Positions 1 to 64,000 of a DNA stretch of 64,000 bases are shown here, piece by piece; position 1 is the stretch's first letter; each line of letters starts with the position of its first letter. Location of the stretch: contig CAUYUJ010005002.1 in NCBI GenBank assembly GCA_963575745.1, positions 1,016,979-1,080,978 on the forward strand, in the 5' to 3' direction. Both the position numbers and the translations under genes were made by a program. The notes under the pieces were generated by a model. The model ran no database searches and had not been told where the DNA came from. It saw only the letters and a program-made list of their open reading frames with translations. The DNA comes from Prorocentrum cordatum. Lineage: Eukaryota; Sar; Dinophyceae; Prorocentrales; Prorocentraceae.

Positions 1-559
1 CGCGCGGAAAAATCCGGAGGGCACCCGGAAAAATTCACGCGGTTTCCGGGGCAAATTCACATTTGGATTTGGAAAAATCTGGGCAGAATTCACTCGAGAA
101 TCCGGGGTAGTATTCCCAGGCGGCCGTGGAAAAATCCCACCAGCCATGCAGGGCGTGGGTGGTGGTTTAACGGGCTAGCTTATCCGCGCGTTTCTCCCTG
201 GCAGGGACGGGGGCCCCCCCCCTGCCCTCTCGTCCCCGGGCGTGGACAGAGAGTGGCCGCGGGGCGGTGGAGCGCCCGAAATGGCCGAAGATGGCTCCAA
301 AGGAACCGCAGGCAACCCAAGAAGGATTCCGAGATCGCTCCATATACTTGCAGATGGTGCACTTTTGCTTCCAATGTGCCTCCAAGCCCCCTCAAGACCG
401 CTTCGTGACAGCCCACAATTGTCTTTCGAGCTCTTGAAGGAGGCTTCCAACAGGTTCAACTCCTTTACAATCACTGTGCGCTTCAATTGTTTCCTTCTCG
501 CCTTTTTGCTTTCCGTAGTTTCTAGAGGCCTCGAGATGGCTGCGAGTTGGTTTGAACTT
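1..559. other. Unassigned window start with A-run motif
   Basis: No gene is recognised here. Within the first 140 bases the motif GGAAAAAT followed by YC recurs about five times at irregular spacing, interspersed with CCGG-rich steps, which suggests a decayed short tandem repeat. The rest is GC-rich with open frames on both strands, none with recognisable domains. Confidence 0.3.
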
Positions 560-900
560 GCTTCGAGAGGGGGCCATCAGGGCCCAAGTCGGCTCCAAGA
601 GCACCAAAGAGCGGCCCAAAACGCTTCAAGGGCGTCGCAAGAGGGCCGCATTTGGCGACTGGGGGGCTCGAGAAGGAATGGGGCGTTGCTAGGGCCCCAC
701 TTCTTTGACCGACGGCTTCAAGATGGCCCCAGGAGGACCCCCGAGGCTTCCAAGAGGGGCCCAGGAGATCCCCGAAACGACCCGAAGAGGGCCCCAAGGG
801 GCTCCAAGACAGCCGCCAAAGGCAGCCAGAATTGCCCTAAGAGAGCGCCGCGGCGGCACCGATATGACGACGTTGATGGTGCGTCCCGCAGGCACCTAAA
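560..900. repeat. Degenerate GGCCCCAAGA-type repeat tract
   Basis: Imperfect short units built from GGCCCCAAGA, AAGAGGGC and AAGATGGC recur every 10-20 bases. They translate in most frames to arginine, glycine and proline-rich nonsense. The same compositional family reappears at 5.37-6.06, 27.37-27.96, 28.88-29.53 and 48.06-49.76 kb in either orientation. I see no coding signal, and the open frames here are by-products of the stop-poor composition. Confidence 0.6.
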
Positions 901-929
901 GCGAACGATTCGAGATCCTCGATGATTGA

Positions 930-1317
930 TGCCCGTCGTCGTCAGCGTGTTTTTTTCCTCTCTATCCTTTATCTTTCCCTTCCTTGTCCTCCTCCTCCTC
1001 CTCGTCCCTCTTCTGTGACCTCCTCCCTTTTCTGCTCCCTTCCCGTTCCTGCGCATCTTCCGATTAATTACTCCTGCGCCTTTTTCTCTTCCCTAATGTA
1101 ACGGTTGTCCTCGTTTTTCCCCGGAAAGGGCATCGGCCCAGGGTTCTCTTTTCCTATGTAAACATATCCCCCCGTGGCCAACTTGAAGGAGGCCGGCGGA
1201 TTCTTTCCCTGATAAATATCGAGGTCGAAGGAGGCCGGCGGATTAAAATTTGAGGATGTCTCAGGCGAAACGCTTGTTTTTGAAGTCCCGATCGATAAAT
1301 CACAGGGTGCGGGCCAC
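930..1317. other. Pyrimidine-rich spacer with an 18-bp direct repeat
   Basis: CT-rich DNA from about 940 to 1080. An 18-bp direct repeat GAAGGAGGCCGGCGGATT occurs at about 1185-1202 and 1227-1244. The segment GATCGATAAATCACAGGG, which opens the following minisatellite (about 1289), recurs inside it at 1441. No gene recognised. Confidence 0.55.
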
Positions 1318-2012
1318 CTCAGCACGACCGCATCCCAGCACGACCACGCCCCAGCACGACCACGCCCCAGCACGACCACACCCCAGCACGACCACACCCC
1401 AGCACGACCACAGCACGACACACGCACCCAGCACGACCACGATCGATAAATCACAGGGCGCGGACCACCCCAGCACGACCACACCCCAGCACGCCCCCAC
1501 CCCAGCACGACCCCACCCCAGCACGACCACGCCCCAGCACGACCACACCCCAGCACGACCACACCCCATCACGACCACACCCCAGCACGACCCCACCCCA
1601 GCACGACCCCACCCTAGCACGACCACACCCCAGCACGACCACACCCCAGCGCGACCACACCCCAGCACGACCCCACCCCAGCACGACCCCACAGCACGAC
1701 CACCCCAGCACGACCTCACCCCAGCACGACCACACCCCAGCACGACCCCACCCCAGCAAGACCACACCCCAGCACGACCGCACCCCAGCACGACCTCGCC
1801 ACATCACGACCACACCCCAGCACGACCACGCCCCAGCACGACCACGCCCCAGCACGACCACGCCCCAGCACGACCACCCCCCAGCACGACCACCCCCCTA
1901 GCACGACCACCCCCCAGCACGACCACCCCCCAGCACGACCACACCCCAGCACGACCACACCCCAACACGACCATACTCCAGCACGACCACACCCCAGCAC
2001 GACCACACCCAG
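1318..2012. repeat. 16-bp minisatellite
   Basis: About 43 copies of a 16-bp unit, AGCACGACCACACCCC with variants (CGCCCC, CCCACC, CCCCCC). Sixteen is not a multiple of three, so all six frames stay open and cycle through three codon phases, giving Pro/Thr/Ser/His-rich peptides on one strand and Gly/Cys/Trp-rich ones on the other. These are artefacts, not genes. At 1441 a copy of the upstream flank interrupts the array, so part of the array was duplicated together with its flank. Confidence 0.9.
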
Positions 2013-2055
2013 TCGCACCCCCGTGGAATGTTTCGTCGTTTCTGGTTGAGTGGTT

Positions 2056-2200
2056 GCCTGTTCGTGGGGTGTATCGTGGAATGTTTCACGGGGTGTCTCG
2101 TGGAATGTTTCGTGAGGTGTCTCGTGGGTTGTTTCGTGAGGTGTCTCCTGGGATGTTTCGCGGTGTGTCTCGTGGGATGTTTCGTGAGGTGTCGCCCAGT
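2056..2200. repeat. 24-bp minisatellite
   Basis: About six to seven copies of a 24-bp unit beginning GGTGTCTCGTGG and continuing AATGTTTCGTGA. The unit is a multiple of three, so the plus strand reads as an eight-residue Cys/Leu/Val/Gly/Phe repeat and the minus strand as a His/Glu/Thr repeat. It directly follows the 16-bp minisatellite. No start context or flanking domain argues that it is expressed. Confidence 0.8.
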
Positions 2201-3604
2201 TGGATATCGTGAAAACGTGACCATGCTGCACATGTCTATATCCCTTTCCGGGTTCGTGGGTCCATCATGTTTTTCTGGCGCTGCCTGCTGCTTCACTTCG
2301 CTTTCATGCTTAGCGCAACTTGCTTGAGATTCGAGTCTGCAAATGCTTTCTTCTGCATGTTCTTGCCCCTCCTATTTCCTCCTACTTCCTCCTGCTCCTT
2401 GATCCTCCCGCCTCGTCCTACACCCTCGCTGGTGAGGGCGCGCCGCGCACGCGCGTTCCGCGCGGATCACTGGTGCGCCTTTTGCCTCCCTCAGGCTTCC
2501 TGTGCTTCTTCCTACCCCCTCCGAGCTCCTCTTCCGTGTTCCTACCTGCTCATGCTCTTGCACGTTTCCAGTCCTTCCTATCGCCATGCCCCCTCTTTTC
2601 ACCGTGTTCATTATGCTTTTCATTTTCCGCCCTCCTCACCTTTGCTCCGTTTCCTGCACCTCATCATCCGCGAATGCGGATGCGGCTCGCTATTTTCGCC
2701 GCTTGCCCGATTACCCGGCCTTGATCAGGGCGACTCGCCTTGTGGTTGTTCATGGATTGGCTCGCGAGGATTTGAGCAACGCGTCAATGACTTCACCGGG
2801 CGTCTAGGTGTTATTGTTGGCGCCTGGGCGTTGCCGCTGGGGTTTACCGCGGGCCAGCATGACTAACAAGTGCAAGCGGCGCGTTGGCAGGCATTCCCCT
2901 TCCTGGAGACATCTGTCTGGTTTCGCAGTGACCTCCTTTCGCACTGCTCTTGTTTCTTTGCCTCCAGTTTGCGGTTGTATGTTTGTAGCCCTTGGCTGAG
3001 CTCCATCAGACGGCTATAATTCCGCTGCCCTCGCTCGATGTATGACCGCCCCCGCCGCAATGCTCGTGAACTTTCCGGCGGGCTGATCATTTGTGGTTTT
3101 GTCTGCAGTTGGACTGCGGGCGGGGCGCCGGCGCCGCTTATGCAGCGTTCCATTGTTCGTTTTCCTCTGAGGGCATCCGCAGTGGATTTTGCGCGCGTTT
3201 GTTTTTTTGTTGAGCAGATCAGTTCAATAAGATCTGTCGTTGTTCGGCACGAGACCACTAAAATGAAATGTGAGAAGGAAAAAATATCCACGCGTCCCTT
3301 CATAGCCCTTGGCGAAGCCAACCACCCGGCATCGGTGAGGCGGTCACCTGGCGTCTCCCGACCACGTGTGTACCCCGGGTCCCTCCGCTCGTGCTGTCTG
3401 TGGTTCCTGGGGCCCGGCCCTCGTTCTCTTTCGGCCACGTCGGGCCCTTCCGTCGCGCGTCGGCCGCGTGCAGGAGCTATTGTTCTGACGATGACCCGCG
3501 AGTAAGTCAAAAACAGAAAACGGCCATGTGCGCTTGCAGCTTCCTGGCGTTCGAGCTGACTCCCTCTCTCCGCGCCCCTCTGAGAGGCCTGGTGTCTCTG
3601 GCAG
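2201..3604. other. Unassigned region with a long minus-strand open frame
   Basis: Mixed-composition DNA, pyrimidine-rich around 2340-2640. The longest open frame is 268 codons on the minus strand (3669 down to 2863). It is Arg/Ser/Gln-rich and basic, with no motif, signal peptide or membrane segment I recognise. The opposite strand is also open for 155 codons at 3038-3505, so chance is a fair explanation. A lysine/glutamate-rich stretch near its C terminus is the only protein-like feature. Confidence 0.25.
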
Positions 3605-3757
3605 CCCGTGGGCACGGACATCGCCTGGAACAACCTGAAGGGCCAGCGCGCACCGGGCTCTCCTGGCATGAACTCGGACCGCGCTGGCAGCCAAATGCAG
3701 CGTGATGCGCAGAGGCATGACGCTTACGTCGAGGAGCGTCAACTGCATCAACATTAG
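3605..3757 (+). CDS. Possible terminal coding exon, unknown product
   Basis: A 50-codon open segment ending in TAG at 3755-3757. It is preceded by a pyrimidine-rich stretch and a CTCTGGCAG that could be a 3' splice site (AG at 3603-3604). The peptide begins PVGTDIAWNNL and ends with a polar Gln/Arg/Asp/His-rich tail. I do not recognise the family. The stop lies within the outer part of the inverted repeat that follows, so the exon may have been truncated by that insertion. Low confidence: there is no upstream exon I can connect. Confidence 0.2.
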   Translation, partial: PVGTDIAWNNLKGQRAPGSPGMNSDRAGSQMQRDAQRHDAYVEERQLHQH

Positions 3758-3904
3758 CTTTCGGAACTCCGCGCGGATTTCTTAGATCGGAGCTGGACCC
3801 CCCTCCCTGGCGCGTGGAGCGCGCCAGGGGCGGCGCAGGAGGCGCCGCCAGGAGGCTCCAGCGCCAATCCGAGAAATCTGCGCGGAATTACGAACGTTTA
3901 TGTT
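3750..3904. repeat. Foldback (TIR) element, family FB1, copy 1
   Basis: Two arms of about 35 bases, 3763-3796 and 3858-3894, are inverted copies. The shared core is TCCGCGCGGATTTCT followed by an imperfect GATCGG and GCGCTGG. The outer flanks, AACAT at 3750 and ATGTT at about 3900, continue the symmetry weakly. The centre is GC-rich with its own short stem (GGCGCG/CGCGCC). The same arm sequence and layout recur at 31.2 kb, so this is a family of short non-autonomous inverted-repeat elements rather than a one-off hairpin. Confidence 0.7.
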
Positions 3905-5369
3905 AATGCCATGTCTTGTTCCCCGATCGCGTGCTTACGGAATGCCGCAAGAGGCTCACAAGGAAGTTGGATACACATGACGCAGCCAGCCTGAGCGTCA
4001 GCTGGATACACGTCTGGCCGGATGCCTTTCCAGCGCACGGCCCCTCTCTATGGCCGTGCACGCTGGACTCCCGCATGTGTTTCTGATGTCCCACATGTGA
4101 ATCCAGCCGTGTGCGTTGTACATCTCTTGGTAGCCACTTGTCACATACTGGCAACTGGCCGAGGGCACATCCATGTTCAGTTCGTGGCGCGTGCTAGCCT
4201 GTGGCAACACGGCTTGTGCAGCGCCGCTGGATTGAGTGGCAGCTTGGGCTTGCAATGCGGGGACCTTCTGTTTCGACCGTTCAGGTTGCCACCTGGAGGG
4301 CCTAGCTACTTTATCCATATGTGTCCTCCTCTTCGCGCTTTCCTCGTCCTGTCCTCCTCTACTCCTTCTCCCTCCTCTTCGTGATACCGCTTCTGCAACG
4401 GTTCTGTGACGCATGCATGTGCCTCGCGGCCCGAGTCCAAGGTTTCTGTATGGGGCTTGGCAATGTGGGAGAGGTCGAGTTGCGTGCGCTCGTCAGCCGG
4501 ACTCTGGAGAAATGCAATAGCTCCCACTTCCCTTCCCTTTCCGCGGGCATTGAGAGAACGCCGACCCAGACAAGTCGCTTGAGGAAATCTGAGCCTGTTC
4601 AGTCGACATTGGCATTCGACTCTACTGGTGCAGACCCCCGTCGGTTTTACCAATTGACGCGTTTTTTTGTGGTTGCATTCGCTTGTTTTGGACGTCGATT
4701 TGCTCGGCATTTGACACCGTGCGCGCGTGGATTGTCTGTGCCTTTCACTAAAGGGCATTGTGCGAAAGGGTGTTCTGTTCCCTCCTCCGAAACATGCACT
4801 GGCAAAACAAGTGTCCTGGCAGTCATTTGTTTTTTGGACTCGCCTCAAAGGATCTCCGCTCGGCAGGGAAACCTCAGAAGTCTCACGGGTCTCGTTTTCG
4901 TGAAAGCCAGTTTTAGCCGACCTCCAGCTCCGCAGGCACGTGGGGAGTCTGCCGATACGGCGGGGGTGCTCTTCCAGGAGTGCACGGCCCGGGCATCTGT
5001 CGGTCCGAAGCATGTTGCGCAGGTTTTCTTTGCTAGGGCGATCCCTCCGTCTTCGCTCGTCTGTCCTCTAGGCGTAAGATTCGTTCGTTCGCAGGTTTTC
5101 TTTGCGTAAGGCGGTCGCTCTGTCTCCTTGCGTAAGGCGGTCGCTCTGTCCTTGCGGGAGACATCCTTAGCTCTGTCGCCGAGTTGAGGCGAGCGTCCGC
5201 TGCCCTCGCGACCTGGAGTCGCCGATCGCAGTTCTGCTTATTCGGGCCGTGCGAAGAGCGGCGCGTGAGAGGGACGGAGCGCAAACATATTTCTGAGCAT
5301 GAGGCAGAGAGAGGGAGAGACGCAGAGGGATAGATTTGTGTACGTACGCGTATATTCCCATTTGCATAT
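3905..5369. other. Unassigned region with local tandem duplications
   Basis: No gene recognised. Open frames of 262 codons (4321-5109, plus) and 235 codons (5013-4306, minus) overlap on opposite strands and carry no motif I know. Direct repeats occur near the end: a CGCAGGTTTTCTTTGC segment at about 5018 and 5089, and a GTAAGGCGGTCGCTCTGTC segment at about 5106 and 5132. Confidence 0.35.
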
Positions 5370-6060
5370 TTGAATTGCCTGGCCTCCCCGAAATCGGACC
5401 CCGCGAATCCCGGGCCCCAGGGATCCTCTGGAACCCCCGGATCCGTGGCCCCGGGGACCCCCTGGACGCCCCTCCAGGAGGCCCCCCAGGCGTTTCATAG
5501 CTCCTGGAAACCGTTGCCGGGCCTAGGCAACGGACCCGAATCGATCAGGACGGTGGCCGAACGCCCCCCCCCCCCCAGGGCCCCAAGATACCCCAGACAC
5601 CCACCAGACGCCCGAAGACGACCCAAAGACGACCCCCAAGAGGCTTCCAAAACGCCAGAAAAAATGATTTCCAAAGGTTTTTGGAATGATTTTTGGGCTG
5701 CCCTGTTCTTCGGCCTTCTGGGCGTCCGAGACGGGAGGCTCGAAAATCGATCCGAAACCATCCGAAAGGGCTAGGCAGCCCGAGAGAGCCCCAAGACGGC
5801 AGAAGAGGGTTCCAAGATGGCCAAAGAGAGCCCCATGACGGCCCAAGATGGCCCAAGACACCTTCCGAAGCATTCCAAATCGTGACCCCGTCGTTCAGGG
5901 AGACCGCGATTGGAGGCAGGGTGGCCCGAGGAAGCCCCTAGAGGCTTCCAGAAGACGCCAAGGAGGCCTCCAGGAGGCCTCCATGAGGCCCCCAGAGGCT
6001 CTCCAAGGAGGAGACTCCGCGAAAAGAGCTGAGGAGGATGGGGAAGAATTTGCAGGGTAG
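5370..6060. repeat. Degenerate GGCCCC/AAGACG repeat tract
   Basis: Same family of short imperfect CCAAGA/GGCCCC units as at 560-900, including a C-run near 5567. Open frames on both strands (up to 134 codons) are low-complexity Pro/Arg/Gly peptides and are not treated as genes. No promoter or splice structure is visible. Confidence 0.55.
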
Positions 6061-6284
6061 GGCGATAATGCGGAGAGAGAAACATGGAGGACGTAAAACG
6101 AACAACATTATTATAGCGGCGATGCCAGCAAAGGCAACAAGGAGTTGTCGCTAAATTATATGTTTGGCATTCCTGCCATTCTGCCTGCATGCCAAACTTC
6201 AAGGACCAAGGTGCATGGCGCGAAGCGCCAATGCAGTTTTGTGTGTACATATATACATATGCACACACATCTATTCATATACCC
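6061..6284. other. Spacer with a short hairpin
   Basis: No gene. An inverted repeat TTTGGCAT/ATGCCAAA at about 6161-6195 could form an 8-bp stem with an 18-base loop. Confidence 0.3.
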
Positions 6285-6590
6285 AAAATGGCGAAAGTCC
6301 TGGGCCGATTTCGATAGGTGGCTGGGTTCCCCGGTTCCATGTTCTTGGTTCAAGGCCGGGTTCCCTGAAGTCCGTTCCGGGGTTCCCGGCAGTGTAAGGT
6401 TGGCTGGGTTGCCGGGTTTCTCGTTCGGTGGGCTCTTGGGTTCCTGGCTCTCGATTCTGGGGTCCCCGGCAGTGTAATATTTGGTGTTTGTTTTGCTTCT
6501 TGGTTCCCTTTTTTGGATTCCTGGCAGCGTAAGATTCTCGGGGTCTCGATGTCTTGGTTGTGGCAAGTGCCTGAGTCATAGATCGTATAA
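6285..6590. repeat. Dispersed repeat DR1, copy 1
   Basis: A GGTTCC/GGGTTCC-rich segment beginning GGCGAAAGTCCTGGGCCGAT. It contains the landmarks CCCCGGCAGTGTAA and GGGGTCTCGATG, and matches 7245-7625 in the same order. Copy 2 is longer because one internal subunit (CCGATTTCGGTGGGYGGCTGGG) is repeated. Both copies are followed by GA- and TA-rich microsatellites, so the unit of duplication probably includes them. No coding potential recognised. Confidence 0.7.
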
Positions 6591-6599
6591 TTGACCAAA

Positions 6600-6990
6600 G
6601 GAGTTGGAGAGAGAAAGAAAGAGAGAGAGAGGGAGAGAGAGAGATAGTGTTTGCGACCACTGTAAGATTATACAATTGACAGGTGGATGGGCAGGTCAGG
6701 GGGGCATGTAGTATTTCAACAGGGTACATATCATAGAGCACAGGACCAAGTTGTTGTGTATATATATACACATGTGGATTGAGGCGAGTGTGTGTATATA
6801 TGAATGTATACATATATTCTGCACATGTGCATACACACCTGTGAATATATACATAGAGAGAGAGAGAGAATAAACCTAGAGAGAGAGGAAAACAGGCGCA
6901 AACGCTGAACACTTGGTGTCTATCTATATGTATATGTATAGATGCATATACACATGCATGTGTATATACACAGAAGCATCACATACGTTT
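6600..6990. repeat. GA and TA/CA microsatellites
   Basis: Runs of GAGAGA (6607-6645, 6858-6892) and alternating TATATA/CACATG-type sequence (6755-6985). No gene is seen; the region is much more AT-rich than its surroundings. Confidence 0.75.
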
Positions 6991-7244
6991 ATAGCAATCA
7001 TATTCGGTCTTGGGTGATCGAGTGCAGAGCGACGTGTTAAGGCATATCAAGCACACTGACAATATGTACATCCAAGATATACAACAGAGAAGAAGGGAGT
7101 CTGAGTGAGACAGAGCGAGGGAGATGGAAGGCGTGGAGTGCATGCGCCAAGTCTAAGAAATCCGCAGATTCGTTTTTCCTTCGTTTAGTTAAGTATTCCC
7201 CAATCAGTGCTTGCACTGAAGGGGTCCTCGCGGAGACTGAAGGA

Positions 7245-7625
7245 TTTGGCGAAAGTCGCAGGCCGATTTCGGTAGGTGGCTGGGTTCCCAGGTCCCTGGT
7301 TCCGGGCTCCCGGGTTTCCGTTTCCGAGTTCAAGGCCCGATTTCGGTGGGCGGCTGGGTTCCAGTGTTCCCGGTTCGTGAGGTCGGTCATTGGGTTCCCG
7401 GGTTTCCCGCTCCGGGGTTCTTAGCATTGTAAGGTTGGTTGGGTTCCAGGGTTCCTGGTTCGGTGGGCGGTCGGGTTCCCGTTTCCCAGTTCCCGATTCC
7501 GGGGTCCCCGGCATTGAAAGATTTGGTGGGTTTCCAGCTTCCCAGGCCCCTTTATTGGATTTCTGGCAGCTGCAAAGTTCCAGGGGTCTCGATGCCATGG
7601 TTGTAGCCCAACGCCTGGGTATTTG
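7245..7625. repeat. Dispersed repeat DR1, copy 2
   Basis: Second copy of the 6285-6590 repeat, about 0.95 kb downstream and in the same orientation. It opens GGCGAAAGTCGCAGGCCGAT and includes GGGGTCCCCGGCATTG and GGGGTCTCGATGCCATGG. An internal duplication makes it about 70-80 bp longer. The DNA between the copies (6990-7245) has no recognised gene. Confidence 0.7.
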
Positions 7626-7689
7626 ATAGTGAAGAGTGCAGGGGTGAGAGAGTTGCGGGCAGAGCTGAACAGAAGGATTGGGGGGTAAA

Positions 7690-8335
7690 GAGAAGGAAAG
7701 AAAGAGAGAGACAGAGAGACAGAGATAGATAGAGCGATCCTATGTGTGACCACGGCTAGAAGTAACATGAACATATGGACGGACGAAGCTAGGTACGAAG
7801 AGAGAACTTGATGTGATTACATACATCATGTGTTTATATGCTGAGAGAGAGAGAGAGAAACAAAAGCAATAAATAGAGAACACAACCAATCACATATAAG
7901 TACACACAGAGAGAAAGAGAGAGAGAGGGAAAGAGAACGATAAATATAGTGATAAAGATAAGCAACGAAGAAATGAGCGAGAGAGAGAGAGAAGGAAAAC
8001 ACATAATTGAGAAATAGAGGCCTACACACTAACATTGAACACGTAGTCACATGTGGATATGATGTGTATACATACATAATTGAGAATGGGTGTGTGACGT
8101 TCGGGTGCAGAGCGAGGCGTGAGGACACAGCAAGTGAATGGATACGATCTGTATATGGAAATACAACCGGGAGAAGGAGAGATTGGGAGAGACAAGGAGG
8201 GGCCAGGCGTGGAGCGCGCGCAGCTTCCATGACATCCACAGATCGGATGTCATGTATACATGTGTATATATACAGATAAAAAGGTAAGTAACATATATAT
8301 ATATGTTTATATATACATACATTTATGAACAAATG
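7690..8335. repeat. GA and TA microsatellite region
   Basis: GA-rich runs at 7695-7735 and 7838-8000 and TA-rich runs at 8255-8325. No gene. The TA tract ends about 30 bases before the A1 repeat of the retrotransposon, and another TA tract starts right after its B2 repeat, suggesting insertion into TA-rich DNA. Confidence 0.75.
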
Positions 8336-8360
8336 CAGCGGGGAGGAGTACATATGCATT

Positions 8361-8492
8361 GGTCTATCACCGCGGTATTGTTTCAGCGTTGTGCGGGCAC
8401 GTTGACAAAAAAATCCGCGGTCCGACCCTGTTGCACACAAGCTGCTTGGCGTTTGCTTGCGTATTTCGTCTCCGTACCTGTTCGGGCTCAAG
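8361..8492 (+). repeat. Split direct repeat A1
   Basis: 132-bp segment starting GGTCTATCACCGCGGTAT and ending TGTTCGGGCTCAAG. It aligns over its whole length with A2 at 14076-14205, sharing CCGACCCTGTTGCAC and GGCGTTTGCT blocks in the same order. It is the 5' terminus of the retrotransposon. A TA microsatellite lies just upstream and the Cys-rich start of the gag-like ORF lies 45 bases downstream. Confidence 0.85.
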
Positions 8493-8536
8493 GATTTGAG
8501 CGCGCCTCCTGCGCGTAACGGAGGGCATCGGATCTT

Positions 8537-10019
8537 TTGTCAAGTTCCTCGTGTCCGGCGACCCCGGAGTGCCCCAACTTGAAGTGCCCGGCGTGCCACG
8601 TCACGCCGTGCCCGCCGAGGGTGGGTTGCCCTGCGTGTGAGGCGGCAGGCGTGTGTTCGCCTCTCGAGGCGTGCAGGGCGTCGGCTTTCCTGTTGGGGTC
8701 CCGGCTCGGGCTGGAGGCGACGGGTGCGAGCTGGACGGTGGCGCTGTGCGTGAAGCAGGTGGCCGTGCGGAGGCAGCCGCAGGCGACGGTCGGGGCCGAT
8801 GACGGCGCTGGGGCAGGCAGTGGCCTGGCTGAGGTGCATCGCGGCTGGAGCCCACCTGTGGCGTCTAATGCTGCTCTTGGCGCCCCTGCGGTCTTTTGAA
8901 GGCGAGTACGTCTCCCTGGCGCCGGACGGAGATGTCTACATCGGGGACGCCGAGGCGTTTCGGAACTCGGACATCGCCGAAGTCGCGTGGGAGACAGAGA
9001 CAGGGCGGAGACCTACTGAGGTCGGAGACGACTGGACCTACGGCTTCGGGGCGTTCCCACGCGGGCGTCTGCTGTCGGGCCTGATGGAGCTGGCGGCTGA
9101 CACCGCCGCGGGCGAGGAAAGGCGTCGTGGGGCAGCGGTGGCGCCCCTTCCGAACCTGGGAGGCGGCGGCGGCACTGGCAGCCCGAGGGGTTTTCAGGCG
9201 GCGGGGGGCTACCCGCCCTCGCCGTCGGTGGAACCCGCGCCCGACGGGGGCTTGCGAAGAAGCACGGTAGCTCCGGAGGGTAGCGGGCACGCGGCCCGAG
9301 GCACCACGGCGCCAGAGGGGCGCTGGGTGGTCGCGGCCGGGGACTGCGCTCTGGGGTTCGCTGCGGGCGACGAGGTCCGCAGGACGGCGGACCTGGCGGT
9401 GGCCCCTGATGGCCGCCGGGCCCTGGCCCTGGCTCCGCAGTCAGGTGAATGGGTTTCGTGGGGCGGCTCGGCCCCGACCAGACGCCCGAGGAACACGCCG
9501 CTGTGCTAGCGCCTCCGCCTGCGAGCTCCGACGCCCGTATGCTGAGCGAGCAGTTAGACGGGCAAGGGATCAGGCAGGGCTTGCGGTGCGACGTGGTGCT
9601 CGAGATCCAGCAGGCGGAGCTCAGGGATTGTCGCATGCCTGGGCCGCGCGCAGTGCCCTGGTGCGCGCAGTTCGTGGAGCACGAGCACAGGGAGCGGGCC
9701 GTCCATTTTTTCAGAGAGACATGTCCAGGCGGACCTCCCGAGCTGGGGAGGGCTGGAGGTGATCCTGCGAAACTGCCAGGTCATCGAGTTCCGTTGCGAG
9801 AACAGGAGCACGGGCGGAGAGCAGAGCGACCAGACCCAAGGGGCGGCAGGGAGGAGGCGGCCTACTCGATGGCGGCTCGAAAGGCATGACGGAGGGGATG
9901 ATGAGCTGCCCCGAGCTGGTTGAGTGGGCACCGAAGGAAATCGGCCACGACGTCGACGTGGCGGAGCAGATGAGGAAAGCGCGGGAGGATGCCAGACTCT
10001 CGCGCAAGGATGACGCGTG
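8537..10019 (+). pseudogene. Gag-like ORF1 of the YR retrotransposon (frameshifted)
   Basis: Product recognised from dinoflagellate retroelement proteins; exact biochemical role unknown, probably nucleic-acid binding. Frame 2 from 8537 has a Cys-rich head (CPxxxCPxC, then CxxC steps). Frame 3 from about 8870 carries the landmark APDGDVYIGD and a tyrosine/phenylalanine pair about 45 residues later, then WVVAAG and a Gly/Asp/Val-rich stretch ending at a stop near 9508. Frame 2 resumes with GPRAVPWCAQF at about 9650. Around 9755 another frame gives LEVILRNCQVIEFRCE. The last conserved block, SCPELVEWAPKEIG followed by a basic MRKAREDARLSRK helix, ends at TGA 10017-10019. At least four frame changes show that it is dead. 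The order of these blocks matches the family, which supports the reconstruction of one broken ORF. Confidence 0.65.
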
Positions 10020-10399
10020 ATCAGCCAGGGCCAGAGGGCGGCCCCACCCTGCTGGCCATCAGACGAGAAGGGGAGGGCGGTGGATCTCAGCCCCGTGCGG
10101 TTTTTTCTGTTCAGCATGACGCGCTGCCTCTGGCTGTGCCCGATCGAGTGTCTCGTGGCGGGAGCCTGCCCTCGCCGTCGCGGTCAATCCGCCGGCGAGT
10201 GGGGGCGATGGGGGCACCGCTCATGCTGGGGGTCTGGCGCGGCTCGAGCGCTCAACGAGCTCGGAGGCCGCGCAGTCGCAGCCGCCGGTGAGACCTCGCC
10301 AGCGGGACGCAGGCCCTTTGTGCATGACCTTGGCGAGTCGCACGTTCGCATGTGTGTCTCGCGATGTGGGATGCCCCCAGCTGACCTCGCTGGTCGGGG

Positions 10400-11620
10400 G
10401 GCCTGCCAAGAGCTGCTGGCCTCCCACAGCTACCAGGGGACCCCGTGGCAGTGGCCCCCCTGGGCATCGATCGCCTCAGCCCCCCTCCGCCCGGGGTTCC
10501 TCGGGGCTTGGAGGGTCTCGCTCCCAGGGGTTTGTGGATGACCACCTCTCGTCGAAGGATTCAGCAGGCGAGCGTTTGATCTCCGCAGGTGTTCCCAAGC
10601 GCCCTTTCATCGTCCTCGCGAGCATGAGCGTCTCGTCCGGTCGTTAGCTCAACGTGGGATGCTAGAGTTTTGCTCGAGCCATAGAGCAGTGCGTTTTTTC
10701 TTCCGGCTTGGAAGAAAACATATTCAGCGTGCAATGGAAAATGCATCTCGGTCGAATTGCCGGTGTAGGGGCCCGCCAAAGACCCGGCTGGCCTTGGGGG
10801 ATTCTTTTTTGTCCACGTTTCTTTGCCGCAGCCGACCTGGCCATCGAGTTGGGCCAAACCGACGTCCAGAACGCCTTCTACCAGATGGCGGTCCCAGAGG
10901 TCCTGAGGCCTTACTTCGGCCTCCAGCGCGCGAAGGTTGGGCGAGTGGGCGTTTCCGAAAGTGGCGAGGGGGCGCTGGTTTCTCCTGGTACTTGAATCTC
11001 ACCCAGGCTGAATGCATTGGCGATGCGATGGACGCGTGCACTAAATTGGTGCCAGGGAGTTCTCGGGGCAGCCTGTGGTCGCGTCCCCGGGCTTGGAAGT
11101 GAGAGCAGAGTTCAGGATCGTTGATCTCTTCCTTGTCTACTCCCAGTTGCCCGCGCAGCATATGTGGGTAATTTTGTCGCCTTCTCGTAAAGCACTGGCA
11201 GAGCTCGTTCGGCGGCCGATGGGGGTTGCGATCGAGCTCGCGCGCGTGGGCAGGCGCTCGCGCCCCGTGGAGGCGAGGCCCGGAGGCGAGGTTCTTGGCT
11301 GGGTGTTTTCCGAGCGACCGTCCGGCGGCGATGGGAAAACCAGCAGGGCGCGGCGACTTCGATTTTTCATTTCAGCATGCTTCGCGCATGCGCTCGTTGA
11401 GCGGCAAGCAGGTGGAGGTCTTGGTTGGTCACTGCACTCATCAGTTTGTACTTCGTCGGAAGCTCTTGTCTGTCTTTGATGGCGTTTACGCTTTTATTGC
11501 TGGGCATCGCGGGGGCAGCGCGGGAATCTATGGCGTGGTTAGAAGTGGACTTCGAGGGGCCTGCTCGCTCCTATTTGCACTCGCGATTCTGAGTGGGGTC
11601 CTGGGGCGACGGAGACTGAG
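10400..11620 (+). pseudogene. Reverse transcriptase of the YR retrotransposon (decayed)
   Basis: RNA-dependent DNA polymerase remnant. Upstream linker ELLASHSYQGTP at about 10410-10450. Palm motif A is clear in frame 1 as TDVQNAFYQM at about 10858-10890, then PEVLRPYFGLQ. The GFSWYLNLTQ block lies in frame 3 near 10975. The catalytic box appears at 11161 as YVGNFVAFS, where the family has YVDN; the second catalytic Asp is replaced by Gly (GAT to GGT), followed by a stop. The connection region follows: GEVLGWVFSE (frame 2, about 11285), VEVLVGHCTHQF and LLSVFDGVYAFI (frame 3, 11420-11500). The frames alternate at least five times. The fingers domain between 10500 and 10800 is poorly preserved. 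Confidence 0.75.
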
Positions 11621-11779
11621 GGCCTGGGGGCCGACGTCAAGCACGCCGCGAGCTTTCCAGAGGCGCGGAGGTTCAAGGTGGGCGGCGAGGGGGGCCCGCG
11701 AGCAGGCGTCGGAGCGGATCGAGGAGATGAAGGCCGCGGGGGATGAGGAGAAGGAGCTGAACGTGACGTAGCAGGGAGT

Positions 11780-12130
11780 TCACGTGAGCTCCCAGAGCGA
11801 GTCGTTGATCTCGTTGCTCTCTCGCTGATCCATGGGCCCTGGAAGTTGGTGATCTCTCAAGCATGTGAACGTATCGAGAGTATCCCAGTCTTGGAGACTC
11901 GATCTGCCCTCTGGGGGCTTCGTCACATTCTCAGGAGTAGGCAGAACTGGCGCGAGCGTTAACTTGTCCTCAGTGAATCGATGTCCGCTGTCTTGGCTCT
12001 GAGCAAGGGGCGAACTCCGGCCCCTGGCATGTTGCGAGCGGTTCGTCGCTGGGCTGCGCTGGCGCTGGTTTCTGGATGCTCAGTGCACTTGCGGTGGATC
12101 TCCGACGAGGAGAACCCCGCTGATGGCCCC
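11780..12130 (+). pseudogene. RNase H domain of the YR retrotransposon
   Basis: Domain that degrades RNA of the RNA-DNA hybrid. It reads in frame 2 from about 11783 (ELPERVVDLVAL) through PVLETRSALWGLRH, with the conserved Glu in LET. An in-frame TAA at 11960-11962 is followed by LVLSESMSAVLALSKGR, where the family normally has Asp-Asn (LSDN) and here has Glu-Ser. It ends with LRWISDEENPADGPSRR at about 12093-12142, which is the diagnostic C-terminal motif (SE/DxNPADxxSR). One stop and one altered catalytic position over 110 residues make this the best preserved part of the element. Confidence 0.8.
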
Positions 12131-12389
12131 TCGCGGAGGGGGATGGCAACGCCGGGAGCCTCGGGAGGCGGAGCCAGCAGAGCTGCCGCGCGAGCCAGCG
12201 GTCGCGGGCAGCCTTCGGCGAGCGCCGGCAAGCGGCAGCAGGCGGTGGCGGAGACGGAAGCGGGGGCCCCTACTCCGGCACCCGGGCCGATGGCGCCCGT
12301 TCGGCGGCGGGCCCAGCCACGACGTCGACGCGTAGCTGCGCGCGCGGTTGCCCGCCAGGGCTCGGCGGCGCAGGGGAGGCCCGACTTGG
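12131..12389 (+). pseudogene. Ala/Pro/Arg-rich linker between RNase H and recombinase
   Basis: Frame 2 continues without a stop through a low-complexity Gly/Ala/Arg/Pro-rich linker after NPADGPSRR. A linker of this kind usually joins RNase H to the recombinase in these polyproteins. No domain is recognised inside it. Confidence 0.5.
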
Positions 12390-13124
12390 GTTACCTGCAG
12401 ACGGCGAGCGTGGGCCCGCGGATCCAGTAGATGTACCTGGCGAGCTGGGGGGTGCTCGGGGAGCGGGCGAAGGGCCAACGTCTCCGCCGCGCGCCCATGG
12501 GCCAGGGGGAAGACGCGATCGTCGACCTCATCGACTTCCAGTACATCGGGGCGACGCATTCAAGCCTCGGCGCGCGCCTGGCGTCAGCAGCCTGCCACCC
12601 GCAGCGGGGCCGGCAGAAGGGGGGCCCGCCTGCTGTCGGCGCGGCAGGCCGTGCGGGGCTGGAGTCTGAGGGGCCCCAGCGTGTCAAGGCTGCTGACGCC
12701 CCGGGTAATGGCGCGCCGCCTCTGCGACTGGCTCGCGGGCGCAGGCTACTGGAGCGCGGCTGCAGCTGTCCTGATGCGCGGGGTGTCCTACCAGGGGCCG
12801 ACAGTGGCGCTGGGGCGTCTGAGGCGCCGGCTGGCCCCACCCATGAAATGCGGCGGGGACCAGCGCAATTCCAGATGGATTGCGATCCCGTCGAAGGCGA
12901 ACAACTGGGACGGCTCTCGGCCTCTCGACCTGGCGGACCACGTTTCCGCGATCGCGCTGCTGGGGGCTCTTTGGAGCTGCTTAGGCCCGCTGGGCGCGCG
13001 GCGCCACGGAGGCTGGACTCAGTCGCTCGGTGCGGCGTTGGCAAGCATCAGGAAGGCTGACGGAGCAGTTGCACTAACTGCCACGCGGCGCGCAGCTCTC
13101 TGCGGCCAGATGCGCCCCCCTTAG
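12390..13124 (+). pseudogene. Tyrosine-recombinase-like region, C-terminal part missing
   Basis: Expected role: joining of the circular DNA copy to the target by a tyrosine recombinase. Frame 2 gives LQTASVGPRIQ, an in-frame TAG at 12428-12430, then a core-binding-like stretch with EDAIVDLIDFQYI and THSSLGARLASAACH. The frame changes to 3 near 12600, giving QAVRGWSLRGP, RLCDWLAGAGYWSAAAAVLM and VSYQGPTVAL. The last lies where the family has YLRPGE with the catalytic Arg, so that Arg appears to be lost. WDGSRPLDLADH fits the following DDSxxLD block. The HxxR and Tyr motifs are not found; frame 3 ends at TAG-TGA (13122-13127) and the next domain begins at once, so the recombinase C-terminus was probably deleted. 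The assignment rests on order and partial motifs. Confidence 0.55.
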
Positions 13125-13127
13125 TGA

Positions 13128-13961
13128 CCCCATCATGAACAGGCACTCTCACTTCTCAAAGCAAATTTCCCTATTGTGAAGTTTGCTGTAGAACTGTTAG
13201 CAGGGTCTGGAAACTTCTCAGCGGCCTGGAGGTGCCAGATTGGGTTACCAATCGTGGAGTTCGATATTCGTCATGGTGAGCAGTACGATTTGACCGTGCC
13301 GATCGTTCAAAAACTACTTCGAGGCTAGATGACGGCGTCTTGGATCATCGCCGTCTGGATGGGCACCCCTCGTTCTAGCTTCTCACGTGTCAGAGATAGA
13401 GGGGGTGGCCCTCCGAGGCTGAGGAGCGACGCCTTGCCGCTCGGGCTGCCAGGGCTGTCCCCAACGGATGCAGGAAAATCACGAGTGGGCAATGTGTTGA
13501 TGATTTTCTAAGCCCCCATTCTCAGGCTGAGCGCTCGTCTTGTCGTTCCCTGCGCACTTGAATATCCAGCGACCAGAAGGATATGGTTGTGTCCAGCAAT
13601 GGTGTCCACCTGCCACCTTTGCCCCGCGTGCTCACTTAAAACTGGCTTCTGCATGTTCGGCATGCCGCGGCGCAAGAGAACAAGCATCGTGAGTGTGCAT
13701 GCTGACCTTGATTTGTGCTTTCGTCGATGCAAAGGCCGAGGTAAATTTGGCAATCGTTGTAAACCCCGCGTTGAGCTGCCCGGGAAATGTCAGGGGGTCT
13801 TTCGAACTTCCATTGCCAAGCCATGTCCTAAGTCGCTGTGCAAAGCTCTCGCTAAGCGCTTCAAATACGCCCTTGCTGCCATGGAGATTTATGGGTACTG
13901 TGATTTTCCGATGCCTCCACTGAAAGCGGTCGGCGTTTCGGGAGTTTCATCTTCTCTGTGA
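13128..13961 (+). pseudogene. C5-cytosine-methyltransferase-like domain of the retrotransposon
   Basis: All in frame 3, broken only by TAG 13326-13328 and TAA 13509-13511. Motif I-like FAVELLAGSGNFSAAW (about 13179) is followed by an acidic VEFDIRHG. Motif IV-like GTPRSSFSRVRD at about 13362 has Arg where the catalytic Cys of PC should be. GPPRLRSDALPLGLPGLS is a block typical of the dinoflagellate version. LEYPATRRIW at about 13559 fits motif VI (usually ENP/ENV), and FGMPRRKRT at about 13652 fits motif VIII. C5-methyltransferases on retrotransposons are known from dinoflagellates and charophytes. The loss of Cys and two stops mean that it is inactive. The assignment to the C5 family is by motif order; a more distant Rossmann methyltransferase is the alternative. 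Confidence 0.65.
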
Positions 13962-14074
13962 CCGGTCCAGAGTGCAAGGTTTTGAGTCGTGTGCTCCTGT
14001 CTTGTTCAGGGCAAAGTGTTGTCGCCGCGACATATCGCTGCCAGCCTAAATATCAAAAGAGCGAGCCCAAAGCT
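13949..14074 (+). repeat. Split direct repeat B1
   Basis: 126-bp segment beginning ATCTTCTCTGTGACCGGTCC and ending GAGCCCAAAGCT. It is repeated as B2 at 14254-14379 with shared blocks CCGGTCCAGAGTGCAAGG, GTCGTCGCC-type and CGACATATC. It begins at the end of the methyltransferase frame and abuts A2. Confidence 0.85.
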
Positions 14075-14075
14075 T

Positions 14076-14205
14076 GGTACATCACCGCGGTATCGTTCTA
14101 GCTTCGCGCGGGCGCGTTGACGGAAGGCCGTTGCCCGACCCTGTTGCACGCAAACTGCTCGGCGTTTGCTCGCATCTTTCTTCTCCGTACTTGTTCGGGC
14201 TCAAG
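14076..14205 (+). repeat. Split direct repeat A2
   Basis: 130-bp copy of A1, starting GGTACATCACCGCGGTAT and ending TTGTTCGGGCTCAAG. It is placed between B1 and B2. A 48-base unrelated spacer (14206-14253) separates it from B2. Confidence 0.85.
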
Positions 14206-14253
14206 ACCCCCAACCCGCCCTGCCATGGCCCCCTGACCCCCTGCAGGAGTTGA

Positions 14254-14379
14254 ATCTTCTCTGTGGCCGGTCCAGAGTGCAAGGTTTTGAGTAGCGCGCT
14301 CCTGTTTTGCTCAGGACAAAGCGTCGTCGCCACGACATATCACTTCTGGCTTGGATGTAAGCAGAGAGAGCCAAAAGCT
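14254..14379 (+). repeat. Split direct repeat B2, 3' end of element
   Basis: Second B copy, starting ATCTTCTCTGTGGCCGGTCC and ending GAGCCAAAAGCT. A TA microsatellite follows immediately, which marks the right boundary of the retrotransposon. Confidence 0.85.
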
Positions 14380-14439
14380 ATACATTATATATATGTATGT
14401 ATATGCTAGCCATCGTGGGCCCCAAAAAGCATATTATTT

Positions 14440-15115
14440 CAGTCTACGTGGTGCAATCTATGTGATGCAGGTTATCTGGTGCTATCTACGTGGAGCAATG
14501 TGCGCTGTGTGAGCTACGCGCTGCGAGCTACGTGGTGCAACCCATGTGGTCGGAGCTAAAGTATTCATCTATGTTGTGCAATATATGTGGTGTGGGCTAC
14601 GTGTTGCAAGCTGTGCGGTGCAACCTATAGGGTCTGAGCTAACGTATTAATAGACGTTGCGCAGCCTATGTGGTGCAAGCTGCGATGTAAGATATGTGGT
14701 GCAACATCTGCGGTGGGAGCTAAACTGTTCACATATGTGGTACAATATATGCGGTGAAAGCTATGTGGTGTGAGCGACGTGATGTAACATATGTGGTGCA
14801 GCCTATGTGGTAGGATCTAAATGACGAGTCTATGTTGTTTAATCGATGTGGTTTTAGCTACGTGTTGCAATCTACGTGGTGCAGTCCACGTAATGCAATA
14901 TTTGCGGTGCAGCCTATGTGGTGCGCTCTACGCGATGCTATATGTGCGGTGCAAGGTACACGGTGGAATCAAGGCAGCGTGATTTGTGCGACGCGACGTA
15001 TGCGGCGCAAACAACGCTACTCAATCCACGGAATGCAATTTATTTTGTGCAATCAGTGCGGCGCAGCAGATGCGGTGCAATCTATGTCATGTACTTCGCT
15101 TGCCGAATATTAAAT
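14440..15115. repeat. 14-bp satellite (GCTAYGTGGTGCAA)
   Basis: About 45 imperfect copies of a 14-bp unit, consensus GCTACGTGGTGCAA with many substitutions and small indels. It precedes copy A of composite repeat CR1. The same 14-mer, reverse-complemented (TTGCACCACGTATA), flanks the inverted CR1 copy at 59.93-60.30 kb, and short runs of it sit at the CR1 junctions near 17.27, 19.57 and 20.88 kb. It is thus part of the CR1 element rather than independent. Confidence 0.8.
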
Positions 15116-16095
15116 AGTCAATTCCACGGTCATCCCATTCAATCGCCCGCAACTTGGTTTGCAAAACCCATGCGGAAGCGATTGCGATAAGTGCTTGGTG
15201 ATGGCTGGTGCATCTGCGGCCGCGCTAGCCCGCGCATGCTCGCTCGCGCGCCCCCTCCAGCTAGTTTGGCGCGACCGACGCGAACGCGGTGGCGCTGACC
15301 GCTCGGCGCATCCCAGCGGGCGCTTCAGTGCGAGTCGGCGACTTGGGCGGGCGCGGTATCATGGCAACGTCGACAACGGTAGCCACGATGATGATATTTA
15401 CGATGTTGCTGACGATGCTGGCAGCGACGACGGGGCAGCCAGTGGCGTTGCCGATGCTGATCGCGCCGGCGACGATGACGGCGTCTTCGCATCGGTGATG
15501 AAGGTTCTAGAAGGAGTTTGAAATGCGCTCGGGGCAGACGCGCGAGAGTGGCCCGCATGGTCTTGTTGGACACGGATCGTGCAACCCCAGCACGCGCGCA
15601 AGTGCGTTCGAACGATTTCGATATATGCGCGCGCGAAGTTTGTTTGGTAGCATTGTATGAACATGGTGAACAACGCATTGCTTTTTCTTAAGAATGTGTA
15701 GGAGCGCGCGCAAGCTTTTTGGGTGCATTCGTTCTGCGAAACCTTGTGTTATTATACGTTTGTTGGACACTCGATTTTGAAACCTTTACGACGCCGACGA
15801 TTTTAACCGATTTCGGCATGCGCGAGCGACGACGCGCGCGCGCATTTCGTCGCATATGTTGCAAGGGATTCTTGAAAACGCATGGTTTGTGATGAGCGAG
15901 TTCGCGCGCATAGTTTATTGCAGAGGATGGCGGGGGGGGGTCGATGCCGGTTGGGCTGGGCTGGTGCGAGTTCATTCTCAGGATGGACGATGGGGCAGAA
16001 TCGCACGCAAATTGCGATTCGAAAAGGGTGGCGGTAATCCCGGGGGGCGGGGGGGGGTAGAGTGAATTTCTTCAACGGAGAATCGATGCGATCCA
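15116..16095 (+). repeat. Composite repeat CR1, copy A
   Basis: About 1 kb. The head carries CGCAACTTGGTTTGCAAAAC. Next is a GACGATG-rich body encoding an acidic frame (15159-15521: 120 codons with Asp-rich stretches ending ASVMKVLEGV). Then come two modules with GATTTCGGCATGCGCG plus CGACGACGCGCGCG, and the tail GGGGGGTCGATGCCGG, GTGCGAGTTCATTCTC and GGAGAATC. The acidic frame recurs in copies B, C, E and F, so it may descend from a coding segment, but frameshifts and stops differ among copies. No known protein domain is recognised. Confidence 0.75.
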
Positions 16096-17290
16096 ATATC
16101 TGCACGGCGTAGATTGCGCCGCGTGAAATACAATAACATTGTTTTGGATCCCTGGCGACGAGCGGTGGCGGGAGGCACCATTTATTGAACGCTCAGTGGC
16201 CTGCCCGTTCTGCGCGGGGTGCTGCAGAAACACCATCTTGCAGCTCGCGCTCACGTTTTGGAACGCACTCTTGAAGTGCTCCGAAACCATTCGCCCTGGC
16301 AGTTCATGTTTTTTCTCCCTGCTCTCTGGGCTTGGGCAGGCGACGCAGGGCTGCGAAACGAACCGGCGCATGACGCAGCGGCGATCAAGTTGCCCGCGCA
16401 TCCCTCGCTCAGCTTGCTTTCTGCGAGCCAGCGCCCGAACAGATATCGCGGTGTGTTTTGGAGCACTCGGGCGCGCGTCTCTGCCTGCCGCTCGCAGTCG
16501 GTCGCCTGCGCGCGCGTGTCCACAAGTCGCTTATCATGGGCGTTGAGAAGGGCCTCGATGACACAATGCAGCGCAGCCTCATAGAATGTGCCACATCTAC
16601 GCATGTAGGCGTTCTTGAGTTCCTCCAGCGCGAACGCGTGCCCAGGATTGCTTGCGGCAGAGCCTAATCGGTGCCCTGGGTTACTCGTGGCAGAGCTTAA
16701 TCGAAAGTGCCCGTCCTCGGCCTGCGCCTGGGCCACTTGCGCCACTTCTTGTGACGTCGTGGGCGCGCGCCCGCGCCTTCCGATGCTGTTTGCGCAGCAG
16801 CGCGGTCCAAGGGTGCGTGCTCTGTAGCAACGTCGTCAATCGCTTCGCTTTGCTGCGCAGCAGAATCCACGTCTGCATGCTCTGTGGAAGCGCGCGCCGA
16901 GGCCAGGACCGCGCGCCCTGTAGCTGCGTGGTCTGTGGTTTCGCGATGTTGCGCTGCAGAACCAACTTCTGCGCGCTCTGCGGCAATGGGCGCCCGGCGC
17001 GCGGGGGGGCAGCTCCGACGCATCTTTTGAAATCTCTAGCTGTCGGTCGCGCGTCGAGCCAGCGCGACCGCAGAAATTGCTTCGCGCGCAGCGCGGGTAA
17101 AACATGCATTCGCGCAGGCAGAAGGAAAGGGGGCCAACGCGCGCGCGCCGACGCGGCGCGAGCCACGCGGCGCGAGCTGTTCGGCGGAGGAGGGGGGCGA
17201 AGGAGAAGAAGGCGGAGGATGAGGGCGAGGGCGAGGAGGAAGAGGGGGAAGAGACTATCGCGCCCATCCCTGCGGCGCAATCTATGCGGC
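16096..17290. other. Region between CR1 copies A and B
   Basis: GC-rich DNA without a confident gene. A minus-strand frame 17023-16697 has two tandem copies of a ~32-residue Ala/Glu-rich unit (landmarks VGSAAQHRE and VDSAAQQSE), and the DNA shows a matching ~96-bp duplication around 16800-16980. It leads, with a frame change, into the minus-strand frame at 16745-16251. Confidence 0.4.
16251..16745 (-). CDS. Hypothetical protein, possibly a broken gene
   Basis: 164-codon open frame on the minus strand, starting at an ATG at 16745. The N-terminal third has two near copies of SNPGH. The middle (EELKNAYMRRCGTFYEAALH, then a polar helix with ATDCERQAETRARVLQ) has amphipathic helix character, unlike the low-complexity shadows elsewhere. 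No catalytic motif, signal peptide or membrane segment is seen. Upstream, another minus frame (17023-16697) with Ala/Glu repeats may be the same gene after a frameshift. Alternatives are a retroelement accessory ORF or chance. I do not recognise it. Confidence 0.3.
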   Translation of the reverse strand: MAQVAQAQAEDGHFRLSSATSNPGHRLGSAASNPGHAFALEELKNAYMRRCGTFYEAALHCVIEALLNAHDKRLVDTRAQATDCERQAETRARVLQNTPRYLFGRWLAESKLSEGCAGNLIAAASCAGSFRSPASPAQAQRAGRKNMNCQGEWFRSTSRVRSKT

Positions 17291-18560
17291 GCAATTGATT
17301 TTTACCCATGCATTCCATGCTCTTGCAAACGCCCCACCCACCCACCCGCAACTTGGTTTGCAAAACCCGCGCGGTGGCGATTGCGATGCATGCTTGGCGT
17401 TGGTCGGTGCATCTCCGCGGCCGCGCCGGCCCTGGCGCGCGCGCAGCGGCCAGCTAGTTCGGCGCCGCCGGCGCGGCCGCGGTTGCGCTGGCCGCCGGGC
17501 GCGCCCCAGCGGGCGCTTCGTTGCGAGTCGGCGACTTGGGCGGGCGCGGTGTCGCGGCAGCGCGGACTGCGGTAGACGCGACGATTGCAGCGGCGATGGC
17601 GGTGGCGACGTTCGCACCGACGAAGGCGCGGCCAGCGCGGGCGCCGACGCCGAACGCGCCGACGACGATGGCGGCTCCCTCGCATCGGCGATGAAGGTTT
17701 TGGAAGGAGTTCGACATGCGAGCGCGGCCGACGCGCGAGAGTGGCCCGCATGGTTTGACTTGACGCGAATCGTCTCCCCCCCCCCCCAGCACGCGCGCAA
17801 AGGCGCTCGAATGATGTCGGCGTGCGGCGCCAGAGGCCCGCTTGGCAGAATTCTATGAAGACGTTGGAAAACTTATGGTTTTCTTAAGCATACGTGAGAG
17901 CGCGCGTACAACATTTCTTTGTAAAATGACGCTGCGAAGCCTTAGGTTTTTGTTTGTGTGAACATTTGGTTTTGAAATCGTTGCGAGACCAAGGGTTTTC
18001 GAAGGATTTCGGCATGCGCGCGCGAACGCGCGCGCGCGCGTCGCCCCGTGCTTTTTTTCGCGCTAGGGATTTTCGCGGCGGAGCGCGCGCAGAAGCGCTC
18101 GAACGATTTCGACGCGCGCGCGCGAAGCCCGTTTGGTAGAATTTGTTGGAAATGTTGAGAACCGATGGGCTTCTGAGGAATTCGCAAGAGCGCGCGCGCT
18201 TAAACAAAAACCCGCGCTGCGAAACCTCATGTGTTTCATATGCTATTTCGGCGCTCGACTCTGACATCCTTACGAACCAGATTTATTATTACTATTCAGA
18301 GCACTTTGAACTGACTATATATATATATATATACAAAGTCGGCATGCGCGTGCGACGACGCGCTTGCGTGCACTTCGTCGTATTTGTTGCAAGGGAATGG
18401 TGAAAGCTGCTGATTTTTTTATAAACGCATGGTAGGTTTTGGCAGAGGATGGCGGGGGGGGGGTCGATACAGGCTCGTTGGGGTGGTATGAACTCACATT
18501 GAGGATGGACGGTGGCGCATAAGCATATGTTAATAGCATTACGAAAATGTGGATCGATAG
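17291..18560 (+). repeat. Composite repeat CR1, copy B
   Basis: Starts with CTCTTGCAAACGCCCCACCC and CGCAACTTGGTTTGCAAAAC. It holds the longest version of the shared acidic frame (17295-17858, 187 codons), with ERADDDGGSLASAMKVLEG, RHASAADAREWPAW and a C-run at 17780. Repeated GCATGCGCGCGCG modules follow at about 18010, 18100 and 18340, and it ends with the GGGGGGGTCGATACAGGC tail near 18450. A TA run lies at about 18317-18333. It is not known to be expressed. Confidence 0.75.
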
Positions 18561-18599
18561 AGCCGGGGGGGGATCTATTTTTGTTGTTTTAGAAATTCG

Positions 18600-19572
18600 C
18601 TAGCCGGGCTTGAAATTGCCGCCTCCATTGCCCGCGCAATCATCCCGCTTGGCCGCCCCCACGCGGAAACGATTGCGATGGGCGCTGTGCGTTGGCCGGT
18701 GCACCTGCGGCCGCGCTAGCCCGCGCATGCTTGCGCGCGCTGCGGCCAGCTAGTTTGGCGTGACCGACGCGAACGCGGCGGCGCTGACCGCTCGGCCCAT
18801 CCCAGCGGGCACTTCAGTGCGAGTCGGCGACTCTGGCGTGCGCGGTACCATGGCGACGTCGACAACGGTCGACGCGATGATGATGCGACTCTGGTGACGA
18901 TGCTGACAGCGGCGTCGGGGCAGCCGGCGACGGTGCCGATGCTGATCGCGCCGACGACGATGGCGGCATCTTCGGGTCGGTGATGAAGGTTTCGGATGGA
19001 GTTCGAAATGCGCGCGCGGCAGACGCGCGAAAGTTGCCCGCATGATGTTACTGGACACGGATCGTGCCACCCTAGCCCGCGCGCAAAGGCGTTCGAACGA
19101 TTTCGACATGCGCGCGCGCGAAGCTCGTTTGGTACATTCTATGAACCTGTTGAAAAACTTGTGGTTTTGTGTTTCTGGGGGGCGAATCCGGAAGTGCGCG
19201 CGCGCGTTTTCATTGGTTTGGAAATATGCGTTGCGAAACCTTTTATTATTGCATGGTTTTTTGGACGCTCGATTTTGAAGCCCTTGCGACCTCGATGGTT
19301 TTGAAGGATTCTGGCATGCGCGCGCGACGACGTGCGCGTGTGCACATCGTCACATTTGCTGCAAGTGATTCTTGGAAATGGGTGATATTTGCTAAACGAG
19401 TGCGCGTGCATAGTTGTTTTTGCAGAGGATGGCGGGGGGGGGGTCGATGCCGGCCTGGCTGGGATAGCGTGAATTTATGTGTAGGACGCACGTGTAAATT
19501 GCAATGCGAAACAAAGGGGGGCCTATATTCCCAGAGGGGGAGGAGGGGGGTAGAGGCCTTCTCTTATCATAA
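18600..19572 (+). repeat. Composite repeat CR1, copy C
   Basis: Lacks the AACTTGGTTTGCAAAAC head (replaced by CCCGCGCAATCATCCC-type sequence) but keeps GCGATTGCGATGGGCGC onward. The acidic frame survives as GADADRADDDGGIFGSVMKV and RNARAADARKLPA, followed by two stops. GGCATGCGCGCGCGACGACG modules lie at about 19090 and 19312. The tail GGGGGGGGGTCGATGCCGGC lies near 19435. Confidence 0.75.
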
Positions 19573-20870
19573 TGGAGAATCTATGTGGCGCAATTAATTT
19601 TAACTCATGATTTGGCACATCCCACGCTCTTGCAAACATCCCACCCACCCACCCGCAACTTGGTTTGCAAAACGTCTTAAGACCGACTACGACGACACCG
19701 ACGACAACGAATACGACGACACCGACGACGTCTCGACGACTTCGACGACGACGACAACGACGCCGACGACGACGACGAAAACGACGACGACGTCGCCAAC
19801 GAAAGCGACGACGAGGGAGGAGGGAGGACGACGACGGCGACAACGACGATGACGACGACAACGACGAGGGAGGAGGGAGGACGGCGACGACGCGAACGAC
19901 GAAAAAGGAGGAAGGACGGCGACGCCGACGACGACGACGAGGGAGGAGGGAAGACGACGACGACGACAACGACGACGACGACGACGGCGACGAAATAGGA
20001 GGGACGACGACGAGACGCCGACGACGGACGACGACGACAATGAGGGAGGAGGGGGAAGGAGGACCACGGCGACAACGACGACGGAAACGACCACGACGCC
20101 AAAGAGGACGAAGACCATGAACACGAGGAAAGACAGAGGACGACGTAGGCGACGACGACGACGACGCGGGAGGAGAGAGGACGGCGACGACGACGACGAC
20201 GACGACGCAAAAGCGCGCGCGCACGCCTTTGTTGAAAATCCGTGTTGCGAAACTTTGTGTTTTTGTTTGTTTTTTGGACACACGATGGCTTTTGAAGGTT
20301 TTCGGCGTACGCGCGCGACGACGCGCGCGTCTGCACTTCGTCCAATTTTTTTGCAGAGGGTTCTCGCGACGGCACACGCGCAAGGGCGTTCGACAGATTT
20401 CGACATGCGCGCGCGAAGCCCGCTTGATAGCATTTTGTGAAAATCTTGAAAAACCGATGGTTTTCTCAAGATTTCGTAAGAGCTCGCGCGGGAGTGTTTT
20501 TTTTTTGCAATTGCGAAACCTTGCGTTTTTCTATGTCTGTGTTGGAAACTCGATTGCGAAATCCTTCCGGCACCGAAGGTTTTTGAAGGATTTCGGCATG
20601 CGCGCGCGACGACGCGCGCGTGTGCATTTCGTTTTTTTTGTTTTGTTTTGCGAGGGATCAGAGAAAAAGTTGTATGTCTGAACAAAGGCTGTCCCCGCGT
20701 ATCGTTTTTTTGTTTTACAAGGGGACGTCAGGGGGACCGATCCCGGCCCCGCTGGGATAGTGCAAATTCATATTTAGGATGGACATGTGGTCAGAGTGAT
20801 ATATGATGTACATTCCCGAATGGGTAGCGGATAACGCCGGGGTGGGGTATATTCCATTCTTTAAAGGAAG
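19573..20870 (+). repeat. Composite repeat CR1, copy D, with triplet expansion
   Basis: Junction GGAGAATCTATGTGGCGCAA, then TCTTGCAAACATCCCACCC and AACTTGGTTTGCAAAAC. The acidic body is replaced by a GAC-triplet tract (19678-20213), after which the GCGCGCGACGACGCGCGCG modules resume at about 20310, 20405 and 20595 and the tail closes at about 20730-20790. Confidence 0.75.
19678..20213. repeat. Imperfect (GAC)n/(ACG)n trinucleotide tract
   Basis: About 535 bases dominated by GAC/ACG triplets with GAGGGAGGAGG interruptions. It reads as Asp/Thr, Arg or Ser/Val-rich peptides depending on frame; long open frames on both strands here are by-products. It begins where other CR1 copies have their GACGATG-rich body, so it likely grew from that seed. 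Confidence 0.85.
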
Positions 20871-21830
20871 GAGAATCTATTCGGTGCAAGCTATGTTGCT
20901 CAATCTCCGTAGTGCAATTGGTTTTGACCCATGAGTTGACACATCCCATGCTCTTGCAAACGTTCCACCCACCCACCTGCAACTTGGTTTGCAAAACCCA
21001 TGCGGTGGCGATTGCGATGCATGCGTGGCGTTGGCTGGTGCATCTCTACGGCCGCGCGAACCCTAGCGCGCTCGCGCGGGCCAGCTCGTTTGGCGCCACA
21101 GACGCGAACGCCGTGGCGCTGACCGCTGGGCGCATCCCAACGGTCATTTTAATGCGAGTCGGCGACTTGGGCGGGCGCGGTATCATGGCAACGCCGACGA
21201 CGGTAGACGCGATGTTGATAGTGGGGACGTTGGTGACGATGTTCGCGCCGACGACGGCGCGGCCAGTGCGGGCGCCGATGCTAATCGCGCTGGCGACGAT
21301 GACCGCGTCTTCGATTCGGTGATGAAGGTTCGGGGAAGGGTTCGACATGCGCGCGCCGCTGACGCGCGAGAGTGGCCCGCATGATTTGAGTTGGCGCGGA
21401 TCGTGCCTCCCCTGCACGCGCACAAGTGCGCGCGATTGATGTCAGCATGCGGCGCCAGAGGCCCGTTTGGCAGAATCCCATGAAGACGTTGACGAACTTA
21501 CGTTTTTTTCCAAACGAGCAAAAAATCGCAAGAGCGCGCGCAAATTTTGTTTGAAAACTGATGTCCTTGAGTTGTTGAATGTTTCTTGGACTCTCGGTTT
21601 TGCAATCGCTCCGAGACCAACGGTTTCTGAAGGATTTCGGCATGCGCGCGCGGCGACGCACGCGCGGGCACTTCGTCCCGTCTGTTGCAAGGGGTTCTCG
21701 TGACGGCACGTGCGCAAAGGCGTTCGCTCGAACGATTTCGACATGCGCTTGCGAAACCCATTTGGTAGCATGTGTTGAAACGGTTGAAGCACCTATGTTT
21801 TTTCAGACCTCGCACGGAGAATCTCGGTGG
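20871..21830 (+). repeat. Composite repeat CR1, copy E
   Basis: Starts GGAGAATCTATTCGGTGCAA, followed by a short run of 14-mer units and the AACTTGGTTTGCAAAAC head. The acidic frame is intact enough to read DANRAGDDDRVFDSVMKV and RHARAADARE. GCATGCGCGCGCGGCGACGC occurs at about 21640. It ends at GGAGAATCTCGGTGGCAA (21821), exactly where the pentamer array begins. Confidence 0.75.
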
Positions 21831-21832
21831 CA

Positions 21833-22862
21833 AGCAATGCACAGCAATGCAAAAGCAAAGCAATGCGAAGCAAGCAATGCAATGCACATCGGTACATAGC
21901 AACACATGAAAATCAAAGCAATGCAATGCAAAGAAGTGCTAAATAATTCGAAAGCAATGCAAAGAAATGGAAAGCAATGCAAAGCAAATCACAGCAATGC
22001 AAAGCAAAGCGCAGCAACGCAAATCCATACAAATCCTTGCAAAGCAACGCAATGCAAAATAACGCCATGCAAGCCAGCGCAATGCACAGCACATCAATGT
22101 AATGAAATGCAGATCAAGGCAACGCCAAGCAACGCAATACAAAGTTAAGCGACGCAACGCAAAGCAACGCAACGCAAAGCAGTGCAAAGCAATGTACAGA
22201 ATTGCGAAGCATATCAATGCAAAGCAATGCAATGCGGCGCAGGCACGGGCGGAAGCAAAGCAACATATCAGCGCAAAGCAAACCAACGCAAAGCAACACA
22301 ACGCAACGCAATGAACGCAAAGCAATGCAATGCAAAGCAACGCAATGCAAAGCCATGCAAAGCAACGCCAAGCAATACAAAGCTACGCAATGCAAAGCAA
22401 ACCAATGCAACACAATGCAAAGACATGGGAAGCAAAGCAATGCAATGCAACGCAATGCAAAGCAACTCGAGCGACGCAGAGCAAATCAGTGCAAAGCAAA
22501 GCAATTCAAAGCAACTCGAAGCAACGCAATGCGAAGAGGTGCAAAGCGAATATATGCAATGTAAAGTACTGCAGAGCAAAGCAACACAACTCACAGCAGA
22601 GCGATGCGAAGCAATGCAAAGCAAGGAATTGAACAGCAAAGCAATGCAAAGCAAAGCAACGCAATGCAAAGCAATGCAATGCCAAACAAATGCAAACCAA
22701 AGCAATGCAGTGTAGAGCAACGCGCAGCAACGCAATGCAAGGCAAAGCTATGCAATGCAAAGTCATGCAAACCAATGCAAAGCAATGCAACGCAATGCAC
22801 AGCAACACAATGCAAAGCAATGCACAGCAATTCGAAGCAGAGCCATGCAAAGCAAAGCAATG
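21833..22862. repeat. Pentamer array (NGCAA)n
   Basis: About 1030 bases built almost entirely of AGCAA and TGCAA pentamers (typical run GCAATGCAAAGCAATGCAA), with some ACGCAA variants. Five is not a multiple of three, so frames on both strands are open and give Lys/Gln/Asn/Ala or Cys/Leu/Phe/Ala-rich peptides of up to 177 codons; none is a gene. Two exceptions, at 22236-22260 and the 3' end, are GGCACGGGC-type insertions. Confidence 0.9.
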
Positions 22863-23007
22863 CGGCACGGGCAGGGGCGCCACGGGCGGCACGGGCGGCA
22901 CAGGGACGGCACGGGGGCGGCACGGGGGCGGCACGAGGGCGGCACGGGGCTTCACGGGGGCGGCACGTGGCGGCACGGGGGCGGCACGGGGCGGCACGGG
23001 GGCGAGA
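22863..23007. repeat. GC-rich minisatellite (GGCACGGGGGC)n
   Basis: About 13 units of 9-12 bases, GGCACGGGC to GGCACGGGGGC, directly continuing from the pentamer array. A single GGCACGGGCG copy within the pentamer array at about 22240 suggests that the two repeats have exchanged sequence. Confidence 0.8.
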
Positions 23008-23600
23008 AGCCCGCAGGCATGGCCAGATGGTTAGACCAAGATAGATCCCTTAAGCTTCCGCTGTTTGTGGGGATACATCCATATATATATATATATGTGT
23101 ACATATCTACATACGTCTATCGACAGGGAGACCTGTTCCAGACCTTTCAAGCAAATAGTGGCCGCTTCATGGCTAGATTCAGCAACTCAAACATGCATCG
23201 GAACCAGCGGGTCGCGTCCACAATCCGATCGTCGAGGAAAATGCTCTTGTAACCTGGTTATGTTTTGCAACCGGCTCTCGATGAGCTCCTGCCGGGTAGG
23301 AACATGGAGATTTCGGAGATTTTGTAATCGATTTTCCCGAAACATCGTTCCACCCGGATATCGAGTGCCCACTGGGGAAGTCTTGAGCTTGCCCAGCCCC
23401 TTCTCTCCCCCCCGGTCCTACCTCCCTTGCTCCGCCCAGGACCCATCTCGCTTCCCGGACGGGGTGCCGATCGCTCTCTATGGAGCTGGCTTGGCACCAT
23501 GGTCCGCCGAGCATGCCCCCCGTGAATCTCGTCTGGCTTATGCGAAAGCTGGGGTGACGACCTCGGGTTCCCATTGTATTTGTTTGTGGCTACCAGTTGT
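23008..23600. other. Unassigned spacer
   Basis: Contains a short TA run (23081-23097). No gene recognised; open frames of about 130 codons on both strands lack motifs. Confidence 0.3.
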
Positions 23601-23601
23601 C

Positions 23602-23817
23602 GGCCTCCCACATGGGGTCGGAGTAGATGGGGTTCGGGGACCGCGCTGCATCGCCGATGCATCGGCGATGTGGCTCGATGTGGAGCCCGATTTCCTCCAC
23701 ACTGGCGTCGCCGATGAACCGCCGACGTCGCTAATGCATGGGCGATGCATCGCCGATGCATCGGCGATGCGGCGGGATCCTCCAACCCCGTCTACCCGGA
23801 CCCCATCTAGGAGGCTT
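23602..23817. repeat. Foldback element FB2 with internal palindromes
   Basis: Arms 23602-23634 and 23784-23817 are inverted copies, sharing GCCTCC, ATGGGGTC and GTAGAYGGGGTT blocks (about 28 of 33 positions). Inside, a perfect 22-bp palindrome centred on GATGCATC occurs twice (23649-23670 and 23748-23769), each reading CATCGCCGATG then its complement. The interior translates as a Met-His-Arg-Arg/Asp-Ala-Ser repeat, a low-complexity pattern and not a gene. Confidence 0.7.
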
Positions 23818-24356
23818 CAACCATTTCTCCCGCCGCCTCCCCCCCCTGATGGCGGACGAGAGCCTACGTCTCGTGTGGCGTTCCGTGCTTGCCAGGCGGT
23901 CCTCTGTCTCACATCGTAGTGGCAACCGTGCCGCGGTGGTGAGGCAAAACCTTTCCAGCGGCGGATGATACTGGCGGTGGAAAGCAGAAGCGGATTGGGT
24001 CTGTGTAACTAGTAGGGTCCTCTATCACCAGCAAGCTGGGGGTGACCACCACAACACGTTCTAAGGGCTGCTCTACAGTCCTGTTCCGCTTAGCCAGGCC
24101 GAGACACGCGAGCACATGTGCCCAGTCCTCCCGCAGCAGCCGGAGTCGTTCGATCCAGCGTCGCGAGGGAGCATCGCGACATCGCGACGATGCGAGCAAT
24201 CCCGCCGCGACGACTCAGAGCTCCAAGCCCCTTGCCCTGCTGCCTGCCCCTGATCCTTCCACACCGCTCCAGGTTTCCCCCTCCCACTCCTCGTCGCCCG
24301 TTCCCACTCCACGGCTTCCTCGCGGCATGGGAGTTCCTGGACGCGCCAGGGCAGAC
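23818..24356. other. Unassigned spacer
   Basis: No gene recognised. GC-rich, with open frames running into the following CCT tract on both strands. A short CATCGCGAC duplication occurs near 24172-24184. Confidence 0.3.
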
Positions 24357-24622
24357 TCGTCCTCCCCCTCCTCCTCCTCCTCCTCCTCCTCCTCCTCCTC
24401 CTCCTCCCTCCTCCTCCCCGTCCTCCTCCTCCTCCTCCTCCTCCTCCTCCTCCTCCTCCCTCTCCTCCTCCTCCTCCTCCCTCCCTCCTCCTCCTCCTCC
24501 TCCTCCTCCTCCTCCTCCTCCTCCTCCTCCTCCTCCTCCTCCTCCTCCTCCTCCTCCTCCTCCCCCTCCTCCTCCCCCTCCTCTTCCTCCTCCTCCTCCT
24601 CCTCCTCCTCCTCCTCCTCCTC
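24357..24622. repeat. (CCT)n/(AGG)n homopurine-homopyrimidine tract
   Basis: About 265 bases of nearly pure TCC triplets with occasional CCC, CTC or CTT. Frames read poly-Pro, poly-Ser or poly-Leu on the plus strand and poly-Glu, poly-Arg or poly-Gly on the minus strand. All long frames across it are artefacts. Mirror symmetry favours triplex (H-DNA) formation. Confidence 0.95.
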
Positions 24623-25165
24623 CTGCGGCGGCCGCGTGTCTGACGCGCGCCGGAAGCACATTGATCGGGAGCACGCCGCTCAGCGGCAATCAAGCCCCGG
24701 AGCCGAGGGGTTGCGCCGACCGGGGCCTCTACTTCGCATGCGCGGGAGCACGGCGGCGACGCCCAGCATGGTGTAGCCGAGCGCGAGCGCCGGTCGCCCG
24801 CCCCAGCGCCGCCCGCAGCTCTGCGCCCGCCGGCCGCCGTCGGGCACCGGTGGCCCCGCGCCCTGGGCCCCGCGGCCGCGGCGCGCACAGTTCTGTTCGC
24901 CCCGGCCGCGGCGGCGCGCCCGCCCAGCCCCCCGCTGGAGCAGCAGCGGCAGCAGCGCCGCGCCCGCCAGCGCCCCTCCGAGCCGCACCGGCGGCGCAGC
25001 GCTGCGCCGTGGCAGGCCGCCCAGCGCCGGCGCCGCTGGCGCCGCCGCCGCGCCGCAGTTGCCCGGCCGCCTCGGCGCGCGCCCAGCGCCCGCGGCGCGG
25101 CGCCCGAGCCCCAGCTGCAGCGGCGCGCCCGCCAGCCGCTCAGCGCGCGCCCCCAGCACTAGCCG
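24623..25165. other. Very GC-rich stretch downstream of LINE A
   Basis: GCGCCGCC-rich DNA following the minus-strand LINE ORF. It could be the 3' untranslated end of that element. Open frames on both strands are Ala/Arg/Pro-rich and not supported as genes. Confidence 0.4.
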
Positions 25166-26500
25166 CTCAGTTCAGCGGGGGCCGCGCCCCCGCGCCCAGC
25201 TCGCGCGCGCGCGCGGCGGGGCGCCGGCTCGGCGCCGCCTGCCGCGCGGCGCGTCGCTCCGCGCGCGGCCAGGCAGGCGAAACGGAAGGCCTCCGCGCTG
25301 CAGCGTCGCCGCGAGGCTCTGGCGAGCCGCCGCCAGCATGGCGGCGTCGCCGCGCGCCCAGGTGCGGAGGAGCGCCTGCGCCTCCGCCCCAGCGCGTCCC
25401 AGTGCCTCCAGCGCGAAGGCCGTGAGAGCCGGGCCCGGGTAGCGCCTGCGCTTGCGCTCCTCCCCGGCTGCCGCGGCCGCGCCGCCCCGGGGTGCGCGGC
25501 CCCGGGCCGCCAGCGTGTCTGCGCCCAGGGCGGCGTCTGTGACCACGACGTCGACGTAGGACACGCCGGCCGCGGTGTCGGTGAAGACCACGTCGAGTCG
25601 GGCTGCCTCGACAGAGCCGTCCGCCCGAGCCCGGTCCCAGGCGGGCACGTTCGAACTGCTCCGTGCCCACGCCCGTTGCGCCCCGGGCCTGCAGCCAGCG
25701 GGCGAGCCAGTCCCTGACGCCGTCGTGGCGGTGGCTCGTGCCGCCGCCGACGTGGCAGCCCAGGCAGTGCCCCGGCGTCGCGGCCAGGTCGGCCCCGCAG
25801 AGCGCGCCGCCCTCCCGGCGCCGGAGGCAGGTGGCGCTGGCGCTCGCGGGCGCAGGCAGCTGTAGTCGCAGCGCCAGGGCTGGGACGAAGTCCGCGTCCG
25901 CCATGACGTGGTCCTCCTCCGTCGGCGGCAGGAGCCAGCTTCCCGCGCCCTTCCCGCTGGCCGAGCGGAGCTGCGCTGCGCGGTTCGGCGACAGGGCGCC
26001 CAGGAGCCGATCCGGCGCCGCGAGGGCCCGCTGCGCCTTGGCCCTCGGCTCCGCAGCGGCGCAAAGCCAGTCCGCGCCGCGCGCCTGGAGCGCGCGGCCC
26101 GCGCCCTCGGCCTCCTTCCACGCCGTCGGGCAAGCCTGCTGGAAAGGCCTCGAGGCTGGGCAGGCCGAGCTGGCCTCGAGGCTGGGCAGGCCGAGCTCCT
26201 TGCAGACGCCGGCCTGACACGCCTGCCCAGCCCCCGCAAAGGCTGGGAGCCTCCTGTGCGCGAGGCCCTGGAGGCCGAGCCCGCCGGCGGCGAGGGGCAG
26301 GAGGAGGGACAGGTCGCGCGCGAGGGCGGGGAGCTCCGTGAGCGGCTTCAGGAACTCGTGCACGTGGCCGAGAACCACTGCGCCGTAAGCTTGGCACCAC
26401 GCCTCGTCGAGCATGTGCGCCTTTACGTGGTGCAGGGCAGCGCCGTTGGCGAAGGTGGGCCTTCTTCACCGATGCGTTCCAGGAGGAATTCGCGAGGGGT
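25166..26500 (-). pseudogene. LINE A: C-terminal part of a retrotransposon polyprotein
   Basis: Non-LTR retrotransposon fragment read from high to low coordinate. From ATG 26414 the frame gives a thumb/connector block LLPLAAGGLGLQGLAHRR, typical of LINE polymerases after the RT domain. A zinc-binding stretch, LCGADLAATPGHCLGCH then SHRHDGVRDWL, spans about 25790-25700 and resembles the CxxC...HxxC...RH block before the nuclease-like tail. After a frameshift near 25650 the other frame continues with RLDVVFTD, YVDVVVTDAAL (the D-x-V/T strand), RKRRRYPG and LTAFALEALGRAG. This fits the restriction-like-endonuclease tail known in many LINE proteins. No RT catalytic motif lies in the retained part, so the element is 5'-truncated. 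It ends in the GC-rich stretch below 25166. Confidence 0.7.
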
Positions 26501-26559
26501 GCCGACCTCATAGGATTGGCCAGTGCCTTGGTGCCTTCGCACCTCCTGGTGCACACGTT

Positions 26560-26715
26560 GCTCATTTCGAAGTTTCGAGAGTTATTTGTTTTTTTGGGGG
26601 GCCAAGATCATTTCAGTTATACTTGTTCTATCCTGGGCCTTTTCGTGGCCACTAGGGGCCAGGAGCAAATAGAAACGAGCACTCTTAGAAATGAGCACGA
26701 TTAGAAATAAACGAC
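26560..26715. repeat. Dispersed foldback repeat FB3, copy 1
   Basis: Shares order and sequence with 47536-47715: GAGTTATTTG, GGGGGGCCAAGATC, TGTTCTATCCTGGGCCT, GGGGCCAGGA, GAAACGAGCAC, AGAAATGAGCACGAT and AACGACGTGTAC. The inverted arms seen clearly in copy 2 are decayed here. Confidence 0.8.
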
Positions 26716-27107
26716 GTGTACTTCTGGGCCGCCGTGGGTGTCACAAACTGGCTCTAGCCGAGGCAGGAGCTGATCCCGTGCTGCCGTGGGGGGGACCTGG
26801 GCTTGCGATTTCGGGCAGAAGCCAGAGCAGCAAACCATTCACAGTACAATACCCCGACTTCGAAAGGATGTCTTCGCCACCCTTTTGTGCACTTGGGTTG
26901 CGGGCGCCGTCTCCTTCACGAGGCGTCCCTGCACCTCCTTCTTCTCGTGCTACCTCTTCGGCTGGCGTGCCGTGACGGGCCCCCGTTGTCGCCATCGTCT
27001 TGATCGGGTCTCTCTGGGGCCGCCCCGTCCGTTTGCCTTCTTGCGTTTCTCGTCGCCTCCCCGTCAGGCAGCTGCTGTTAACGCTCTCCCTCCTCTGATA
27101 TAGGCCC
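26716..27107. other. Unassigned spacer
   Basis: No gene recognised. CT-rich toward 26920-27090, which could serve as a polypyrimidine tract before the open frame at 27108. Confidence 0.25.
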
Positions 27108-27365
27108 ATGTCGAAGCATGGGGGGCATAAGTCACGCCTTGGTAGGCCGACGTGGGGCGGCGTGGCGGGCTTCGCCTGGGCGGAAGGCAACATGGGCAAG
27201 TACAAGAAGGCATTCGAGGCAGCCCTGCCAGACTTCGTCGACAGCCGGCAAGCAGACGTGAGAAGCTGGAGGGAAATTGTGGCGGGATGGGCACCGTACC
27301 TTTTTGTCTCCTTCGGCCCACCCACCTCGCAGCCGTCGCCGAGCCTTCCCGAGAAGGCTTGGTGA
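27108..27365 (+). CDS. Hypothetical small protein or first exon
   Basis: 85-codon frame from ATG 27108 to TGA 27363-27365. The first 60 residues look protein-like rather than compositional: basic N-terminus, then GVAGFAWAEGNMGKYKKAFE, ALPDFVDSRQADV and SWREIVAGWAPYL. The last 20 residues are Pro/Ser-rich, suggesting that true coding ends before or at an intron. No domain is recognised and no neighbouring exon could be joined. It lies just upstream of a degenerate repeat tract. It could equally be a fragment of a mobile element. Confidence 0.3.
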   Translation: MSKHGGHKSRLGRPTWGGVAGFAWAEGNMGKYKKAFEAALPDFVDSRQADVRSWREIVAGWAPYLFVSFGPPTSQPSPSLPEKAW

Positions 27366-27960
27366 GACAGGTCTTCCGCGGACCCCCGTGGGCGCCTGGG
27401 GTGCTCTTGGGCTCTCGGGCCGTCTCCGGGTGCAATGGTTCAGCCGAGGTCCTTGGGAGAGGCTCGGCAGGGCCATCCTGGGGCCGTCTTGGCAGCAGCG
27501 CTGCGATGTTGCAGCACGGCTTGGCCGCAGTGTTGCATGCTTGTTGCCCGCTTCCTCGTGGACCTGCCAGAGACGTCTTTGGAGCCTCTCGAGGGCCGCC
27601 TGCGGCTCCCTCGGGGGCTCTCCTGGGCGCCGTCTTGGAGGCAGCGCTACGAAGTTTCAGCATGGCCTGGCAGCACCTCACGGGAAGGAGCGCCACCCCA
27701 ACCACCACAGCTGCCGTCTGCTGGGCGGCCCTGGGCGTTCACTAAACAGCTCCGTCCTGCTCGATGTCATCCTTGGGAGCGTTTACTCAACGGCTTCGTT
27801 CGTCGGGGTGCTTATTCTGAGTGTGATTGCTCCTGGTCTCGAATCGCGCTGCCAGGCTGTGAACTTCGCCTCCTGTGGGCCTGCTGGAGGTTCCTTGGGG
27901 GGTTTCTTTGGAGCCTCTTGGGGCCGCCTGCGGCTTTCTCGGGGCTGGTTTGAGGGGGGA
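27366..27960. repeat. Degenerate GGGCGCC/CTTGGGAG repeat tract
   Basis: Imperfect units around CCTCTCGAGGGCCGCCTGCG and TCTTGGCAGCAGCG recur two to three times; the segment GGGGCCGCCTGCGGCT appears at about 27597 and 27920. Open frames of up to 233 codons are low-complexity. This belongs to the same compositional family as 28.88-29.53 kb. Confidence 0.5.
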
Positions 27961-28144
27961 TGTGGTTTGAGAAATTAGATTACGTTGCTTAGACAGATCC
28001 AACCCGGCTGCAGGCTTTCTAATATTCCCCCACACTTCCTGTACAATCCCACCCCCTGACGTGGACTACCCACATAACTTGACCCGGACCCTGGCGACAC
28101 CTGGCCCGGTCCACGCGAAATCAGTGTGAAACCTTCAGTCTGGT

Positions 28145-28545
28145 CATACGCTTGTCTCGGAAGGGTGCTCTCGCCTCAGCGCAGGGCAACACTCTTGGTT
28201 GAGAAGTGTGGTCTCGCCCAAGCATCGGCCACATTCCTGATTAGGACTGGTGCTCTTGTCTGAGCGCGGGCCACATGGTGCCCTCGCCTGCGCGCCGGCC
28301 ACCTCCCTGAGTGAGAAGGGTGATCTCACCTCGGCGCCAGCCGCATCCCCGAGTGAGAATGGCGCTCTCGCCAAAGCGCCAGCTGCACCCCTGATTGGGA
28401 CTGATGCTCTCGCTACAGCACTGGCCACACCACTGAGTGGGAACGGTGCCTTCGCCTGCGCGCCGGCTACATCCCTGAGTGGGAATGGTGCTCTCGCCTC
28501 GGCACCAGCCGCATCCCTCAGTGAGAATGGCGCTCTCTTTGATGT
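28145..28545 (+). repeat. 42-bp minisatellite with in-frame 14-residue unit
   Basis: About nine to ten copies of a ~42-bp unit with landmarks GAGTGGGAATGGTGCTCTCG and GCGCCAGCCGCATCCC. From ATG 28250 the frame stays open for 119 codons and reads a 14-residue repeat such as SAPAASLSENGALA, ending outside the array with a non-repetitive tail at TGA 28609. Units upstream of 28250 are shorter and contain TGA in this frame. Several unit differences are conservative (Ser/Thr, Glu/Gly at fixed positions). Whether it is translated is unknown; no signal peptide is present. Confidence 0.65.
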
Positions 28546-28880
28546 AGCTGGCGCTTACATCGCTGTGCCACTCCATCCTGGCGTGTTTTCTACAGCCGCC
28601 TGCGGATGACACACGCGTGTCGCCGAACCGTTGGTCAGGTCAGTTATGAATGAGTCAAGCTACCTTTTGCTCAGTGCCGACAGGGGCTAGGTCAGTTTGG
28701 GGGGAGGGATGTGTCAGGTTAGGGGGGGTGGCTGCATCCAAGACGCCTGCGGCGAATCACCGCCGCCCCCTGTCTTCTGGAAGCGCCTATGTGGCCGAAC
28801 GCTGCCGCCAGAGATCGGCCAAGGTATCAGACCGCATGCTACCCCGGCCGTTGTGGAGTCCATTCGGGGAACATGTGGGT
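28546..28880. other. Unassigned spacer
   Basis: Contains a partial duplication of GTCAG followed by GGGGGG at about 28692-28730. No gene recognised. Confidence 0.25.
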
Positions 28881-29530
28881 GAGAAGCAAGAGGAGGAGAG
28901 GGAGGAAAAAGGAGGAGGAAGAGGCCTCTTGGGAGCCTCTTGAAACACTCTTGGGGCCTCCTGGGAGCTTCCTGGGGGCCTCTTAGGGGGCTTCCTTGGG
29001 CCTCGTGGAGGGGCCTGTGGAGACTCTTTGGGAAGCTCTTTGGCCGTCTGAGGGCGTCCCTGGCCTGTCGGACGCCGTCAGAAGCCGTTTGGGGATCCTC
29101 TCTGAGCCGACTTGGGGGCCCTCTGAGGGCGCTGAAGGCCGTCTTGAAAGCCATCCTCGGCGCCATGGAGGTCTCCTGGGCCGTCTTGCGGCCCTCTTGG
29201 AGCCGTCTCGGGGGCAAACCTAATGGGCGCTCTTGGGCTCATTTTGGTGGCCGCTGGGTCTTGGGCCGTCGGAAAACCGAAAATGAGTAAACGCCTGCCT
29301 CTTCGGGCCTTCTGGAGGTCCTCCTGGAGGCCTCTCGGGCCGTCTTGTAGGCCTCTTGGGCCGTCTTGGGCGATCTTGAGGCCATCTTGGGGGCATCTCG
29401 GCCCGTCTTGGAGACATCTTGGGACCATCTTGTGCTATCTTGGGGCCATCGTTGCCGTCTTGGAGGCCATCTTTGCCCTCGTGGAGGTCCTCTTGGGGCC
29501 GCCTGGAGCGGGAAGACCGTCGACCTTGGA
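28881..29530. repeat. Degenerate CTTGGGGCC repeat tract
   Basis: Units of the form CTTGGGGCCGTC, CTCTTGGGAGCC and CATCTTGGGGGC recur every 10-20 bases. On the minus strand they read as PQDGPRxxQ-type peptides. Same family as the tracts at 0.56, 5.37 and 48.1 kb, here in the opposite orientation to the last. Confidence 0.6.
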
Positions 29531-30096
29531 AGTTTATGGGTCCCGATGGAAGCTGCATTTTCCTAGAGGCCGACGGGTTGGGCCGAAACCCGATTGGGAG
29601 AGGACGCGCCGTGCACCCCTGTGGCAAGCCAACAATCGGCGGCGAGCGAGGGGGGGAAGTGAGAAGGAGAAGGCCTTCTCAGAAGTCCTTGGGCTTTCTG
29701 AGAAGTCTCCTGTGTCTTCGGGGACGGCTTAGAAAACTTCTCTGAAGGCCAGGGGACCTCCGAGCCCTCTGAGAAGGCCCGCCCCTTTTCATCTTTTCCC
29801 ACCCAGGCTCGCCGCCGAAGCAAGGGGCGGCGGATCTACTGTCCGTCGGCCCTTCGCGGGCACTCTGATATCGCTTGGCGTTTGGCCTGGCAGCATCTTG
29901 CGTGCTCGTGGCGCCTGCGTGTTCAGCACCGCGTAGCCTGATCCTGCTTGGCAGTGAGCCTCGCCGCCTCCCGTGTACGCGGCTGTGAGCAATGAATGGG
30001 AGCCTTTCGTACCCCGGGCAACGACGAAGACACCCGGCCCTTCCCGCCACCGCGCCCGGGCAGGAGACTGTTTTTTAGGGTCGGGCGATGACCCGG
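29531..30096. other. Unassigned spacer
   Basis: GAAGTC/AGAAGG-type short repeats at 29665-29790 (TTCTGAGAAGTC, CTCTGAGAAGGC). No gene recognised. Confidence 0.3.
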
Positions 30097-30257
30097 GTTA
30101 TCGGGCTTGCCCCCCCTCCCCCCCCCCAGGATAACCTAACCTTGCCGGTTGTGCAGGTCCGCGGGGGGGTTGCGGTCACATGCAGGGCTGCCCACAGCGC
30201 GAGGGTTAGGTTATCGGCCGGCCCCCTCCTCCCCCCCCCCCCCGGGACAACCCGGGT
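30097..30257. repeat. GGTTATC/C-tract/GATAACC module, two copies
   Basis: Two successive modules, each with GGTTATCGG, a C-rich tract of about 20-25 bases and GGAYAACC. Module 1 spans about 30097-30142 and module 2 about 30209-30252. A perfect 12-bp inverted repeat GATAACCTAACC/GGTTAGGTTATC lies at about 30131-30142 and 30205-30216. C-tracts flanked by complementary arms could present an i-motif or, on the other strand, a G-quadruplex on a stem. Confidence 0.7.
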
Positions 30258-30963
30258 TATCGCCGATTCAAAAAAAAACCTCTCCAGAGGAAGTGCGGGT
30301 TCGCCCGCCGGAGGCCCTCGACGAGCTCCGCGCCTCCTCGGCCCCGCCCCCGAAGGCCATCTGGCACGCTGGCAGGTTCCGCCCCGGCCGGTGCTCCGTC
30401 GCGTACCCTGCAGCCATGAGGGCCCTCAAGAGAGAGGAGCTTCCAGATTGGAGTCTGAGTGCTCCTTAGAAAATCTAGATTCCGGGGTAGACCTGTGGAG
30501 ATGTTATTGGATTTTTAGTGCCGTATCTTCCCCCTTCCTTCCATTTCGTATGCGCAGCGGCCGGCTGCTGCTGCCACTGTTGTGTCCCGTAGGTTCTTGA
30601 CGATGGTGCAGACCTAGACCTAGACCGCGAGTTTAGGCACCGAGACTTGCAGAGTTTGTTTCCTTAGGCATCAGGGCTGGACCTAAGCGCTGTTTTGCTG
30701 GACTTCGGCTGTGTTTTGTGTTTCGTTTTTGGGAGGGAGGTACAGGAAACAAGGTAGAGCAATACGAACAACAAAACGAAGACAACACGAAAAACAACGT
30801 TTAGGCCCAGCCCTGTTGGGCATTGCTTTTGTTCCATGATTTCCGGTGTGCCCGGGGCGCTCCAGAAAGGGCCTTCGTCGTCTGCGCGTCTCGCCCTCGG
30901 CGGGAGCGGCACTGCGGCGGGCCCGCCGGCGGAAGGCGGCGGCAGTAGAAGTAGAACGCCCAT
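30258..30963. other. Unassigned spacer
   Basis: No gene recognised. An A-run (30271-30279) and a moderately AT-rich part at 30690-30830 are the only notable features. Confidence 0.3.
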
Positions 30964-30968
30964 GTATC

Positions 30969-31128
30969 GTTAAGTCGGGCCTGTCCTTCTACAGGAGGAG
31001 AATTCAGAAATAGTAGGACATACGCTGGGGACGATTGTTCGACTATTTTTCTATCGCGTTGGAGTACTCTTTGACTTTTTTATTTGCCGTCCAAAATCCG
31101 CCTGTAGGGGGACATGCCCGACCTAAAC
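30969..31128. mobile_element. 160-bp MITE (family TM1), array-free copy
   Basis: Terminal inverted repeats GTTAAGTCGGGCCTGTCC (30969 on) and, complemented, GTTTAGGTCGGGCATGTCC (ending 31128), with arms of about 30 bases. The element is flanked by a perfect 5-bp target-site duplication GTATC (30964-30968 and 31129-31133). The interior is AT-rich and non-coding, with landmarks ACATACGCTGGGGACG and ATCGCGTTGGAGTA. The same termini and interior landmarks enclose the 77-bp satellite array at 41.4-46.6 kb. The transposase family cannot be named from this alone. Confidence 0.8.
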
Positions 31129-31199
31129 GTATCCGGATCCAGGTTCTCTGGAATCGGCCACGCCGGACTGTCGAATACCACAGAAAAACATGAATGTAA

Positions 31200-31368
31200 G
31201 TATTCGGAGGTCAGTGCGGATTTCTCGGGTCGGTGCTGGCCACCCCTCGCTAACACTCAATGGCGGCGCCTCCAGCGCCGCCCCCCGTCGCGTTGCGGAC
31301 TTCGGAGAAAGTGTGTAGGGGGGGGGGTCAAGCGCCGACCCAATAAATCCGCGCGGACCTCCAACATA
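31200..31368. repeat. Foldback (TIR) element, family FB1, copy 2
   Basis: Arms 31206-31238 and 31330-31363 are inverted copies with core GTGCGGATTTCTCGGGTCGG and its complement, matching the arms of the element at 3750-3904. The interior is GC-rich (GGCGGCGCCTCCAGCGCCGCC-like, self-complementary) with a G-run at 31318-31327. A separate short hairpin GTTCTAC/GTAGAAC lies just outside, at about 31380-31397. Confidence 0.7.
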
Positions 31369-32555
31369 TTATTCCTGCATGTTCTACTTACGTAGAACCT
31401 GTCGGGGGGTGGGGGCGTATCTTGTGTCGACGGTTGTTGCGTGTCCTTTTATCCTGCATCGAAACAGCCTCGGCCAATGTCAAGCAGCCTCGGGTAGTCT
31501 CTGGTGGCTTCGAGCACGGTTTTAATAGCCAAGCCATGGTGGGCACATAATGTCCCCCGCAGGTTCGGCACACATGTCCCTACTAGTAGCTAATGTCTGA
31601 CTCTTCCTGGAAGTGCTTCCCTTGAAGGGCCTGGTCGTCATTCTTTATACCGCCCTGGGGCCAGAGACATCTAAAAACAGGCAGAGTTCGAAACGATCCG
31701 AATCAGGAATTCTTAGAGACTATCCTCCCAACCGCACCTCGAATCCCCCTCTCTCGTACCACATTCCCCTTCCATCGAATCCCATCCGCGTCCAGTTCTC
31801 CTACTTGTCCCCTCCTCTCCCCTCCTGCCTTCTTCCCTCTTCTTCCTATATCATCCCGATCCCCCTCCCGTCTTCCCTTCCCTCCCCTCTTCCATCTTTC
31901 CCCCTCACCTCTCACTCCTCCACCCTTTTTGCCCTCTTCGCCTTTCATGGATGATCGCTTCACCGCACCACAGAGAACAGCAGCACTATGCAGCCGACCA
32001 GCTAGGCACCGGAGGGAGTCAGAGGACGGGCGAGTGCGTGCAGCGCCCCTCCTTCAGGCAAGGCGCGCCCGAGGTTTGGCGACTTCCCTGTGCTGCGGCA
32101 TGTGGTCGTCACAGTGCCGCAGATGTGATGACTCCGAAGCCGCGGGCCCAGCTCAACATCGTCCCGCCTTCCACTTCACGGAGCTTCCTTTACTGCCGTT
32201 GTGGGCCTTCCAATGCGCACCCGCTTCCCATGGAGGTGGTCGTCATTGTCCGGCCATTCCAAAGCAAAGTGCTCCTTCATAGCCTGGGTAGAACTGGGGG
32301 CATGCTGCCGGTCCGCGGTGGGCGAGGAGAAGTTTGCATTGCGATGCTCCAGCGGTCCCAGTGGACACCTTCCAGACGAAACGGATTCATGATAGCACCT
32401 GGTACTCCATGAGCCGCAAAGTAGCCGCCAGATCAATGTAGCATGGCGGATGTGTCTGCCCTGGAGAGCCATGGGCGATGATGTTGCTTCATCGTTTATC
32501 TCCTTTTCATTATCATTGTCCTTTTGCGTGGCCCTTCGATGAACAATTGTTCTTC
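31369..32555. other. Unassigned region, CT-rich 31730-31950
   Basis: Polypyrimidine-rich DNA at 31730-31950 gives long minus-strand purine-coded frames without meaning. From 31950 to 32480 both strands are open for 98-153 codons with no recognised motif. No gene can be supported. Confidence 0.3.
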
Positions 32556-32560
32556 GACCT

Positions 32561-32580
32561 CCGTAGCCATTTTTGGCTCA
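32561..32580 (+). other. Relic dinoflagellate spliced-leader (DinoSL) sequence
   Basis: CCGTAGCCATTTTTGGCTCA matches the conserved 3' 21 bases of the dinoflagellate spliced-leader exon (CCGTAGCCATTTTGGCTCAAG) except for one extra T, and then TG replaces the final AG. Genomic SL copies of this kind are known to arise when trans-spliced mRNAs are reverse-transcribed and reinserted. A functional SL-RNA gene would need the complete exon followed by a GT splice donor, which is not seen here. The open stretch downstream (about 45 codons to TGA 32716-32718) is unrecognised. Confidence 0.75.
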
Positions 32581-34545
32581 TGTGGTATCGGGAGTGTCTT
32601 CAAGTTTTTTGGGGGGATGTGGCTGCCAGCATGCGCTTCACGATATGGTGCTTTCAAGATTAACGTTCGCAGTGCTGGTGATCTCCGCAAAGTTTTGAAT
32701 GCGTTGGATGTTAATTGACCTTTCCATGTTTCTGCAGTGCCAAACAAAACACACATGTCGACACCGCCGCAAGATCCCTCTAGCTGTCTAGGAGCACAAT
32801 TTGTTTGACGCTGGGATTATTCGCCACAGTCGGGATGACTTTTCTTCTTATGCCTGAGGTGTTGTCGCCAAGCATCTGGATATGCCTTGTCCGACCGGTG
32901 ATTTCAGACAGGGGCGGATTCTGTGTCCCCGCGATTTGACGAGGCTGCGTCGTCTTAGTATTGTCGATGCTGCGCAAAAACTTGAAACCCGTTTTGAGAT
33001 TCGTCAATTACGTACTTGAGCCGATTCTTCTTTCACGGGAATTCGATGCACACGGTACCAGTACAAATCTCATTCGCCTTGGTCTATTGTTGACTTTCGT
33101 TTGGTTGATAAGTCTATTCTATCCATGTGGCCCCGAACACCGACCACACCTTCCCCGAAGTTGTATTGAATTGAGCCCTTCCCTGTCGCATCTTCAAGCA
33201 GCATCTGCTGCGATGTCAACTGCTACCGAGAGCCAATATTTTTCTGGTTCTGCACGATCTTACTCCTGGGGCCGAGGATCCTGCTGATGTTGTGATTCGT
33301 GAAATGCTGACGTTGTAGCCGGGCGCAAACATGAAGGAAAACGATCGATTTGGCGATGGGGCCGGCTTGCTCTCGGTTAGGTACACCGCCTCGTTGTTGG
33401 AGCCATGTGCCCCCCGTGCCGACCGCAGACATGTAGAACATGGCTTTTCGTAGAACGTGGCTTTTCGACCAACAACGAAGGCAGGTGCCCAGTTTGTTGA
33501 ACCTGAGTGAAATATCCTCGATAGGATCGATAAGCGTGAACGGCCTGTCCAGCGGAGGTCAACGCATCCCGGAAGGTTTTGCGAAGCTAGCGACGTACAT
33601 TTCTGGTCAGTTTCTGCGAATGCCTCGCAGTCCTCATTACCAACGTCGATTTGCATCGGCGGCGACGGCAACGCGGCTCCGATTGATGCCAGCTTCTGGC
33701 CAACACTTACCCTCGTCGGAAGTGCCCGTCTCGTCCCTGTCGCTGCTCAGTGGCGACCAGCCACCCGGCGCGAGCTCGTCGTTCTCGTCGACGTCGTCAT
33801 CATTGAGTTCTGGTGCTCCGAAAGCCCGTCTTGTTTTGTATATTCGCGACCGTGGTCTCCTGAGCACACGAGCCGAGCCGCGTCCTGGAACCGCTACTCC
33901 TCATGTAATCACAGGGGTTGAGTCGGCAGGCCGCCCTGTGGTAGTGATCCGGTCGGCTCGGTCGGTCGCTTCAATCCTCCGCTGCCACGTCGTGGCGTTC
34001 CCCCTCGAGATAATCTTCTTATCGCACGGCGTAGACAGGTCATCCTTGCTTCAGGACGCCCGAAGCGGGGGACACTGGCGCGCCCGAGGAAGCTGCAGCC
34101 GTGGTTGGAGGCATTCTCTATGATTCGTTCCCTCCTGTTAGCAGTGTCTTGGTTCAGGGGGTCCTAGCCTCAATCCTCCGTTGTCATGTCGTAGCTTCCC
34201 CATTCGAAATTATATGTTTGCTCACCCTTGGCCGAGGGCGCCGCGCGCGTGCTCCATCGAGTCGCCGCCACCCCGGCGGCCGTTGCCGAGGCCGCGGGGC
34301 AGGTGAGTGCCAGTGGGGCATGCGCCTGCGGTGGCTGAGCCACCCTGTGGCCCCCTTTCTCAACGCTGGTGGGACCAGGGTTCGTCGGAACCACCGAAGG
34401 GTCTGCCTGGCCTTCCCCATCCTCTTCGCCTCTCTTCTCCAGCGCACCCTGCGCGATGCGCGCCGGCAGCGGGTTCGGGTAGGTCTCCGTGGGTCTGCTC
34501 CTCTTTATTCCGATCCTCATCGCTCCAAGGGCATGGACGTGCTCA
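32581..34545. other. Unassigned region, possibly decayed retroposed or retroelement DNA
   Basis: Less GC-rich than the surroundings. No domain could be recognised on either strand. A ~55-bp direct repeat beginning TCAATCCTCCG lies at about 33969 and 34170. A minus-strand frame at 33867-33637 is acidic (Asp/Glu run) and ends TGA. The part above 34170 may belong to the minus-strand Copia-like element. Confidence 0.3.
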
Positions 34546-35089
34546 TGACCTCATTCGCACAACGCCTCTACCGTCTCCGCACGGACCGCGTCGTTTGTCA
34601 GGAGCTGCCACCTCTTGGCGAACATCTTGCCCGCCTCCAGCCCCTTCAGTCCCAGCGCGTACCCGGCGCTCTTCGCCACGTAGAATTCACCCCAGTGTTT
34701 CGAGAGGATCGCCGCCATATTCCCCCAGCAGGCAGGTTCCATTTACCAGCGGGGCCTCGCGGGAGATGCTGGCAAGCTACGTCCGTCTCTACGACAGTTT
34801 GACACACCTCTTGACGTAATTGTTCGCTTCCTTTTGCTGCTTGATCCACTCGCACATGTCCTTGTGGACTGGGCTTAGGTTCTGAAGGTTGGACAGCATC
34901 GTACGTGGATGGGGACATCGTGATCAGCCATGGTTTTTCGGTCTACACAATTCTTTCGACATTCGTCCTCGCACTGCTCGGATCAACATCCCAGTCCGTC
35001 TTCAGGTCAAAGGCGCCTAGGCTCTCGGCTCCTGCAGCCGCCGTTGCGATGCTGCTTCTGGCTCAGAACCACCTGCTTTACTCAGGGCA

Positions 35090-35690
35090 GGTAGCCATCC
35101 TGCACCACCTCGGGTCCCGACCTTCCGCGTTGTCCGGCCTCCTCACCAATGAGATGCATTCCCTGCTCCTCCTTGGCGTAGGCTTCAACATCCCCCGTCT
35201 TCCAGTCGAGAACCCTCTTGATCCTGGCGCTCAACGCGTAGTGTCCGTTCTCTGTGCCGCCGCTTGTCGTCAGCTGCGCCTTTTGCCCGATCGCCGCGAA
35301 CTCGAACGCGTCCTTCTCGAAGGCCAGTTGACCGCCGAGGTCCTTCGCCCACCGTTTTGTGACAACGACAGTGGGGCCATGTCCCGCACGCTGTGCACGC
35401 GCGCAAGTACCAGCGCGAAACCAATCCATTTCGATACCCCCGCTTCCCGATTGGACCTCTAGGTGTTCTTACTGCCGGTTTTGAACACAGTAACCGTCTT
35501 TTCCGTCTCATACTTGAAGTCCTTCTCCCGTCCCCCGGCATCGACCCACCGCTGCTAGTGTACATCAAGAGCGTCCTCGCCCGCGATGCCCTTCGAGCAG
35601 CCGCTGTCGGGATAACCCTGCCCCTCGTCGATGGTGAAATTCATTGTCTCTGTCGCTGTCTTTGGCGTTTCCTTGACCGGCATCTCGGGT
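35090..35690 (-). pseudogene. Aspartic protease region of Copia B
   Basis: Retropepsin-like processing protease remnant. The active-site loop reads YPDSGCSKGIAGED at about 35616-35575 (D-S-G in place of D-T-G, an accepted variant), ending at a stop near 35555. After a frameshift, the distal part LGGQLAFEKDAFEF and ENGHYALSA (about 35340-35240) matches the D-F...GHY-L block that ends this domain in dinoflagellate Copia proteins. Frame breaks make it non-functional. Confidence 0.6.
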
Positions 35691-35859
35691 GCTTTCTCCA
35701 GCTGATCGACGGCTGGTACCACTGACATCTTCTTTCCACTCCTATCTTCCAGGGTCTCTTGAATCGCATCCCACAGCGTCCTCCGACTGGTCACCGAAAA
35801 GGTCGAACAGAACTGCGCTGATCGGATTGGCCCTGACGTGCTGGATGATGCCGATTGTG

Positions 35860-36784
35860 GGTGCTTCCGTCTTAGCTTTGGGCAATTCCTTGAAAAACGG
35901 CCCAGCCTCGTGCAATTGAAGCACGTCGTGCGCTTCCTCATCTCGTCCAGCGGGCCCTCGTTGCCGTTGCCGAGCTTCCAGCCCTACTTGATATTATTGA
36001 TCGCCGTGCATATTTCCTTCCATGTCCCAGTGTTTTTGGACCAGGTCGCCAGCACGTTCAGAGCCTCGCTCTCTCAGGGATGTCATCGTCCTCTCTCTCA
36101 GCCAGGAGCGCCTGCACCTCGGCCTCCTCGACCCTGCCGTCGTCCTTCACCAGTGGCGTCACCTCATCCACCAAGTGAACTGCTCTGTGATTCAGCTTGG
36201 GCCTCATGCGATGCGTCATCCCCGCACTTTGCTGACCTTCCACGGCCTATGAGCCTCCGCCAGCACTGCTGCGAGATCCGTCGGCTCGACCCGGGCCCTT
36301 CGCAGCAGCGTGTGATCCTGAGCCTCCTCGGGGAATGAATGTCCTTTCCTCCTGCTGCGCTTTCGCGAACGCCTGCAGCGTTCGCCAGACGTGCTTCGTG
36401 GCCGTCTCGTTGTTCTCCCACTTCAGGTCGTAGACGGCGTCGCGCGTCTCGGCCAACCAGTCGGGCAGCTCGCCGCCTGGATACCGTTGGGTCCGCCAAG
36501 TCGCCGTCCACATTGATGTCGCCGAACATGGTCTGCGCCAGGCCATCGAGGATCGCGGAGAGTAGCGGGCCCTTGTCCATTGCCTGTAGGTTACTCCTGA
36601 GCAGCTTGACCGTGGCCCTCTGCTTCCATCTCTTGTACTCTCGCGGGTCCAGAGTCTCCGCTGTGAAGACGCGGTCCTTGGGCCACCTGCTGCTGAGTCC
36701 GATGCCATAGCGAGCCTCACCTGAGCTTGCGATCTCCTTCGCCTCTGCGTCCGTGTCTATGTCTGATCTTGCTCTCGCTACCAA
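35860..36784 (-). pseudogene. Gag of Copia B with altered zinc knuckle
   Basis: Nucleocapsid-type protein. The first frame (from ATG 36784) includes TAETLDPREYKRWKQRA, the Trp-containing gag helix, and LLSAILDGLAQTMFGDI. The next frame carries DLKWENNETATKHVWRTLQ. A third frame (36243 down) carries HRAVHLVDEVTPLVKDD and ends in an acidic stretch. At 35923-35880 the knuckle reads CFNCTRLGRFSRNCPK: both first cysteines and the last are present, but the expected His is Arg, so zinc binding is probably lost. At least two frameshifts. Confidence 0.65.
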
Positions 36785-37320
36785 AGCTGATCACATGCCT
36801 CGGCGTCAGCCTCGAGATACTTGGTATTCCCGCGGGCCCCGCGCGGACGTCCGCATGGGGGCGTCCATACTTCCCTGAACCAGCATGCCTGTGGTGCGGA
36901 GGCTGCGCGTTCAGCGCCTCGTCTCAGTCTCCGCGCGGCGCCGATCTGTTATCACGACTGCATCTCATCGTTCTCAGTGCCCCCGCTTCCGGCTCCCGAG
37001 TCCAGGGCGATTGTTCCTTTCCAGACTTGTGGCGCCTGATCTTGCAGGCCTTGAAGAGTGGCTTTGTGGCTACCGCCGCGAAAGCGTCGTCGAGAGTGTC
37101 GTCGTCTGCTCGTACCCTGAGATTGCGTAGCCACGCCCACATGGGGAATTTAGGGCATGCTTTTTTCAGGTCGGCCCAACATAATGATAGAAGGCACCAG
37201 ACTAGACGCGATGTCGTGTCGGCGAAGCAAGCTTGCCGCCCTGAGGCGCGGTGCGCCTGGGAAGATTCATGCTCTGGAGGACGGGCCTCGCGCCTGCTGC
37301 ACGGGGCAGGGGCTAGTAGG
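36785..37320. other. Unassigned junction between Copia B and LINE B
   Basis: A 158-codon minus-strand frame (37400-36924) contains FPMWAWLRNLRVRADDDTLD and ATKPLFKACKIRRHKSG, which look protein-like, but I recognise no family. The plus strand is open too. It could belong to either neighbouring element. Confidence 0.3.
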
Positions 37321-38880
37321 TTGTCGGGCCCGACGGTGATGAAATTGCGGTATGTTGCTGGAGCCTTCGCGGGCGCGAAGCGGACTGGATCCCTGACCAC
37401 AAGGCTCGCTACAGAGCCTGACCCCTTCTATGACCACATGTTTGATGCCACCGTCCCCTTAATTCAAAGATGCAGGGCTGCTGTGGGACGCCAGCTTCTC
37501 CTTAGGACATTTGCAGGGGGCCTGGATGGCCATGCGGGATACGCTAACCGTGCGGGCCACGTGGAACGACTCTCGAGGCCCGATCAGCGCCGTGCTGTTA
37601 TCGCTTCGCCGTGTCAATTGGGATATGGTTGCGGCTCGCGTTATCGTCACAGATCAGGGCTTGGCCCTTGATCTGCGGCAGTCGGCTCCGCATGGCATTA
37701 AACTCGAGCTGCGTGCTGGCATCCTGAGGTGGCAGGCTCGTAGGATTCTTGGCCATCTCCCCGAGGTGGATGCCAATGCTAAGCTATGGCGTCGCTGTGC
37801 TCGCAATGCTGTCCTTCGGATTCGTGACCACGCGAGGCGAGGGGCTCTCCGCTGCCTCATTGGAGGAGCCACGTGGCCACCCACCCGTAAGTGTACTGCA
37901 TGCTACGCCGGCAATGAGAGGTGCCAGTTTTGCTTACAAAATGCCCCTGGGCCACTCGGTCACCAGATATACGATTGGGAGTCTGTGTTGAAGCATTTTA
38001 GGTCTCAGGACCGAATTCCCGATGACATCCTGGAACGCAGGTCGGAGCTTAGGGACAAGGGGTAGTTTGAGGATGGGGTCCAGATGTGGGACTCTGGTCA
38101 GGTCCTGTATGGGCTCCCGCTCGTTCCGTGCCAGGTGAAACCCGTTCCCGAGTCGCTCCCTGCGTACTCCTGGGGGGCGACCCCCGAGCCGCTCCCTGCG
38201 TACTCCTCGGGGGCGACCGAAGCGCGCTGGGAGCGGACTACCTACACCGACGGCGCAGCGTCTAGTCCCGAACTGTTTGGGTGTGGATGGGTTGTGGTGG
38301 CGATGGCTCCCAGAGGGTCCCTTGTCCGCGCCGTCTACGGCGTCCGCGCCGTCTACAGCGCCCTCCCTGGCACCAATCGGTGCCTCGGGCTGAGAGGTTT
38401 GCGATTTACCAGGCGCTTCGGGTTGGCCCTTTTGGATGGTCAGATTGTTTCGGATCACCTCTCCGCGGTCAAGGAAGGTGAGTCTTGGGACCTTCAGCTG
38501 GCCACGAGCGGGGCAAAGCACGTGTATGTTTGGCGGGGGGTGTTGGCTCTCTATGATGGCGTTGGCCCCCGAGGTTCTGGATCTCGAAGTTTCAGAGATC
38601 ACAGAGTGTCTCGGTAATATGTGGGCTGATTTGTTCGCCCGTTTGGGGTCGAGGTCCCATGCGGTCGCGAATACTCTCGTTGAGCATCGGGCTGCTTGTA
38701 TGAAGTCCAGGCGTCTGACTTTCGATTTCCTGGCGAGGTTCTCGCAGTCGATCGCCGCGTTGCTTCAGGAGTCCTCGACCTCGTCTGGCCCTGCTACGGG
38801 TGCTGTTTCCAGGAAGGTTGCCAAGGACCCTCTGGCCTTTGTATCATTTCCCCTAGCCACTCACCTGTAACCTGTACGCT
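37321..38880 (+). pseudogene. LINE B: C-terminal region with RNase H, 5'-truncated
   Basis: Plus-strand non-LTR retrotransposon remnant. Frame 1 at 37330-37500 gives the post-RT block PTVMKLRYVAGAF with DPFYDHMFDATVPLI. Frame 2 from 37511 continues RATWNDSRGPISAVLLSL, NWDMVAARVIVTDQG and a Cys-rich stretch (RKCTACYAG, ERCQFC, GPLGHQIYDW). An in-frame TAG at 38063-38065 precedes the RNase H domain. TTYTDGAASSPELFGCGW supplies the first catalytic Asp, RAERFAIYQALR the Glu (in frame 3, 38380-38420), and GQIVSDHLSAV the second Asp (frame 2 again). NMWADLFARLGSRSH (about 38619) is the last block. Two compensating frameshifts thus bracket the Glu segment. A 33-bp tandem duplication lies at about 38151-38219. 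Confidence 0.75.
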
Positions 38881-41395
38881 ACCACGCCCGCCTCCCTCGC
38901 CCAACTCATGACGGGCAGCAGGAAGGTCTGTGGGCCGTCCACATACAAGCGGTGGCAGGCCCGAGCAGTTTTCGCGGACAGGGATGAGGATCCCGTCCCG
39001 CCTTCGACCAAGGGGGCGTTTCTTCCCATGAGTGTTGCGGACGAGGTCCTGGGGATCATGTCTGAGGCTGAGACGCCCCCCGCCTCCATTTTACAAGAAA
39101 GTTTCAGGACCCTTGGGCACCAAATGGAGCAGTCAGGTCGTGTGCTGTTTTGCTCTCTCTTCGCTTCGCATACAAGGAGGTCATCTGCGGGGTCTTAGTG
39201 CGAAGTGCAACGGTCGGTCTGAACACCCCTCCTACCGAGAGCAGTCAGGCCTTGGAGGTCAAGTATGCTGCCCAGGGCCTTCACCCTCGCACGGGCAAGG
39301 CCTTGGATCCGGTCTAGTTTTGTGGAGGGGGCCCTGTAGGTCCCTGGCCAGGCTCAGTCAAACCTGTGCCGTCGGGCGCCCAATTGATGAGCCCCCTCTG
39401 TACTGCCGTACACGTTGCATTCATGTTGCGGTTGGTGCGGTCCCTCTCAGTCGGGCGGTTACGACTGGTTCCCGCCTTGGTTGCTCGCTCCCTTCCCTCT
39501 CAGCGGCCGCAGTTGCTCCCAGAAGGCTTCGCGCTGGAGTAATTCGCCGCCCCGCTTGGTCCCTGCTTTTCTGGCTACGCGCTTCCTCGTTCCCTCCCTC
39601 CCTCGTCGTTGTCATCGCCCTCCCTCTCCTTCGTCGGTGTCACGCATGGCCTGCCGCACGCCGCAAGGGACAAGCTCAGGGAATTAATTCTTGTTGGCAC
39701 CGACGAAAATATGGGAGCCGATCCATGCCCAAACCTGAGTTGTGAGCCCGATCCAGTGGGACCAGGACTGGGGACAGGGCTTTGTATGAATTGCCCATGC
39801 CTCGTATTTGGCCTTGTGAAACGACTATTTGCCTGTCGCTCCGTTTCGTGTCTCAATATATTGTACGTATTTTGGAGAAGGTCACGAGGTCCAGCTCATC
39901 CAATGGCCTACTTAATCGGGCAGTCGTGTAGAATAGCGACTCTTGCCGAACACCGAGGTCGCGCAGCGTGTTCTAACCATTGCGTCTTCAAGCGAGTTCC
40001 AGAAGGTAGTTCGTTCCACTGATTCCCTCCGTTCGTTGATGGTTCTTCTCTGCCCACAACACTGCTTTCCAGGCGGCGCCTGGGTTGCGAGCGAGGTGCG
40101 GCTCCCGCATGACAGCCGTCTTTGGTATTGGCTCCCACCGCTTGACACGGACGCGTGCCACATACTCTGACAGTGAGTCTTCCCATCATCACCACCCCGC
40201 TTGCAGCTGACTCACGTGCCACTCGAGAGAGGCATGTTGCACATCTCGTTGCCATCAAAACGAGCAGGCAGACGGAGCACCAATAACTGCAACGTCAGTC
40301 CTATCGTGGCTTGGTCTGTTCAGTGTGAACCGCGCGTTGCCGGCCTCAGCTGAGCAGACAACACACAAGACGTTGGTATAGATGTCCGGCAAAGTTGGAA
40401 TTCCGAGCGTTGCAATATTACTCCGATGTTTTCGAGAGGAACGAGTGCCAGTCCCTAGCCATGGCCGAGCCGCGAAGTCCGCTGCTTCACCAACCGTAGT
40501 CGCTAAGCTGTCGCGCCTCGGTAGGCCATTGTTTTCCTGAAGGGTAAGGCTTCAAAGGTACCGAAAGAAAGGGCAGCTGAATTAGTGCCAGGAGAAGAAC
40601 AGACGAGCATCCCAGCGGGACAATGCACAGCCTCCCCGCCCCTCCCTCGCCACCCCCTGCGTGGGGACCATGGGGAGCGCAACCCAAACCGACCCCGCGC
40701 CGAGGGGAACCATGCGGAACAGCGCGCTCCCGACTTCTCAACGGAAAGACCCTGGGGACCATGACAGAGCAACCTGGGCGGGTCAGTGCAGCAAAGAGTT
40801 TCTGGGCTCGTCGGCCCTCCGAGCGGCCCTCCCCTGCTGAGCGTCATGCGCCTTCGGCCGGTGAGGAGGGGCGGTGCTGGCAGGAGCTTGCGCAAGAGCT
40901 GCGCAGGAGCCGGGCGTGCAGAGCAGTGCAACATGTCGACAGTTGCGCGATGCCATCTCCGTGAGGTGGCATCGCGCATCCAGTCGTGAGGAGGAGGAGA
41001 AGCAGCGGGAAGGATGAGCAGGAGGAGGATGTTGTAGACAGATCCTGAAAAACGGCGCTGGCGGCGCGAGAGGCCACCGTGCTACCCATGGTGAGAGTCG
41101 AAGCCAACACCAGGCACGGCAGGGACCCTCCTGAGACACTCCTGCACGCTCTGAGCTCGACGCCGCGGGAGGCGGCAAAACTGGGCCTGGGTCGAGACTC
41201 TCTCCCCAAGAGCACAGGTCTCCTGGCAACGCCTGGCGCGAAATGCCGCCTTCCGTTTGGCCCCCCAATCTGCTCCGCCCCTCCGGAAATGACCAGGCCG
41301 CCGCCTCTTCCCAAGGATCGAGGGACGCGTCTTGGCTCGGCATGGCGCTCGCTGCTCTTGGCGCCTCCGCCCCCACCGCCCCGCCGGACCCTACG
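38881..41395. other. Unassigned region
   Basis: No gene recognised. Open frames up to 237 codons (39032-39745, plus) and 208 codons (41409-40783, minus) lack motifs. A perfect 11-bp inverted repeat GCGCGATGCCA/TGGCATCGCGC at 40945-40955 and 40967-40977 could form a stable hairpin with an 11-base loop. The part to about 39200 may be the 3' end of LINE B. Confidence 0.3.
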
Positions 41396-41489
41396 GTTGA
41401 GTCGGGCATGTCCCTCTACATGAGGAATATTCAACTTTCAAAAAATTAGCCTAACGAAGGACCCAACCATGTGCAGATGCGAGTACCGC

Positions 41490-42545
41490 ATTGTGGGTAC
41501 CCGTTTCGGTGGAGCTCCTATGGGGCCACGAAACTTGTGAAGGGTGCGCCGGAATTGGTGGCGCGGACGCATGTGGACACCGCCACTGGGGCCTTCGGTG
41601 TAGCTCCCTATGGGGCCACGAAGCGCTGCCCTGGGCGAGGGAGACGCATGCGAACTGCGCCATTGGGACCTTCGCTGGAGCTCCTTATGGGGCCACGAAG
41701 CGCTGCCATGGGTGGGGGAGACGCATGCGAACTGCGCCTCTGGCGCCTTCGGTGGAGCTCCCTATGGGGCCACGAAGCGCTGTCCTGTGTCGGAGAGACA
41801 CATGCGAACACCCCGATTGAGGCCTTCGGTGGAGCTCCCTATGGGGCCACGAAACGCTGCCCTGGGTGAAGGAACCGCATGCGAACACCCCCAGTGGGGC
41901 CTTCGGTGGAGCTCCCTATTGGGCCACGAAGCGCTGCCCTGGGTGGGGGAACCGCATGCGCCCACCCCCAGTGGGGCCTTCGGTGGAGCTCCTTATGGGG
42001 CCACGAAACGCTGCCCTGGGTGGGGGAATTGCATGCGCACACCCCCACTGGGGCCTTCGGTGGAGCTCCCTATGGGGCCACGAAACGCTGCCCTGGGTGA
42101 AGGAACCGCATGCGCCCACCCCCACTGGGGCCTTCGGTGGAGCTCCCTATGAAACCACGAAGCGCTGCCCTGGGTGGGGGAACCGCATGCGCCCACCCCC
42201 ACTGGGGCCTTCGGTGGACCCCTTCTGTGGGGCCACGAATCGCTGCCCTGGGGGGGGAACCGCATGCGCCCACCCCCACTGGGGCCTTCGGTGGAGCTCC
42301 CTGTGGGGCCACGAATCGCTGCCCTGGGTGAGGGAACCGCATGCGCCCACCCCCACTGGAGCCTTCGGTGGAGTTCCCTGTGGTGCCACGAATCGCTGCC
42401 CTGGGTGAAAGAGCCGCATGCGAACACCCCCACTGGGGCCTTCGGTGGAGCTCCCTGTGGGGCCACGGATCGCTGCCCTGGGTGAAAGAACCGCATGCGA
42501 ACACCCCCACTGGGGCCTTCGGTGGAGCTCCCTATGGGGCTACGA
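41490..42545. repeat. 77-bp satellite, block 1
   Basis: About 13-14 monomers with landmarks CCTTCGGTGGAGCTCCCTAT, GGGGCCACGAAGCGCTGCCC and GGAACCGCATGCG. The first monomers carry GCGAACTGCGCC instead of GCGAACACCCCC and are the most diverged. The block ends in a non-satellite tail (from about 42545) that starts GTGTGAGAGGTGTGCCGAGA. All open frames across it on both strands are produced by the repeat (77 is not a multiple of three). Confidence 0.9.
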
Positions 42546-42690
42546 AACGTGTGAGAGGTGTGCCGAGAGCAGAGGCAAGGAGGGGGAGGAGGGATGAGGG
42601 GGAGGAGGGCGGGAAGGAAAGAAGGAAGGAAGGAACGCGGGGCGCTGTCTCTTCAAAACGAAGACCCAAAAGCACAGGATGGTTGGGAAC
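42546..42690. repeat. Satellite block tail, copy 1
   Basis: Contains GCCGAGAGCAGAGGCAAGGA, a GGA/GAAGGAA-rich run, GGGGCGCTGTCTC and ACAGGATGGTTGGGA. The same order recurs at about 44172-44310 and 46325-46450, so it closes each satellite block. Confidence 0.85.
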
Positions 42691-44171
42691 AACCTTCGGT
42701 GGAGTATCCTATGGGGCCACGAAACGCTGCCCTGGGTGAAGGAACCGCATGCGAACGCCCCCAGTGGGGCCTTCGGTGGAGCTCCCTATGGGGCCACGAA
42801 TCGCTGCCCTGGGTGAAGGAACCGCATGCGAACACCCCCAGTGGGGCCTTCGGTGGAGCTCCCTATGAGGCCACGAAGCGCTGCCCTGGGTGAAGGAACC
42901 GCATGCGAACACCCCCATTGGGGCCTTCGGTAGAGCTCCCTGTATGGCCACGAAGCGCTGCCCTGGGTGAAGGAACCGCATGCGAACACCCCCACTGGGG
43001 CCTTCGGTGGAGCTCCCTGTGGGGCCACGAATCGCTGCCCTGGGCGAAGGAACCGCATGCGAACACCCCCCAGCAGGGCCTTCGGTGGAGCCCCCTATGG
43101 GGCCACGGAGCGTTGCCCTGTGTGAAGGAACCGCATGCGAACACCCCCAGTAGGGCCTTCGGTAGAGCTCCCTATGGGGCCACGAAGCGCTGCCCTGTGT
43201 GAAGGAACCGCATGCGAACACCCCCACTGGGGCCTTCGGTGGAGCTCCATATATGGCATCGAGTCGCTGCCCTGGGTGAAGGAACCGCGTGCGAACACCC
43301 CCACTGGGGCATTCGGTGGAGCTCCCTGTGGGGCCACGAGTCGCTGCCCTGGGTGAAGGAATCGCATGCGAACACCCCGATTGGGGCCTTCGGTGGAGCT
43401 CCCTATGAGGCCACGAATCACTACCGTGGGTGAGGGAACCGCATGCGAACACCCCAAGTGGCGCCTTCGGTGGAGCTCCCTGTGGGGCCACGAATCGCTG
43501 CCCTGGGCGAAGGAACCGCATGCGAACACCCCCAGTGGGGCCTTCGGTGGAGCTCCTTATGGGGCCACGAAGCGCTGCCCTGGGTGCAGGAACCGCATGC
43601 GAACACCCCCAGTGGGGCCTTCGGTGGAGCTCCCTATGGGGCCACGAAGCGCTGCCCTGGGTGAGGGAACCGCATGAGCCCACCCCCAGTGGGGCCTTTC
43701 GGTGGAGTGCCACGAAACGCTGTCCTGGGTGGGGGAGCCGCATGCGAACACCCCCACTGGGGCCTTCGGTAGAGCTCCCTCTATGGCCACGAAACGCTGC
43801 CCTGGGAACCGTATGCGAACACCCCCACTGGGGCCTTCGGTGGAGCTCCCTGTGGGGCCACGAATCGCTGCCCTGGGGGGGGGGAACCGCATGCGCCCAC
43901 CCCCACTGGGGCCTTCGGTGGAGCTCCCCATGGGGCCACGAATCGCTGCCCTGGGTGAGGGAACCGCATGCGCCCACCCCCACTGGAGCCTTCGGTGGAG
44001 TTCCCTGTGGGGCCACGAAACGCTGCTCTGGGTGAAGGAACCGCATGCGAGCACCCCCACTGGAGCCTTCGGTGGAGCTCCCTGTGGGGCCACGGATCGC
44101 TGCCCTGGGTGAAAGAACCGCATGCGAACACCCCCACTGGGGCCTTCGGTGGAGCTCCCTATGGGGCTACG
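42691..44171. repeat. 77-bp satellite, block 2
   Basis: About 19 monomers, moderately diverged. Several have small indels (for example a shortened unit near 43695 and one at 43800), and there are variants GCCCACCCCCACT and TGTGGGGCCACGAATCGC. Confidence 0.9.
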
Positions 44172-44379
44172 AAGCGTGCGGGACGTGTGCCGAGAGCAGA
44201 GGCAAGGAGGGGGAGGAGGGAGGAGGGGGAGGAGGAGGAAGGAGGAAGGTGGGACGCGGGGCGCTGTCTCGTCAAAACGAGGACCCAACCCCACAGGATG
44301 GTTGGGAATTATCCTGGCGAAAGACCCAACCATAAGCAATTGTTGGTAACGCGTTGTGGGTGCCGCTTTCGGTGGGGCT
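44172..44379. repeat. Satellite block tail, copy 2, plus block head
   Basis: Tail GCCGAGAGCAGAGGCAAGGA through ACAGGATGGTTGGGAATTAT. It is followed by a head GACCCAACCATAAGC ... GCGTTGTGGGTGCC that matches the very start of block 1 (GACCCAACCATGTGC ... CGCATTGTGGGTACC at 41459-41503). A head-array-tail unit was therefore duplicated. Confidence 0.8.
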
Positions 44380-46324
44380 CCATATGGGGCCACGAAGCGC
44401 TGCCTTGGATGGGGGAACCGCATGCGGACTGCGCCACCGGGGCGGGCCTTCGGTGGAGCTGCCCTATGGGGCTACGAAACGCTGCCCTGGGTGGGGGAAC
44501 CGCATGCGAACTGCGCCACTGGGGCCTTCGGTGGAGCTCCCTATGGGGCCACGAAACGCTGCCCTGGGTGGGGGAACCGCATGCGAACACCGCCACTGGG
44601 GCCTTCGGTGGAGCTCCCTATGGGGCCACGAAACGCTGCCCTGGGTGGGGGAACCGCATGCGAACACCCCCACTGGGGCCTTCGGTGGAGCTCCCTATGG
44701 GGCCACGAAACGCTGCCCTGGGTGGGGGAACCGCATGCGAACACCCCCACTGGGGCCTTCGGTGGAGCTCCCTATGGGGCCACGAAACGCTGCCCTGGGT
44801 GGGGGAACCGCATGCGAACACCCCCACTGGGGCCTTCGGTGGAGCTCCCTATGGGGCTACGAAACGCTGCCCTGGGTGGGGGAACCGCATGCGAACACCC
44901 CCACTGGGGCCTTCGGTGGAGCTCCCTATGGGGCCACGAAACGCTGCCCTGGGTGGGGGAACCGCATGCGAACACCCCCACTGGGGCCTTCGGTGGAGCT
45001 CCCTATGGGGCCACGAAACGCTGCCCTGGGTGGGGGAACCGCATGCGAACACCCCCACTGGGGCCTTCGGTGGAGCTCCCTATGGGGCTACGAAACGCTG
45101 CCCTGGGTGGGGGAACCGCATGCGAACACCCCCACTGGGGCCTTCGGTGGAGCTCCCTATGGGGCTACGAAACGCTGCCCTGGGTGGGGGAACCGCATGC
45201 GAACACCCCCACTGGGGCCTTCGGTGGAGCTCCCTATGGGGCCACGAAACGCTGCCCTGGGTGGGGGAACCGCATGCGAACACCCCCACTGGGGCCTTCG
45301 GTGGAGCTCCCTATGGGGCCACGAAACGCTGCCCTGGGTGGGGGAACCGCATGCGAACACCCCCACTGGGGCCTTCGGTGGAGCTCCCTATGGGGCCACG
45401 AAACGCTGCCCTGGGTGGGGGAACCGCATGCGAACACCCCCACTGGGGCCTTCGGTGGAGCTCCCTATGGGGCCACGAAACGCTGCCCTGGGTGGGGGAA
45501 CCGCATGCGAACACCCCCACTGGGGCCTTCGGTGGAGCTCCCTATGGGGCCACGAAACGCTGCCCTGGGTGGGGGAACCGCATGCGAACACCCCCACTGG
45601 GGCCTTCGGTGGAGCTCCCTATGGGGCCACGAAACGCTGCCCTGGGTGGGGGAACCGCATGCGAACACCCCCACTGGGGCCTTCGGTGGAGCTCCCTATG
45701 GGGCTACGAAACGCTGCCCTGGGTGGGGGAACCGCATGCGAACACCCCCACTGGGGCCTTCGGTGGAGCTCCCTATGGGGCCACGAAACGCTGCCCTGGG
45801 TGGGGGAACCGCATGCGAACACCCCCACTGGGGCCTTCGGTGGAGCTCCCTATGGGGCTACGAAACGCTGCCCTGGGTGGGGGAACCGCATGCGAACACC
45901 CCCACTGGGGCCTTCGGTGGAGCTCCCTATGGGGCCACGAAACGCTGCCCTGGGTGGGGGAACCGCATGCGAACACCCCCACTGGGGCCTTCGGTGGAGC
46001 TCCCTATGGGGCCACGAAACGCTGCCCTGGGTGGGGGAACCGCATGCGAACACCCCCACTGGGGCCTTCGGTGGAGCTCCCTATGGGGCCACGAAACGCT
46101 GCCCTGGGTGGGGGAACCGCATGCGAACACCCCCACTGGGGCCTTCGGTGGAGCTCCCTATGGGGGCGCTGCCCTGGGTGGGGGAACCGCATGCGAACAC
46201 CCCCACTGGGGCCTTCGGTGGAGCTCCCCATGGGGCCACAAAGCGCTGCCCTGGGTGGGGGAACCGCATGCGAACACCCCCACTGGGGCCTTCGGTGGAG
46301 CTCCCATATGGGGCTACGAAACGC
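44380..46324. repeat. 77-bp satellite, block 3 (homogenised)
   Basis: About 25 monomers, nearly identical through 44640-46140, differing mainly at one site (GGGGCCACG versus GGGGCTACG). One monomer is shortened at about 46160-46175. Each monomer contains two 8-bp palindromes, GGAGCTCC and CGCATGCG, the latter centred in a GGGGG/CCCCC-flanked dyad. Open frames of up to 786 codons across it are artefacts. Confidence 0.95.
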
Positions 46325-46450
46325 GTGAGAGGTGCGCCGAGAGCAGAGGCAAGGAGGGGGAGGAGGGAGGAGGGGGAGGGGCAGCGGGAGGAGTGGACGC
46401 GGGGCGCTGTCTCTTCAAAACGAGGACCCAACACCACAGGATGGTTGGGA
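46325..46450. repeat. Satellite block tail, copy 3
   Basis: Third copy of the GCCGAGAGCAGAGGCAAGGA ... ACAGGATGGTTGGGA tail, directly before the right interior of the MITE. Confidence 0.85.
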
Positions 46451-46610
46451 AAAACAGAACAACACAACAACATAGTCTGGGGACGCATGTTGCTTGTTTA
46501 AGAGACAACAGAAAACAGCAGTTTCAAATATCGTTGGAATATGTTTGGACTATTGTGTAATTGTCTTACAAGACCCGCCTGTAGGAGGACACGCCCGACC
46601 GAACCCTGCG

Positions 46611-47535
46611 GGACGCGTGCCCCCACCAGCTTGGAGCTCACGGCGGGCGGCGGGTTGGCCTGCTGGGCAGCCGCCCCCCCCTGGGCCAGGAACGCCGTCT
46701 CTCGGAGGGCCCTGCGGAGGTCCCTCCCGTCTGGGACGGAGCACCTTTCTGGCAATCCTGGACAACTGCTCCTGCCCTGTGGCAGTTCTGCCCAAGGCGT
46801 CGCCTTTTCAGACGTTTGCAGTCCACCCCGGCCACGCGGCCACGGTCGTGGCAGCAGTGAAGGGATAGGTCCCCCCAGGATCATGATGATGAGGATGATG
46901 AGGCGGAGGAGGAAAAGGAGGAGGAGGAGGAGGAGGAGGAGGGGGAGGAGGAGGAGGAGGAGTGGAAGGAGGCGACGGCCCCGGCGGGATGGGGGCGTGG
47001 AAGGTTCTACGAGAGTTTTGCCGACCTGAAGCGCGACCACCCGCACATCCAGGGGGGCTGCCGCCGCCGCGGACCTCAGAGACCCTTGGGGGTTCACACA
47101 TCGACATTTGGGGTGTGGAGGAGAGGGCGGCAGAGGATGAGGAGGCGGGAGGGGGAGGTGCTGGCAGTCGCTCGGCGGGAAGAAGACACCTCTGGTAGGT
47201 GGCCTTGCTGCGCGGCTCGTGCACGCTCCCCGTTCGTCCCCCTTCCGATTGGCACGGGCTGCTCCATTGTTGCCCTTACTGTGCGAGTGCGAGTGCGAAA
47301 TGGATGAGGATGGCAGTCGTGAACGGTCCCCGATTCAGTCGTGCCCCCCGGCCTCCTGTCGCACGGCTTGGGGAAGAGAAGCCACGCGCGCGGAGGTATG
47401 CATGAAGTGGGCGCGATCTTCGCACAGATGATTGGCGTTTGAGTTGATGCAGCCTAGCGAAAAAGTGCGCCAAAACCTTGCACTGAAGCAGCCGATAGGC
47501 TCAGGCGCATGGCTTGCTGGAGCCTTGTGCAGGCA
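46611..47535. other. Unassigned region with a GGA-triplet tract
   Basis: AGG/GGA triplets at about 46895-46965. Open frames on both strands are low-complexity (poly-Arg, poly-Leu, poly-Pro). No gene recognised. Confidence 0.4.
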
Positions 47536-47715
47536 TGTGCACATTGTTCTTTTCTAGTTGTTCGAAAGTTATTTGGGTTTCTGGGGGGGCCAAGATCCTT
47601 TCATTTCTAATTGTTCTATCCTGGGCCTCTTCCTGGTCACTGGGGGGCCAGGAACAATTAGAAACGAGCACAATTAGAAATGAGCACGATCAGGAATGAA
47701 CGACGTGTACCTCGA
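47536..47715. repeat. Dispersed foldback repeat FB3, copy 2
   Basis: Perfect 13-bp inverted arms TTTCTAATTGTTC (47604-47616) and GAACAATTAGAAA (47652-47664), with CCTGGG and GGCCAGG adding inner symmetry. Immediately after come three 16-bp tandem units (AATTAGAAACGAGCAC, AATTAGAAATGAGCAC, GATCAGGAATGAACGA). Copy 1 is at 26560-26715. Confidence 0.85.
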
Positions 47716-48060
47716 GGCATCGCACCAACGGTGCGTGCGTGCGGGTGTCTGTGCAATCACTTCTTTCTCTCGGGGTGGTCGGGGCACCTCCTCGTGCGGC
47801 ACACCCCCGCGCCCCGTCTCCACGGCGCTGGCGCCTGGGCCGTCTTCGGCCCGTGCCCCGCCATGCCCGGCTCACGCGCTCTGCTTCCTGCGAAGTGCAG
47901 CCCGCCGCATCTTGCCCGCGCAGTGTGGGCTCAAAGGGGCCGCCTTTTTCCTCACAGCAGAAGAAGCTGCCTGCAAACAAACTTGCATGTGTATTGTGCA
48001 AATACGCCGAGCCCCCTCCCAGGGCGTCCTCCATCTCGCTCACATCTGATGTACGCTCCC
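47716..48060. other. Unassigned spacer
   Basis: No gene recognised; open frames on both strands lack motifs. Confidence 0.25.
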
Positions 48061-49760
48061 GGTGCCGCGCTTCCCGGCCTTCCAGGGAGCCCCCACAATG
48101 CCCACAGACAGTCCAAGACGACCCCAAGAAGCCCCCACAATGTAACATAATTGCCCAAGACGCTCCCAAGCAACTCAGGATAGATTTCGAGCGGCTGTCC
48201 AGGCTCCCAGGAGGCCTACAAGAGACCTCAAGAGAGCTCTGAGAGGCCTCTCGAGAGCGCCCGGGGAACCCAACATCGTTAATTCTGGTGTTTTTGTTGC
48301 AGGTTTTTTGGCCTTCTCACCACTCCATGTTCCCAACGCTCCAGGACGGCCGAAGAGGCCCCCAATACCGCCCCAGAGGCCCCCAAGACGGCCCCAAGAC
48401 GGGCCAAGACGGCACCAAGACTGCCGAAGAGGCGCCCAGGACAGCCCCATACCACCCAAGAACAGGCCCCATATGCCCAAGAGCGGGAGCAGGAGGCCGC
48501 CAGAAACCTCCGAGAGGACTCCGGGACCCCCCAGAGGCTTCCAACACACCCCAGACCCCCGAGAGGCCCGACGAGGCCCCAAACAATCCCCGACGAGGCC
48601 CCCAAGAAGGCCCAAGAGAGCTTCGAGATCCTTCCCGAGAGAGCCCGAAAAGGATAAGATCGTTGCTTCCCAATGGTTTTTTGTCAACTGTTTTCGCCTT
48701 CTCACGTTTGGTTTCCAACGCTCCAAGACCGAGGAATTTGAACAGAAAAAGAATATAATTTCATATTTCCCCTCCCCCCCCAAAAAAGTGCGCGCCCCCT
48801 CCTGCCGGGGGTCCCACACCTTCCCGGAACATCTCGTGTCCTCACGGGGAGGCCCCCCAAAATGCAACGACGAGGCCCCCCAAACAGCCCAAGAGAGCTT
48901 CGAGAGCCGTCCCGAGAGAGCCCGAAGAGGGTAAAAGCGTTGATTTTTCTGCCTTCTCACGTTTTCTGGCTTCAACGCTCCAAGCCCCAGGAATTTGGAA
49001 AAACAAACAAATAATTTCAGAGACACCGTTTTTTACACATTCAACAGATGCGCGCCCGCGCGCCCCCTCCTCCCGGGGGTCCCACACCTTCCCGGAACAT
49101 TTGCAGAACGCTCCTGGCATCGCGCTTCCCGACCTCCCGGGAGCCCCCAAAACGCCCATGGACAGCCCAAGACGACCCCAAGAAGCCCCCATGCAGAACG
49201 TCAAAAAAAGGCCCAAGACGCTCCCAAGCAACCCAGGATAGGTTTCGGGCGACTGTTCAGGCTCCCAGGAGGCCTCCAAGAGACCTCAAGAGAGCTCCGA
49301 AAGGCCTCCCGAGAGCGCCTGGAGAACCAACAATTGTTCATTTCCTAATATTTCAGCCGTTTTTTGGCTTTCTCACAATTTCATGTTTCCAACGCTCCAA
49401 GACGGCCGACGAGGCCCCGAATACCGCCCCGAGGCTGGCCAAGATGGCCCCAAGACTGCCGAAGAGGCGCCACGGACAGCTCCAGACCACCCTGGAACAG
49501 GCCCAAGATGAGCCCAAGAGCGGGAGCAGGAGGCCGCCAGAAACCTCCGAGAAGACTCCGGGACCCCCCAGAGGCTTCCAACACACCCCAGACCCTTGAG
49601 AGGCTCCCAGGAAATCCCCGACGAGGCCCCCAAGAAGGCCCAAGAGAGCTTCTAGAGCCGTCCCGAGAGAGCCCGAAGAGGGTAAACTCGTTGCTTTCCA
49701 GTGGTTTTTGTCAACGTTGTTTGCCTTCTCACGTTGTCCCGCTTCCAATGCTCCAAGACC
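48061..49760. repeat. Tandem duplication (~1.05 kb unit) of a degenerate repeat tract
   Basis: The order GAGCCCCC, AAGACGACCCCAAGAAGCCC, GGATAGRTTTCG, then CCAACGCTCC and GAGCGGGAGCAGGAGGCCGC, runs once from about 48085 to 48700 and again from about 49140 to 49745, offset roughly 1.03-1.06 kb. A shorter partial unit with CCAACGCTCCAAG and GGGGGTCCCACACCTTCCCG is repeated at about 48700-48840 and 48960-49100. Peptides in all frames are Pro/Arg/Lys-rich shadows. Confidence 0.75.
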
Positions 49761-50662
49761 TTGGGATTTGGAGAAAAAACGGGTTTTCAAGATTCTTCAA
49801 ATTGGGACTCCTACTCCCCATCTTCTTGCTCGAGCCTCATCAAGACTTCGGGACTGCATGCAATAATGTTTCGGGAATGCTGTCGAACTCTCTGGCGCTG
49901 TCTTGGTACTCTCTTGGATCGTTTTCGTGTCCTCTTGGTTGCCCTTGAAACAATTTTAGAAATCGAGATCCTATGATCCCATGGGTTGGAGCAGTGGAAT
50001 TTTAGAATTCATTTTTTTCAAATCCGCCCCTGCTTATTTTTGCACGAAGACCCCGAGAGGCATCCCAACAGACCGTGGCCTGCATCCATAACACGTTTAA
50101 CCCACAGCCCAGGCATCACAAGTTGGAAAAAGGGAAGTCCCACCACCCAGTCTTTTTCCAAGTTCGCCCCCTGTCTACTCTTGCACGGGAGACCACAGCT
50201 AAGGCCCCAGAAAAAGGACCCAGGAAGCCTTTGAGGGTCTCAAATCGTTGCGGCAAGTAATGATTTCTGCGTTTCCGCAATTCCCCTTCTATGCGATCCC
50301 GAGACGTGCGCAGGGTCTGCAAGAAAGCCCCTGGATGCAAGCAGCGACAACGATGGTATTCCATGCGTTCGCCCATCAAGCCTAGCTAGAACTTGGGCGC
50401 GTGCGCAGCGCGCATTGATTCTAGTATATATATATATATATATATATATGTTATGATATCTGATTCTAGTGAGAACCGTTCGTCTGCAGATATCACACAA
50501 CGCGCGCACGATCCGCCGCAGTTTTTTTCCCGCGCCCACTGTGGCCGGGCGGCGCGTTCATGCGCGACGCGGCCACCGTGGTCACGTGATAAGCACCCAA
50601 GGAAACGCCGACAACAAAGCTTACAGCAATCTCGGAGGCGCCTACAATTGTTCAGGTGCCAG
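49761..50662. other. Spacer with short repeats and a TA microsatellite
   Basis: A ~45-bp direct repeat with CCGCCCCTG/CGCCCCCTG and TTGCACG landmarks lies at about 50012 and 50149. A 10-bp inverted repeat TTGGAAAAAG/CTTTTTCCAA is at about 50123-50160, and a TA run is at 50424-50449. No gene recognised. Confidence 0.45.
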
Positions 50663-50890
50663 TGCAACGCAGAAGCACTCCCCCCTATGAAACCCAAGTT
50701 TTTCGACGCTCTGCGCTCGAATTCCTTGTTTGAGATTGTCACACGTGCACGTTTGACACGTGCATCTCCTGCAGCCGTTGTGGGTGAAAAAAGGTCATCT
50801 GGGACGGAGGCGTTGCGGGGCCAACCCAAGAGGCCCTGCGGGGCCCAGTCCATTCGGACACGCTGACGCGCCTCCGCGGAGGGTAGCGGA
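50663..50890 (+). repeat. Left LTR of Copia A
   Basis: Starts TGCAACGCAGAAGCAC. It shares GAAACCCAAG, TTGTTTGAGAT, CTGCAGCCG, GGGCCCAGYCCA and CGGAC/GGGCAC plus GACGCGC in order with the right LTR. It may extend to about 50935, where weaker similarity continues. Confidence 0.75.
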
Positions 50891-50966
50891 GCGTGGCTGA
50901 GGAGTGATCGCCCGCTTTGCCCTGGCGATCCTCGGCTGCGCTGCGACGGCGCCGCCTGCCGCGATG

Positions 50967-51940
50967 GAGGCGCTCGCCGAGCGCTCGAGGCTCGCGAGCG
51001 GAGAGGTCGCCCGGCGCAGGGAGGTGTTCGCGGAGAGCGAGAACCTCAGGCGGCGGTTCGGCGCCGCGGCCCAGCGGTTGGCTCAAGGAGAAGTTGAGCG
51101 CATGCGCGGCGCAGCGGCGCCAGCAGAGACGGGTGGCCAGATGGTCGACGCGAGGTTGTTGCACGCGCCGCGAACGTTCACAGGCATGCGATCGGAGTGG
51201 AAGACCAGGTTGTTCGACTTCGAGGCCTGCGCCTACGCTGTCCCCCCCTGACTGGGGGAACTTCTAGCCTCGCGGGCGGCTGACGTTCTGACGGCCAACG
51301 ACGTCCTCGACGCCAAGTTGAACAACCAGCTGTGCTACACCCTGGCCCAATGTGTAGCCAATGTGGAGGTCAGGAAGGCGCCGGGTGGCGACGGACTCGC
51401 AGCGCGGTGGTAACCTCTCAAGGTGCGGCGAAGGAGGCGGACAGGTTCGCGGCCGTGCTGGACCGCATCGTCCACTGCGAGTTCCCTGACCCCGCGGTGG
51501 CCCGCGCGTCGGGGTTCGAGATGTTGGTTCGGGAGTGCACCGACAATGCAGTGGCGACGTTGTCGCGACCAACATGATGCGCGGAGTGGTTATGTTGGGG
51601 ATCGAGAACGATAAACCGACTGACCACCTCAGCTTGAACGCGACGAGGTTGGTCACCCACGACGACCTGAAAGATCTGCTCGGCGCAGCGGAGATGGGCA
51701 TCTGCGGACGCGGGAGGCGACGGAGTCGCCCCCACGCAGGACGACGCGATCGGCAAGGGCGAGGCCGAGGGCGCGAAGGACAAGGCCAACGACGGCAAAT
51801 GGCAAGGCAACGGCAAGGACGAAGGCGACTCCAAGGACAAGAGCCAGGAGACCCGCCCCTGGAACTGCTGCAGCAAGGCTGGACACCTCGCGGCGGACTG
51901 TCGCAGGGAGAAGGCCGACGAGAAGAAATTCAGGGGGGTC
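50967..51940 (+). pseudogene. Gag of Copia A with altered zinc knuckle
   Basis: Structural nucleic-acid-binding protein. The chosen start is ATG 50967 (MEALAERSRL), although the frame is open from 50904. The gag landmark LHAPRTFTGMRSEWKTRLFD lies at about 51158-51217. Frame changes follow: ELLASRAADVLTANDVLDAKL, then AAVLDRIVHCEF, then GIENDKPTDHLSLNATRLV (about 51600). The knuckle at about 51871-51912 reads WNCCSKAGHLAADC. The first zinc Cys of the CxxCxxxGHxxxxC pattern is Trp (TGC to TGG), so binding is probably lost. Stops occur at 51249 and elsewhere. Confidence 0.7.
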
Positions 51941-52052
51941 TCGGTGCCGACGGAGGCGCCCAGCGGCCAGCAGCCAGCCGCGCAGCTCAGCAGGGGCCAG
52001 CTGCGGGGCAACCGCGCTGGGTCGCAGTCGAGTCCCGCCCCGACCCCGGACC

Positions 52053-52550
52053 TTGGACGCGGCGCATGTCGCGGCGGTCCTGTCCCAGATGCAGCTCCAG
52101 CAGCAGAGGAGCTCTGCCCCTGCGGCTTCGGCTGTCCAGATCTCGAACATTAGCGTCGGATGGGGCGCGAACGTCCCGGCGCCCGAGGAGCACCGCCGGC
52201 AGGTCGGCGTGACCTGCGAGACCCTGCAGCGCGACGCGCTCCCCGTGGCTGTCGAAGAGATGGCGGAGTTCGACTGGGCGCTCTTCGACGCGGGCTCGGG
52301 CCTGACGACGCGCCCCAAGGACTTGGCGAACAGCGCGGACATGTTGCCGCCTGAGAGCCCGCCCCTTCGCGAGTTGGCGACGGGCGACGAGGTCCAGTCG
52401 ATGGGCGCGAGGGTCGTCTCAGCCGAGAGCGACGGAGCGCCGCTGCAGATCGAGTTCCAGGCGACGAGCGCGGAGCGCGCGATCGTGGGCGCCGACGCCT
52501 TCACAGAGGGCGGCCGCGTTCCCAATCCTGGGAAGGGCCCCTCCCCCTGA
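52053..52550 (+). pseudogene. Aspartic protease region of Copia A
   Basis: The 165-codon frame from ATG 52053 includes FDWALFDAGSGLTTRP at about 52269-52316, where the retropepsin signature would be D-T/S-G-S; the Thr is replaced by Ala (A-to-G at the first codon base). Distal ESDGAPLQIEFQATS fits the flap-to-second-strand region of dinoflagellate Copia proteases. The catalytic Asp itself is kept. The frame ends at a stop at 52548. Confidence 0.65.
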
Positions 52551-52654
52551 CCGACGGCCGCAATGTCAAGCGGCGCTGGGGCGGCGGGACCTCCTGCCCG
52601 AGAACCAGGAGGCCGACCTAGAACGTCGACGAGCCGATCTACGCCAACCCCGTC

Positions 52655-53240
52655 TTGCCGAAAACCGAAGCCAGAGCTGCGCCGCGCGAGGCCCCTGCTC
52701 ATGAAGGAGACGCAGATCCGGGCGCCGCAGCTTCGAGCTCGGCCGCAGCGTTGCCGCCGCCGCCGCCGCGGGTCGCAGGCGGCGCTCGGGGCCAGCCTGG
52801 CCAGGAGGAAGACCAGCGAGAGGGAGTTCGACGGCGGCGAGGAGAGGGTGCTCCACTGAAGGTTCCTCTAGAGGCCGCGGCGGCGAAGGCCCGAGGGGTT
52901 CCCGCGCTGCCAGACCGAGCGGTTCGCGATCAGCACCGACTCACCAACTGGCTGTTTCGCGCGTGGTGCTGGTTCTGCTTCGTGGCCCGCGGACAGGAAG
53001 ATCCCCGCGCGCGCCTGGCAGGCCGTGGCCGCCTGATCCCGCCGGTCTGCGTCGATTATTTGTTTTTGGGGGATGTCGAGGGAGAGCCGCTCGCCGTCCA
53101 CAGCGCCCTGGAGTGCCAGTCGGGCGTCATCGAGTGCGCCCATCTGACCGTGGATGGGACCTGTGGACTACGCGATTACGCCCACGCCGACTGGAAGCCG
53201 ACGCGCCTCCTGAGCCCGCGCACAAGAATCAGCCCGCCCA
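52655..53240 (+). pseudogene. Integrase N-terminal part of Copia A
   Basis: In one frame an acidic/Pro-Ala-rich linker precedes the zinc region RLTNWLFRAWCWFCFVARGQED at about 52937-53002, in which the CxxC pair is present and the second His of HxxxH is Asn. PPVCVDYLFLGD (about 53039) contains the first catalytic Asp of the DDE core. The second Asp and Glu are absent: the frame passes into RT-linker sequence after about 53230, so most of the core was deleted. Confidence 0.65.
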
Positions 53241-53249
53241 GCACGGAAT

Positions 53250-53859
53250 GGAGATGGGAATGGTCGAGGCGAAGTGGGGCCGCGCGCTGCTGGATGGAGG
53301 GGGCCAAACACAGGCAGAGCAGATCGGAGGCCTTCTCATCAACGCGGCAATAGCGATCATCGCCTTGGTGTGCGATGCCACGCCCATCGATGGCCTGTCA
53401 GCGCGAGCCGAGCAGGAGCTCCGCGGCCGCGCGGCGACCTACCAGGACGTCTGCGGCGCGAGGCCAGGCGAGAAGCTGAGCCCGGGCATGGCCAAGCGAG
53501 GCAGGGGGACCGAGCGAAAGCCGATGGAGGAGTTCAAAGTCTTCGACAGTCTTCCGCAGCACCTCGCGAAGGGCAAGCGCGTCCGCGAGCGCCAGCTGGA
53601 GCGCGCCATGCATGGCACGAGGGGGGCTTCGTTCCCCTTCCAGAACTTGATCATGGAGGTCATGGAGAAGGGCGGCTTCGTTACGGTCAAGGTGGCGTTT
53701 CAGGTGTACTTCCACATGGAGAGGGAGCTGATGGTCATCGTCCATGGCGGCGGCTATCTGTCTGGAGGGAGGATGGCTTCCCTGGGCTGGCTCGACGACC
53801 TGATCAAGGGACACTTCAAGGTCAAGATGATGCCACGGGTCGGCAACCCTCGGCAATGA
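53250..53859 (+). pseudogene. Reverse transcriptase of Copia A, internally deleted
   Basis: Frame from 53247 to TGA 53857-53859. The N-terminal piece TERKPMEEFKVFDSLPQHL then RVRERQ matches the family start. It passes directly into ERAMHGTRGASFPFQNL (normally YGTRDAPxxWQ), so motifs A and B in the palm are missing. The catalytic box VIVHGGGYLSGG at about 53739-53770 has Gly-Gly in place of Asp-Asp (GAC GAC to GGC GGC). LGWLDDLIKGHFKVKMMPRVG closes the domain. It cannot polymerise. Confidence 0.75.
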
Positions 53860-54206
53860 CGAGTCGAGCCAGGGAACTTCCCCGGGAGGACTGTCACGTG
53901 GTGCCCGGAGGGCTTCTGCACCCAGCGCGACCGCAAGAATGTTGGGATCCTGGTTAGCACCAGCTCAACAGGAAGGTCGGCGAGAGTAGCACCACCGTGC
54001 GGACGATCACGCCCTCGTCCAAGACCGCTGGCAGGTTCTGCATAGGCGGTCGGCCGCTTAGCCCATGGCGGAGCACGCAGCTGCGCGCCGCAGCATGGCC
54101 CCCACAGCCACGCACGCAGCCCACGATAGCGTCGACGTTCAGCAGGCCGTGCCTCAGGAGGTTCATGACGGCCGCCACTTAGCACCAGTGGCTTCTACTG
54201 CAGCGC

Positions 54207-54720
54207 ATGGCGAGCTACCTGGGGCAGCGCCCGCAGCTCGAGCTGTTCTCCGAGTCCCATAGGATGTCCAAAGGGATCGTGGCGGAGGTCGACAGCGACT
54301 GGGCCTCCGAGCCTGGGCGGGGATCCGTGGACGGCGGCGTCCTGTTCATCGGATCGCACCGCATCGACAGCTGGAGCGGTCAGCAGGGCAACCGCGCGCT
54401 GAGCATCGCGGGGGCGGAGTTCAAGGGTGCTGTGAACGTTTCAGCCAGGGGCATCTGGTTGAAGAACTTGCTGCTGGAGACGGGGATCGACATGATGCTG
54501 CAGGTCAACACTGGCAGCTCTGGGGCCCAGGGCGTCGCATCGCGTCTTGGACGCGGGAAGGTTCGACACTTGGAGACGAAGTATCTCTGGGCGCAAGAGA
54601 AGATCGGGGGCGAGACGACGTCGATGGCGAAGACCCGCGCGGACGTCAACAGGGCGGACATGCAAACCAAATCGCTCGAGGAACCCAAATTCATGACGCT
54701 GCTGGCGACGTTTCCACTTT
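54207..54720 (+). pseudogene. RNase H of Copia A
   Basis: From ATG 54207: AEVDSDWASEPGRGSVDGGV (first catalytic Asp kept), IDSWSGQQGNRALSIAGAEF (catalytic Glu region; one Glu is Gly), QVNTGSSGAQGVASRLGRG (Asp of DSS is Gly), KVRHLETKYLWAQEKIGGE, and VNRADMQTKSLEEPKFM. This is a nearly complete Ty1/Copia RNase H in a single frame, the longest intact stretch of the element. The frame then continues into Arg-rich sequence to 54935 without a domain. Confidence 0.8.
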
Positions 54721-55383
54721 GGGCGCCGCCCCCAAGGGCGCGCGCAGGCGTTCGGGGCGCTGCTGGCGGCGACGCTACCCAGAGGAGCCCGATGAGCCAG
54801 ACAGTTGGCCCGGGCCAGCCACGCGGCCATGGTCGCGGCAGATCTGGGCGACGGTCATCGCGGCCATGTGCGTATCGACGTTGGCGTTTTCGTTCTTGTC
54901 CGCATGGATCGGGCATCACATCTACAAGTTTCTGATGAAGTTCGCGAAAGGTCCCTGTGGGCAGATCGGCGAGGAGGAGCAGCCCGCGCCAGCGGGCCGC
55001 GAGCTGGCCCTCGTTCCCCAGGGACTCACGAGCAGGCGCGCCCAGAGGATGCCCAACAAGCAGTGCTGAACGGGGAGCGCCGCGGATCTCCGCGAGGAGC
55101 GCCTGCGGCCGGGCATCTACCACGGACAGTTGAAGGCCCAGATGATCGTGGACCTGCTGCTCGGAGCAGGCCGCAGGTGAGCCGCGGCGTACCGCGCCGC
55201 CCTGCATTGGCGCGCAGCCTCTGCTCGCGTCTCTCGCTTGAAAAGGGGCAAGCCCAGCGCCGGGGCGATCGACAAGTCCGAGGGCGCAGGATCCAGGTTG
55301 AGTTGTGGCTAGAGTCTCTCTGGGCGGCTTCTGCTTTGTGATGGGGGCCCGGGCTGAGACCTGGGCCCGGGGGGAATGCGGAA

Positions 55384-55620
55384 TGCAGCGCAGAATCACA
55401 CACACCCCCGAAACCCAAGGCTGTCGCTCCTATGCGTTCGAGTTGCCTGTTTGAGATGATGTCGCGCGCATGTGTGACGTGCGTGTATTCTGCAGCCGCG
55501 ATGGCTCTGGCGCCCCGAGGTGAAAAGGTCACGTGAGACGGAGGCCTTGCGGGGCCCAGCCCAGGAGGCCGAGGCCCTGCGGGGCCCGGCCCACCCGGGC
55601 ACGCCGACGCGCTACAGCGG
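55384..55620 (+). repeat. Right LTR of Copia A
   Basis: Starts TGCAGCGCAGAATCAC. It aligns in order with the left LTR (GAAACCCAAGG, CCTGTTTGAGATGA, CTGCAGCCG, AAAAGGTCA, GGGGCCCAGCCCA, CGACGCGC). It may extend to about 55670. Confidence 0.75.
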
Positions 55621-55675
55621 AGCCAGGAGGGGCGCAGTTCGTGATTGTTGCGCGTCCTGATGGCCAGAATCGCGC

Positions 55676-58600
55676 CTGCAAACATACCGGGCGCCTACAA
55701 CATGTTCTTGAATGCCTGCCATTGTTTCTAGCGCGACGAGTGAGCAGTTATTATGTGGGCCCGTTTGGGCCTCCCGCCACATTTGTTTCAAGCAGCGGTC
55801 GTTCGGCGCCGCGCCCCCCCCCCCTGTCCGACCGCGCGGCCGCGTCGCGTGACTTGGCCCGCGCGCGCCACGCAATGCAACCCGCGGCTCAAATTTAAAT
55901 CAACTATTGCTTGGCTGCGCTGTCTTTGTTGCAGGCCCTTTCGGTGGTTACTGTGTGCTGCAGGAAGAAGAAGAAGTTGTGACGCTTGCGGGCCTTCCAT
56001 CATCGGCCCGTCACGCCCTGCCCTGCCTGGCTTTGCCGCATTCTGTCTGTGGCCATCGAACGCTTGGCCTGGCCCCGAGGATTGCCCTGCATGCAGCCGC
56101 GCCCCTTCGCCCCCCAGGGCGACTCTCCACGTTTCGAACACTTCGGCCTGCCCTGCCCCCGGGGAGGCTAGGCCCCCCCCTCCCTCAGCGGTGCACTTGC
56201 CCCTTGTCTGCGTGGCAGCTGGCGCGGGTTCAGGGGCCGTCGCTGGCCGTTTCATCGCCGAGTGCAGTCTGTGCAGCTGGTGCGTTTCTTGTTTGACTAT
56301 CGCGAAGTTGCCGGCTGCGCCGCGGCGCTGTCGGCATCTTTTGGCTGCTTGGGGCTCGGCCCCTGCCCCGCGGTGGCAGCCCCCGGCGGCGTCCCGGCTG
56401 CCTCCTCGCCCTCGTCGCGTCGCTCCTGCCCCTGGTCTGGTGCCGCTGGCGGTTGCCACCGCGCTTCGCCTTGCACCTGGCGCTGCCTCTCCTCGGCCCC
56501 GCGGAGCTGGCACTTCTGTGTCGCATCGTGGCGGTGCTGGGCGGGCGCGCTCCGTCGCCCCCCGGGCTGCCCTGAGCGCCGGTTCTCCATCGGCACTGCC
56601 TCTGGCCTTGCGGGCGATGTCATTTCCGCCGACGCGACGTCTGGCTCTGACAGGGTCGCTGTCAGCCGCGCCACCGCCACTCGCTGCGCCTGCCCGCGGG
56701 CGCGGTCTATCTCGGCCTGCGGAGCGCGCGTTGCCTGCCTGCGGCCCGTCGTGGAGTCGCTGGCCACGCTGCTGCACAGTCGGCCTCCGCGGGCAGCCTG
56801 GGCGCGGTCCGGTCGGCCCCCCAGCACCCCTCGCGCCGCCTGGCGCGTCGCCCCTTCCTCCCTCCGCCCCGCCCCTCTGTTCTCCCTGTGCTGGTGCCCA
56901 GGGTCGTCGACAGGGGGGGTCGTTGGGTCGTTGACGTCGCCCCCCCCCATCCTTCCCCCGGTTTCGGGTTCGCCCCGGTCCTTGGGCGTCGCCACTACCT
57001 TGCCTCCCTGCTGCCGTGCTCTTCCAGGTCGTCCACCTGGGTGCTGGCGCTGAACACTTTCGGCCCTTCCGCCGCATCGAGCTACTCCTTGCCAGCTTGG
57101 GGCAAATCCCCACCCCTATGACTGGCATCGCCATCTCGATGGCGATCTTAAGGATTCCTTCAGTTTTCGAAGGCGCATCCCTAAGATTGTCATCGCCATC
57201 TGGCTTGCCAAGCTTAAGGGTATCGAGAGTGGTTGACCCCTACAGCCTGCGGCGCTGCATGTGCATGGCTGTTGTGCACCTGTTTTTTTCTGCCCGTGCA
57301 ACCGCTCGCGGGTTGCCATCCATCGGCGCACGCCCAGCTGTAATCCACGCAGCGCATCCCACGAACGCCGCTTTCGCTGAGTTGGACCAGCCGGCTGCGA
57401 AGCAAAGTTGTGCAAATCTTACACGTTCATTATTTCCTGCGTTAATGGTGCGGCGGCCGCCTTCGCTTCGCACCCTTACGTGGGTCGCGAGGGAGAATGT
57501 CTCATGCATTGCTCACGTCTCCTGCATTCGGCGCTTGGGTGCCATGGCCTACCCGGTCTTTTCCACGCGCAGCCGCGGTCTCGCGAACTGCGCGCGTCTG
57601 CTTGCATCTAGACCCCCCATCTGCAACGACAGGTGGTAATTGAGCTAAATGCGCCCCGCCTTAGTACTCGCGGCGGTGCTTTCGCCGTGTCGCTAGCGGG
57701 AAATTGTGCGTGCGTGCACGTGTGTGTGTGTCGTGCAGTTCCAGGTCCGATGGCGTCGCGCTGCTTCGCATTTCGCGTCGCCGCCACGCTGGCTGGTCTG
57801 GCAGCCTGACAGTTCTTCTCCGCTCCACTGGCTAGTGAACACTTGGGCTTCAACTCCCGGCGTCGCGCCTACGCTCCGCAGGATGGTTGGCCGTTGCTTC
57901 TTGCTTTCAAAGTGCTCCACTTCTCCCGCCACCCATCTGCATGGCCGTGGCTGGATCATTTCATCATGGCGCGCTCGATTAAGTTCGTTCGCACTTGGCA
58001 CTTCCGCCTGCCGACCGCGCTTGAGGCCCCCCTGCGCCGCCGGCTTGAAAGTGCGTGTATGTGCTGCCTTCTCCCCCATCCTGGGCGCGTGCCCCATGTT
58101 TCCCAGGGCGCGCGTTTACTTGACTCACTGGTGGATATTGGACATCTTGCCCTCGCGGGTCCAGTTCACACGTTCTCGTTGCTCGCGGCACTCATATGTC
58201 CCGCCAGTGTCGCTGCCTGCCGCTCACCTTCGCCCGTTTCGTACCCGGAAATCCACGGCTTCGGTTTGAGCACGGTCGCCGCACGTGCGATTGCAACGCG
58301 CGCCAACGCAGCCCGCATGCATCTGACCTATCAGTGTTGCAACGTCTTGGGGTGGGTGGGGGGAATGAGTGCGTGTGTTCGTTTGTATTTCAGCATGCGT
58401 TTACATTTGTGTTGGTCCGCATTCCGCAAGAAACAACTGTTGAACGCGTCAAATGGCGTCAAGTGACGGGCCCAACGTTTTTATGTGGATGTTGCGTTGC
58501 CGTGGATTTCGATGGATCGTATCAAGCACCCACGCATTCGAGGGCAGGGGCGAAATAATATTCAGCTTGCGATGGCGATTTGAGTTTTGATTGTGAAGCG

Positions 58601-58735
58601 TCCGCGCTTCTACATGCGAGAGCAATGGCGTGCGATGGCGCGAGGCCTGCTGATATTGACAGGCGACGACGCGCGCCTGGCAAATTTCCCGGACACTGCT
58701 TGCACTCTGGGTTTGTTATTTATGGTCTAAGGAAC
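55676..58735. other. Unassigned GC-rich region
   Basis: Long frames overlap on opposite strands: 393 codons plus (55753-56934), 448 codons minus (57134-55788) and 232 codons minus (56995-56297). All are Ala/Arg/Pro/Gly-rich without recognised motifs, as expected from stop-poor composition. The 232-codon minus frame has the most protein-like stretch (EIDRARGQAQRVAVARL, Ser/Glu/Asp-rich after it) and is the only one I would retest. From 57.1 to 58.6 kb no gene is recognised. Confidence 0.3.
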
Positions 58736-58970
58736 GGGGCCTTGGTGTCGATCTGGCGTCTCCATGGTTGCCGTCGCCGCCTAGTCGCCTCCCGTCGTCT
58801 GGGCCTGTTTCGGTCTGGCGGTTCCGTGCTTGCCGTCGCCGCCCCGTCGCCTCCTTGTCGCCGCCCGTCGTCTGGGCGTGGGTGTCCGTCTGGCGGTTCC
58901 GCGCTCGCCGTCGCCGCCCCGTCGCATCCGTCGCCGCCCCGTCGCCGCCTCGCATCTGTTGCTTTACAAG
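58736..58970. repeat. GTCGCCGCC-rich tandem repeat (~68-bp unit)
   Basis: Two clear units, about 58794-58862 and 58863-58930, sharing CGTCGTCTGGGC, GTCTGGCGGTTCCG and GCCGTCGCCGCCCCGTCGC, with a degenerate third unit before them and GTCGCCGCC triplets after. Confidence 0.75.
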
Positions 58971-59039
58971 GGGAATTTGGAACTGCCGCCCCCCCAGGGT
59001 TTACCGTCCACCGTGAGGATGTGTAATTTACAATTGAAT

Positions 59040-59925
59040 GCGCCCCACCCTACATTCGAAATGTGAACTCATACTACCCCAGCCCAGCCACTATCGACAC
59101 CCCCTTGTCATCCATGGCAGATATCACTATACGCGGGCACCCGTTTGTCAACAATCAAGAGTTTTTTTTCAATCATCTGTTGCAAACGACGGGGCGAAGT
59201 GTACACGCGCGCGCCATCGCGCGCGCATGCCGGAATTCGTTTGAAAATTCTGTTTCGCAGGGTTTTCAACATCGATTGTCCCGAACACATATACACATTT
59301 TTTCAACCAAAATGAATCTGCGCGTTCGCTCTTGCGACCAAGCTGGCCTCTTGCGCGCGCGTGCTGGAATCATTCGAGTGCCCTTGCGCGCGTGCTGGGG
59401 GGGGCACGATCCTTTTTCGGATGATACCATGCGAGCCACTCGCACCCGTCGGCCGCGCGCGCATGTCGAAATCGCTTCAAAGATGTCATCACCGACGCAT
59501 GGACACCATCATTGTCCTCGGCCTGGTCAGTATTGGCGCCGTCATTGGTCTTGCCGTCGTCATCACCATTTACGTCCTCAGTGTCGCTATAATACGACCT
59601 CACCGCGTCTGCTGTCGTCGACGTCGCCATGACACCGCGCCCGCCCGAGTCACCGGCTCGCACTGAAGTGCCCGCGCGTCGGCGCGGGTGCTGATACGCG
59701 CTAGGAATTCCCAGGCGGTCAGCGCCACCGCGGCCGCGGCGGTCGCGCCAGACTGGCTGGCCGCTCCGCGCGCGAGAATGCACGCGCTAGTGCGGCCGCA
59801 GCGGTGTGCCTACCGGCGCCAACCGATCATCGCAATCGCCGCCGCTTGGGATTTGCAAGCCAGGTTGCGGGTGGGTGGGTGGGATGATTTTGCGATCAAT
59901 GGATTTGTCAACCTCAAATTCGGCA
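59040..59925 (-). repeat. Composite repeat CR1, copy F (inverted)
   Basis: Reverse-complement copy of the 15-21 kb family. On the minus strand it reads head (ATCCCACCCACCCACCCGCA, ACCTGGCTTGCAAATCCC), GACGATG-type body and GCATGCGCGCGCGATGGCGC module, and the tail GGGGGTGTCGATAGTGGCTG closes at about 59090. The shared acidic frame (minus, 59783-59370) keeps TDQAEDNDGVHASVMTSLK and RHARAADGCEWLAWYH. Confidence 0.75.
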
Positions 59926-60300
59926 GGGTGGGTTGCACCGCGTATATTGGCCCACGTATACTGCACCACATCGGTTGCACCGCATTTATTGCACCAAGTG
60001 GATTGCACCGCACTGGTTGCACCACGTATACATCACAACATAGAGCGCACCACGTATTTTGCACCACCCATTTAGCATGGACCACACAAAAAAATCACCA
60101 CATAAACTGCACGACATAAATTGCCCTATCGTAATTGCAAGCCATCCTTTGCACAACATAGATCGCACGGCATATGCTGCACAACACCATTGGCACAACA
60201 TAAACCGCACTACGCAATTTGCTCCAGATAGTTTGCAATCCATAGTATGTGCCCCATATACTACCCCTCGCAGATTGCACAACATACTTTGCTAGAAGCA
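59926..60300 (-). repeat. 14-bp satellite, inverted copy
   Basis: About 25 imperfect units of TTGCACCACGTATA, the complement of the 14-mer at 14440-15115. It lies on the same side of CR1 copy F as the direct satellite does of copy A, confirming that satellite and CR1 body travel together. Confidence 0.8.
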
Positions 60301-61975
60301 CAGCGTGTTGGGTCCACGCTCTGTTGCATACGTTTTGTTCCGTGTATCTTTCGCCCCTTCCCCCCCATATGTCCGACGTCAGTTGATTATTGCGGCGCTG
60401 CAGGCGAACCAGGTGGGAGGATTGCACAAGCTCGCACAACAGTCCTACCGCATGGGCGCGCTTGCCTATACGGTAAACGGTTTGGGGAAGTATCGGCCCG
60501 CCACAGACGGGGCGCTACCACGTGAATGCGAATGTTATGGGCTTGGTGAGCACTTACCGCTTCTGAACACACTCGAAATTCTGACCTACGAGGTCAGTAA
60601 CAGTCGGGCAGTTCCTGGTGGCATCATTCTTTCACTGGCATCAGGCGGCTTCCTGACCCAGCTGATTGGCCGTTGTTCCTCCTCCTCGTCCTCTTCGCTC
60701 CTCCTCTACGTCATTCGTCCTCCTCCTCCTTCGCCCCTCCTTCCCGCCATTCGTCCTCCACGTCCTCTACATCCCCCCCCCTCCACTGCATCCTTGTGCT
60801 TTACTCTCAAGTGGTGCCTGCGCACGCGGCCCTGGCGGATCGGCTGCATGCTGTGAGCGTGCGGGTGGCACACGCGGTTTGTTGGGCGGCGGCCCTGACC
60901 GGGGGAGCGGCGGCCTCGATGGGCGGTTGCCAGGGCGAAAAGGGGCGGACGATGAGGATGGAGAAGGCAGATAAGTTGCAGTTTTTTCTTGTTGTAGCTT
61001 CTGACGTGCTCACGCTGTGGCGCAAGCGGTACCAGCGCCGCCCGCTTCTGAGCAACGAGCGAATAGAGATAGACAGCTGGCCCCGGAGGGGCCCTAAGCT
61101 TTGCAAACGAAAACAAAACAAAAGGCAGAGAAGAAGGGCGAGGAAGGGGACGTGGATCGAAGAGGGGGAAATGGCACAAACAGAAGCTTTCAGAGCTCCA
61201 CGGGGATTCCTTGGATCGGCGCTGGGACCCCCTGGCGCGCTCCGCGAGCCCGGGAAGGGGTCCAGCACAGATCCAAGGAACCAGTTCGGACCGTCGAAAG
61301 TTTATGTGTATGCAGTTGTTTCTTCCTTCCAGTGGAAGAATACGAGGAGGATGCGGAGGAGGCGAAGAAGAAGGAGAAGGAGGAGGAGGGGGGGAGACAG
61401 GCTGCAAGATAGGGGCCTGGGCGGCAGGGAGTGGTGTGGCAGGGACATGAGGAGGGAGGCAGGGGCGGGGAAGGTCTTGGACCCCACTATCTCCTTGGCC
61501 GCTTGCCGTGTTTGCAGCACGGACTTCTCTCGCTCCAGTTTCATCCGCCCAGTCTCAAGCCCGTCACCTCGCTCCGTCCTCCTCTCCTCTGCCCACTGCG
61601 CGGGAGGGTGCTTCAGCGTTGTTATTGGGCCCCAGGCGAGGGGTTAGCACCGACTTGCCCAGTTTTCATCCGGGTACTGCAGCGATGCAACGGGATTCCA
61701 GAGCTCTCGACCCCGCCTTTATTCAGCCCGTGGGTTCGCTTTACGATCGCTCCGTGGCCTGAGGTTTGGGATCAGGGGCCGAAGCTCAGATGTGGCTTCT
61801 CGCCGAGATGCTGCCACGACGCCGTGGGTAGCTGGACATGTCTGCTTAGCTATACGTTGTTACTCGTTTCTCCTCGTCCTCCTCCTGCGCCTCTGTGGGA
61901 TCCCGCGCGTGTGTGGGATCGCAGATCCAGTGGGGCGGGAATCAGTACGCATTGAAGCCACATGAAGTCACACCA
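60301..61975. other. Unassigned region with CTC and GGA triplet tracts
   Basis: CTC-rich tracts at 60675-60790 and GGA-rich at about 61340-61400. The segment GGATGGAGAAGGCAGA (60957) through GAAGCTTTCAGAGC (61180) recurs at 62049-62200. Open frames up to 324 codons are low-complexity or lack motifs. No gene recognised. Confidence 0.35.
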
Positions 61976-62330
61976 TGGGATGCCAGATGGAGGGCGGGCA
62001 CCCTTGGCCGACCTCGAGACGCAGGACCAGGGGGGCGGAAGATGAGGATGGAGAAGGCAGAGAAGCAGGGCGAGGAAAGGGACGCGGATCGAAGAGGGGG
62101 AAACGTGGATCGAAGAGGAAGGGAACGTGGATCGAAGAGGAAGGGCGAGGAAGGGGACGTGGATCGAAAAGAGGGGGAAACGGCAGAAGCAGAAGCTTTC
62201 AGAGCGCCACGGGGATGCCAGATGGAGGGCCGGCACCCACGGCCGACCTCAAGGCACGGGGCCAGTGGGGCGGGGCGTCACACCAAGGCCACAGTGGAGC
62301 CACAAGGGGGGAGCGGGGGTAAGCCATAGG
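61976..62330. repeat. Tandem duplication with GATCGAAGAGG units
   Basis: GGGATGCCAGATGGAGGGC with CCGACCTC begins at about 61977 and again at about 62212 (offset ~235). Between them, GTGGATCGAAGAGGAAGGG-type units of about 24 bases repeat four times (62085-62175). Glu/Arg/Lys-rich frames are by-products. Confidence 0.65.
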
Positions 62331-62497
62331 AGCCCATTGTGAGGCCAGGCGCCCACGGTCGACCTTTCCTCATCCCATTCTTTTGATTCCTCCTCCTCCT
62401 CCTCGGAGGCCCCCCGAGGGGCGGGCCAGGCGCGCGGTGTCGGGAGGGGATCTCAGGTATTGAATTAGGGTCGGGCCGGCCAAATTCTTTCCCTCCT

Positions 62498-62582
62498 GTG
62501 GCCAGTGCGCTCCTCCTCCTCCTCCTCCTCCCTCCTCCGTCCTCCTCCTCCTCCGTCCTCCTCCTCCTCCTTCTCCTCCGTT
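62498..62582. repeat. (CTC)n tract at the 5' break of LINE C
   Basis: CTCCTC triplets with CCTCCGTC interruptions. The LINE endonuclease frame begins within a few bases of its end, so the tract replaces the missing 5' part. Confidence 0.85.
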
Positions 62583-63800
62583 GCCTGGAATGTGCAAGAT
62601 CCTACCCGAAGAGCCTTTATTGCAGCGGGCGACTTCAATGTCAAGGCTGGGCCAACACGCAGTTACATCGACCCCATGAAGGAAGGCGTTGTTGTCCACC
62701 CCGCTCCCGATGCGCATGGGCAACCACTTCAGCGTTTCTGGGAACGGTTATTCGCCATGGTCGCGGAGATCTCTACGGATTGCCCCACACATTTCTGCAG
62801 ATATACGGCGACGGCGGCCACGCTCGATCGAGTCCTTATTGGTGTTCCTGCCCACTACTGACTGGACGTCGACGTACTGGTTGAGGTGGACATCGATGCC
62901 GCTGCCATCTCGGACTCCAGGCTCATCGACCACACACCTCTCACCATCCTCCTTCGAGACCGAGCACGCCACGATCTGAGAACGAACATTTCAGAACAGG
63001 TTGTCCGAGAGCAACGATATCCCGTAGTAATTCAGCAGCTTTTGGATGCTGCTCAGCTCGATCGTTTCTCAGTGGTTTATCAATGGCGGTGCATGAAGTA
63101 CCTGATGATCGAAGTTGCCCACCAAGTACGTGACGAGTTGCAACGACTCCCGATGTCCCGATCGGGACCTTCGTGCAGAAGGTGGTCGGATCATCGCGCT
63201 GCGTGCAATCTCCCGCTGCATCTGGCGCAAGGACGCCCTCACTGCAGAGAAGTTGCGTGCCACCACGGAGGACGGGGCTCGCTTCCTGACTGTTTCGGAC
63301 GGGGTGGTCCAACTGCAGGCCAGGGCCAACTTCGCCTCCATCATGCACGCCATGAATTTCGAATACATCCAGCGGGAGGCCAGGACTGCTGAAAGCAGGG
63401 CTTCCGAATCGGCTCGCAGGGGACTGGAGGCAGCAGCGGAGGATGAGCGGCGTGCTGCTCGAATGCACAGGCGTCGCTCCAACCTCTGGACCCTTAAAGC
63501 TCGTCGTCTGGTGCTTGCAGGGGTTCGCCCTGAAGGCCTCCACGCGACCTCAGATATTGCCCAAGACCCTGAAGCTAAATCTGCTGCACTCAATGCCCAC
63601 TGGAGGCCGATGTTTGGAGCCAAGAGTGTCAACGATCAGGCCCTGAAGGACTTTCTCGATCAAGTTGCCCCCCAGCAAGCCCAGCTACTCCTTCGGTTGC
63701 CCTCTGAAGCTGAACTTCGCAGTGCCCTTCCCTTAGATATGCTAGACTTTCTGCTCCTGGACACGAACAACTTAGAAAGCGCGCCACTGGATCACCCTGT
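62583..63800 (+). pseudogene. LINE C: APE-type endonuclease and linker, truncated both ends
   Basis: Non-LTR retrotransposon nuclease that would nick the target for reverse transcription. In frame 3, RRAFIAAGDFNVKAGP (about 62611) holds the GDFN catalytic motif. YTATAATLDRVLIGVP (about 62802) matches the S/TxxDRV block. An in-frame TGA at 62859-62861 follows, then VEVDIDAAAISDSRLIDHTPL at 62883-62945, in which the conserved Ser-Asp-His is Ile-Asp-His. Near 63150-63180 the frame shifts to 1 and runs GRIIALRAISRCIWRKDAL, DGARFLTVSDGVVQLQA, a basic helix, then HWRPMFGA and PSEAELRSALP, the segment that precedes the RT fingers. The ORF dissolves into a G/C tract at 63800, so RT is absent. Confidence 0.8.
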
Positions 63801-64000
63801 AATTGAAAAGGGAGGGGGTGCTCGCAGAACCCCACCCCCTCCCCCCCTTCAAAAGGAGGGTGAGATTTTCGACCCCCCCCCTCCCCCCCTTAAGGCGGTG
63901 GGTGTTCCGAACCCCCCCCCCACCCCTGGAAGGGGGAAAGGGTCCGGCCCCCCCCCCTGTCCCCCCTTGGCGCTGGAAAGGGGGGGGGTTCGACCCCCCC
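63801..64000. repeat. C/G-run tandem repeat at window end
   Basis: Repeated C-runs of 6-10 bases separated by TTCGA, TTCCGAA, GGTCCGG and AAAAGG/GGAAAGGG segments, for example TTCGACCCCCCCCCTCCCCC. Strong i-motif/G-quadruplex potential. The repeat may continue beyond the window. Confidence 0.8.

Follow-up and report, generated by a model that had tools for sequence, protein, structure and literature searches.

Split-repeat elements of the DIRS order have already been published for a dinoflagellate: in the available sections of de Mendoza et al. 2018 (PMC5890265), Symbiodinium is described as carrying such elements with a Dnmt3 as well as DNMT-less DIRS elements. In SymbioDIRS-Dnmt3 the DNMT shares an open reading frame (ORF) with the reverse transcriptase (RT), the recombinase occupies a separate ORF, and the methyltransferases published for the DIRS class are given there as the Dam-like adenine type (PMC5890265). 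Three other groups are close in organization. Ngaro elements are about 6 kb long, with the layout A1-[ORFs]-B1A2B2 and a recombinase (PMC8547959, PMC4157794, as far as these sources were available). The PAT group (Pat1, Toc3, Kangaroo) combines split direct repeats with RT, RNase H, methyltransferase and recombinase, and some of its members also have the internal repeats at the 3' end (PMC4157794, same sections). DIRS1-like elements have gag, recombinase and RT-RH-MT ORFs, and in the sections at hand an overlap of pol and recombinase is given for roughly half of the 28 elements (PMC3266345).

Here we describe an element in a window of 64 kb of Prorocentrum cordatum DNA (the whole stretch that was analysed), together with the other copies of its family.

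Results

Repeat layout and state of the window element

The two repeat pairs of the original prediction were found within a few bases of the places where they had been proposed. Pair A aligned at 80.6% over 134 columns (E=1.3e-30) and pair B, between 13941-14074 and 14246-14379, at 81.3% over 134 columns (E=8.9e-33); within the 64 kb window no third match to either repeat was detected. The repeats are direct and stand in the order A1-ORFs-B1-A2-B2. With the ends set from younger copies (TTGG at 8359, the junction at 14073|14074 and ...AAAGC at 14378) the element is 6020 bp long, and its termini, as had been suggested, serve to delimit elements exactly. The region is rich in repeats, and its inverted pairs are short and unrelated to the element ends.

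Table 1. Features of the element and its right flank (positions in the window)
Feature	Position	Strand	Evidence
A1, left terminal repeat	8359..8492	+	80.6% to A2; TTGG start as in younger copies
ORF1 remnant (gag-like position), three frames	8549..10017	+	L023 ORF1 by tblastn, about 34-63% in each piece
ORF1 stop / ORF2 ATG overlap	10006..10020	+	motif in other copies, one base different
RT remnant, two frames, internal stops	10713..11223	+	tblastn, 56-69% to L031 RT
RNase H remnant	11552..12226	+	tblastn, 59% to L031
Tyrosine recombinase remnant, three frames	12386..13143	+	tblastn to L031 ORF2
C5-methyltransferase-like domain remnant	13200..13904	+	67% to L030 domain
B1, internal repeat	13941..14073	+	81.3% to B2, E=8.9e-33
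A2, internal repeat, abuts B1 directly	14074..14205	+	pairwise repeat match; junction in younger copies
B2, right terminal repeat, AAAGC as element end	14246..14378	+	pairwise repeat match; younger copies
Right flank, alternating purine-pyrimidine target sequence	14379..14408	.	alternation 0.95 over 20 bases

RT and RNase H were located between A1 and B1, as predicted, with their frames broken. The layout described as intact is indeed preserved; the genes are not, and this copy is dead. Its RT reads YVGN in place of the YVDN of its relatives. In its recombinase the box-I Arg is replaced, about 50 residues including HxxR are missing and a Trp stands at the position of the Tyr, while the methyltransferase-like remnant has two stops and reads PR and EYP in place of PC and ENP. 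A search of the protein database with a window frame over the recombinase region gave no match, nor did ORF1 match any Pfam family. The overlap of the ORF1 stop with the ORF2 ATG, one base off the window version, was present in 11 of the 16 other copies scanned. The region 8359-14378 is an old, decayed and non-functional copy of a DIRS-order retrotransposon family of P. cordatum. Neither the methyltransferase-like domain nor the loss of catalytic positions from the recombinase had been noticed in the original prediction.

Other copies of the family

The same order of repeats was recovered in other copies, the full A1-ORFs-B1-A2-B2 layout being present in 12/20 fetched loci, whose flanks differ from one another, with a repeat identity of 94-99% in 11 of these 12. 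The B1|A2 junction equals the end of B2 joined to the start of A1, as read in 11 younger copies and in the window. Apart from the abundance of repeats in this region, nothing favours the explanation that the repeats arose by chance or are rearranged LTRs of nested elements, and the recurrence of the four-part order with exact junctions at 12 other loci with different flanks refutes it and leaves it practically no probability. A Gypsy or Copia type LTR retrotransposon with a single terminal pair was likewise rejected, in view of the two interleaved pairs in 12/20 loci. According to the original prediction, ordinary LTRs around the polyprotein or independently occurring A and B repeats would speak against it; no LTR pair bounding the polyprotein was seen in the 20 loci, and the seemingly isolated A or B matches of L003, L009 and L010 adjoin ORF1, or ORF2 and ORF3. 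The outer flanks of L035 are 66% similar to each other; in our reading, the element inserted into a tandem array and divided it. The expectation of A1/A2 and B1/B2 within one copy being always mutually closest was borne out only in part: they were best or tied in 8/13 and 7/13 cases, in a comparison where the ends used for L022 are uncertain.

The genes of the other copies comprise RT, RNase H, tyrosine recombinase and a methyltransferase-like domain. YVDN was found in the RT of 15/16 copies by motif scan; in Pfam, RVT_1 scored above the cut-off in the relative P0006 and below it in P0005, P0010, P0015 and L031. No rve integrase family appeared when L031 ORF2 and the relatives were scanned with Pfam, which excludes nothing. 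Searches with L031 ORF2 found no relative in the viral contigs scanned and no match among PDB sequences.

Tyrosine recombinase

The recombinase matches the phrog_1 integrase profile (E=9.4e-11), and an integrase-profile match was obtained in 3/5 relatives. Five aligned relatives have invariant R, K, YxxR, W and Y, with Y at the first position of HxxR, and the motif scan showed R, [H/Y/C]xxR, W and Y to be kept in 5/16 other copies. Pfam Phage_integrase remained below the cut-off in all members scanned. The AlphaFold model of this domain was not of usable quality (pLDDT 39.8), and two PDB matches to the recombinase alignment (E 0.4-0.5) were taken as chance. Together with the layout in 12/20 loci and with RT and RNase H, the integrase-profile match bears out the proposed assignment to the tyrosine-recombinase retrotransposons of the DIRS order.

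Methyltransferase-like domain

Between the recombinase and B1 lies a domain with the motifs FxGxG, PC (GTPC) and ENP, which we describe, from profile and structural comparisons, as a compact, divergent cytosine-C5-methyltransferase-like domain and a putative enzyme. Its model has a pLDDT of 74.5; the matches listed, 50 in VIA-align, are all C5 methyltransferases or their complexes, and Dam chains rank lower in Foldseek (E 0.046). At the profile level phrog_757 was matched in 2/5 relatives (E=6e-8), the family's own domain alone gave weak matches (0.27 and 0.38), and no methyltransferase family of Pfam matched the domain. A PDB search with the L030 tail alone returned four matches, which were discarded as chance-level. 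The dN/dS of 0.10 between subfamilies indicates that the domain is under purifying selection.

Reading frame of the recombinase

Judged from the reading frames, the recombinase seems to lie mostly in the +1 frame inside the RT-RNase H-methyltransferase frame, and the same would apply to three related proteins. The shift from RNase H to recombinase was +1 in 11/15 younger copies, and P0005, P0010 and P0015 share the nested +1 phase (z 7.6, 6.0 and 7.1, respectively). In L035 an ORF2 of 1434 aa runs over a recombinase ORF of 437 aa, and an ATG in the recombinase frame is common to 10 of the 17 copies listed; the methyltransferase shares the RNase H frame in 7/15 younger copies only. RT, RNase H and recombinase stand in one frame in L025 and L031, as do all domains in P0008, and P0006 also has its recombinase in the RT-RNase H frame. 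By its label, one of the proteins P0005, P0010 and P0015 is a Symbiodinium kawagutii gene model with a single exon.

In a shuffle test the second frame was stop-free in 7 of 9 copies, with P 0.05-0.10 for each, the copies not being independent of one another; the exceptions were L032 (2 stops, P 0.39) and L022 (1 stop, P 0.016). Synonymous divergence is low over the recombinase region and equally low over RNase H. Because of the borderline P values and of this equality, dual coding was rested neither on shuffling nor on synonymous divergence. Both results would also suit a second frame that is a by-product of coding at 69% GC, the recombinase being made in one polyprotein and the +1 copies reflecting decay, and so would the recombinases of P0008, P0006 and L031 in the RT-RNase H frame; against this stand the identical +1 phase in the 11 younger copies and three further proteins and the shared ATG. 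We regard such a by-product as possible, on the doubtful side, and retain the nested recombinase as the preferred reading.

Target sites

The insertions lie mostly in alternating purine-pyrimidine microsatellites, which were present at 14/18 left and 16/19 right flanks versus 1.9% of controls. Both flanks of C16122 consist of the same (TATG)n; those of L031 are without alternation (0.53 and 0.42). In keeping with the DIRS order, no target site duplication is visible beyond a T common to both ends, though simple repeats could hide one. Endogenous nimaviruses are also mobile DNA targeting simple repeats, and tyrosine recombinases target telomere repeats there; they are, however, large DNA viruses, and in the sections of PMC10871703 available the users of (AT)n carry a DDE transposase and not a tyrosine recombinase.

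Discussion

The internal repeat pair downstream of the recombinase and the single orientation of the genes are as in Ngaro (PMC4157794, PMC8547959, in part), which would suit an ordinary Ngaro element, a split-repeat form that has RT, RNase H and recombinase but lacks a methyltransferase; this is quite improbable, given the conserved domain under purifying selection between recombinase and B1. As Ngaro elements are without a methyltransferase in the available parts of PMC4157794 and PMC3266345, and the Prorocentrum family has a methyltransferase-like domain after its recombinase, the proposed name Ngaro was not upheld. The features of PAT, split direct repeats (12/20 loci and the window) and a methyltransferase-like domain of putative activity, are present. 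The methyltransferases published for the DIRS class are of the Dam-like adenine type (PMC5890265, in part); the predicted fold in Prorocentrum appears C5-like, with Dam chains among its lower-ranking matches, and lies downstream of the recombinase. DIRS1-like elements differ by inverted terminal repeats and by a catalytic recombinase part outside the overlap (PMC3266345, in the sections seen); the repeats of the window and of the 12 loci are direct.

In host and structure the family resembles SymbioDIRS, with which it shares the dinoflagellate host, the order A-coding-B-A-B, a cytosine-methyltransferase-like domain in pol and a tyrosine recombinase (PMC5890265, in part). L035, with its ORF2 and nested recombinase ORF, and the seven younger copies with a common RNase H and methyltransferase frame show the arrangement of SymbioDIRS-Dnmt3. 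That the family is a more diverged form of this Symbiodinium type, with the recombinase in another frame, is nevertheless rather unlikely: the published domain was detected with Pfam and groups with Dnmt3, while the Prorocentrum domain, after the recombinase region, appears compact, divergent and C5-like, has no Pfam methyltransferase match, and reads GTPC and ENP. Recombinase nesting and target preference are absent from the part of the SymbioDIRS description consulted (PMC5890265).

Very probably, the locus is best explained as a decayed member of a DIRS-order family that inserted into a microsatellite and whose recombinase is mostly nested in the pol linker. The pol frame would comprise RT, RNase H, linker and the C5-methyltransferase-like domain, besides ORF1, with the recombinase nested +1 in the linker in most copies. 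By analogy with the model published for elements of this kind, reverse transcription of an RNA copy would take place, the internal B1A2 stretch supplying the missing ends, and the element's recombinase may then recombine a DNA circle with the B|A junction into a T of such a microsatellite. The nested frame might let the amounts of recombinase and methyltransferase differ, and the putative methyltransferase may modify the element's own DNA.

A wider proposal, for which the chances appear evenly balanced, is that split-repeat DIRS elements with an overlooked compact cytosine-C5 methyltransferase form a lineage present across the dinoflagellates. Its recombinase would lie wholly within pol, in +1 between RNase H and methyltransferase, so that one stretch yields two proteins; the B|A circle junction would integrate preferentially into alternating purine-pyrimidine microsatellites, and copies with a partly deleted recombinase would spread in trans.

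For this type of dinoflagellate polyprotein, which is poorly annotated and almost invisible to Pfam, exact ends, an integration signature and a protein map are now at hand, and with them the elements can be delimited, and their age estimated, in multi-gigabase genomes. Should the nested recombinase and the divergent methyltransferase prove true, DIRS elements called DNMT-less by Pfam would carry a cytosine-methyltransferase-like enzyme, and they would be added to the small number of mobile elements for which simple repeats are a safe harbour.

Results

Both repeat pairs ascribed to the element were recovered, and no third match to the A or B repeats was found within the 64-kb window. The copy runs A1, coding region, B1, A2, 40 bases, B2; the repeat order of the original prediction was thus upheld, but the copy itself is not intact. 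All parts are present with their enzymes broken, and judged from its sequence the copy is dead. ORF1 is split over three frames, and the reverse transcriptase (RT) is spread over two frames, contains stops and reads YVGN in place of YVDN. The recombinase lacks the box-I Arg, has lost about 50 residues including HxxR and carries Trp at the Tyr position. The best-kept remnant is the methyltransferase domain (67%), which has two stops and the changes PC to PR and ENP to EYP. Since its repeats have diverged by 19%, the copy is old.

Features of the window copy, its surroundings and other genomic loci matching the A/B repeats
Feature	Position	Description	Pair identity	E
A1 / A2	8359-8492 / 14074-14205	direct repeat	80.6%	1.3e-30
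B1 / B2	13941-14074 / 14246-14379	direct repeat	81.3%	8.9e-33
Duplication left of element	6372-6564, 7407-7607	200 bases, imperfect; GGTTCC-like units abundant	76%	
Arrays immediately right of element	14440-15080	degenerate, unit ~14 bases (CTATGTGGTGCAA-like)		
Related to these arrays	59930-60200 (-)	opposite strand		
Dispersed repeat, five copies	15131-15300, 17345-17493, 18658-18789, 20976-21124, 59717-59887 (-)	~130-170 bases	76-85%	
L024		truncated A1 + B-A-B		
L038		B-A-B; no A1 seen		
L034, L035		full A1 + single B		
L036, L037		truncated A1 + single B		
L036, L037	near 1260-1340 (element orientation)	truncated A1 abuts (CCCTAAA)n, telomere-repeat-like		
L039, L040		A1 + ORF1 only; retrieved stretch covers that side of element		
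L039	2490-6240	large tandem arrays upstream of A1, units ~80-90 bases		
C16122		all four repeats, judged from match positions; ends read		

The window occupies 1016979-1080978 of contig C5002. In the assembly to which it belongs (4.13 Gb, 21,875 contigs), a DNA search with the A2-B2 segment of the window copy gave at least 39 matches and one with that of a younger copy at least 60, 40 of 55 candidates being scored. Twenty loci of about 8-9 kb each (L021-L040) were retrieved. The same-order copies anticipated by the original prediction were indeed found: 12 of the 20 (L021-L023, L025-L033) show the complete A1 ... B1-A2-B2 order, with repeats 94-99% identical within pairs in 11 of them and 80-84% in L022. 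Repeats independent of the element, which would have spoken against that prediction, were not seen among the loci examined; the seemingly isolated matches L003, L009 and L010 adjoin ORF1, or ORF2 and ORF3. L036 and L037 look like one insertion represented twice. The single-B copies (L034-L037) could have arisen by recombination between B1 and B2, or from a circle integrated after recombination between its two B/A junctions. They end at the same kind of target as the others. The sequences beyond the two ends of L035 are 66% similar to each other, which we take to mean that the insertion interrupted a tandem array.

Younger copies start with TTGGTAGATCACC and end with GAGTGCAATGC or a close variant. 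At their B1/A2 junction ...AATGC is followed directly by TTGGTAG..., that is, the B2 end by the A1 start (in L022 the junctions are masked by a GA repeat). This corresponds to the junction that a circular form of a split-repeat element would have under the models in the available text of PMC4157794 and PMC3266345. Most flanks consist of simple repeats in which purines and pyrimidines alternate, namely (TA)n, (TG)n or (TATG)n. Scored over 20 bases, the alternation reaches at least 80% of steps on the left in 14 of 18 cases and on the right in 16 of 19, compared with 1.9% of controls (20,000 random 20-mers, taken in equal parts from the window and the retrieved loci). Mean alternation is 0.89 and 0.91 (controls 0.47); the L022 ends were placed visually, and the right end of L032 may be misplaced by a few bases. 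The adjoining base is A on the left in 16/18 and T on the right in 18/19. L031 clearly departs from this pattern (0.53 and 0.42), and the window copy fits on the right (0.95), its left value being 0.58. C16122 has the same (TATG)n repeat on both flanks; therefore the simple repeats belong to the target and not to the element.

An open ORF2 of 1193 aa in L031 contains RT with a YVDN motif, RNase H, and a recombinase bearing LRPSE, HGLRH, GGW and RRYQ. This recombinase matched the PHROG integrase families phrog_1 (9.4e-11) and phrog_216 (1.3e-4); phrog_1 was also matched by three of five relatives (best 3.4e-8). Pfam Phage_integrase was weak, at 0.15 for L031 and, in the Symbiodinium relative P0006, at 0.00066, which is under the cut-off. 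Five aligned relatives all carry R, K, YxxR, W and Y; L021 and L031 have H, and L026 has C, as the first residue of this YxxR. In a motif scan, R, [H/Y/C]xxR and W-Y occur together in 5 of 16 copies (L025, L026, L031, L035, L036). Five others (L023, L024, L028, L029, L034) have a common recombinase gap; because it removes HxxR, they were probably moved by a recombinase acting in trans, and since this internal loss is common to its members the subfamily may be non-autonomous. Its RT, RNase H and methyltransferase are largely retained despite the loss within the recombinase.

Of 16 other copies scanned, 11 have ATGGCGCGTGA as the ORF1/ORF2 overlap; the window copy differs by one base. Relative to RNase H, the recombinase lies in +1 in 11 of 15 younger copies; L025 and L031 have both in the same frame, L032 has another arrangement and L036 a mixed one. 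The methyltransferase is again in the RNase H frame in seven of the 15, not in the other eight. In L035 an open ORF2 of 1434 aa extends through the methyltransferase, and a 437-aa recombinase ORF lies in +1, starting at an ATG that overlies the NPAD motif of RNase H; this ATG is present in 10 of the 17 copies listed. Three related database proteins (P0005, P0010, P0015) join RT-RNase H to the methyltransferase in a single protein, and P0015, by label a kawagutii gene, has no intron, since gene span equals coding length. When protein letters were read for what other frames could encode, the best site for the recombinase C-terminal motif in these three was the linker, in +1 (z 7.6, 6.0 and 7.1; positive control L035, 7.2). 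Four other proteins scored at most 3.8, P0006 and P0008 having the motif in frame 0 and P0009 and P0017 showing it in neither frame. The RT protein P0017 has the same methyltransferase-like domain ahead of a C-terminus judged by eye as recombinase-like, the reverse order.

Read from sequence, the recombinase region is on balance probably dual coding. Three points were counted against this: the borderline stop counts of the second frame (none in seven of nine copies, but with P 0.05-0.10 each; two in L032, P 0.39; one in L022, P 0.016), a low synonymous divergence that the recombinase has in common with RNase H (mean pS 0.060 and 0.075; RT 0.119, methyltransferase 0.149), and P0008, with every domain in one frame.

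Discussion

The assignment to the tyrosine-recombinase (DIRS) order was sustained, but the name Ngaro was not, as the family has a methyltransferase-like domain. The key in the accessible part of PMC4157794 gives split repeats with a methyltransferase as PAT and those without as Ngaro; under it, having both features, the P. cordatum family is closer to PAT, from which it differs in where its methyltransferase lies and in the apparent fold type of that domain. According to the portion of PMC5890265 available, A-coding-B-A-B DIRS elements with Dnmt3 in pol, and DNMT-less ones, were already described in Symbiodinium. In DIRS1 pol and recombinase may overlap, but, in the available text of PMC3266345, the catalytic recombinase part lies outside the overlap.

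Neither a nested recombinase nor an alternating microsatellite target was found reported for a DIRS-order element in the accessible open-licence literature, supplements excluded, which is weak evidence of absence. As far as we could see, the microsatellite target and the divergent methyltransferase-like domain are new, and with moderate confidence so is the nested recombinase.
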